Of a stretch of DNA of 36,715 bases, positions 1 through 36,715 are shown in pieces (positions within the stretch are counted from its first letter, which is position 1; each line of letters opens with the position of its first letter). This DNA is from Bacteroidota bacterium (lineage in GTDB: Bacteria; Bacteroidota; Bacteroidia; Chitinophagales; LD1): NCBI GenBank assembly GCA_947478005.1, contig CANJVG010000023.1, positions 1 through 36,715 on the forward strand, written 5' to 3'. Under the pieces are notes generated by a model, which saw only the letters and a list, made by a program, of their open reading frames with translations, was not told the DNA's origin and ran no database searches. A program made the translations under genes and the position numbers.

Positions 1-2
1 AA

Positions 3-35
3 TATAAAGCCGTAATAGAAAAGCTTTACGCCTAA
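3..35 (+). CDS. 3' end of an upstream gene (partial)
   Basis: Frame 3 reads ten sense codons (YKAVIEKLYA) and a TAA at 33-35, six bases before a strong intrinsic terminator. That spacing is what makes it likely to be the end of a real gene entering from the left. Another frame stops at 13-15 and cannot be excluded. Nothing can be said about function. Confidence 0.4.
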   Translation, partial: YKAVIEKLYA

Positions 36-40
36 AACAA

Positions 41-77
41 AAGCCCGAACGAAATATTTGTTCGGGCTTTTTTATTT
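41..77 (+). terminator. Rho-independent terminator
   Basis: A perfect 10-bp stem (AAGCCCGAAC at 41-50 with GTTCGGGCTT at 60-69) with a 9-nt loop is followed by a T-rich run. It ends the gene entering from the left. It also argues against the TTG at 58 as start of the next gene, because that codon lies inside the hairpin. Confidence 0.85.
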
Positions 78-99
78 TCCGTTGCCAAGCAAAATACGC

Positions 100-975
100 A
101 TGAACTTCCTCAACCCTTTTTGGGCGCGCAAAAAAATAGCCACACTCGAAGCCGACAAAGACGCGCACGAAATTGCGCACCTGGCCTTTGAGGTTCGTTA
201 CGGCACGCCACTTTTCACCCATTCTATTTTCTCGGTAGCCTTTGCGCGCCAGGCGGCCGTGCCCTCTATTGCCCGCGTATTATACCGTGGAGGCAAAGGC
301 GGCATTATCACCAACACCAAAAAACGCAACAACGACACCCTGCTTTTCTTTGGCGAGTTCTATAAACATGGGGACAAGAACGAAGGCCGCCAAGCCATCG
401 AGTTGCTCAATTTCATCCACAGCCATTTCCCGATCACCAACGAAGAAAACCTCTACACCCTCGCTACCATCGTTTGCGAACCAAAGCGCAACGCCATTTT
501 TCTGTCCAACAAAGATTTGTTCACGCCCAAGGAGTTTCGCGCTATGTATAATTTCTGGAAACGCCTGTGTGTGCTGATGAACATTCACTCCATTCCCGAA
601 AGCGAAGCCGCGATGTATCAGTGGTATGAAGATTTTGAAAGGAAGAACTATGGCTACAGCGATGAAGGCAAAAAGGTGGTAGAAGCCCTGGCCGCTGAAT
701 TTGCCGAGCGCTGGTATCCGCGCTTTATGCACTACCACGGCACCCAATATTACTACAGCCTGTTCGATGATTTTCTATTGCAAACCCTGCACATTCCCAA
801 GCCGCATTTTATTTATCGCTATGCAGTGAAGGGCTATATGTGGTTTCAACTGCGCATTCTCTTTCAAATCCTCCCTGACCCAAGCGACCGCAACGTGCTC
901 GACTACTACACTGTCGACTATCCCGATTATCACATCAGTAAGGTTGGTCCGTTTCCGGCTAAGACAAAGCCGTAA
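100..975 (+). CDS. MpaB/DUF2236-family oxygenase-like protein
   Basis: A 291-residue protein resembling the ER-bound oxygenase MpaB / rubber oxygenase (DUF2236) family, whose studied members are haem-dependent oxygenases. The family pattern is visible in the middle: a leucine-rich stretch with Y-x-L-A-T-I-V (about 123-129), a conserved F-W-x-R-L-x-V-L-M-x-I-x-S-I-P-x-S run (about 155-172), and a W-Y-E-D-F-E segment after it. There is no signal peptide, so it is probably cytoplasmic. The ATG at 100 was chosen because an upstream in-frame TTG at 58 lies in the terminator of the previous gene. It appears to be a single-gene unit. The substrate is unknown and the haem ligand was not identified by eye. 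Confidence 0.75.
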   Translation: MNFLNPFWARKKIATLEADKDAHEIAHLAFEVRYGTPLFTHSIFSVAFARQAAVPSIARVLYRGGKGGIITNTKKRNNDTLLFFGEFYKHGDKNEGRQAIELLNFIHSHFPITNEENLYTLATIVCEPKRNAIFLSNKDLFTPKEFRAMYNFWKRLCVLMNIHSIPESEAAMYQWYEDFERKNYGYSDEGKKVVEALAAEFAERWYPRFMHYHGTQYYYSLFDDFLLQTLHIPKPHFIYRYAVKGYMWFQLRILFQILPDPSDRNVLDYYTVDYPDYHISKVGPFPAKTKP

Positions 976-1297
976 AAATATATCAGCGACCTTTAGTTTA
1001 GCCGTAGACTGCTTTTATTTTGTGAGGGTTCCCGCGAGGCGCGGTCGGGCTTTCCGTTCCGCTCTTTTTTTGCTGTATTTGTCCCCCTTTGCATAGCTTC
1101 TGCTTAGCGAAGGGGGTGCCCGTTTCGGGCGGGGGATGACCTTCACGCACAGCAAAAAAGGAGCTCCACTGCAAATGCGTCTCGCATTCACGAATTCCTT
1201 TAAAAATCAATTATAGCATGAGTAATCCCTAACCCAACAGCCGCCCTTCACTCATCGTTTTGTCATCGGTATTTTCTCTAAATCCAATAGGGAAGAA
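976..1297. repeat. Intergenic repeat X, copy 1, with nested hairpins
   Basis: No credible gene. The stretch holds an imperfect hairpin (CCCCCTTTGC at 1083-1092 with GCGAAGGGGG at 1107-1116), a short palindrome (GCCCG-ttt-CGGGC, 1118-1130), and two sequence blocks that recur at 2162-2204. The first block, around GGAGCTCCACTGCAA, is at 1154-1174. The second, TCCCTAAnCCAACAGCC and beyond, is at 1223-1249. A third short match (TTTAGTTTAGC) is at 992-1002 and 2072-2082. In this copy about 49 bp separate the two main blocks, which are fused in copy 2. Confidence 0.7.
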
Positions 1298-1852
1298 CTA
1301 TTGTAGCAACTCTCTTTTAAAGAAATAAACGTCTTCACTAAACCCAGCCAAACCAATTCTCTTTTTAAAGTCTTTAAACTTTTTGTTAGATGCAGAATCT
1401 TCTTCAACCGACCAACTGCTAACTTCAGTTATAACTAAAGTATCCGAATTAAAGTGATAGTAATAGTAGGCCCACCATGGAGATGGTTCACTATAACGAA
1501 CATTCTTTTCCTGAACAGGAAGAAATCTATAATTCTTGTATTCCCGGATATTCGCAATGCCATAAGTCGTGGCGATGCCGCCAGAAGTATCTGTGGCAAA
1601 AAGCACATAACGACCTCTACCAAGTTCTTGTATGTGCAATGACCTGATGATGGTATAATAATCTGGTGGGTAACGTGAGTATTGACATTTAATCAGACTC
1701 CAATTTCCCAACAGTCTTTTGTCACTTATTTTAATCCCCGCGTTAAAGTTCCTTTTTGACATAAAAGGGCAACCACAAAGGCATAAAATAAAGAAGCCGA
1801 ATATAATTGAACTAAAAATTCGAGTAATAAAATTTGAAATGCTTTCATGCAT
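1298..1852 (-). CDS. Putative lipoprotein, function unknown
   Basis: A 184-residue protein whose N-terminus looks like a lipoprotein signal: residues 12-27 are hydrophobic and end in L-C-G-C with the candidate lipidated cysteine at 28. The mature part opens with L-L-G-N-W-S-L-I, a pattern seen at the start of lipocalin-like barrels, and is rich in aromatic residues, but I do not recognise the family. ATG at 1852 is preferred over the in-frame TTG at 1861 and GTG at 1855. It stands alone, with repeat X downstream and repeat Y immediately upstream. It is more AT-rich than the flanking metabolic genes, which would fit an acquired gene. Confidence 0.65.
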   Translation of the reverse strand: MHESISNFITRIFSSIIFGFFILCLCGCPFMSKRNFNAGIKISDKRLLGNWSLIKCQYSRYPPDYYTIIRSLHIQELGRGRYVLFATDTSGGIATTYGIANIREYKNYRFLPVQEKNVRYSEPSPWWAYYYYHFNSDTLVITEVSSWSVEEDSASNKKFKDFKKRIGLAGFSEDVYFFKRELLQ

Positions 1853-1873
1853 CACCAACAATTTTTGTTTCCC

Positions 1874-1945
1874 GGTGTTAGTGTTTTAGCATAGGCTCTT
1901 CGATATGCCACCAACAACATTATTCCTCAAATCTAACCTTCCCTC
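1874..1945 (-). repeat. Intergenic repeat Y, copy 1 (hairpin with -7-like box)
   Basis: This copy shares about 60 bp with 3028-3100. It folds as an outer helix (1874-1883 with 1909-1918) around an inner helix (GCATA 1889-1893 with TATGC 1904-1908). On the minus strand the outer edge carries TAGATTTG (1928-1935), a match to the Bacteroidota -7 box TAnnTTTG, pointing into the lipoprotein gene. No convincing -33 element was seen, so promoter activity is a guess. Confidence 0.6.
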
Positions 1946-2272
1946 CGTATTTCCCTCGGCCTTGAGGATTTGGGCGTTAAAAAATTTATGGAGTGAAGCG
2001 TTAAGAACTAAAAACTGTTTGAGCGCCAGCTGTCCCTAGCCAGTTACTGCAAAATGAGCTGCGCGAGTTTTTTTAGTTTAGCGTAACGCAATAAATTTTA
2101 GCCCAAAGCCTCACAGCCTTGAACTTTTGTTTCTTTTGGTTCAAGCCAAAAGAAAAGTGATAAAAGGAGCTCCACTGCAATCCCTAAACCAACAGCCGCC
2201 CTTCGCGCTGTTTGTTTGAGGCTTTCAATACTCAGGTTCCCGAGGCCGAAAACCCCACGGGGACTAAAACTA
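1946..2272. repeat. Intergenic repeat X, copy 2, and inverted repeats
   Basis: No gene. It holds a perfect 9-bp inverted repeat (TTCTTTTGG 2131-2139 with CCAAAAGAA 2146-2154, no following T-run), then the X blocks fused together at 2162-2204. A CCCC-ac-GGGG palindrome at 2253-2262 has a T-run on its minus-strand side and could be a weak terminator for the minus-strand gene that ends at 2273. Confidence 0.65.
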
Positions 2273-2950
2273 CTATTCAAAGTCGTAACGATAGGTTGAG
2301 TAATTACCGTTGTGGACTACGGTTTTATAATCATTCACAAATTTCTTTGCGAGTTCTGCATTGATTTTTTCTTCTTTTAAATTGTAATGCCTCTTGTTTA
2401 GAAAACTAATGGTTCGTAATGTCGGATGCTCCAAAAGGGGAGTCAGATTGCCGTCTACTACATTGGTATTAACAAAGCGAAAGGAAATCAGATTAGGAAA
2501 GCTGCTTAAAAACGCAAGGTTGTCAAGTGAACCGCAAGCGTTCAAACATAGCACTCTGAGTTTTTTAAGTTCGATTAAGTCCCCTGTCAGTTCAAGTTTC
2601 TTAGATTGGTTAATGCTCAAGAATTCAAGCGTATTGCTGATTGCATTTAATCCCTGAGCATTTTCCAGTTTAACGCAATAATGAAGCTCAAGTCTTTTTA
2701 AGTTTTTATACTTTTTGACTCCATTGAAGTTCTTTATGTTAGCCCAATTCAACTCCAAATATTTGAGTTTGTCTGACGAAGGCAAATTGTCGAAGGCTTC
2801 TATCTTCTCTTTTAAATGCCAAAAGATGGCATACTCAGACTTTTCAAAATTTTTATTCTCAGAATCAATTATGTTTTCTTTAAGGTCCTCTTGAAAAAAT
2901 TTGTCCTTCTCTAATTTTTCAAACCATATTGTATTAAATCTCCAATCCAT
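2273..2950 (-). CDS. Leucine-rich-repeat protein
   Basis: A 225-residue protein without a signal peptide. After a charged N-terminal 60 residues it shows about five leucine-rich units of roughly 23 residues (L-K-Y-L-E-L-N-W-A-N, L-K-R-L-E-L-H-Y-C, L-E-F-L-S-I-N-Q, L-R-V-L-C-L-N-A-C, L-I-S-F-R-F-V-N-T). The spacing and the N/C-type ladder fit a cytoplasmic LRR solenoid that binds another protein; the partner is unknown. Bacterial orphans of this kind are sometimes immunity proteins, but no toxin gene is adjacent. The gene is AT-rich and flanked by repeats X and Y in the same arrangement as the lipoprotein gene to its left. Confidence 0.75.
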   Translation of the reverse strand: MDWRFNTIWFEKLEKDKFFQEDLKENIIDSENKNFEKSEYAIFWHLKEKIEAFDNLPSSDKLKYLELNWANIKNFNGVKKYKNLKRLELHYCVKLENAQGLNAISNTLEFLSINQSKKLELTGDLIELKKLRVLCLNACGSLDNLAFLSSFPNLISFRFVNTNVVDGNLTPLLEHPTLRTISFLNKRHYNLKEEKINAELAKKFVNDYKTVVHNGNYSTYRYDFE

Positions 2951-3027
2951 TTATCTGTTGTTTCGTTATTGCTTAATGGTATTAAAACATCTTAATGCTC
3001 TCTTCTTACACAAATCTAAATTTTTGC

Positions 3028-3100
3028 CTTGTTGGTATTTTAGCATCGGCTCTGCGATGCACCGCCAACAACATTATTCCTCAAATCTACTCTTCCCTTC
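3028..3100 (-). repeat. Intergenic repeat Y, copy 2 (two-helix hairpin)
   Basis: The outer helix pairs TTGTTGG (3029-3035) with CCAACAA (3065-3071); the inner helix pairs GCATCG (3043-3048) with CGATGC (3055-3060). The inner helix differs from copy 1 on both arms while keeping pairing. The minus strand carries TAGATTTG at 3082-3089 and again just outside the repeat at 3011-3018. Both match TAnnTTTG and face the LRR gene. Confidence 0.65.
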
Positions 3101-3104
3101 CAAA

Positions 3105-3133
3105 CAAAAAAAAAGCCCCGCTCTCGCAGGGCT
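3105..3133 (-). terminator. Rho-independent terminator of the 308-codon gene
   Basis: On the minus strand AGCCCTGC pairs with GCGGGGCT (one G-T pair) around a GAGA tetraloop and is followed by nine T. It lies 34 bases after the stop of the minus-strand gene ending at 3168 and separates it from the LRR gene. Confidence 0.85.
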
Positions 3134-3167
3134 CTTCAATCCACATTCCGAATTCCCAAATCCCAAA

Positions 3168-4055
3168 TCAAACACTCCAATCCATCTTCAACGTCACTCC
3201 GCGCTTCACCTTCACCACCTTAGTCTGCACCACCACTCCGGCCTTATCCTTCAACTCCACCTCACACAACCCCACCTTCAAGCCCTTAATCCGATAATGC
3301 CCCTCCAAATCTGCCTTCGCGCTCTTATCCGTTCCCTTAATTCCTACTACATATCCCGCTGCGGGTCCTCCATCCTTCACCACCTCGCCCTCAATGCTGT
3401 TAAATCGATGCCCGATATCATCAATTCGATTCTCATTCTTCATATTCTTCACCAGCTCTGGATCCGTATCAAAAAACTCCGCCTCAATCAAACTCACCGC
3501 ATTCCCCAGCGCCAAATCCGCATCGGCCATCAACTTCACCATATCCTCCGTATCCGTCTTCCGCTCCTTAATCGCATAACCCGGCTTATCAATTATGTCG
3601 GCATACAAATCAATCGCCTTATCAATATCATCACAAATCAAAACCGTCAACCCCTGCGCTCCAAAACTCGCCAGATTATCCCGCAACCCCTTCGCCATAT
3701 CCCTTAGCGTATTCAACCCATCCTTATCCTCCATGTGCTTAATCTCATAAGGCCTATGGTCAAGTAAAGTTTCCAGATTATAATTTCCAATGGCGTGCGC
3801 CTTTATATGGCACCGCACACCCCATTTGCAAGTTATCCGGCAGGCCTCTCCCAGCAGCTCTTTCTTCTGTGTCGCCAAACCCGTTATCGGCCCCGCCTGC
3901 TCCTGTGCTGCCTTGTCAAAGGCCTCAATCTTCGCACCGAACACAACGCGCTCATCCCAGATGTCCGTTATCGGCTGAATCTTCAGCTTATTGTCCTCAA
4001 AAAATTTGTTCATTCTTCCACCGCGATCGCGGTGATTTGCTAAATCCTGTGTCAT
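3168..4055 (-). CDS. Conserved-looking hypothetical with C-terminal regulatory-like beta domain
   Basis: A 295-residue protein in two parts. Residues about 1-215 are charged and predicted helical, with several potential amphipathic helices and no signal peptide. Residues about 220-295 resemble a carboxypeptidase-regulatory-like/CNA-B beta-sandwich: G-Y-V-V-G-I-K-G-T, then a G-H-Y-R-I-K-G-L turn typical of that fold, then three strands. Such domains are usually extracellular, so a cytoplasmic protein with one is unusual. ATG at 4055 (M-T-Q-D-L) is preferred over the one at 4094 because the extra 13 residues are hydrophobic and of no clear use, and an A-rich leader precedes 4055. It has its own terminator. 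Function is unknown. Confidence 0.7.
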   Translation of the reverse strand: MTQDLANHRDRGGRMNKFFEDNKLKIQPITDIWDERVVFGAKIEAFDKAAQEQAGPITGLATQKKELLGEACRITCKWGVRCHIKAHAIGNYNLETLLDHRPYEIKHMEDKDGLNTLRDMAKGLRDNLASFGAQGLTVLICDDIDKAIDLYADIIDKPGYAIKERKTDTEDMVKLMADADLALGNAVSLIEAEFFDTDPELVKNMKNENRIDDIGHRFNSIEGEVVKDGGPAAGYVVGIKGTDKSAKADLEGHYRIKGLKVGLCEVELKDKAGVVVQTKVVKVKRGVTLKMDWSV

Positions 4056-4211
4056 GATGTTTATGTTTAAAATTAGTAAAACACATTCGCTCATGCCTCC
4101 TTATCAAAACCACACTTAACTCATCATCACCATCAGGGGGCAACTTTCAATTAACAATTCGAAAATAATTTACCCTAACCAATTTTCAAAATTTCAACCT
4201 CACTTTTTTCA

Positions 4212-4300
4212 GGGCTAAAGCCCCGTCCTGTTTTGCCTTTCATTAACCCCATGCTTAAGCATGGAGTTACTTCACATCCACCTCAATTGGGCTTCAGCCC
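4212..4300. repeat. Cluster of three REP-like palindromes
   Basis: GGGCT-aa-AGCCC (4212-4223), a perfect 14-bp palindrome CATGCTTAAGCATG (4250-4263) and GGGCT-tc-AGCCC (4289-4300) are spaced about 25-38 bp apart. Regularly spaced short palindromes of this kind are typical of REP/BIME elements mobilised in trans by REP-associated tyrosine transposases. No such transposase is in the window. Confidence 0.7.
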
Positions 4301-4310
4301 ATTTCCAAAT

Positions 4311-4562
4311 CCAACCATCCCAACTCACAAACCAAACATCCCATCTCAAAAACCACACAGCCCAAGCGAAAAACCAACCATCTCATATCCAAAACCAACA
4401 AGTCCATCCTCAAAACCACTCAGCCCAACCCAAAAACCACCTAGTCCATGTCAAAAACCATCTGGTCCATACGAAAAACCAACCACCCCATCTCAAAAAC
4501 CAACAATCCCATACCCAAAACCACTCAATCCATGTCCGAAACCAACAATTCCATGTCACAAA
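4311..4562. repeat. Twelve tandem 21-bp repeats, A/C-rich
   Basis: Twelve consecutive 21-bp units with consensus CCAnnCAnnCCAnnnCnAAA. The plus strand is almost free of G. Every unit keeps its length, so one frame reads twelve heptapeptides P-x-x-P-x-x-K, broken only in unit 4. The frame has no believable start or signal, and the first palindromes of the REP cluster would be inside it, so it is treated as a DNA repeat rather than a gene. Confidence 0.8.
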
Positions 4563-4812
4563 ACTGTCAACTTGACAGCCTTTGCACGCCTATTCTATAC
4601 TTAGCATCCGCTCTGCTATGCTTTTGATAAAGGGCAATGGCCAAAAACAGCTCGATTTTCAAACCATTTTTTACTTTTAAAATTGAGATTAAATCACTCA
4701 TTTCATTTAGGCAGAAAATTCGAAAATAATTCGTGTTCAATTCGTGTAATTCGTGGCTTAGTTTTCTCTTTTGTATTTATACCTTCATCTTTTAATTACT
4801 AAGCCCCACCTC

Positions 4813-5625
4813 ATGCAAAACTTCAAAGCCAAAAAAGTAATCATCACCGGTGCCGGTTCAGGCATGGGCCGCCATCTCGCCTATCAACTGGCCGCAGAAG
4901 GTGCCGAAGTTTTCATCACCGACATCAACCAACAAACCCTCAATGAAACCGCCCAAGAAATAATTGCCAAAGGCGGCCGCTGCAAAACATACTTAGTCGA
5001 CAGCGCCAGCCAACAGCAGATTTATGAATTCAGAGACAAATTTTTGGCAGAAGAAAAACACCTCGATGTCCTGTTCAACAATGCCGGCATAGCCCTGGGC
5101 GAAATCCCCCTGCTCGAAGTAAAAGAAGAGCACCTCAAACATATTATGGACGTAAACCTCTGGGGCGTTATCCATTTCACCCGTGCCTTTCTGCCCGCGA
5201 TGCTCACGCGTCCCGAAGCCCATTTAATCAACACCTCCAGCGTCTTCGGCATTATCGGTGTCGAAACCCAGGTGCCCTATTGCACCACCAAGTTTGCCGT
5301 GCGTGGTTTCACCGAAGCCCTGCGCATGGAACTGACCGGAACCAGAGTGGCAGTCTCCTGCGTTCATCCCGGAGGAATCAAAACCAACATCACCCGAAAC
5401 GGAATTCATTATCAGGATGCCGAAAAGGTGCATGCACAGTTTGACGAAATAGCCATTACCACACCCGAAGATGCCGCACGAATTATCATCAGCGGAGTGA
5501 AGAAAAACAAGAGAAAAATTCTGGTGGGAATAGATGCCAAACTGATTGACAAAATCGCGCGTCTCTTTCCGGTTAAATATTCAGACTTGTTCCGATGGCT
5601 GCACGAAAGATATTTTAAGAAGTAA
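4813..5625 (+). CDS. Short-chain dehydrogenase/reductase
   Basis: A 270-residue classical SDR, a cytoplasmic NAD(P)(H)-dependent oxidoreductase. Visible motifs are the cofactor-binding T-G-A-G-S-G-M-G at 12-19, N-N-A-G at 89-92 and the catalytic tetrad N115, S143, Y156, K160 (Y-C-T-T-K). D37 after the second strand suggests NAD(H) preference. ATG at 4813 is chosen over 4771 because the Rossmann strand then starts at the usual distance. The C-terminal 40 residues are basic and amphipathic, as in SDRs that associate with membranes. The amidase gene follows after 77 bp on the same strand, with a dyad between them. The substrate cannot be told. Confidence 0.88.
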   Translation: MQNFKAKKVIITGAGSGMGRHLAYQLAAEGAEVFITDINQQTLNETAQEIIAKGGRCKTYLVDSASQQQIYEFRDKFLAEEKHLDVLFNNAGIALGEIPLLEVKEEHLKHIMDVNLWGVIHFTRAFLPAMLTRPEAHLINTSSVFGIIGVETQVPYCTTKFAVRGFTEALRMELTGTRVAVSCVHPGGIKTNITRNGIHYQDAEKVHAQFDEIAITTPEDAARIIISGVKKNKRKILVGIDAKLIDKIARLFPVKYSDLFRWLHERYFKK

Positions 5626-5630
5626 ACCCA

Positions 5631-5648
5631 GTCTGACCTTGGTCAGAC
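5631..5648. repeat. Perfect inverted repeat between dehydrogenase and amidase
   Basis: GTCTGACC-tt-GGTCAGAC, an 8-bp stem with a 2-nt centre, starts 5 bases after the dehydrogenase stop. It has no T-run, so a simple intrinsic terminator is unlikely. It could be a protein-binding dyad or a dispersed palindrome. Confidence 0.55.
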
Positions 5649-5702
5649 CTGTAGCAAACAAGAAGCGAAAATCAATTTTCAAATCAACCTAAATCCATTC
5701 AA

Positions 5703-7196
5703 ATGAAATTCGAAGAATACCGCCAACACGATGCCACCTCCTTAGCCAACTTGGTAAAGAAGAAAGAAGTGACGCCCACCCAGCTACTCGACACCGCCAT
5801 CAAGCGCAACGAAGAAGTCAACCCAAAAATAAACGCGGTAGTCACTCCTTTATATAAAGAAGCAGCCGAGAAGATTAAAAACCTCGACCTCAACTCACCT
5901 TTCGCGGGCGTTCCCTTTCTGCTCAAAGACCTCGATGCTCAATTAAAGGGCACTCGCTACACCTGCGGCACCCGATTGCTCAAAGATTTTGTTTCCAAAG
6001 AAAGCAGCGAAGTAGTCAACCGTATTCAAAAAGGCGGCCTCGTCATCTTCGGCAAAACCAACACCCCTGAGTTTGGTTTAACACCATTCACCGAAAGTGA
6101 ACTGCTCGGCCCCTGCCGCAATCCCTGGAATTTAAATCATACAACCGGAGGCAGCAGTGGAGGAGCCGGAGCCAGCGTAGCAGCAGGCATCGTGCCCATG
6201 GCTTTCGCCAGCGATGGCGGTGGGTCGATAAGAATACCTGCAAGCTGTAATGGTTTGTTCGGAATAAAACCTACACGAGGGAGAATCACCAACGGCCCCC
6301 ACTATGGCGAAGTATGGAGTGGAGCCGTTTGCTCGGGCATCGTCAGCCGCAGCGTGCGCGATGCAGCCGCCTATCTCGATTTAGTAAGTGGCGCTATGAA
6401 AGGCGACCCTTACACCATTCCGTTGCCAACCATTCCTTATGCAGAAGAAGTAAAAGCAACACCGCGCAAACTCAAAATTGGCTACAGCTACCAAATGCCC
6501 GAAGGGCTAAAGGCCGATATAGATGAAGAAAACATCTGCGCCATCGAAACTACTGTAAAGCTTCTGCGCGAAGCAGGTCACGAGGTAACCGAAGTGCCTC
6601 TGCCCTTCACCCATCAACTCAATGCCGAACTGCTCTATACTTTAGTTTTGGGCGAATTAAGTTCTACCCTCGACAACATAGGCGAGCAACGAGGCATCAA
6701 ACCACAGCGCCACGAACTCGAACCCAACACCTGGCTCTTATATAAACTCGGCAAATCTTTCAGCGCAAACGCCTTTGCTCTTGCACGATTAAAATGGAAT
6801 CTTGTGAATCGCAAGATGGCCGACTTCCATAACCAATACGACTTACTACTTACGCCTACACTGGGCAGAAGACCATTTAAAATAGGAGCTCTCAAGAATC
6901 CACCTTTTGAAGAAGCTGCTCTGCGTGTACTGAATGCACTTGGCATTTCAACCATTGTTCGCTACACCGGAATGATTGAGAAGATAGCCGCGCAAACCTT
7001 TAGTTGGATTCCTTATCCGGCCCTCGCCAATATCACCGGCCAGCCCTCCATCACAGTACCTCTTCATTGGGCGCCAGAAAATCTTCCGGTAGGAGTGATG
7101 TTCACCGCTCCACATGGTGACGAAGGAACGCTGTTTCAATTAGCCGCACAATTAGAAAAAGCACAACCTTGGTTTGACAAAGTACCCATGCTCTAA
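5703..7196 (+). CDS. Amidase-signature family amidase
   Basis: A 497-residue amidase-signature enzyme that hydrolyses carboxylic amides by a Ser-cisSer-Lys triad. The glycine/serine-rich signature G-G-S-S-G-G-A-G starts at 149. Spacing to G-G-G-S-I-R gives cis-Ser151 and nucleophile Ser175 (24 residues apart, as in characterised members), and Lys75 lies in F-L-L-K-D. Length fits stand-alone amidases rather than the GatA subunit, and no gatB or gatC is near. There is no signal peptide. It may be cotranscribed with the dehydrogenase upstream. Physiological substrate unknown. Confidence 0.9.
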   Translation: MKFEEYRQHDATSLANLVKKKEVTPTQLLDTAIKRNEEVNPKINAVVTPLYKEAAEKIKNLDLNSPFAGVPFLLKDLDAQLKGTRYTCGTRLLKDFVSKESSEVVNRIQKGGLVIFGKTNTPEFGLTPFTESELLGPCRNPWNLNHTTGGSSGGAGASVAAGIVPMAFASDGGGSIRIPASCNGLFGIKPTRGRITNGPHYGEVWSGAVCSGIVSRSVRDAAAYLDLVSGAMKGDPYTIPLPTIPYAEEVKATPRKLKIGYSYQMPEGLKADIDEENICAIETTVKLLREAGHEVTEVPLPFTHQLNAELLYTLVLGELSSTLDNIGEQRGIKPQRHELEPNTWLLYKLGKSFSANAFALARLKWNLVNRKMADFHNQYDLLLTPTLGRRPFKIGALKNPPFEEAALRVLNALGISTIVRYTGMIEKIAAQTFSWIPYPALANITGQPSITVPLHWAPENLPVGVMFTAPHGDEGTLFQLAAQLEKAQPWFDKVPML

Positions 7197-7207
7197 TATT
7201 GCTTTGT

Positions 7208-7243
7208 CAATAGTTGTAGCAACAATTATCATTCTTATATTTG
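7208..7243 (+). promoter_or_regulatory. Operator-promoter module of the marR-type gene (copy 1)
   Basis: A dyad ATAGTTGT-agca-ACAATTAT (7210-7229; 7 of 8 positions symmetric) covers a -33-like TTG (7214-7216). A perfect -7 box TATATTTG (7236-7243) follows after 19 bp. The same module with the same spacing lies before the operon at 7788. Transcription would begin within a few bases of the ATG at 7248, suggesting a leaderless or nearly leaderless message. Binding of the MarR protein here is inferred. Confidence 0.7.
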
Positions 7244-7247
7244 CGGC

Positions 7248-7703
7248 ATGGCAAGCCTTCAGGAGGAAATCAAGCAGAATAAGAAATTTGAAAGCGAACA
7301 TCAGAAAGCCGCGATAAACATTCTTTACACCAGCAACTGGCTGTATAATATGAATGCAGCACGCCTTAAACAGCATGGTATTACTCCCGAGCAGTTTAAT
7401 GTACTCCGCATCCTTCGCGGCTCCTATCCGAAGCCTTTAATGCTAGGCGAAATAACCTGTCGCATGCTGGATAAATCCAGCAATGCTACTCGCTTGGTAG
7501 AGAAACTTCGGCAAAAAGGATGTGTAGAGCGGGAGCTTTGCGAAACCAATCGCAGGCAAGTAGATATTGTAATCACTCAAAAAGGATTAGCCCTACTCAC
7601 TAAAATAGATAATGAAGCCGATGACTGGAATGATTCAATCAAAACAATTACAAAAGCAGAGGCGCTGGAACTTAACCGAATACTGGATAAGTTAAGAATG
7701 TAA
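7248..7703 (+). CDS. MarR-family transcriptional regulator
   Basis: A 151-residue winged-helix regulator of the MarR type. Helices near the N-terminus form the dimer interface. Residues about 48-100 carry the winged helix, with recognition-helix sequence K-S-S-N-A-T-R-L-V-E-K-L, and the wing contains N-R-R-Q-V-D. Three cysteines (C71, C92, C98) lie in or beside the DNA-binding domain. MarR-type sensors such as OhrR or quinone-sensing YodB and MhqR relatives use cysteines or a ligand pocket to detect electrophiles, but which applies here is unknown. A copy of its likely operator lies before its own gene and another before the operon downstream, consistent with autorepression. Confidence 0.9.
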   Translation: MASLQEEIKQNKKFESEHQKAAINILYTSNWLYNMNAARLKQHGITPEQFNVLRILRGSYPKPLMLGEITCRMLDKSSNATRLVEKLRQKGCVERELCETNRRQVDIVITQKGLALLTKIDNEADDWNDSIKTITKAEALELNRILDKLRM

Positions 7704-7716
7704 AATTTTTTTGCAA

Positions 7717-7752
7717 CAATAGTTGTAGATACAAATATCATTACTACTTTTG
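7717..7752 (+). promoter_or_regulatory. Operator-promoter module of the pirin/dioxygenase operon (copy 2)
   Basis: Its first 26 bp match 7208-7233 at 23 positions by eye. The dyad ATAGTTGT-agat-ACAAATAT (7719-7738) covers TTG at 7723-7725, and 19 bp later comes the -7 box TACTTTTG (7745-7752), matching TAnnTTTG. A bound repressor would occlude the -33 element. The expected leader is about 30 nt before the ATG at 7788. Confidence 0.72.
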
Positions 7753-7787
7753 TTGTCGAAATTAAAATCATTAAAACAAAAATCAAA

Positions 7788-8180
7788 ATGAAACCAACAA
7801 TCACACAAGCACTTAAGGGTGCATTCATCAGCGGAGTAATCGCTTTAGTAGTAAACCAAATTTGGAGTTTTATTGCTTTACATTTTTTAAGCTCACTAGC
7901 ACCGGCTGGTCCTTGGCAAATTATGGTTGCAGTATCCTCCATCGTTCCATTACTATTGGGTGGAGTTGTTTACTTTCTTTTAGAAAAGTATACAAGCAAT
8001 GGGGCTAAAATATTTACCGGAATATCTGTAGTGCTAACGGTGTTAAGCATTTACGGAAATTTTCAACCGGTTCTGCCTGATGGCACAGCCACCCCTCAAG
8101 GTTTTGCCTTGTTAACAGTGCCAATGCACTTTGTGGCTGGTTTTGCAGCGGCATTTGGTATTCCTCGTTTCAGCAAATAA
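7788..8180 (+). CDS. DUF6069-like four-helix membrane protein
   Basis: A 130-residue protein with four hydrophobic segments (about 10-32, 44-65, 75-93, 105-125) joined by short loops and a short positive N-terminus. The pattern resembles small integral membrane proteins grouped as DUF6069; the family assignment is from memory and not certain. It is the first gene after the operator-promoter module and is 46 bp upstream of the first pirin gene. Function is unknown; its place in the operon suggests a role in the same stress response. Confidence 0.7.
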   Translation: MKPTITQALKGAFISGVIALVVNQIWSFIALHFLSSLAPAGPWQIMVAVSSIVPLLLGGVVYFLLEKYTSNGAKIFTGISVVLTVLSIYGNFQPVLPDGTATPQGFALLTVPMHFVAGFAAAFGIPRFSK

Positions 8181-8226
8181 TTGAAAGACGAGCTGAAGTT
8201 GTTTACACAATTGCAGACAAAACTTA

Positions 8227-8934
8227 ATGAAATACTTATTGCGACCAGATAAAGACAGATGGCATAAGCAGGATTCAATGAAGAAGAGCGCTTATGCCTT
8301 TGTTCCACACCAAACAAACTTTGGTGAGTTGTGTGGAATGGCCGATGATGTGGTTTATCCCGGGAAGGGTTTTGGAATGCACCCCCATGAAAACATGGAG
8401 ATCAGCACTATTGTAATTAGCGGTTCACAGGCTCATAGGGACAATACAGGAAGTGAAGGAGTCATATCAGGTAATTCTGTTCAAACCATGAGTGCCGGAA
8501 CCGGAATAATGCATAGCGAGTACAATGCATCGGATGTGGAACCCTTTCAAAGTTTTCAAATTTGGGTTTACCCCAAAGTTATGGGGGTGAAACCACGGCA
8601 CGAAAATTTCACTTATGAGGCGGTAGAAAAGCTAAATAAAATCTTGCTCACCCTTTCACCCGATAGAAGAGAAGGAACGGCATTTATTAATCAGGATGCT
8701 TTTTTTAGTGTATCAAAATTATTAAAAGGAAATACTGTTGAATACAAAATGAATAGGGCAACTAATGGAGTTTATGTTCATTGTGCCACCGGAAGTGTAA
8801 AAGTAGATGACTACACTTTGCGCGCAGGAGATGCCATAGGAGCATACGATGGGGATGTGGTCACCATTTGCGCTTTGTCCGATGCTGATTTAATTTTTGT
8901 TGAAGTTCCAATGCAACGTGGTGTAAATGTTTAG
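8227..8934 (+). CDS. Pirin-family bicupin protein (YhaK-like)
   Basis: A 235-residue cytoplasmic bicupin. The N-terminal cupin has the pirin metal site M-H-P-H (H52, H54), then M-H-S-E (H96, E98), 44 residues later as in human pirin. The C-terminal cupin (about 140-230) lacks an obvious metal site, as usual. The length fits the YhaK-type subgroup rather than the longer classical pirins. Bacterial pirins are variously reported as quercetin 2,3-dioxygenases or redox-responsive regulators of enzymes; which holds here cannot be told. The small receiver-like gene follows. Confidence 0.9.
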   Translation: MKYLLRPDKDRWHKQDSMKKSAYAFVPHQTNFGELCGMADDVVYPGKGFGMHPHENMEISTIVISGSQAHRDNTGSEGVISGNSVQTMSAGTGIMHSEYNASDVEPFQSFQIWVYPKVMGVKPRHENFTYEAVEKLNKILLTLSPDRREGTAFINQDAFFSVSKLLKGNTVEYKMNRATNGVYVHCATGSVKVDDYTLRAGDAIGAYDGDVVTICALSDADLIFVEVPMQRGVNV

Positions 8935-9001
8935 TAAACTAATTCTTCTGCTCAACACAACATTTTTCCCGAACCATTTGGCAACTCAGAATATTCAACT
9001 T

Positions 9002-9358
9002 ATGAGCGATACATTAATACGAGAATTTAGAGCAGAAAGCGTGCATGCCCCGGTGATGGTTTTATTTGGAGGAAGCCCGAACAGAATGAATGAAGTAGTG
9101 ACGCTTATCAAGAATGCGGGAGGGATAACTGCAGTCGGTGCTTTTTCGGAGGAAGAAGGAATGCAATTATTAAAATCGTTTCCAAAAATTGATTTAATTT
9201 TAATAGGAGGAAGATATACGGAGGAACAGCGAAATAGAATTCGTGCCTATGTAAAACAGCATTTAGCAAACGCCCAAATAACTGAGCCTGGATACGACTA
9301 TCCTTATGAGAATTCGGAAATAATTAAAGACATACGGAAGAAATTAAATCTTAGATAA
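9002..9358 (+). CDS. Small receiver-like (CheY-fold-like) protein, function unknown
   Basis: A 118-residue protein. Residues about 15-95 have the alternating strand/helix pattern of a response-regulator receiver or flavodoxin-like fold (V-M-V-L-F-G-G, then a helix, then I-D-L-I-L-I-G-G-R-Y), but the phospho-accepting aspartate expected at the end of the third strand is absent (G-G instead). ATG at 9002 begins M-S-D-T-L. An in-frame ATG at 8927 overlaps the pirin gene by 8 bp and would add 25 hydrophobic residues. The TAA overlaps the next ATG by one base (TAATG), indicating coupled translation with the second pirin. Confidence 0.7.
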   Translation: MSDTLIREFRAESVHAPVMVLFGGSPNRMNEVVTLIKNAGGITAVGAFSEEEGMQLLKSFPKIDLILIGGRYTEEQRNRIRAYVKQHLANAQITEPGYDYPYENSEIIKDIRKKLNLR

Positions 9359-10230
9359 TGAAAAAGCAAATCGAAAAATTATTAAACCCTCCTGCTCCGC
9401 ATATGGTGGGAGATGGATTCCGGGTGCATAATTTCTTTCCTGGCCCGGAAGGTGAAATGACGCGCATGAGTCCATTCTTCATGATGGATTACGGAGCCAA
9501 GATTGAATTCCCCGCTTCGGAACATCAACGTGGCGTGGGTGTGCATCCACACCGCGGCTTTGAAACGGTTACACTTGCTTATGCAGGAAAAGTAGCACAT
9601 CATGACAGCGCAGGCAACAGCGGAGTTATAGGCGAAGGTGATGTGCAATGGATGACCGCAGCTTCGGGAGTCTTGCATAAAGAGTATCACGAGAAAGAGT
9701 TCTCCCGTAAAGGAGGCGCCTTCCAAATGGTGCAGTTGTGGGTGAACCTTCCTGCGAAGGATAAAATGAGCAAACCGAAGTATCAGGGTATTCTGGCAGA
9801 CCAAATGGGTAAATATATCTTGCCGGAAAATGGTGGGCGTGTAGATGTTGTTGCAGGTGAGTTTAAAGGAGTGAAAGGTGCAGCTTCAACGTTTACGCCT
9901 ATTCACGTTTACAATCTATATCTGAACAAAGGCGCGAAGTTTTCTTTCGAATTGCCGGAGAATTTCAACACAGGATTGCTTGTGGCGGAAGGTGAAGTAA
10001 TAGTGAATGATGAAAAGAATGTTCCGCTCGACCACTTCTTACTATTCAAAAATGCAGGAACAGAAATTACGGTGGAAGCATTGAGCGATGTAAAAGTTTT
10101 ATTGCTGAGCGGAGAACCGATTGATGAACCGATTATGGCTTATGGTCCTTTTCTGATGAACACGCGTGAAGAAATAATTCAAGCGTATGATGATGTGAAT
10201 AGTGGAAAGTTTGGAGTGTTAGAGGATTAA
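9358..10230 (+). CDS. Pirin-family protein (classical type)
   Basis: A 290-residue bicupin of classical pirin length. The metal site is H63 and H65 in V-H-P-H-R-G-F-E, with H107 and E109 in L-H-K-E-Y-H-E, matching the spacing of the Fe ligands in human pirin. The G-D-V-Q-W-M-T-A-A-S-G segment between them is the standard pirin signature. It is translationally coupled to the receiver-like gene. With the YhaK-like paralogue two genes upstream, the operon carries two distinct pirins, so the copies probably differ in role. The reaction is unproven; quercetinase activity is a family possibility. Confidence 0.93.
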   Translation: MKKQIEKLLNPPAPHMVGDGFRVHNFFPGPEGEMTRMSPFFMMDYGAKIEFPASEHQRGVGVHPHRGFETVTLAYAGKVAHHDSAGNSGVIGEGDVQWMTAASGVLHKEYHEKEFSRKGGAFQMVQLWVNLPAKDKMSKPKYQGILADQMGKYILPENGGRVDVVAGEFKGVKGAASTFTPIHVYNLYLNKGAKFSFELPENFNTGLLVAEGEVIVNDEKNVPLDHFLLFKNAGTEITVEALSDVKVLLLSGEPIDEPIMAYGPFLMNTREEIIQAYDDVNSGKFGVLED

Positions 10231-10279
10231 GTCCATACGAAACAAGAGCTAGGAAATCCTATTAACTATATTAGCACTT

Positions 10280-10840
10280 ATGAAAATTACGATTGTATCA
10301 GGAAGTCCTAGGAAAGAGAGCGTTACTGTACGCATTGCTAAATATCTACTGAAATACTTTTCAGATAAATACCCTGCTCATCAGTTTCAATTCGTGAACC
10401 TTCAAGACCATCAGATTCCGTTTGTAGAAAAAGTATGGAGCACCATTAATGATGTGCCGGAAGAGTTTAAGACAATGGCGGAAAAAATTTATTCAGCGGA
10501 TGCTTTTGTAATTGTTACTCCCGAATACAACGGCAGCATGTCGGCAGCGGCAAGAAATCTCTTCGATCATTTCCCAAAACAGAACAAAAAAGTATTTGGC
10601 ATTGTAACCGCGAGTGATGGAGTGATGGGAGGCATTCGCGCGGCCGTCAGTATGCAGAATCAAATTTGCGCTTGGTTCGGTATTCCATGTCCGCAAATGC
10701 TGGTGGTAGGTAACATGTCGCAGCGCTTTGACGCTAATGGATGTTTGGTCGAGGAGAAGTTTTCAAACAACATCATGAGCTTCTGTAATGAGTTTATTTG
10801 GCTTTCGGAAGCAGTAGTAAGCAAAAAAGGCGGGCAATGA
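10280..10840 (+). CDS. NAD(P)H-dependent FMN reductase / quinone reductase-like
   Basis: A 186-residue flavodoxin-fold protein of the NADPH-dependent FMN reductase family (azoreductase/chromate- and quinone-reductase relatives). The phosphate-binding loop S-G-S-P-R-K-E-S is at 7-14 and the flavin-contacting T-P-E-Y-N-G-S at 80-86. Members reduce quinones, azo dyes or flavins with two electrons, matching a detoxification role next to pirins and a ring-cleaving dioxygenase. It follows the pirin after 49 bp and overlaps the next gene by 4 bp (ATGA). Confidence 0.9.
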   Translation: MKITIVSGSPRKESVTVRIAKYLLKYFSDKYPAHQFQFVNLQDHQIPFVEKVWSTINDVPEEFKTMAEKIYSADAFVIVTPEYNGSMSAAARNLFDHFPKQNKKVFGIVTASDGVMGGIRAAVSMQNQICAWFGIPCPQMLVVGNMSQRFDANGCLVEEKFSNNIMSFCNEFIWLSEAVVSKKGGQ

Positions 10841-11343
10841 AAATACTGAAAAAGGTTTTTATCGGGTTGTTAGTTGTGTTGATTGTAGTGCAATTCTATC
10901 ATCCAGAAAAGAATAGCTCCGCTACTGTTTCTCCAAACAATATTGCAACTGTATTTGCCACTTCCGAAGAAGTGAAAACTATTTTAGCGACAAGCTGCAA
11001 CGACTGCCACAGCAACAACACCATCTACCCTTGGTATAATAATATTCAGCCGGTAGCTTGGTGGCTCAACCATCATATCAATGAAGCGAAACATGAATTA
11101 AACTTTGATGAATTCGCTACGTATAGTCCTCGCAAAAGGTATAATAAACTTAAAGAGACAGAGAAACTGGTAAATGAAAACGAAATGCCCCTTTCTTCTT
11201 ACACGCTAATTCATCGCAATGCCGTTCTTTCTGAGCAGCAAAAACAAGTGTTAGTTGACTGGACAAAAAATATCCGCAAGGAAATGGAATCTAAGTATCC
11301 GATGGATAGTTTACTTCGACCAAAACAAAAACCAACTATATGA
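10837..11343 (+). CDS. Haem-binding domain protein (c-type, membrane-anchored)
   Basis: A 168-residue protein. Residues 5-20 form an N-terminal hydrophobic anchor or signal. The covalent haem site C54-N-D-C57-H58 is followed by the S-N-N-T-x-Y-P-W-Y pattern and a Q-P-V-A-W-W-L-x-x-H segment characteristic of the Bacteroidota haem-binding domain (Haem_bd). It is probably exported to the periplasm and carries one c-type haem. ATG at 10837 overlaps the preceding stop by ATGA, and the next gene overlaps this stop in the same way, so three genes are translationally linked. A role in electron transfer is inferred. Confidence 0.88.
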   Translation: MKILKKVFIGLLVVLIVVQFYHPEKNSSATVSPNNIATVFATSEEVKTILATSCNDCHSNNTIYPWYNNIQPVAWWLNHHINEAKHELNFDEFATYSPRKRYNKLKETEKLVNENEMPLSSYTLIHRNAVLSEQQKQVLVDWTKNIRKEMESKYPMDSLLRPKQKPTI

Positions 11344-11756
11344 TTAGAAAAATACTCTCCACAAAAATTAATGATTCTCAAGTGAACGCCTCATTGCTCA
11401 TTCTGCGCTTAACAGCCGGTATTTTAATGGCGCATCATGGCTATGGCAAACTCACTAACTTCGACAGCATTGAGCCCAAGTTCATGGAGTTCCTCGGGTT
11501 GAGCAAAGCTATTTCTTTGGGCTTAGTGGTGTTTGCCGAGTTTTTCTGCTCGCTGCTTTTAATTGTCGGCATGGCCACTCGCTTTGCACTCATTCCATTG
11601 ACTATCACCATGTTGGTAGCTGTTTTTCAAGCACACAAAGGCGAAATTTTTGGGGATGGACAAACTGCGTTCCTCTACCTTGCTATTTACGTTACGCTGC
11701 TGTTGAAAGGGGCGGGCAAGTATAGTGTCGATGCTTTCCTCTTCAATAAAGAATAA
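11340..11756 (+). CDS. DoxX-family membrane protein
   Basis: A 138-residue membrane protein with four hydrophobic helices. The first helix contains L-R-L-T-A-G-I-L-M-A-H-H-G-Y-G-K-L, the DoxX signature; G-L-V-V-F-A-E-F-F is in the second. DoxX proteins are subunits of terminal oxidases in some archaea and are found in bacteria with thiol or catechol stress genes. ATGA overlap with the haem-binding protein gene supports a functional pairing of haem protein and DoxX. The dioxygenase gene starts 5 bp downstream. Confidence 0.9.
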   Translation: MIRKILSTKINDSQVNASLLILRLTAGILMAHHGYGKLTNFDSIEPKFMEFLGLSKAISLGLVVFAEFFCSLLLIVGMATRFALIPLTITMLVAVFQAHKGEIFGDGQTAFLYLAIYVTLLLKGAGKYSVDAFLFNKE

Positions 11757-11761
11757 GTTTT

Positions 11762-12646
11762 GTGCAGCGAATTGATTTCCTTCGGAATTCTCTTCTAACC
11801 CTTATCAGCATGTCATCATTACACGAACTACATAAGTTTTCGGAGTCGCTTCCTCCTGAAGAGAAGAAGATGCCATTGCTCTTTGTGGGTCATGGTTCAC
11901 CAATGAACGCGATAGAAGACAATGAGTTTTCGCAACGGTGGTTTAAGATGGGCAAAGAAATTCCTCAGCCGAAAGCGGTATTGTGCATCAGTGCGCACTG
12001 GCTTACTGGCGGCACGCACGTTACTGCGATGGAACATCCCGAAACGATTCATGACTTTGGTGGTTTTCCGAAAGCGTTGTTTGATGTGCAATATCCTGCT
12101 CCGGGAAATCCAGCATTGGCCGGTGAAGTGAAGGAGTTAATCAAAAGTACTGATGTTGGTTTGAATCACGATTGGGGTTTGGACCACGGCACTTGGAGTG
12201 TGGTGAAGCGGATGTATCCCGATGCGAAAATCCCCGTTTTACAATTGAGTATTGACTACAACAAGCCTGCACAATATCATTTCGATTTGGCGAAAGAACT
12301 TTCAGCACTGCGCAAAAAAGGTGTGCTGATTATCGGTAGCGGAAACATGGTGCATAATCTGCGGATGGCGGCCTTTGACAAAATGAACGTTGACAATTTT
12401 GGTTTTGATTGGGCACACGAAATGAATTCAGTTTTCAAGAAGAATATTTCGGAACGCAATTTTTCTTCCCTGATTAATTACGAAAGTCTCGGTGCCGGAG
12501 CCAAACTCGCTATCCCTACTCCTGACCATTATTACCCGATGATTTATTCGCTTGGCTTGATTAAGAAGAACGATGAAGTTTCTTTCTTTAACGATAAAGC
12601 TGTGGCCGGTTCGCTTACCATGACTTCGTTTAAGGTGACAGCATAA
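11762..12646 (+). CDS. ygiD: 4,5-DOPA dioxygenase extradiol-like (LigB superfamily)
   Basis: A 294-residue member of the YgiD/LigB class III extradiol dioxygenases, which open catechol-type rings. Candidate metal ligands are H44 (G-H-G-S-P) and H79 (S-A-H-W), 35 residues apart as in E. coli YgiD, with later histidines in G-N-M-V-H-N-L and P-T-P-D-H-Y-Y. The GTG at 11762 is preferred to ATG at 11810, because the resulting M-Q-R-I-D-F-L-R-N-S-L-L resembles the R-x-D-F-L leader of Bacteroidota homologues. It closes the operon. A truncated second copy of its last 51-56 codons lies at 14360-14530. Confidence 0.88.
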   Translation: MQRIDFLRNSLLTLISMSSLHELHKFSESLPPEEKKMPLLFVGHGSPMNAIEDNEFSQRWFKMGKEIPQPKAVLCISAHWLTGGTHVTAMEHPETIHDFGGFPKALFDVQYPAPGNPALAGEVKELIKSTDVGLNHDWGLDHGTWSVVKRMYPDAKIPVLQLSIDYNKPAQYHFDLAKELSALRKKGVLIIGSGNMVHNLRMAAFDKMNVDNFGFDWAHEMNSVFKKNISERNFSSLINYESLGAGAKLAIPTPDHYYPMIYSLGLIKKNDEVSFFNDKAVAGSLTMTSFKVTA

Positions 12647-12853
12647 TCGCCTCGCAACCTTCTAACTTCCTAAAGGAAGAACCGCCACGCATTTAACAGC
12701 CAATACAATCCTTTATATAAAATTCTGTATTACAACTTGGATTTTCTTAAAGCGGAGACCCGGCAGATACAGATAACAAAGATTTAAACCCGCATAATTT
12801 CCACATAAGAAACTCTTTCGTTTTATTTGACTCACACAAATTAAAACAACGCT
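12647..12853. other. Intergenic region after the operon
   Basis: No gene. A perfect palindrome CTTCCT-aa-AGGAAG lies at 12666-12679 without a T-run. No clear terminator or TAnnTTTG box was found, so the promoter of the downstream gene is not identified. Confidence 0.4.
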
Positions 12854-14350
12854 ATGCAAAAAAGTTTTACTCTTTCTGTGGCCGCTGCTAAGCCGCTGTT
12901 ATTTCTCGCTCTTTTTTTTGTTACTCTAATCAGTCATGCACAAACACAAAAAGGTACCGACATCAATGGCTCAGCTGTAAATGACGGTCTGGGCAATTCG
13001 GTTAGTATGCCCGATGCCAATACTATTGCTGTTGGCGCGCCTACCGAACTCGGAACACTGGCTCCCGGTTCGGTAAAAATTTACACCTGGAATGGCAGTG
13101 CATGGGTGCAGAAGGGTTCCACCCTTATCGGTGAAGCAAACGGTGACCGCTTTGGCTGGAAGGTAAGCATGCCCGATGTAAATACCATAGCCGTTGGCGG
13201 AATTACCAATTCAGGAGCAGCTGAAAATGCAGGGCACGCGCGAGTTTTTACCTGGAACGGCAGTGCATGGGTGCAGAAAGGTGCGGATATTGATGGAGAG
13301 AATATCTATGATTTTTTTGGTGCTTCTATCAGCATGCCCGATGCCAATACAGTAGCTATTGGTTCGCAAAACCACAGCAATGTAAATGCAGATTACGGAG
13401 GACAAGTAAAAATTTATACCTGGAGCGGAAGCGCATGGGTGCAAAAAGGCTCTTCCATTGAAGGGGCTAACGTATCTGACCTTTTGGGCTCTGCGGTAAG
13501 TATGCCCGATGCCAATACGGTAGGTGTGGGAGCCCCCGGTGATTTTACAGCGGTAAGTACCAACGGCTATGGAGCTGTTTTTAGCTGGAGCGGTACTGCC
13601 TGGTTGCAGAAAGGAACCAATATTGCCGGAGAAGCAGATGAAGATAATGAGGGCTACTCAGTAGATATGCCCGATGCCAATACTATAGCCTTAGGTGCTA
13701 TTGGCAACGATGGTGGCGGAGCAGATGCAGGACAGGTACGGGTTTTTACATGGAATGGTTCGGCATGGATAAAAAAGGGCGGAGATATACTGGGCGCAGC
13801 AGCCGGTGACCGAATGGGGTATTCGGTAAGTATGCCCGATGCCAATACGCTGGCGGTGGGTGCAGCGGAGACTGACGGCAATGGAACAGATGCCGGACAG
13901 GTAAGGGTATATGCCTGGAACGGCTCTGCCTGGACATTGAAGGGAACTAATATTAATGGCGAAGCAGCAGGTGATAACATGGGTGGTGCCGTAAGCATGC
14001 CCGATGCCAACACAGTTGGTACAGGGGCGCCTAAGAACGATGGTGGCGCTAGCAATGCAGGCCAGGCAAGGGTTTATTATTATGGCGCTACAGGTATTAA
14101 CGAAACTTTGTTGAGCAATGTATCTGTTTACCCTAACCCTACTATTGAAGAGGTTACTCTTGATTTGGGGCAAAGCTTTACAGATGTAACGGTTACCGTA
14201 ACCAATACACTGGGGCAGGAAATAAATAAACAGCAGCTAAACACTACTGACAAATTCACCATTTCGATAAATGATAAAGCGGGCCTTTACTACGTTGCTG
14301 TTACTTCGGGTAGTATGGTGGTGGCAAGAGCCCGGGTGTTGAAGCAATAG
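12854..14350 (+). CDS. Seven-bladed beta-propeller T9SS secreted protein
   Basis: A 498-residue secreted protein. Residues 1-29 are a signal peptide ending S-H-A. Seven consecutive repeats of 53-57 residues follow (about 35-415), each with K-G-x-x-I-x-G, S-M-P-D-A-N-T, and W-N-G-S-A-W-x-Q, which fits a seven-bladed FG-GAP-like propeller. The C-terminal about 75 residues (V-Y-P-N-P, then G-L-Y-Y-V and a basic end) are a T9SS type A sorting domain, so it is exported across the outer membrane. The S-M-P-D-A-N-T block is nearly identical in DNA in all repeats, suggesting recent expansion or gene conversion. The ligand is unknown. Confidence 0.9.
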   Translation: MQKSFTLSVAAAKPLLFLALFFVTLISHAQTQKGTDINGSAVNDGLGNSVSMPDANTIAVGAPTELGTLAPGSVKIYTWNGSAWVQKGSTLIGEANGDRFGWKVSMPDVNTIAVGGITNSGAAENAGHARVFTWNGSAWVQKGADIDGENIYDFFGASISMPDANTVAIGSQNHSNVNADYGGQVKIYTWSGSAWVQKGSSIEGANVSDLLGSAVSMPDANTVGVGAPGDFTAVSTNGYGAVFSWSGTAWLQKGTNIAGEADEDNEGYSVDMPDANTIALGAIGNDGGGADAGQVRVFTWNGSAWIKKGGDILGAAAGDRMGYSVSMPDANTLAVGAAETDGNGTDAGQVRVYAWNGSAWTLKGTNINGEAAGDNMGGAVSMPDANTVGTGAPKNDGGASNAGQARVYYYGATGINETLLSNVSVYPNPTIEEVTLDLGQSFTDVTVTVTNTLGQEINKQQLNTTDKFTISINDKAGLYYVAVTSGSMVVARARVLKQ

Positions 14351-14359
14351 AATGCCTGT

Positions 14360-14530
14360 GGAAATTACAAAAGCCTTGGTGCCCCTGCCCAACTCGCTAT
14401 CCCTACTCCCGACCACTATTATCTGATGATTTATTCGCTCGGCTTGATTGAGAAGAGCGATGAGGTTTCCTTCTTTAACGATAAGGCTGTGGCCGGTTCG
14501 CTTACCATGACTTCGTTTAAGGCGGAGTAA
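14360..14530 (+). pseudogene. 3' remnant of a second dioxygenase (ygiD) gene
   Basis: Fifty-six in-frame codons ending in TAA match the last codons of the dioxygenase at 11762-12646. Over 51 codons I count 17 base differences in 153 (about 89% identity), nine of the changed codons being synonymous. P-T-P-D-H-Y-Y and the F-N-D-K-A-V-A-G-S-L-T-M stretch are kept. The upstream part, including the first two metal ligands, is missing; the propeller gene ends 9 bp before. It is probably what is left of a tandem copy replaced by the propeller gene. No start codon or promoter serves it. Confidence 0.88.
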
Positions 14531-14730
14531 TCTCTCAATTTCAATAAACCTCTCATTTTACTGAATGAGAGTTCATACAAAGTCATATACCATTAAAATT
14601 TTACGACAAAACCTCACGTAAAACCGATATATTTTCTCCATAAACTGTTTAACCACTACCAATAACTCGTAAAACTTTGTGTGTAACTCAGTAAACCACC
14701 AATTCTCTTAAACTACTACTACTGTTTAGA

Positions 14731-14902
14731 TTATCACCTTTTTTGTTTTGCTCATCAATTCTTTTGTTTTCTGTATCAATTAAAATGTTTTGCATTTCAA
14801 GATAGCTGTTTCTATTATCAAATAGGCTGTTTAATTATACAATTTTACTGTTATCTAATTCAATTCTTTTGTTTCTGGAATCAATAAAACTGTTTTCTGT
14901 TT
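14731..14902. repeat. Degenerate T-rich tandem repeat, about 8 units of 20-23 bp
   Basis: Units begin near 14731, 14754, 14775, 14797, 14817, 14837, 14858 and 14880. The shared core is ATCAAT, a short A/T-rich stretch, then CTGTTT and CTGTT-like ends. Unit length varies between 20 and 23 bp, so it is not coding. There are no G-C-rich hairpins and no unique spacers. Confidence 0.6.
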
Positions 14903-15213
14903 CAATTATTCAAATTCACACATAAACTATTCATAAGCGAACATTATTTGCTTTATTTTCTATCTAAAATGACGAAAAAGCTTACGCAGGAAAAGACACA
15001 ATGAACAAACGTCAACAGCAGGGATTCCGCAGTTGCATAGTGCTGCCTACCATCCGCCCCAAACCAAAATCACCAAAAGAGTAAACGGAAAAACTCTCCA
15101 ACTCAACTGGGAGTTTTATTACATCAACCCATCACCAGCATTACGGCAAAAATCCTTTACAAAATATTTATACAATTCGCCTGCGCTTTTACACCGAGTT
15201 TGCATCTTGTACC

Positions 15214-15221
15214 TATCTTTG
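15214..15221 (+). promoter_or_regulatory. Promoter -7 box of the porin gene
   Basis: TATCTTTG matches the Bacteroidota -7 box TAnnTTTG exactly. It lies 26 bp before the TTG start codon, giving a leader of about 20 nt. No TTTG at the usual 19-bp distance was seen (one lies 11 bp upstream), so only the -7 element is supported. Confidence 0.5.
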
Positions 15222-15246
15222 TGGTTCTAAAAACTACAAGCATTTC

Positions 15247-16320
15247 TTGAAAGTAATTTCAGCCATTTTCATTTCCTTCCTGGTTTTGTCGAGCCAGGCA
15301 CAAGACAGCTTAAAGCCATTTACCTTCTTTGGCTACATAGATACCTATTATGGCTACGACTTCGGCAAACCTTCATCTGCTACCCGACCCGATTTTCTTT
15401 ATAGCCACTCGCATCACAATCAGGTAAATGCCAATCTTGTGTTTGTGAAATTTGCTTACGCCAAAAACAGGTTCCGATTTAATCTGACCCCTATGCTCGG
15501 CACCTATTCGCAAGCCAATCTTTCTGGCGAGCCATTCTATCTGCGACAAATTTTTGAAGCCAACCTGGGTGTAAAGCTGATGAAGAAAAAAGAACTCTGG
15601 CTTGATGCCGGTATCTTTCCTTCTCACATTGGTTTCGAATCGGCTATCAGTAAAGATTGCGCTACCCTTAGCCGAAGCATATTGGCCGAAAACAGCCCTT
15701 ACTTCGAAACAGGAATTAAGCTTACCTATCAGCACAATGCGCAATGGACGTTCACGGCTTTGGTATTAAACGGCTGGCAAAAAATACGATGGCAAAAAGG
15801 TAAGTCGCTTCCTTCATTCGGCACTCAAATTACGTATCAGCCCAACGAAAAATTGCTGCTAAACTATAGCACTTTCATTGGCACCGACAATCCTGATAGC
15901 ATTCGCAAAATGCGCTACTTCCATAATCTGTATGCAATCTATTCGCCCATCAATCAGCTTTCTGTTACCCTGGGTTTTGATATAGGTACCGAGCAAAAGG
16001 CAAAGCAAAGTGCTGAATACAATTTTTGGTTCAGCCCTGTATTTATCATTCGTTATACTCCTGTTACCAAATTTGCGATGGCTGCCCGCTATGAATTTTA
16101 CAGTGACAAAACGGGAGTGCTTATAAATGTCGGAACTATAAATGGATTTCAAACCCACGGTTTTTCGCTAAATTTCGATTACCTCATTTCACCCAAGGTA
16201 GTTTGGCGCGCAGAGGCCCGCGCCTTCAAAAGCAAAGACCCGATTTTTGTTATAGATAATAAAGCGAGCACCAACAATTTCGCACTGCTCACCTCCCTGG
16301 CTATTATGCTCAGCAAATAA
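15247..16320 (+). CDS. Outer-membrane beta-barrel porin (BBP2-like)
   Basis: A 357-residue outer-membrane protein. Signal peptide residues 1-18 end S-S-Q-A-Q. The rest alternates amphipathic beta strands: F-F-G-Y-I-D-T-Y-Y-G-Y near the mature N-terminus, F-R-F-N-L-T-P-M-L-G-T-Y, and A-A-R-Y-E-F-Y near the end. This arrangement fits the Bacteroidota putative beta-barrel porin-2 group. TTG at 15247 is the only start that gives a proper signal peptide and it lies after the -7 box. A small Fe-S protein gene follows after 57 bp. The substrate is unknown. Confidence 0.8.
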   Translation: MKVISAIFISFLVLSSQAQDSLKPFTFFGYIDTYYGYDFGKPSSATRPDFLYSHSHHNQVNANLVFVKFAYAKNRFRFNLTPMLGTYSQANLSGEPFYLRQIFEANLGVKLMKKKELWLDAGIFPSHIGFESAISKDCATLSRSILAENSPYFETGIKLTYQHNAQWTFTALVLNGWQKIRWQKGKSLPSFGTQITYQPNEKLLLNYSTFIGTDNPDSIRKMRYFHNLYAIYSPINQLSVTLGFDIGTEQKAKQSAEYNFWFSPVFIIRYTPVTKFAMAARYEFYSDKTGVLINVGTINGFQTHGFSLNFDYLISPKVVWRAEARAFKSKDPIFVIDNKASTNNFALLTSLAIMLSK

Positions 16321-16377
16321 GTTCATGAGCTATTCGGAAAAAATCTTTTCCCTTATATTGGCCACAAATTCAACTGC

Positions 16378-16611
16378 ATGAAAGAAGTAACCAAAGAATA
16401 CAGTAACGGAGAAGTAACCATTGTTTGGAAAAACGCGCTCTGTACTCATTCTGCCAATTGTGTAAAAGGACTCCCTGAAGTCTTCAAACCGCGTGAAAGC
16501 CCCTGGATAAACCCCGAAGAAGCAAGCACCGAAAAACTAATAGAGCAGGTCAAGAAATGTCCCAGTGGGGCACTCAGTTTTTATTTAAACGCAGATAAGA
16601 AGCTTTCTTAG
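16378..16611 (+). CDS. Divergent 4Fe-4S mono-cluster protein (YjdI/Fer4_19)
   Basis: A 77-residue protein with the Fer4_19 pattern: C22-T-H-S-A-N-C28, then P-W-I-N-P, then C61-P-S-G-A-L. Only three cysteines are present, so H24 or another ligand would complete the cluster, a feature of the family. Such proteins are cytoplasmic and of unknown role in E. coli (YjdI). Its TAG overlaps the stop of the convergent phosphatase gene by 4 bp. Confidence 0.88.
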   Translation: MKEVTKEYSNGEVTIVWKNALCTHSANCVKGLPEVFKPRESPWINPEEASTEKLIEQVKKCPSGALSFYLNADKKLS

Positions 16612-17687
16612 TTCAGAATCGCATCAATAGGTTTCCCTATCTTCTTTTCTTCCGAAAACTTCTTTCCGAACAGTTTTGTAATTGTCGCGGCAATTTGTTT
16701 CTGATAGAAATGTCCATTCTTCAACACCCCTTGGTTCTTAATTCCGGCACCAATAGCCGCCAGCCAGATTTTGTTGGAAGAAAAAACCAAGCCTCCGTGG
16801 TGCTTCCACATCTTCATTCCTAAATGTCCGCGCCCATGATCACAGGTAATAATCAGCGTGGTGTTGTCTTTATATTGAGGGTCGTTTTGAATATAATTCC
16901 AAAGGTCCTGCATGTAACCATCGAGTTGATTAGCAGAGTGCAGGTATGAATCGTATTGACCTTCATGACCAAAATGATCTGTTTCATCAAAACCTATAAA
17001 CGCAAAGCGCGGATGGTTTTTGCTGATATATTCTTTCGCAAAATGATAGGTAAGGGAATCGGTTAAAATAAATCCGTTAGAGGCAGGACACTTTTCATTC
17101 CAGCCTTCAAAAATTAAGTTACCGCTGCTGCATTTTCCTGCTGAGTCTTTAATATTTACATAAACCGGCACTCCGTTTCGCTTTGTATTGATGATGCGAG
17201 GAAAAGCATCCCAGGTTGCCACGGCCACCATTTTGTTTTTGAATTTCTCATCTGCCTGCAAAAAATCCCAAATCGTATGGTTCGGATTATCGGGATAATC
17301 ATTGCTGTTTATCTTTCGGTTACCCCAACCACTGAAAATTTCACTGTAACCCGGGTAAGAAAACCGATGAATATTCGTTACCTGCATTTTGCTGGCGCAT
17401 TTACGTTCGCCAATAATGCTTCCCTGCTTTGCAATCGTGTTCCATAGGAAGGGCGTTATTTTTTCTCGGCTTGCTAACTTATCCTCCGACCAATAATTCT
17501 TTTTAAGTGCATCAACGTCTTTCACCAGCTTTTTGTTGCTAATGAGTTTTTTTTCTGCGCCTTTAAAGACCTCCTGCCAGCGATAGCCATCGAAGGTTAC
17601 GAGAATTACATTTTGGGTTTTGGAAGCGTCTTGTGCAAATGAAATACTGGCACAAAGCATTAGAAGAAAGAAGGAAATGTTTTTCAT
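16608..17687 (-). CDS. Secreted alkaline-phosphatase-superfamily phosphodiesterase/phosphatase
   Basis: A 359-residue secreted hydrolase. Signal peptide residues 1-18 end S-F-A-Q. Metal and active-site motifs of the alkaline phosphatase/nucleotide pyrophosphatase superfamily are visible: V-T-F-D-G-Y-R-W near 31-38, a nucleophile region R-F-S-Y-P-G-Y-S-E, then G-F-D-E-T-D-H-F-G-H, and I-T-C-D-H-G-R-G-H near the C-terminus. The arrangement fits a phosphodiesterase-type enzyme rather than a sulfatase, as there is no C-x-P-S-R. It lies 62 bp after the alpha-galactosidase on the same strand and may be cotranscribed. Confidence 0.88.
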   Translation of the reverse strand: MKNISFFLLMLCASISFAQDASKTQNVILVTFDGYRWQEVFKGAEKKLISNKKLVKDVDALKKNYWSEDKLASREKITPFLWNTIAKQGSIIGERKCASKMQVTNIHRFSYPGYSEIFSGWGNRKINSNDYPDNPNHTIWDFLQADEKFKNKMVAVATWDAFPRIINTKRNGVPVYVNIKDSAGKCSSGNLIFEGWNEKCPASNGFILTDSLTYHFAKEYISKNHPRFAFIGFDETDHFGHEGQYDSYLHSANQLDGYMQDLWNYIQNDPQYKDNTTLIITCDHGRGHLGMKMWKHHGGLVFSSNKIWLAAIGAGIKNQGVLKNGHFYQKQIAATITKLFGKKFSEEKKIGKPIDAILN

Positions 17688-17749
17688 TAGTTATTTTTTG
17701 CGAGAGTAATGATGTTGTGTGATTTAATTATAACCGGAAAGTTGCTTCA

Positions 17750-19222
17750 TTAATTCTTTTCCAGTTTCAAAACTAATGTCTCATGCCCTTTCATCGTCAA
17801 TTCAAGTTTATCTTTCAGAATGCCTGCTGATTTATGTTGCCAAACATCGCTTGCTACATAAGTTCCCTGTAAACCAAGGAGGGAAGATTTCAAATCAAGT
17901 TTCTTTTGGCTCTTTGTTGTATTGAATACAGCAACAGCTACAGAGCCATCGTTCAAGTTTTTCTTATAAAGCCAAACGCCATTTTGTTTCGAAACCAGCT
18001 TTGCTTGCTCTCCCTTTTCATCCTGACTGATGGCAAGGATTTCAGGATTAAGCAAAATGTTTTTTGTCGCCTCATTCATGCTCCGCAAATCGCAACTGGA
18101 AAGCAAAGGTGCATTGAGCATACACCACAAACTCATGTGTGTTTGGTATTCGAGGTCGGTCATGCCTTTATATTTCCCTCCGCCACCGGTTGCCTTGCCG
18201 TTTCCATAATTGCCCACAATCATCATGTCGGGGTCGTTCCAATGCCCGGGCCCGGCATACTTGTCAAGTTTAGTTTGCTTCTTTAAAATGCTAGTAAAGC
18301 TTCCATACCAAAACGGAGCGCCATTCCAGGTATCAATAATGTCAGGAGTGGTGCGCCAGTAATTCCCGCCAACGCTCTCACCCCATTCCCACGGGTTAAA
18401 TAAACCCCAATTACATAAACTGTAAACAATAGAACGGCCACTGCCTTTCAACGCATCACCCATTTTCTTATAGCGCGAAAGAGCTTCCTCTTTTTTCCAG
18501 GGTACAAAACAGAAATCATATTTCAGTAAATCAATTCCCCATTCGGCATACACTTTGGCATCGATATCTTCATGCTGAAAACCGCCAAAGCATTTGCCAC
18601 AGGTTTTATCTCCGGCATCCGAATAGATACCTAATTTCAAACCTTTTGAATGAACATAATCCGACAGCCATTTAATACCGTGAGGAAACTTTTCGGCATT
18701 CGCCACCGGCTTTCCATCTGCATCTCTTGACACCGCATGCCAGTAGTCATCCATGTTTATGTATTGATACCCTAAATCGCGCATACCGCTGCTTACCATA
18801 GCATCCGCTGTTTCCATAACGAGTTTTTCATCGAGTGTATTGGTAAATACGTTCCAACTGTTCCAACCCATAGGAGGGGTAAGACAAAGTTTATCACCTA
18901 TTTCGATTTTCAGATTCTCTCCGGCTCTGCCCTTTACATTGGTGGCAAAAACTTTTACAGCATAAGAACCCTTCTCCTTCACTACCCCGCGAATTATACC
19001 GGTCGTTGGATCAAGGCTCAGTCCTTTCGGAAGATTTTCTGCTGTGAAAGTGATTGGTCGTTCTCCAGTAGCGGGAACAGTGAATAGGAAGTCAGTGTTT
19101 GGTAGATTTCCTGTAACTTTTGCTCCGTGAAAAACAGGAATGCCTTCGTTAAGAAGTGAAGTGTTTTGAGAATGGAGGTTAATTGATATTGCAAGCGCTG
19201 TCAGGAAGGCAAAGTATTTCAT
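17750..19222 (-). CDS. GH27 alpha-galactosidase with N-terminal Ig-like domain
   Basis: A 490-residue secreted glycosidase that removes terminal alpha-galactose. Signal peptide residues 1-18. Residues about 20-115 form a putative-Ig (He_PIG) domain (L-P-K-G-L-S-L-D-P-T-T-G-I-I-R-G). The GH27 barrel follows: P-P-M-G-W-N-S-W-N, then Y-I-N-M-D-D-Y-W, then L-L-K-Y-D-F-C with the nucleophile Asp, and W-N-D-P-D-M-M near the acid/base region. A beta-sandwich closes the protein. ATG at 19222 gives the signal peptide; the in-frame ATG at 19255 is less likely. A TonB receptor is divergent, but no SusD is present, so a full polysaccharide utilisation locus is not shown. Confidence 0.93.
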   Translation of the reverse strand: MKYFAFLTALAISINLHSQNTSLLNEGIPVFHGAKVTGNLPNTDFLFTVPATGERPITFTAENLPKGLSLDPTTGIIRGVVKEKGSYAVKVFATNVKGRAGENLKIEIGDKLCLTPPMGWNSWNVFTNTLDEKLVMETADAMVSSGMRDLGYQYINMDDYWHAVSRDADGKPVANAEKFPHGIKWLSDYVHSKGLKLGIYSDAGDKTCGKCFGGFQHEDIDAKVYAEWGIDLLKYDFCFVPWKKEEALSRYKKMGDALKGSGRSIVYSLCNWGLFNPWEWGESVGGNYWRTTPDIIDTWNGAPFWYGSFTSILKKQTKLDKYAGPGHWNDPDMMIVGNYGNGKATGGGGKYKGMTDLEYQTHMSLWCMLNAPLLSSCDLRSMNEATKNILLNPEILAISQDEKGEQAKLVSKQNGVWLYKKNLNDGSVAVAVFNTTKSQKKLDLKSSLLGLQGTYVASDVWQHKSAGILKDKLELTMKGHETLVLKLEKN

Positions 19223-19351
19223 GCGGATTTTAGGTTTCGGTAAAATATCGAACAAATTAAGCGTTTCATTTGTTGTTTTCTACGTTCTGTATAAAAACCA
19301 CCTGTAAGTAAGTATATGTTTATTCATTTGCGCTCAAATTCAAAAATCGGT

Positions 19352-21712
19352 ATGAGAGAAAAGGTCCTTTTGATTGTCATAGGTTTTATGTTTTGTGTTT
19401 CCGTATTTTCTCAGAATAAGGCTCATTCTTTGGATAGAATTACTATCAGTGGGACAATCAAAGATGGGAAGACGGGAGAGGAGCTCATAGGAGCTACTGT
19501 ATTTGTGAAAGATACTGTTGGTATTGGAGCGGTGACAAATGCCTATGGATTTTATTCGCTTACACTTCCCGTTTCAAAGCGGGAGCTGATGGTTCGTTAT
19601 GTCGGGTTCGATGACTATGGCATCACGCTCGATTCATTAAAAAATCAGACCATCAATGTGTCTCTTTCCCCATCTTCAAAAACATTGAAGGAAGTAGAAA
19701 TTAAGGCTACCAAGAGCAATGAGAATATTACCAGTGCAGAAGTCAGCTCGGTTAAACTGGATATAAAACAATTGGAGAAAATTCCGGTCTTGTTTGGAGA
19801 AAAGGATATCCTGAAAACAATTCAGCTGCTGCCGGGTGTCCAACCGGCTTCAGAAGGGAATAGCGGTTTTTATGTTCGTGGCAGCAGTAGCGACCAAAAC
19901 CTGATATTGCTGGATGAAGCACCGGTTTATAATGCTTCCCATTTACTTGGTTTCTTTTCGGTATTCAATAACGATGCAATAAAAGACGCAACCCTTTACA
20001 AGGGGAATATGCCGGCAGAATATGGAGGACGTCTGGCGAGTGTTCTCGACATAAAAATGAAGGAGGGTAACAGCAAGGAATACGTGATTGGTGGGGGTAT
20101 CGGTTTGATTTCCTCCAGACTTAATATCGAAGGACCCATTGTGAAAGACAAAGGTTCGTTCATTGTTACAGGTAGAAGAACTTATGCCGATTTGTTTCTG
20201 AAGTTGTCGAAGAATGAACAGCTGAAAAAAAGTATTCTCTATTTCTATGACATCAATGCCAAAGCGAATTACCGGATTGGTAAACGTGATCGTATTTTTC
20301 TATCGGGCTACTTTGGTCAGGATAAATTCGGGTTTCAGGACAGGTTCAGTATTGTTTATGGGAACGCCACCGCTACCCTTCGGTGGAACCATATTTTCAG
20401 CGATAAGCTTTTTTCGAACACTGCGTTTATCTACAACGAGTTCAATTATACTATTGGTATCAATGTAGCCAGCATTGATGTGAAATCTCAAATTCGTGAT
20501 TTTAGTTTGAAGGAGGATTTGGACTACTACCTCAATTCACACAACAAGCTCAAGTTCGGTTTTCAAACAACTTTCCACACCATAGTGCCGGGTCAGGTTG
20601 TATCACAGGATACCTCCCGTATTGGGAACATTACCCTCACAAAAAATTATGGATGGGAGAATGCTGTGTATGTGCAACATGAAGTTTCTTTATGGAATAA
20701 GGTAACAATCAATTACGGTGTTCGCTTCTCTATTTTTAGTCAGGTAGGACCTTCTAAATATTTCAAGTTTCCGAATGAAGAAACGATTGACACTTTCAAT
20801 CTAAAACTCGGACAGTTCAACAAAACTTATTTTAATCCAGAGCCGCGCGTATCTATCAGCTACAACTTTTATCCGAGTATGAGCTTTAAAGCGGCTTACT
20901 CGCGCAATGTTCAGAATCTACATCAGCTATCCGCTACCACCAGTGCATTCCCGACTGACCGCTGGGTGATGACTACCAATAATGTGCGGCCGCAGATTGC
21001 TGACCAGGTGAGTGCTGGCTACTTCGTCAATTTTCATAAGGATATGTTTCAGGTTTCTGTGGAAGGATATTACAAGTGGATGCAGAATCAAATTGATTAT
21101 AAAAACGGAGCGACCCTTCGCGCTAACGAAACAGTGGAAAATCAATTATTGTTTGGTGTAGGCAGAGCTTATGGAGCGGAGTTTTTCTTTAAGAAAGCAA
21201 CAGGTAAGTTCACCGGCTGGATAAGCTATACCTTCTCTCGCAGCGAAAGAAAGTTTCCAACTGTGAATCAGGAAACATGGTTCCCATCGCGGTTTGACCG
21301 CACGCACGATTTGAGCATTGTGTTGATGTATGATATTACTCCGCGCATCAACGTATCGGCTACTTGGGTTTATTATACGGGCATCGCAGCTACTTTCCCA
21401 AGCGGAAAATATTTCCTGAACGGAGAGATTGTTCCTTACTACGGAGATAGAAATCAAGATAGGTTTCCGGCTTATCATCGTTTAGATATAGGAGCCACTT
21501 TTGTTTTGAAGAAAAGGAAAACATGGGAGCATGACTTAAATATCAGCGTTTACAATTTGTATGCGCGCAAGAATGCTTATTCCATCGATTTTAAAGTAGA
21601 CAAAACAAACGGTTCTACTTATGCCGAAAAGAGTTACCTCTTCCGTATTGTTCCCTCTATTACTTACAATTTCAAGTTCAGTGTTTCACCTGCTAAAAGA
21701 AAGGCAAAATGA
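19352..21712 (+). CDS. TonB-dependent receptor with carboxypeptidase-regulatory-like domain
   Basis: A 786-residue outer-membrane receptor. Signal peptide residues 1-21 end V-F-S-Q. A CarboxypepD_reg-like domain (about 28-105, with G-T-I-K-D-G-K-T-G-E-E-L-I-G-A-T-V and G-F-Y-S-L) is followed by the plug (P-G-V-Q-P-A-S-E-G-N-S-G-F-Y-V-R-G; E-Y-G-G-R-L-A-S-V-L-D-I) and a barrel to the C-terminus. ATG at 19352 is preferred over 19316 because the signal peptide then begins directly. It overlaps the next gene by ATGA. The pairing with a DUF4249 lipoprotein is a common non-Sus transporter arrangement in Bacteroidota; the ligand is unknown. Confidence 0.94.
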   Translation: MREKVLLIVIGFMFCVSVFSQNKAHSLDRITISGTIKDGKTGEELIGATVFVKDTVGIGAVTNAYGFYSLTLPVSKRELMVRYVGFDDYGITLDSLKNQTINVSLSPSSKTLKEVEIKATKSNENITSAEVSSVKLDIKQLEKIPVLFGEKDILKTIQLLPGVQPASEGNSGFYVRGSSSDQNLILLDEAPVYNASHLLGFFSVFNNDAIKDATLYKGNMPAEYGGRLASVLDIKMKEGNSKEYVIGGGIGLISSRLNIEGPIVKDKGSFIVTGRRTYADLFLKLSKNEQLKKSILYFYDINAKANYRIGKRDRIFLSGYFGQDKFGFQDRFSIVYGNATATLRWNHIFSDKLFSNTAFIYNEFNYTIGINVASIDVKSQIRDFSLKEDLDYYLNSHNKLKFGFQTTFHTIVPGQVVSQDTSRIGNITLTKNYGWENAVYVQHEVSLWNKVTINYGVRFSIFSQVGPSKYFKFPNEETIDTFNLKLGQFNKTYFNPEPRVSISYNFYPSMSFKAAYSRNVQNLHQLSATTSAFPTDRWVMTTNNVRPQIADQVSAGYFVNFHKDMFQVSVEGYYKWMQNQIDYKNGATLRANETVENQLLFGVGRAYGAEFFFKKATGKFTGWISYTFSRSERKFPTVNQETWFPSRFDRTHDLSIVLMYDITPRINVSATWVYYTGIAATFPSGKYFLNGEIVPYYGDRNQDRFPAYHRLDIGATFVLKKRKTWEHDLNISVYNLYARKNAYSIDFKVDKTNGSTYAEKSYLFRIVPSITYNFKFSVSPAKRKAK

Positions 21713-22506
21713 GAATAAAAAATAGGCTAAGAAGCATCCTTCTGGTTGCGGTTGCTGCAATGATTAATTCATCCTGCACCGAAAAAATCAATTTGAAGTT
21801 GAACGATTCCTCTCCGCGTTTGACGATTGAATGTAGTGTGAATGATGGGCCCGGACCTTATTATGTAATTCTGACTAAGTCGAGATTATATACCGAGAAT
21901 AATGCTTTCACCGGTTTGCCTTCTGCGCAGATTATCATCAGTGATGATGCAGGTAATAGTGATACGCTGACGGAAGCGATTGCAGGTTTATATAGGACAA
22001 GCACTCTTCAGGGAACCGTGGGCAGAACCTATAAGATAAGTATAACCACCGAAGGTACGACTTATCAATCTATCTGTAAGATGCCACCACCGGTAGATAT
22101 TGACAGCCTGGAGATTATCGATGAAACTAATTTTAAAGGGGAGGTGAAAAAGAATGCAAACATCTATGTGCGTGACCCGGCCGGTGTTCAAAATGATTAT
22201 AGGGTAACATCGGTGCTGAACGATTCTTTAAGCACCGGATTTCACATTCACAGCGATAGACTTTGGGATGGCAAGCTCAGAACCTTTAATGTACCTCAGG
22301 GCGACCTTCATTCGGGTGATAAACTGAAGGTGAACTTACTAAGCATAGATGCACACATCTATACGTACTTCAGCCAGTTTAATCAGAATCAGAATAATTT
22401 TGGTGCACCGGCTGCGCCTGCCAACCCTGACCCTGTGTATACACCTTCCGCATTGGGCTATTTCAGTGCCCATTCGATAAAGTCGAAAACAATTATTGTT
22501 CCGTAG
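21709..22506 (+). CDS. DUF4249-type lipoprotein, receptor partner
   Basis: A 265-residue lipoprotein with signal M-R-I-K-N-R-L-R and lipobox N-S-S-C (C23). After it, residues about 30-125 are an Ig-like beta-sandwich (L-T-I-E-C-S-V-N-D-G-P-G-P-Y-Y-V-I-L-T-K-S) typical of DUF4249, which is encoded next to TonB receptors. It is probably the surface lipoprotein that works with the upstream receptor, as SusD does with SusC but with an unrelated fold. Its stop overlaps the convergent cytochrome gene by 14 bp. Confidence 0.85.
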   Translation: MRIKNRLRSILLVAVAAMINSSCTEKINLKLNDSSPRLTIECSVNDGPGPYYVILTKSRLYTENNAFTGLPSAQIIISDDAGNSDTLTEAIAGLYRTSTLQGTVGRTYKISITTEGTTYQSICKMPPPVDIDSLEIIDETNFKGEVKKNANIYVRDPAGVQNDYRVTSVLNDSLSTGFHIHSDRLWDGKLRTFNVPQGDLHSGDKLKVNLLSIDAHIYTYFSQFNQNQNNFGAPAAPANPDPVYTPSALGYFSAHSIKSKTIIVP

Positions 22507-22903
22507 GCTCCAGAAGGTTTTTCTTGATTACTACAATGGGCCCGGGGCATTCATGCTGATGGCAATTGATACAACTGCTTACCAGCAGATTGAACCCCGT
22601 CCGCCTTTCGGCTGAGTCCTGTTTTTGGTAGTAGTGATTCAGCTCGCCAAAAAAATCAGCGATATACTGTCGGTGTTCATTTGATATTTTTTTGCCCGCA
22701 GTAATTTTTGCCTTGCTGACTTTTTGCAACGTGGTAGGAAAATGAAGCGCAGGCTTGTTGTTTTCAATTTGTAGCTTTTCCTGCTTTATGTAGGACAACA
22801 TCTGTCGCATCAATCTGGTCAGCTCACTTGGCTTATCGGCCGCAAAAGAGGAGGGAAGCAACAACGCAAAACAAAGACCAAGTAGCAGAAATACAGTTTT
22901 CAT
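22493..22903 (-). CDS. Small exported c-type cytochrome-like protein
   Basis: A 136-residue protein. Signal peptide residues 1-21 end S-F-A-A. The body is helical and charged. One haem-binding motif C111-I-N-C114-H115 lies near the C-terminus, followed by Q-H-E-C-P-G-P, an arrangement reminiscent of cytochrome c-prime-type four-helix bundles in which the C-x-x-C-H is on the last helix. Its ATG follows the oxidoreductase stop with no gap. It is probably periplasmic. Ligand and partner are unknown. Confidence 0.75.
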   Translation of the reverse strand: MKTVFLLLGLCFALLLPSSFAADKPSELTRLMRQMLSYIKQEKLQIENNKPALHFPTTLQKVSKAKITAGKKISNEHRQYIADFFGELNHYYQKQDSAERRTGFNLLVSSCINCHQHECPGPIVVIKKNLLEPTEQ

Positions 22904-23524
22904 TTATCTTTTCATTAACTTGAACATCATCTCCCTTCCCTGGCCCTGCATCATAGCCAGGTTAATCCAGCTTAGGGCAAATTGTTCGAGGAGTGCCGCT
23001 TTATCATCCCCTCCAAAATCATAACAGGATTCGAAACCGGCATCGAGTGCCAGTTGTTTGGCAATGGCCTTGGCATTTGTGCTGCTGCCGGCCATATACA
23101 TGTCGGCTTTGGTGCCGTGGAAATTCGTGTCGGCCATTACATTAAACCCAACGGAGTTAAAGGACTTTACTATTTCCGCTTCGGTGGCTAAAGCTTTTAA
23201 TGCTTCGAAACTATTGACGAAGTCCTCGGGTTTGGTGCGAACCGAATTCATCGCGTCTATGATTACTTTACCCGAAACATTGCCCATCATGTTTACAATA
23301 TCGGCTGTAGCTTGCGGTACCGCAGCTATCAAAATTACTGCGGCATTCTTTGCTGCGTCTTCAATGGTCGAGGCTGTAATATTCTTTTCGTTCAACAATT
23401 CTTTGCCTTTAAACTCGGCTGTATTGCGAACGCCCAGGATGACTGTATGACCTGCCTGCCCCCATTTGCGGGCCAGTACCCCGCCTACATTTCCTGTTCC
23501 AATAACTGCAATATTTATTTTCAA
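22904..23524 (-). CDS. F420/NADP-dependent oxidoreductase-like (NAD(P)-binding)
   Basis: A 206-residue Rossmann protein with the dinucleotide motif G9-T-G-N-V-G-G and the pattern of NADPH-dependent F420 reductase relatives (V-I-L-G-V-R-N-T; I-D-A-M-N-S; K-S-F-N-S-V-G). Most bacterial members do not use F420; the substrate is unknown. Translation begins at TTG 23524, as no in-frame ATG exists at the right place. It follows the carbonic anhydrase by 5 bp and is contiguous with the cytochrome gene, indicating one operon. Confidence 0.85.
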   Translation of the reverse strand: MKINIAVIGTGNVGGVLARKWGQAGHTVILGVRNTAEFKGKELLNEKNITASTIEDAAKNAAVILIAAVPQATADIVNMMGNVSGKVIIDAMNSVRTKPEDFVNSFEALKALATEAEIVKSFNSVGFNVMADTNFHGTKADMYMAGSSTNAKAIAKQLALDAGFESCYDFGGDDKAALLEQFALSWINLAMMQGQGREMMFKLMKR

Positions 23525-23529
23525 TCGGT

Positions 23530-24159
23530 TTAGATGATTCGGTATATCTCCATTATTTCTGCCAGTATTTTCGGGAAGTCGATATTCAGGTCTATCAGTT
23601 TGCCTGTATGCACATCAAAAACCCAACCGTGCACTGTGAGCCCACGGTCTTTATAGGCCTGTTGCACCACCGCTGTTTTTATCAGATTTACACATTGCTC
23701 CTGCACGTTTAGTTCCACCAATCGGTTATAGCGTTCGGTTTCGTTGGTCAGCGCATTCAGTTCTGTTTTGTGCAGGCGATATACATCGCGGATGTTTCTG
23801 AGCCACGGATTTAATATCCCCATATCGCTGGACTCCATAGCGGCCTTTACTCCTCCGCACAGATAATGGCCACACACAACCACTTGTTTCACCTTCAGGT
23901 AGCGTATGGCATAGTTCACTACCGACATGGCATTCATGTCGATGCTGATGACCATGTTGGCTATGTTGCGATGCACAAATACTTCACCGGGTTTCACACC
24001 CATCAGGTCTTCGGCAGATACCCGACTGTCGGAACAGCCGATGTAAAGAATTTCGGGGCTTTGCCCTTTGGATAGTTCCTTGAAATAACCTGGGTCAAGC
24101 GCTAACTTCTGCTCAATCCAGTGGGCGTTGTTTTCAAATATTTTGTCGAAGGTGCTCAT
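23530..24159 (-). CDS. Beta-class carbonic anhydrase
   Basis: A 209-residue beta carbonic anhydrase that interconverts CO2 and bicarbonate. Zinc ligands are C42 (with D44 and R46 of C-S-D-S-R), H98 and C101 (G-H-Y-L-C-G-G). ATG at 24159 is preferred over 24207; the extra 16 residues are not typical. It heads a three-gene minus-strand operon and is divergent from the symporter gene, with 94 bp between the two starts. A near match to the -7 box (CATATTTG on the minus strand) is about 45 bp upstream. Confidence 0.95.
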   Translation of the reverse strand: MSTFDKIFENNAHWIEQKLALDPGYFKELSKGQSPEILYIGCSDSRVSAEDLMGVKPGEVFVHRNIANMVISIDMNAMSVVNYAIRYLKVKQVVVCGHYLCGGVKAAMESSDMGILNPWLRNIRDVYRLHKTELNALTNETERYNRLVELNVQEQCVNLIKTAVVQQAYKDRGLTVHGWVFDVHTGKLIDLNIDFPKILAEIMEIYRII

Positions 24160-24253
24160 GGTGCGGCTTAGTGATGAATGAAGAAGGATGATTTTATAGC
24201 TCGGCAAATATGGGGCAGAAAATTACTTTTACTAAAATTAAAATTTCGCACCC

Positions 24254-25924
24254 ATGAATCATCTTCAACCCATTGATTACGCGGTTTTCCTTTTCTACTT
24301 TCTGGTGGTGGCCGGTTATGGCCTGTGGATTTACAACCGCAAGAAAAAAGCCAACGTTGATTCGAAAGATTATTTCCTGGCCGAAGGCTCGTTGACCTGG
24401 TGGGCGATTGGTGCCTCGTTGATTGCCTCCAATATTTCTGCCGAGCAATTCATTGGCATGAGCGGGGCCGGGTTCAAACTGGGTTTGGCCGTGGCGAGTT
24501 ATGAATGGATGGCTGCTGCCACGCTCATTATTGTGGCGGTGTTCTTTATGCCGGTGTATCTGAAAAACAAAATCTACACCATGCCGCAGTTCCTAAGCAC
24601 GCGCTACAATGCCACGGTGGCGATGATTATGGCCGTGTTCTGGCTCTTGTTGTATGTGGTGGTGAATCTCACTTCCATTCTCTTTCTCGGTGCTTTGGCC
24701 ATCAGCAGTATTTCGGGACTGAGTTTGAGTTTGTGTATGTATTGCCTCGCCATTTTTGCGGTTTTTATAACCCTTGGCGGCATGAAGGTAATTGGCTTCA
24801 CCGATGTTATTCAGGTTTTCTTTTTGGTGCTCGGTGGATTGGTTACTACTTATCTTGCCCTCAATCTAGTGGCTGAAAAATTTGGCACTACGGGGGTGAT
24901 GAATGGCTTTCATTTAATGACTTCGCACGCCAGCGACCACTTCCTCATGATTCTGCAACGCGACAATCCGAGCTATCTCGATTTGCCCGGCCTCACTGTT
25001 TTGCTGGGCGGCATGTGGATTGCCAATTTCAGTTACTGGGGCTGCAATCAATATATTACGCAGCGCGCCCTCGGTGCCGATTTGCCTACTGCGCGCAACG
25101 GAATTTTGTTTGCCGCTTTTCTCAAATTGCTGATGCCGGTGATTGTGGTGCTGCCGGGTATTGCGGCTTTTGTGCTGTATCAGCAGGGGAGTTTCCAAAC
25201 CGAATTGCTAAATGCCGATGGGGTTATAGCCGGTGACCGCGCCTATCCCGTTTTGCTGAACCTGCTGCCTGCGGGTTTAAAGGGTCTGAGCTTTGCGGCA
25301 CTCACTGCGGCAATTGTGGCATCGCTGGCGGGCAAAACCAATAGCATCGCCACCATCTTCACCTTAGATATTTACAAAAAGGTGCTGAACAAAAATGCCG
25401 ATGAAGGCAAGCAGGTGCAGATAGGCAAGATAGTAGTGGTAGTGGCTATGCTCGTGGCTGTTTTTATTGCCCCGCACCTCGGCATTGACAAAGGCGGACT
25501 GAACTATATTCAGGAATACACCGGCTTTGTTTCGCCCGGCATCTTCGCCATGTTCATCATGGGTTTCTTTTGGAAAAAGACCACGAGCAACGCGGCTCTG
25601 TTTGCCACCATTGGCGGCTTCGCCTTGTCGGTGTTGCTCAAATTCCTGCCTGGCATGGTGGATTTGTCTTCCCTCGCCTCCATCGGTTTTTCGAAGGCCA
25701 ACGCCTCGGGTGTTTTCGAAATTCCTTTCCTCGATAGAATGGGTATTGTGTTTGCGCTCTGCATTGCGGGCATGCTTGTAATAAGCGCTATCGACAACCG
25801 CGCAGGAGTAAAACCCCACGCGCTGGAAGTAGATGCCACGCTATTTAAAGTTTCCAACTCCTTCTTGGTTGGCTCGCTGATTATTGTAGGCTTACTCGTA
25901 GCGCTGTATGCTATGTTTTGGTAA
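24254..25924 (+). CDS. Sodium/solute symporter, SGLT-like (SSS family)
   Basis: A 556-residue membrane protein with about 14 hydrophobic helices. Family features are visible: D-Y-F-L-A-E-G-S-L-T-W-W-A-I-G-A-S-L-I-A-S-N-I-S in the first part, G-G-M-K-V-I-G-F-T-D-V-I-Q, N-Q-Y-I-T-Q-R-A-L-G-A, and L-T-A-A-I-V-A-S-L-A-G-K-T-N-S-I-A-T with the sodium-site serine/threonines. The sequence resembles the sugar branch (vSGLT) rather than the proline or acetate branches. The substrate is not certain. It is transcribed alone and divergent from the carbonic anhydrase. Confidence 0.92.
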   Translation: MNHLQPIDYAVFLFYFLVVAGYGLWIYNRKKKANVDSKDYFLAEGSLTWWAIGASLIASNISAEQFIGMSGAGFKLGLAVASYEWMAAATLIIVAVFFMPVYLKNKIYTMPQFLSTRYNATVAMIMAVFWLLLYVVVNLTSILFLGALAISSISGLSLSLCMYCLAIFAVFITLGGMKVIGFTDVIQVFFLVLGGLVTTYLALNLVAEKFGTTGVMNGFHLMTSHASDHFLMILQRDNPSYLDLPGLTVLLGGMWIANFSYWGCNQYITQRALGADLPTARNGILFAAFLKLLMPVIVVLPGIAAFVLYQQGSFQTELLNADGVIAGDRAYPVLLNLLPAGLKGLSFAALTAAIVASLAGKTNSIATIFTLDIYKKVLNKNADEGKQVQIGKIVVVVAMLVAVFIAPHLGIDKGGLNYIQEYTGFVSPGIFAMFIMGFFWKKTTSNAALFATIGGFALSVLLKFLPGMVDLSSLASIGFSKANASGVFEIPFLDRMGIVFALCIAGMLVISAIDNRAGVKPHALEVDATLFKVSNSFLVGSLIIVGLLVALYAMFW

Positions 25925-26228
25925 AAGGTTTAGCAGGATTTTTGTATTGAATAATACCTGAGATGAGAAGGTGTCCCATAATAAATTGCGAGGCGCTTTT
26001 TTTATGAATGCTTGTTTCTATAAGGGAAAGCACCGTTTGTTTTCTTTGATAATTAAGTCTATTTTTACTTCGGGACCTGTAAATTCAAGAAGCAGTTCCC
26101 CACTGGCTTTGACCTTTTTAGTGATATGTGCTTAACGAGTTTAACAGTTTGCCTAAATATATGACCCATATAATCGCTTGTATATTCCTCAGTATTCAGA
26201 ACCCTATATTTAAATTAAATAATTGCTT
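25925..26228. other. Intergenic region upstream of the giant surface protein
   Basis: No gene in these 304 bases. A near match to the -7 box (TATATTTA) lies about 20 bp upstream of the ATG. No convincing terminator was found after the symporter gene. Confidence 0.35.
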
Positions 26229-29200
26229 ATGAAGAAGTTTTACATTTCCGTTATGCTCTGTATTTGTTCAGGGCTTTTTTCTCTAGGCCAAAATGTGAAT
26301 TTGCAGGTGGTAATCACCAAGTTGGAGCGAACGGCTTATGTGGACTGCATAGCATGTGGTGACCCTGACCCTACTTGGAAAATTCAGGGAACACATAATG
26401 GACTTGGAGCTCTGACTTTTGGCCCCTACTGTTGGCATTATGACAATATGAATCCTACTCTTTGGGATATTGCTGATTACAATATCATGAACATCACCAA
26501 CACTAACGCCACGAATTTTACACTCGGCTTTAATGATGCCTTTGAAAAAAGCTGCAGTAATAATAATTGCACTTACGAGGGCTATAATTTCTTTACCTGT
26601 TTCCCTTCTGTGAATGGTGATGATAGAAGATGCCAGAATACTTCATTAGTGAATATTAATTTTCGTCAGTCGGCTCCATGTTCTTGGCATACACAGAATT
26701 CTGCTTTTTGCGGTGATTACCGTTTTGAATATTCTTTCTATTGGTCATTCAATTATGCACCTGCATTAGTTACACAGCCACCGGCCAACACGCTTCTTTG
26801 TATGGGTGATTCTACTACGCTTACAGTAGTTGCCGCCAACGATATAAACGGATGGAATACGGGCGTTAATTATCAATGGCAGGTCTCTACCAGCACCGCT
26901 TGCCCGGGCACAGGATGGATCGATATTTTTGCTGCCACCAGTCCTTCTTTTAAACCATCGCAAATTCCGGGAACGAGATTATATCGTTGTAAGGTGAGCG
27001 CTAATTGCAACCCTGATTTTTCCAGTAATACAACTATTACTTCGTGTGCAGCGGTTACATATAATCCAATCGGCTCTCCGGGTGATCCGGTTCCCGATAT
27101 AGTTTCGGGTATTTGCGGTTCTACTGTTCTACCCGGATCGGTGCATTTACTCGGTATTCCTTTAGCCCCTAATGCGGGTGCAGTAATCGGGGCGACAGAT
27201 TATGCATGGACGGCCAATGGTGGTTCTCCTACAAATTACAACGGACAGGTATTTACCTGGACAGCACCAACCAATCCGGGAACTTATACCATTAACCTGA
27301 CGTATTTGGATAATTGCCCTCAGCCGGATGCGCAGGCAAATGCCTGTGTAGTAAATGTCGGTTCTTCGACTTGCGAGTTTGCGTATGTCGCCACTTATGG
27401 GCAGGATTCGGTTTATCGCGGGGGACCTGATAATCCTTATAAGACTTTAGAGTATGCCCTTTCGCAATTGAACGGACGAAAATACATTCGTATCGCTACA
27501 GGTATTTATACTGAGGTGAATCCTTTATTGCTGCAAAACGATTTAGTAATCGAAGGCGGGTATAAAGTGAATGGCAATATCTGGTCGAAAAACAATTCGG
27601 ATTCTACTACCATTATCGGAAACGGTTTAGTTTCTGTAAACAGCGATGTGGCCCATCGGGTATGTTTTGTTTCGAACGGAAATACAAATTGGCGATTGCA
27701 GGATTTGGTTATAAAGAGCACGGATGTTTCGCTCCTTACCCCCAGCGGCAGAGGATACTCCAACTATGCTGTGCTTGCTTTGAATAATTCAACAGGTTTC
27801 GAAATTGTTCGTTGCAAAATATATGCAGGCAATGCTGCAAAAGGCTTAGATGGCTTCACTCCGGGCGGGGCCGGCAGTGCCGGTGGAAGCGGAACGGGTG
27901 GAAACGGAGGGAATGGAAGCAGCACGGGTTGTAATGGCAATGGCAGCGGAGGATCAGGAGGCACAGCCGGAAATGGAGGTGCAAGTGCCGGTAGTGCCGG
28001 AAATGGTTGCGGTGGTAGTGGTTGTAATATTTTTGGATGCAATGCCAGTGGCTGTAGTGCTGCTGGGGGAGTTGACGGAGGCAATGGAGCAGCAGGTGCG
28101 GGTTTTTCGGGAGGTGTGCGACCTTTGACCCCTGCTGTTGTTTCTCCTTATTATACTCCTGCCGGTCAGTCGCTTTCGGGTTCGAATGGATTTGGTGGTG
28201 GCGGTGGTGGCGGTGGTGGAGGCGGTGATGAGGGCACTTGTTGCTCGGGAGGATGTGGCTCGGGAGGAACTCCGAATGGCGGAAGAGGCGGCAATGGCGG
28301 AGGTGGTGGACTGGCGGGCTCGGGTGGAAGAGGTGGTGGTGGTTCGTTTGGTATTTATGCATCGGGTGGTTCGACCGGAACGCTTACTACTACTTTGGTC
28401 CTGGCAGGAAATTTTGGATTGGGTGGCGATGGTGCTGTAGGTCAATCTGGAGCTAGCGGTCAGACAGGTGCCAATGGGGTTAACCACGGTGGTAATGATG
28501 GTGGGGTAGGTGGCGATGGCGGTAATGGAGGAGCGGGTGGCAATGGAGGAAGAGGGCAGGATGGTGCGAATGGATTCAGTCAGGCGGTGGCTACTGCCGG
28601 TGGAGCAAGTATAACCGGTTCTTCTACCGGTGTGCCGAATACTTTTGTGGTGGGCGTGAACTATCAGAACTCAAAAGCCTGTATCAATTCGGAAATTGAA
28701 ATGACCAAGTCATCGGGGGTTTGGACTTTCCCTTCGGGAATGAATTTTGTAAACGACCTGCGCGATTACCCTGCAGGCTTTCCTGTTTCCAGTTATAATG
28801 CATCGAGCACTCCGGTGCTGGTTTATACTTCTAGCCCTTCGGTGGAATATGATTTAACCATCAACGGCAATGTGTATGCTAAATATATTTCGATAGCGTC
28901 CGATAACCGGGCTTTGCCTGCTATAACTACGTCTGCTTCTACTATTTGTATAGATGGTATTGACACCTTAAACGCTACCCATTGGGGAACCGAGGTGGAA
29001 TATGACTGGAGAATTTATCAGGCGACTAACGTTAACTCGCCTTTATACCAATCTACTTTGCCAAGTCCGGTCATTAATTTCTACGGATTTGCAGCCGGGC
29101 TTTATACCGTTCGTTATCGTGTGCGCGAAAGCTGCTGCGGCTGGAGCAAGGCGGTGTTCGACACGATTCGCATCATGCCGGCACCGATTCTGTTTAATGT

Positions 29201-31982
29201 TTATGGCGGAGGAAATTACTGTCCGGGTTCGGCAGGGGCGGTGGTGAATTTGAGTGGCAGTGAACCTGGTGTTAAATATATTCTGCTTTACAACGGCAAT
29301 GCGGTGGATTCAATTATTGGTGCCGGAGGACCGCTGGCTTTTGCTCCTCAAACGGGCGTTGGTAACTACACGGTGATTGCCATTCGCTTTGCCGATTGCA
29401 GTGCCAATATGTTTGGCACTGCGAGTATCGGTCAGTATCCTGCGCCACAAACTTTCGTGGTTTCGGGAAGCGATACCTTGTGTTTGCAGGGCGCGAATCT
29501 TTCGGCCACTATTAAACTGGATGGTTCGGAATTGGGCACCAACTATCAGCTGCTGCGCAGCGGAAACCTGCCGGTGGGGGCCCCGGTGCCGGGAACCGGA
29601 TTGCCGATGCAATTCAGCAACATTACCCAAGCGGGTGTTTATACCATTTTTGCTTCTAACCCTGTTACGGGCTGCACCGCTTATATGATTGACAGTGCGG
29701 TGATTGAATTGGCGTTGCCACCGGTGGCTGAAAATGTAGTGGGCGGTGGTGCTTATTGTGCAGGTGATTTGGGGGTGGTGATTGGTTTGAATAATTCGGA
29801 ACCGGGAACGGTTTATCAGTTGCTGCAGGGCGGGGTGTTGCCATCGGTGCCGGCTATACTTGGAACGGGAGCGGCTATTGCCTTTGATAAAGTAAGTGTA
29901 GCGGGTTACTATAAAGTGAAAGCCACAGGCGCGCATGGTTGCGAGAACTGGATGAACGATTCGGCCTGGGTGCGCGTGATGAATTTGCCGATTATCACTT
30001 CGGTGCTGGCAACGGATGTGGCTTGTTCGGGCAGTTCGAACGGGGTGATAACGGTGGGGGCGGTTTCGCCAAACGGCTCGCTGACTTATTCGATTGACAG
30101 TGCGGCCAACTATACAGCAAGCAATGTTTTTGCAGGGCTTTCGGTTTCTTCGTTCAATGTATTTGTAAAAGACGACAGCGGCTGTGTGGCAAGATATGTG
30201 GCCAATCCGGTTCAGGTGAATACATCGGCCAATTCGGGGCTCGTGATTACTTCGGTGCTGGTGACCGATGTGGTGTGTGCGGGCAATGCCAACGGCTCGA
30301 TTGCCATTCAGGCTTATTCGCCAAACGGCTCGTTGTTTTATTCTATTGACAGCGCGGTGAATTATTCTGCCAACAATGTATTTACGGGGCTTCCGGCTTC
30401 ATCCAATCATGTATTTGTAAAAGATGCGAGCGGATGTGTGGCGCGTTATTTTGCCAATCCGGTGCAGGTAAAAACCGCTCCTTCTTCGGTGGCTATCAAT
30501 TCGGTAGTGGTGACGGATGTGGTGTGTGCGGGGAATGCCAACGGCACTATTTCCATTCAGGCTTATTCACCAAACGGCTCGCTTTTTTATTCGATTGACA
30601 GCGCTGTCAGCTATTCGTCCAACCCTGTTTTTGCAGGACTTCCGGCTTCGCACAATAATGTATTTGTAAAAGATGACAGCGGCTGTGTGGCGCGTTATTT
30701 TGCCAATCCGGTATGGGTGAAAACCGCTCCTGTTTCTTTGCAGATTTCTTCGGTCACAACCACCGCGGTAAAATGCTCGGGCGATGCCAACGGCACTATT
30801 TCGATTTATGCGGTGAATGCCAACGGTACGCTGGTTTATTCGGTGGATAGCGCGGTTACTTATTCGGCTGCCAATCCGGTAACGCTTTTGCCGGCTTCTT
30901 ACTACCATGTGTTTGTAAAAGATGACAGCGGCTGTGTGGCGGCTTATGCTGCCAATCCGCTGCAGGTGCTCAGCCCTTCGCCATTGGTGCTGGCTATGCA
31001 CGGTGTGAACCCCGATTGTTTTGGCAACACCACCGGCTCGGCCATGGTGTCGGCTAACGGAGGAACTCCGGCTTATTCGTATGTGTGGAATACCAATCCG
31101 GTGCAGACCGATTTTAGTATCGATAACCTGGCCGCCAACACCAGTTACTCAGTGACAGTTTCGGATGCCAATAACTGCACGGCTCAGCAATCGGTGACGC
31201 TGGTGGAGCCCGCGAAGGTGCTGGTGAATGTGTATCCCGACAATGTGAAATGTTTTGAAGGCAATAACGGCAGTGTGTCGATAGCCGCCACGGGTGGTTT
31301 GCCGCCCTACGATTATTACCTCAACGGCATTTATCAGTCCGATAGTTTTTTCACCGATTTAGTGGCCGGTAATTTCCTCGCCACCGCGCAGGATGCCAAC
31401 CACTGTGTAGGCTCGGCTACTTTCATTATTACGCAGCCAAAGGCCTTTACGGTGAGCGCGGGGCCCGACATTATTTCATCGCACGGGCAAACGGTTCAGT
31501 TGCTGGGCTCGGCCAGTTCGCTGAACGGTATTATCGGCTATTTCTGGACACCTGATTTTCATATTGAGTGCGACACCTGTCAGCACCCGATGGTGAGCCC
31601 CGACACAACTACCACCTATATTCTGACGGCTATGGATGGCGACAGCTGCACGGGCTTCGACTCGGTGACGGTGTTTGTGAAAAATGCAGGGCCCTACTAT
31701 ATCCCTTCGGCTTTTACGCCTAACAATGACGGGCTGAACGATTATTTTGAAATGAATATTCTGGGAGCCGAAGTGATTCAGGTATCGATTTATAACCGCT
31801 GGGGCGAACTGGTTTACCATAACCCTAACCAGCACAACGGCATGGCCAGCAATGGCGATGCCTGGGACGGAAAGAAGGGCGGCAAGCTGCTGCCTTTTGA
31901 TACTTATACTTATATGCTGCAGGTGCATTTCTTCGACCACAGCGATGACATCATCACAGGCACCGTGACCCTGATGAAATAA
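26229..31982 (+). CDS. Giant cell-surface protein with T9SS type B domain and repeat families
   Basis: A 1,917-residue secreted protein. Signal peptide residues 1-20. Then a Cys-rich unknown part (to about 175); Ig-like segments (about 175-380); a beta-helix-like part with N-P-Y-K-T-L-E-Y-A-L (about 385-540); a Gly-rich insert with C-x-G turns (about 545-790); three Ig-like repeats of about 82 residues (about 985-1250); four repeats of 83-84 residues (starts near bases 29991, 30243, 30492, 30741); two SprB-like repeats; and a type B sorting domain (P-S-A-F-T-P-N-N-D-G-L-N-D, about 1820-1917). It is probably an adhesin or gliding-associated surface protein. ATG at 26229 is preferred to TTG at 26223. 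Confidence 0.9.
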   Translation: MKKFYISVMLCICSGLFSLGQNVNLQVVITKLERTAYVDCIACGDPDPTWKIQGTHNGLGALTFGPYCWHYDNMNPTLWDIADYNIMNITNTNATNFTLGFNDAFEKSCSNNNCTYEGYNFFTCFPSVNGDDRRCQNTSLVNINFRQSAPCSWHTQNSAFCGDYRFEYSFYWSFNYAPALVTQPPANTLLCMGDSTTLTVVAANDINGWNTGVNYQWQVSTSTACPGTGWIDIFAATSPSFKPSQIPGTRLYRCKVSANCNPDFSSNTTITSCAAVTYNPIGSPGDPVPDIVSGICGSTVLPGSVHLLGIPLAPNAGAVIGATDYAWTANGGSPTNYNGQVFTWTAPTNPGTYTINLTYLDNCPQPDAQANACVVNVGSSTCEFAYVATYGQDSVYRGGPDNPYKTLEYALSQLNGRKYIRIATGIYTEVNPLLLQNDLVIEGGYKVNGNIWSKNNSDSTTIIGNGLVSVNSDVAHRVCFVSNGNTNWRLQDLVIKSTDVSLLTPSGRGYSNYAVLALNNSTGFEIVRCKIYAGNAAKGLDGFTPGGAGSAGGSGTGGNGGNGSSTGCNGNGSGGSGGTAGNGGASAGSAGNGCGGSGCNIFGCNASGCSAAGGVDGGNGAAGAGFSGGVRPLTPAVVSPYYTPAGQSLSGSNGFGGGGGGGGGGGDEGTCCSGGCGSGGTPNGGRGGNGGGGGLAGSGGRGGGGSFGIYASGGSTGTLTTTLVLAGNFGLGGDGAVGQSGASGQTGANGVNHGGNDGGVGGDGGNGGAGGNGGRGQDGANGFSQAVATAGGASITGSSTGVPNTFVVGVNYQNSKACINSEIEMTKSSGVWTFPSGMNFVNDLRDYPAGFPVSSYNASSTPVLVYTSSPSVEYDLTINGNVYAKYISIASDNRALPAITTSASTICIDGIDTLNATHWGTEVEYDWRIYQATNVNSPLYQSTLPSPVINFYGFAAGLYTVRYRVRESCCGWSKAVFDTIRIMPAPILFNVYGGGNYCPGSAGAVVNLSGSEPGVKYILLYNGNAVDSIIGAGGPLAFAPQTGVGNYTVIAIRFADCSANMFGTASIGQYPAPQTFVVSGSDTLCLQGANLSATIKLDGSELGTNYQLLRSGNLPVGAPVPGTGLPMQFSNITQAGVYTIFASNPVTGCTAYMIDSAVIELALPPVAENVVGGGAYCAGDLGVVIGLNNSEPGTVYQLLQGGVLPSVPAILGTGAAIAFDKVSVAGYYKVKATGAHGCENWMNDSAWVRVMNLPIITSVLATDVACSGSSNGVITVGAVSPNGSLTYSIDSAANYTASNVFAGLSVSSFNVFVKDDSGCVARYVANPVQVNTSANSGLVITSVLVTDVVCAGNANGSIAIQAYSPNGSLFYSIDSAVNYSANNVFTGLPASSNHVFVKDASGCVARYFANPVQVKTAPSSVAINSVVVTDVVCAGNANGTISIQAYSPNGSLFYSIDSAVSYSSNPVFAGLPASHNNVFVKDDSGCVARYFANPVWVKTAPVSLQISSVTTTAVKCSGDANGTISIYAVNANGTLVYSVDSAVTYSAANPVTLLPASYYHVFVKDDSGCVAAYAANPLQVLSPSPLVLAMHGVNPDCFGNTTGSAMVSANGGTPAYSYVWNTNPVQTDFSIDNLAANTSYSVTVSDANNCTAQQSVTLVEPAKVLVNVYPDNVKCFEGNNGSVSIAATGGLPPYDYYLNGIYQSDSFFTDLVAGNFLATAQDANHCVGSATFIITQPKAFTVSAGPDIISSHGQTVQLLGSASSLNGIIGYFWTPDFHIECDTCQHPMVSPDTTTTYILTAMDGDSCTGFDSVTVFVKNAGPYYIPSAFTPNNDGLNDYFEMNILGAEVIQVSIYNRWGELVYHNPNQHNGMASNGDAWDGKKGGKLLPFDTYTYMLQVHFFDHSDDIITGTVTLMK

Positions 31983-32032
31983 ACAGCTAATTGCGGTCCA
32001 CAGTCCACAGACCGCGTACGACAGTTAAAACA

Positions 32033-32072
32033 AAACAGCCGAAGAGAATTCTCTCTTCGGCTGTTTGTTTTT
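32033..32072 (+). terminator. Strong intrinsic terminator of the giant gene
   Basis: A perfect 15-bp stem (32033-32047 with 32052-32066) around ATTC is followed by GTTTTT. It lies 50 bp after the stop codon. The opposite strand is also T-rich, so it could act in both directions. Confidence 0.9.
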
Positions 32073-32130
32073 ATGTCCTTTTTGGAGAACTTTTGGTAGA
32101 AAACAAGCGGTTGAATTGTTTTTTAAATCG

Positions 32131-32574
32131 GTGCAAAGACTGTTTTGATTTCAGAACACCCGATGTAAATCCGTGCAAAGGCCGTTTTGATTTCAGAACG
32201 CCTGATGTAAATCCGTACAAAGCCGTTTTGATTTCAGAACGCCTGATGTAAATCCGTACAAAGCCGTTTTGATTTCAGAACACCCGATGTAAATCCGTAC
32301 AAAGGCCGTTTTGATTTCAGAACGCCTGATGTAAATCCGTACAAAGGCCGTTTTGATTTCAGAACACCCGATGTACATCCGTGCAAAGGCCGTTTTGATT
32401 TCAGAACACCCGATGTACATCCGTGCAAAGGCTGTTTTGATTTCAGAACGCCCGATGTACATCCGTACAAAGGCCGTTTTGATTTCAGAACGCCCGATGT
32501 ACATCCGTGCAAAGGCCGTTTTGATTTCAGAACGCCCGATGTACATCCGTGCAAAGGCCGTTTTGATTTCAGAA
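32131..32574. repeat. 42-bp tandem repeat array, about 10.5 copies
   Basis: GTTTTGATTTCAGAA recurs at 32142, 32184, 32225, 32266, 32308, 32350, 32392, 32434, 32476, 32518 and 32560: spacing 42 bp, except two 41-bp steps where one G is lost. Copies 1-5 contain GATGTAAATC. Copies 6-10 contain the perfect palindrome GATGTACATC. Copy 11 diverges after the first part. There are no unique spacers, so it is not a CRISPR. Because the unit is 14 codons, long minus-strand frames arise; they are considered artefacts. Confidence 0.9.
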
Positions 32575-32723
32575 GACAGGCTGTCCATAGCTCCAAGTTC
32601 GATGCCTTGACGTGTTCATTGGAGCTTTTGCAGGGGCTGTAGTTGGAGCGCGGAAGTAGCAATAGCGAAAAGAAGAGTGTACAAGCAGCTGGTGAAGGAG
32701 TAAATCTCAATACATACAAAACG

Positions 32724-32756
32724 AAAAGCGCGAAGGAAACCCATCGCGCTTTTTTT
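32724..32756. terminator. Intrinsic terminator-like hairpin
   Basis: AAAAGCGCGA (32724-32733) pairs with TCGCGCTTTT (32744-32753), and T continues to 32756. It works best on the plus strand, although no plus-strand gene precedes it closely. A transcript reading through the 42-bp array would stop here. Confidence 0.7.
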
Positions 32757-32770
32757 ATGAGGCTCAATGG

Positions 32771-32810
32771 CACAAAAAAAACCGCCTCCGATTTACGCAG
32801 AGGCGGTTTT
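32771..32810 (-). terminator. Intrinsic terminator of the phasin-like gene
   Basis: AAAACCGCCTC (32778-32788) pairs with GAGGCGGTTTT (32800-32810), an 11-bp stem. On the minus strand it is followed by eight T. It lies 22 bp after the stop of the minus-strand gene. Confidence 0.88.
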
Positions 32811-32832
32811 ATATATTTACCACAAAGGCAGA

Positions 32833-33258
32833 TTACTCAGCCGATGCAGAAGGAGCAGCCGGTTTAGCGGCAGCCTTCGAACGGTTTCGGATTCTCTTTT
32901 TAGGAGTTGCTTTAGCAGCCGGTTTAGCAGCAGCCTTAGGCTTAGGAGCCGAAGCACCCTTCACTTTCAACTGACCTTCCAGCTTTTCAATTCTCTTTTG
33001 AAGCTTAGATACTTCAGAAGCACTTAACTTCACAAACTTGTGAACCGCTTCATTGTATTTAGCTTCAATTTCAGGTCTGCGAGCTTCTACTTTCTTGATT
33101 GCATCGCCTACCAGCTTCTTGCCGTCAGCTTCGCTCACTTTGCCCTTCTTTACTAATTCGTTTACCGATTTTTGAACTACTTCAGCTGTGTGAGCTGCAA
33201 GTCCTACGCCTGAGTAGAAATATTTCTTCAGGTTTTCTTGGAGATTGTTGGTTGCCAT
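32833..33258 (-). CDS. Phasin-like helical protein with lysine/alanine/proline-rich tail
   Basis: A 141-residue protein. Residues 1-100 are amphipathic helix with a possible coiled coil (S-E-V-S-K-L-Q-K-R-I-E-K-L-E-G-Q-L) and K-G-K-V-S-E-A-D-G-K-K-L-V similar to PhaI/PhaF-type phasins. Residues 100-141 are A-A-K-P-rich with K-K-R-I-R-N-R-S-K, like the histone-H1-like tail of PhaF. In PhaF that tail binds DNA and links polyhydroxyalkanoate granules to the nucleoid. No PHA synthase is in the window, so granule association is uncertain; a nucleoid or stress role is possible. It has its own promoter and terminator. Confidence 0.7.
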   Translation of the reverse strand: MATNNLQENLKKYFYSGVGLAAHTAEVVQKSVNELVKKGKVSEADGKKLVGDAIKKVEARRPEIEAKYNEAVHKFVKLSASEVSKLQKRIEKLEGQLKVKGASAPKPKAAAKPAAKATPKKRIRNRSKAAAKPAAPSASAE

Positions 33259-33318
33259 TTTATTGGTTTTTTGTTTTAATGAATAATGACGATGCAGTTA
33301 TCAGATTCAATGCCAAAT

Positions 33319-33347
33319 CAAAAATAGTTGGAAGAAAATATTTCAAA
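33319..33347 (-). promoter_or_regulatory. Promoter of the phasin-like gene
   Basis: On the minus strand TTTG (33347-33344) is followed after 17 bp by TATTTTTG (33326-33319), an exact TAnnTTTG box. The leader would be about 55 nt. Spacing is two bases shorter than at the MarR modules. Confidence 0.5.
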
Positions 33348-33595
33348 CAGGCCTGAAAAAGAATAACCTTTTGTTTTCATGATGCAAATAAAACCCAATA
33401 CAGGCAAGGGTTTGCATGATGCAAGTCATGTTTAAGTATAATCTTTATCAAGTTTTTGTTATGCAAAAGCACGGGCAATAATGTCAGAACGAAATGTCAG
33501 GTCGGGTAAAAACACATGATGTTTTGTCAGGTTTTTGTCCGTTTTAAACAAGAAAACCCTTGTCCGTTACAAGAATTTGAATGAAACATATACTC

Positions 33596-33603
33596 TACTT
33601 TTG
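33596..33603 (+). promoter_or_regulatory. -7 box that decides the start of the lysoplasmalogenase-like gene
   Basis: TACTTTTG matches TAnnTTTG. It lies downstream of the in-frame ATG at 33581 and 19 bp before the ATG at 33623, so the latter is the more likely start. A TTTG lies 16 bp upstream (33576-33579), a short spacing. Confidence 0.5.
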
Positions 33604-33622
33604 TTTCGGCAAAGAAAAACCT

Positions 33623-34318
33623 ATGCGAAAATTATTTGAATATCTCTTCCTGCTGGTAGCCGCCATCGAAATCGGGGCCGAAATTATAGGTAACGAAACC
33701 CTAAAGTTCATTGCCAAGCCATTGTTGATGATTACCCTGATAGCCTATTACGCTCAGGGGGTAAACGGGCGATGGAGCAATAAGCACCGGCAAATGGTAG
33801 TAGCCTTTGTTTTTTCATGGTTTGGCGATGTAACCCTTATGTTTGTGTATGTCAATCCCAATTTTTTCCTGGCAGGCCTGGTTAGTTTTTTAATCACTCA
33901 CATTCTCTACACCCTATCTTTTGCCAATGTAACCAACAAAGGAGCCGTGGCTTTGTTGCCGAAAAAATTCTGGGTGCTGACGCCCCTTCTTATATACATG
34001 GGTATCCTGCTTTCCCTGCTGCTACCCGCCATCTATAGCAATCCGGAAACCAAACCCGTGCTAATTCCGGTAATAGTGTACACTACTGCCATCTCCATGA
34101 TGGTAGCTTTCTCCATCAACCGGATATGGCGGGTGAGTGACCTTAGCTTTATGCTGGTATTTGCCGGTGCCATGCTTTTCATGTTCTCCGATTCGATGAT
34201 TGCCATTAATCGGTTCCTCACTCCTTTTGCCGGAGCCAATATCTGCATTATGGTGACTTACATAGCCGGGCAATATTTAATCGCCAAAGGAATACTGGCT
34301 GAACAAAACACGAAGTGA
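33623..34318 (+). CDS. YhhN/TMEM86-family lysoplasmalogenase-like membrane protein
   Basis: A 231-residue membrane protein with about eight hydrophobic helices. YhhN-family features are visible: K-P-L-L-M-I-T-L near the start, F-S-W-F-G-D-V-T-L-M-F in the middle, F-L-I-T-H-I-L-Y-T, and G-A-M-L-F-M-F-S-D-S-M-I-A near the end. The conserved aspartates in F-x-G-D and S-D-S fit the proposed active site. Characterised relatives hydrolyse the vinyl-ether bond of lysoplasmalogens; whether this bacterium makes them is unknown. The hydrolase gene follows after 30 bp, probably in the same transcript. Confidence 0.88.
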   Translation: MRKLFEYLFLLVAAIEIGAEIIGNETLKFIAKPLLMITLIAYYAQGVNGRWSNKHRQMVVAFVFSWFGDVTLMFVYVNPNFFLAGLVSFLITHILYTLSFANVTNKGAVALLPKKFWVLTPLLIYMGILLSLLLPAIYSNPETKPVLIPVIVYTTAISMMVAFSINRIWRVSDLSFMLVFAGAMLFMFSDSMIAINRFLTPFAGANICIMVTYIAGQYLIAKGILAEQNTK

Positions 34319-34348
34319 CATGTCACCACAAACGATAAATCACACACT

Positions 34349-35311
34349 ATGTATATAAGCAAAGGAAGAAGGTTCGAAACGCTCCATGAGTATTTCAACC
34401 ACATTGCTGACACGTTCGGTGCTCCGAGGGTGCATGAACATTTTGAATCCGATTCGGTCATCTCCGATGGATTGAAACTTCATGTGGACGTATATGAATA
34501 CGACCCCGAAGCACCGACCATTGTGTTTATACCCGGCACCGCCATCTACTCCATGTGCTATGGCGAAATGCTGCATAAGTTGGGTGAATCAGGTTTCAAC
34601 ATTGTCGGCTTCGACCCGCGAGGCCATGGACGTAGTGAGGGGATAAGAGGCGATTACACGATTCCTGAATTAATGAGGGACACTCAGCATGTAATTACTT
34701 ATGCCATCAACCGGTTCAACAAGCAGGTAAGTGTAATGGGAAGTTCACAAGGAGGCATTGTAGCTTTTTACTTAGCCGCCATTGACAATCGAATTCAATC
34801 CGTCATCTGCCAGTGCCTGGCCGATATGTCTTCTCCCGAAACAGAAGAGCTGGCCCGTTGGCCGTTGCTGATAAGGTCTTTCAAAAGTTTTGCATCTCGG
34901 GCGGGAAACATGATTCCGAATATCCAAATGCCTGTAGAGTCTTACATCGATTTGAGCAGAATCCCGCTCAGGCATTTTGGCAGCATCCGAAACTTTGTGA
35001 ATGCTGACCCTCTTTGTCTGAAAACGGTTTCCATGCGCGCGCTTCTGTCCTTAGCCTTTGAACCGGTGCCGAAACCTATAGAAGAGATTAAGGTGCCTGT
35101 GATGATATTGCTCGGCACAGCCGATTCTATCTTTACTGTACCCTATACACAAAGAATTTTCGACCGCCTGCAATGTCAGAAAGAGTTAGTGCTGTTTCAC
35201 GGAAAGAGCCATGCCATGTTGACGGAGGACACAGACGAAGTTGCTTCTGTTGTGTCAGGCTGGATGAACGATATTCATCAGCTTAAGCAACAAAGCAGAA
35301 TGAGGGCGTAA
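34349..35311 (+). CDS. Alpha/beta hydrolase
   Basis: A 320-residue alpha/beta hydrolase without a signal peptide. Visible are the oxyanion region V-F-I-P-G-T, the F-D-P-R-G-H-G-R-S motif (88-96), the nucleophile elbow G-S-S-Q-G-G with S133, an acidic residue in L-L-G-T-A-D, and the catalytic histidine in G-K-S-H-A-M. The pattern resembles lysophospholipase/monoglyceride-lipase-type enzymes, which would fit the lysoplasmalogenase-like neighbour, but the substrate is not known. It converges with the esterase gene 14 bp away. Confidence 0.9.
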   Translation: MYISKGRRFETLHEYFNHIADTFGAPRVHEHFESDSVISDGLKLHVDVYEYDPEAPTIVFIPGTAIYSMCYGEMLHKLGESGFNIVGFDPRGHGRSEGIRGDYTIPELMRDTQHVITYAINRFNKQVSVMGSSQGGIVAFYLAAIDNRIQSVICQCLADMSSPETEELARWPLLIRSFKSFASRAGNMIPNIQMPVESYIDLSRIPLRHFGSIRNFVNADPLCLKTVSMRALLSLAFEPVPKPIEEIKVPVMILLGTADSIFTVPYTQRIFDRLQCQKELVLFHGKSHAMLTEDTDEVASVVSGWMNDIHQLKQQSRMRA

Positions 35312-35325
35312 GAGAAAACCAATTA

Positions 35326-36471
35326 CTACTGGTTCTTGTAAACTATTTTGGTGAGCAAGCCATTTTTGCTTTCCATTTTCAGAAAATAGATACCAGGGTT
35401 TACCTGTGAAAGATTAAGCGAATTGATTCCCGAAAAATTTTCTGTTTTCAGCACGGTTTGTCCAATCGTATTAAGTACTTCCGCTTTTGTAATTTCCATT
35501 TCAGCCTCTATCTTTATTTCATTCGTAAATGGATTTGGATAAACCCTTGCTTCTAATGGGGTTTGTCTTGGCTCATTTATGCCAAGCGGACCTGCAAGGC
35601 TGTAGCGGTTAAAAAATTTCCAGATCTCCGTGCTTGCATTAAAGTCGCGGCAGGTAGGACCATAAGGAACGGTCAGACCTGAACCTGGCCAGGTATGCCC
35701 ACCGTTAATCACTTTATAAAATAAAACCTCGGTGCTATCGCCACAAGAACGGTAATCAATCCTTTGAGCGGTGGCAGTATCAGTTGTATTTGTATCAGGA
35801 ATGTCAAGGGTGTCGTTTACCTGACTGCATTGATTTTTATTTAGCCAAATAGAAATGCTCTCTTCCGTACCAATGCCTCCTAAGCCCGAGTATGGCACTG
35901 TAGGGTCCACCGTACCGTGAATCATCATCACCGGAATTTTGCGGGATGGATTGCAATAGTAAGCTACGCTATCGCTAAATTCTCCGGCTACCGATGCAAC
36001 AGCTGCAATTCTGTTTCCGAGTTCGCATGCCAACCGATGACTCAAAAAGCCACCATTACTCAATCCACAGGCATAAACTCTATTAGGGTTAATGCTGTAC
36101 ATGATGGAAAGTGTATCAATGAGTTTAGAAATAAAACCTACATCATCAATGCCCGAATGATAATTTCCATACCAGCCTACATTCCAGGCATTGCCTGCGC
36201 CATTTGATAAACCTGTAGGATACACGACTATGAAATTGTTGGCGTCTGCTACCGGGTTCATTTGGGAATATATCTCTTCCAAATAGGCAGTCATACCAAA
36301 ACCGTGGAGATTGAAAACCAATGGTAGGTTTTGTCCGGCACTGCTGTTGTTTGGAAGATGAACTGCAAAATTTCGCACTACCCCGCCATAGTTTATATTG
36401 TAGGTAGTTGATTGGGCAAAAACTTGGAATGCGATGGCTAACGACAGTAAAAGGGTAAGTGCTTTTTTCAT
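35326..36471 (-). CDS. Secreted CE1/PHB-depolymerase-like esterase with T9SS domain
   Basis: A 381-residue secreted esterase. Signal peptide residues 1-19 end V-F-A-Q. The alpha/beta hydrolase part (about 25-295) has the nucleophile G-L-S-N-G-G (S138), the acidic residue in H-G-T-V-D-P-T-V-P, and the histidine in G-G-H-T-W-P-G, the LpqC/polyhydroxybutyrate-depolymerase/feruloyl-esterase arrangement. Residues about 307-381 (V-Y-P-N-P-F, then G-I-Y-F-L-K) are a T9SS type A domain. It could degrade extracellular polyesters or esterified polysaccharides. It is transcribed alone, next to the tRNA gene. Confidence 0.9.
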   Translation of the reverse strand: MKKALTLLLSLAIAFQVFAQSTTYNINYGGVVRNFAVHLPNNSSAGQNLPLVFNLHGFGMTAYLEEIYSQMNPVADANNFIVVYPTGLSNGAGNAWNVGWYGNYHSGIDDVGFISKLIDTLSIMYSINPNRVYACGLSNGGFLSHRLACELGNRIAAVASVAGEFSDSVAYYCNPSRKIPVMMIHGTVDPTVPYSGLGGIGTEESISIWLNKNQCSQVNDTLDIPDTNTTDTATAQRIDYRSCGDSTEVLFYKVINGGHTWPGSGLTVPYGPTCRDFNASTEIWKFFNRYSLAGPLGINEPRQTPLEARVYPNPFTNEIKIEAEMEITKAEVLNTIGQTVLKTENFSGINSLNLSQVNPGIYFLKMESKNGLLTKIVYKNQ

Positions 36472-36566
36472 TTTAGTAAGTATGTGTAGGTAAAGCTAAC
36501 AATAATTGCAGGACATTTGTTCGTACATAAATACATGCTTTGTACTTTTGCAAAACTTCAAGTATG

Positions 36567-36639
36567 TAGTCCCACCCAGACTCGAACTGGGATTAGAAGT
36601 TTAGGAAACTCCCGTTCTATCCCGTTGAACTATGGAACC
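36567..36639 (-). tRNA. tRNA-Arg (anticodon CCT)
   Basis: The minus strand folds as a 73-nt cloverleaf: acceptor GGTTCCA/TGGGACT with two G-T pairs, D stem GTTC/GAAC, anticodon stem GGAGT/ACTTC with loop TTCCTAA (anticodon CCT, reading AGG), and T stem CCCAG/CTGGG with loop TTCGAGT. The discriminator base is A. CCA is not encoded. Confidence 0.94.
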
Positions 36640-36715
36640 AGGTATAGAACCGCGAAAATAAAAATCCTGTGGCCACTTACTCGGCTCTTTAAATTCTTTT
36701 TGTAGTATCGCTAAC

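Follow-up and report, generated by a model that had tools for sequence, protein, structure and literature searches.

A conserved, probable operator–promoter module ahead of a marR gene and an adjacent pirin–dioxygenase operon in a Bacteroidota genus

In the contig analysed here (the window, i.e., the whole stretch of 36,715 nucleotides of Bacteroidota DNA), two near-identical stretches accompany a gene for a MarR-family regulator, one lying upstream of the gene itself and the other upstream of an operon encoding pirins, an FMN reductase and an extradiol dioxygenase. This raises the question of whether the linked MarR protein acts on its own gene and on the operon via these stretches, as had been proposed in a sequence-only reading of the same DNA, and how far its regulon would extend.

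Probable operator–promoter modules, marR and the operon

Recounting of the letters revealed 23 identical positions out of 26 between 7208-7233 and 7717-7742, in agreement with the sequence-only reading, and both stretches contain the dyad ATAnTTGT-N4-ACAAnTAT, each being an exact match to ATANTTGTNNNNACAANTAT. The claimed spacing of exactly 19 bp between the TTG and the TAnnTTTG box was found at both modules (Table 1). Both sites conform with the -33/-7 promoter of Bacteroidota, where TAnnTTTG is combined with a -33 element upstream and the consensus is TTTG/TANNTTTG (PMC6847099). The -33 part comprises TTG only, the preceding base being G (GTTG) versus T in the published TTTG; the -33 motif was weak in the Flavobacterium johnsoniae study (PMC6847099). 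As judged by sequence, the 20-bp dyad at the promoter of marR itself is of the kind described for MarR-family operators, which are palindromes of 16-20 bp (PMC6798810). The upstream operator (O1) is located directly 3' of the stop codon of an amidase gene and the downstream operator (O2) directly 3' of that of marR.

Table 1. Positions of operator, promoter and gene features in the window.
Feature	Position	Strand	Details
O1 operator dyad, upstream of marR	7210..7229	+	ATAGTTGT-AGCA-ACAATTAT; exact match
TTG of -33 element, within O1	7214..7216	+	19 bp before -7 box
-7 box of marR promoter	7236..7243	+	TATATTTG; TAnnTTTG
Predicted transcription start, A of marR ATG	7248	+	-7 box G at -5, as in F. 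johnsoniae
marR, MarR-family regulator, 151 aa	7248..7703	+	PF01047 and fold matches
O2 operator dyad, upstream of operon	7719..7738	+	ATAGTTGT-AGAT-ACAAATAT; exact match
TTG of -33 element, within O2	7723..7725	+	19 bp before -7 box
-7 box of operon promoter	7745..7752	+	TACTTTTG; TAnnTTTG
DUF6069 protein, first gene of operon	7788..8180	+	PF19545
Pirin 1 (Pirin + Pirin_C_2)	8227..8934	+	PF02678, PF17954
118-aa protein, no Pfam match	9002..9358	+	ORF open from 8927; tblastn matches in three relatives
Pirin 2 (Pirin + Pirin_C)	9358..10230	+	PF02678, PF05726
NADPH-dependent FMN reductase	10280..10840	+	PF03358
Haem-binding domain protein	10837..11343	+	PF14376 (scanned from 10840)
DoxX	11340..11756	+	PF07681
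LigB-type 4,5-DOPA-extradiol-dioxygenase	11810..12646	+	PF02900; NF007914 320.8 bits vs. cut-off 233

The assignment of the regulator to the MarR family is based on matches of the winged-helix domain to PF01047 (35.3 bits; cut-off 24.6) and PF12802 (30.9 bits; cut-off 27) and on its predicted fold. A model built from four sequences was of moderate confidence (mean pLDDT 69.5) and served solely for the fold search, the single-sequence model being poor (58.7). For the 50 Foldseek matches listed, which we take to be MarR-type regulators, TM-scores of about 0.5-0.67 with high rmsd were obtained. The protein contains cysteines at positions 71, 92 and 98 only, conserved within the genus in 10/17, 1/17 and 17/17 proteins, respectively. 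Of 24 more distant proteins, 18 share Cys98, which is, therefore, no specific mark of a thiol sensor; accordingly, thiol or redox sensing is not claimed.

Downstream of O2, eight same-strand genes were found, as counted in the earlier reading, starting with DUF6069 and ending with the LigB/DODA extradiol dioxygenase gene (Table 1). In four relatives (L044-L046 and L048), a YceI gene lies between DUF6069 and the pirins, corresponding to 8181-8226, where it is missing here; the own genome is devoid of an operon YceI gene, but its unlinked YceI lipoprotein gene bears the operator. In its 3' part, the dioxygenase gene contains a 160-bp piece (12476-12635) that recurs at 14363-14522 (89%), and this copy is situated behind a FG-GAP/Por_Secre_tail gene (12854-14350), a layout as if that gene had arrived together with a partial duplication. 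Within the same FG-GAP-type secreted protein gene, a unit of ~165 bp occurs in seven copies (12968-14028). At 32193-32588, overlapping ORFs of the two strands contain repeated SEIKTAF-type peptide units, which apparently reflect a tandem-repeat region.

Occurrence and conservation of the sites

A scan of the whole 4.0-Mb genome with the exact dyad returned two matches, O1 and O2. In a Markov simulation of 20,000 intergenic stretches of 110 bp, the exact site was obtained in none and a site with up to two mismatches in 0.35%. At loose thresholds, no excess was seen, neither in the window (three sites with up to three mismatches versus 2.79 expected) nor in the own genome (28 sites with up to two mismatches versus 31 for the reversed pattern). 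The case, therefore, is carried by the exact, paired and promoter-placed sites together with their conservation; on single-genome sequence statistics, it would have stayed undecided. Because the two-mismatch scan gave no excess over the reversed pattern, single weak sites were left out of the argument, and the one-mismatch sites of the own genome on contigs C7 and C168 were set aside, both lying within ORFs.

Extending the exact scan to 30 genomes of the family yielded 18 sites in 11 genomes, all of them in the own genus, with the reversed control giving none in the 30 genomes. Sixteen of these sites precede marR, the operon, a YceI lipoprotein gene or, at an RND pump operon, the membrane-fusion gene; the other two were rated as background, one being within an ORF (G175, contig C44) and one ~165 bp before an ORF of 877 aa (G178, contig C63). 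With one mismatch, the 18 genus genomes gave 85 sites versus 28 for the reversed pattern (row sums).

The marR region could be compared in 17 of the 18 genus genomes, the own one included, since G163 lacked a match at E ≤ 1e-20. The conservation test suggested in the sequence-only reading, i.e., a search for the dyad upstream of orthologous marR-pirin clusters, came out positively within the genus: at all 17 loci, 0-2 mismatches were counted both in the best site upstream of marR (O1) and in the best one up to 200 bp behind it (O2). Mean pairwise identity of the arms was 0.84 for O1 and 0.82 for O2; over the 30 bp flanking each site upstream, it was 0.36 and 0.58, and for the N4 spacer 0.51 and 0.84. 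For O2, the flanks are thus fairly conserved and the spacer equals the arms in conservation. As the arms contain the TTG of the -33 element, part of their conservation could be promoter conservation, although the -33 motif was weak in F. johnsoniae (PMC6847099). TAnnTTTG was found at exactly 19 bp in 15/17 loci for O1 and, equally, in 15/17 for O2, the perfect box being missing in two loci per site; L056 has nothing resembling it at this spacing for O2. The spacers of O1 and O2 differ within most genus genomes, so that recent duplication does not seem to be the origin of the pairs.

The sites were also followed across changes in gene content. By tblastn with nine queries, at least one pirin was detected behind marR in 18/18 loci examined, one of which (L060) is from outside the genus. 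The first recognised gene behind O2 varies by species, being DUF6069, YceI, a pirin 1-like gene or pirin 2, and O2 keeps close to marR despite this change (the gap was measured from the end of the aligned part and is overstated where the protein is longer). L043 retained marR and O1 (one mismatch); none of the nine operon queries matched there, and the best site behind marR had five mismatches, i.e., O2 is missing. In L045, O1 was retained and the upstream amidase was not found. L060 has O1 with two mismatches and no O2, its pirin gene starting ~10 bp or less after marR. In L052, a third dyad (one mismatch) precedes the YceI gene of the operon. As read from these sequences, the operator tracks the regulon rather than the neighbouring gene.

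The promoter geometry also bears on the marR transcript. The -7 element of F. johnsoniae extends from T-12 to G-5 (PMC6847099), and applying this geometry here places +1 at base 7248. By this analogy, the marR mRNA may be leaderless, its first base being that of the start codon. A gap of 4 nt separates the -7 box from the marR ATG (7236-7250) and recurs in relatives; TAnnTTTG ended 4 or 5 nt ahead of the start codon chosen for marR in 10/17 genus loci, in 5/60 distant loci (four of 64 having been dropped) and, in the same loci, in 7/536 other ORFs. In Flavobacterium psychrophilum, leaderless messages made up 5.5% of the mRNAs examined (PMC9723704). The leaderless message was absent from the sequence-only reading and is added here as a prediction.

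Across the order, 236 of 298 genomes contained MarR matches at E ≤ 1e-20. A more distant set, beyond the genus, comprised 64 loci with MarR proteins of 43-62% identity, including second copies from genomes already counted; a YceI gene lies within 4.5 kb of marR in 30 of these loci. The shorter dyad [AT]TGTN4ACA[AT] was found in the roughly 120 bp upstream of marR in 23/63 distant orthologues (24/64 before omission of L141, where marR starts at the contig edge and the listed dyad is a slicing artefact), as against 12/339 of the remaining ORFs at these loci; in random stretches, a control that includes coding DNA, the frequency was 1.75%. Upstream of marR, 40/63 distant loci were without such a dyad; the arrangement is, therefore, not universal. 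Among ORFs starting within 700 bp after marR, 10/39 had a related dyad upstream. In several loci (L180, L149, L173 and L081), a second dyad of this kind closely follows marR and precedes YceI, DoxX or pirin genes. With related dyads both upstream of and behind marR in distant loci, the marR-operator arrangement looks old, and the genus operator would be an extended version of it. Where [AT]TGTN4ACA[AT] dyads occur in tandem within 130 bp upstream of marR, their starts are exactly 15 bp apart in 10/10 loci (L056, L061, L062, L063, L064, L070, L157, L158, L160 and L174), a fixed spacing which is no whole number of helical turns.

Proposed regulon and mechanism, and rival explanations

The statement that two modules define the regulon proved too narrow, as an unlinked YceI lipoprotein gene of the own genome (contig C92) has a dyad with one mismatch that is kept in its orthologues. 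By eye, this site runs into a TATTTTTG box. Orthologues at E ≤ 1e-20 were found in 7/18 genus genomes, the own one included, and all seven carry the dyad upstream (0, 1, 1, 1, 2, 2 and 3 mismatches). The RND membrane-fusion gene was found in 13/18 genus genomes and its site was judged in 12, L131 being not assessable. The dyad was present in six of them (0, 0, 0, 1, 1 and 3 mismatches), with L101, L103, L105, L108 and L113 having it exactly or with one mismatch, and was absent in the other six, among them the own genome (L123). The family of the pump protein was assigned by scanning one relative, L121. On this sequence evidence, the RND pump is a lineage-dependent member of the regulon and not a member in the own genome.

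The central proposal, that the linked MarR acts on itself and on the operon via the operator–promoter modules, is strongly supported by conservation; what we infer is that the protein binds the sites, represses rather than activates, and allows induction in response to quinones/catechols or to envelope stress. Very probably, judging from the sequence, the 151-aa protein represses its own gene and, from a second operator, the operon next to it, both units being induced when a ligand releases the protein and YceI belonging to the regulon. A MarR dimer would sit on each ATAnTTGT-N4-ACAAnTAT dyad, over the -33 region of the housekeeping (-33/-7) promoter, and would block RNA polymerase at marR (O1) and at the pirin-FMN reductase-haem-binding-DoxX-dioxygenase operon (O2). 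A ligand would free MarR from the DNA, resulting in joint induction of both units, and the same dyad would bring the unlinked YceI lipoprotein gene under this control.

Another regulator might bind the dyads, such as the second MarR paralogue of the genome, leaving the linked MarR as a bystander. The own genome does contain two MarR matches at E ≤ 1e-20, the orthologue and this paralogue, and the MarR domain is common to paralogues. However, six genomes (G027, G115, G127, G132, G160 and G181, some of the assemblies being incomplete) have both dyads and a single match, the orthologue, at this threshold; four paralogue loci (L076-L079) showed no dyad upstream; and the 12 family genomes of other genera lack the exact dyad, although 10/12 have a MarR match (42-49% identity for the eight listed with identity). 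We consider a bystander role improbable. Similarly small is the chance that MarR functions from these sites as an activator or dual regulator instead of a repressor. Activating MarR proteins exist, and by eye the RND-pump site of relatives is placed some way upstream of the promoter box; O1 and O2, however, cover the -33 element itself, and these positions on promoter elements, together with that of the own YceI site, favour polymerase exclusion.

It is very unlikely, finally, that the dyads represent terminators, hairpins in the transcript or mere promoter sequence kept by descent only, even if they directly follow the stop codons of the amidase gene and marR. Their arms are AT-rich and without a T run, the flanks are more diverged than the arms, and the dyad, rare in the genome, recurs upstream of unlinked YceI and RND genes; moreover, O1 persists without the amidase (L045), and O2 is missing where the operon is missing (L043).

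Regarding the signal of the proposed MarR switch, the gene set of pirins with a quercetinase-type domain, FMN reductase, extradiol dioxygenase, DoxX and YceI suggests quinones, catechols or other phenolics, by analogy with the MhqR/QsrR regulons of Staphylococcus aureus. Oxygen and low iron induce two pirin genes of Bacteroides fragilis (PMC11304471), making an oxygen or iron signal a further possibility. These signals, like the release by an electrophile put forward in the sequence-only reading, are candidates.

Comparison with known MarR systems

Among the known systems nearest to this one is the quinone-sensing MhqR of S. aureus and Bacillus subtilis, a repressor of the MarR type whose own operon carries an operator; together with QsrR, MhqR controls ring-cleavage dioxygenases and quinone reductases (PMC12893000, PMC6798810) and is reported to work without a thiol mechanism (PMC6798810). 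Its operator, however, is a 9-9 bp repeat, TATCTCGAA-aTCGAaATA, at -6 to +12 (PMC6798810), which was not found at the two window sites when read directly; here, the dyad is ATAnTTGT-N4-ACAAnTAT over -33. A close sequence relation was not seen either, the S. aureus MhqR chain 9qdr being a generic match (E 4.8e-6, 29.6 bits) and at rank 34 in the fold search. Identity with MhqR was rejected, as operator and scores do not fit.

The NCBIfam MarR subfamilies HpaR, BilQ and MprA share the MarR domain and match weakly. Xanthomonas HpaR was at rank 2 in the fold search, and identity with HpaR was rejected from 40.2 bits for TIGR02337 (cut-off 121.2); BilQ (35.3 versus 125) and MprA (32 versus 157) were far below the subfamily cut-offs. 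The efflux-linked repressors E. coli MarR and S. aureus MepR were among the fold matches, and the dyad before the RND-pump operon of some relatives resembles their setting, unlike the own pump gene, which is without dyad. OhrR, a thiol-based hydroperoxide sensor, has its sensing cysteine N-terminally; no such residue is present among the three cysteines of the window protein.

Among the literature matches listed, mainly open-access, no paper described a MarR regulon of this gene set in its title or the start of its abstract. From the sequences, the regulon is larger than the earlier reading stated. We propose tentatively, and with somewhat less than even confidence, that this MarR lineage regulates stress responses throughout the order and is a functional counterpart of MhqR with an operator code of its own, with a leaderless repressor mRNA in the genus. 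If this is true, the regulon would comprise pirins, YceI, DoxX, FMN reductase, extradiol dioxygenase and, in some species, the RND pump. With a repressor mRNA starting at the start codon, operator, promoter and start codon would form one compact unit of ~40 bp. The conserved operator makes the regulon readable from genomes and links pirins, YceI and DoxX, all of them poorly understood, to a common response within a lineage of Bacteroidota. The kind of system is familiar and ordinary, namely a well-conserved MarR switch.
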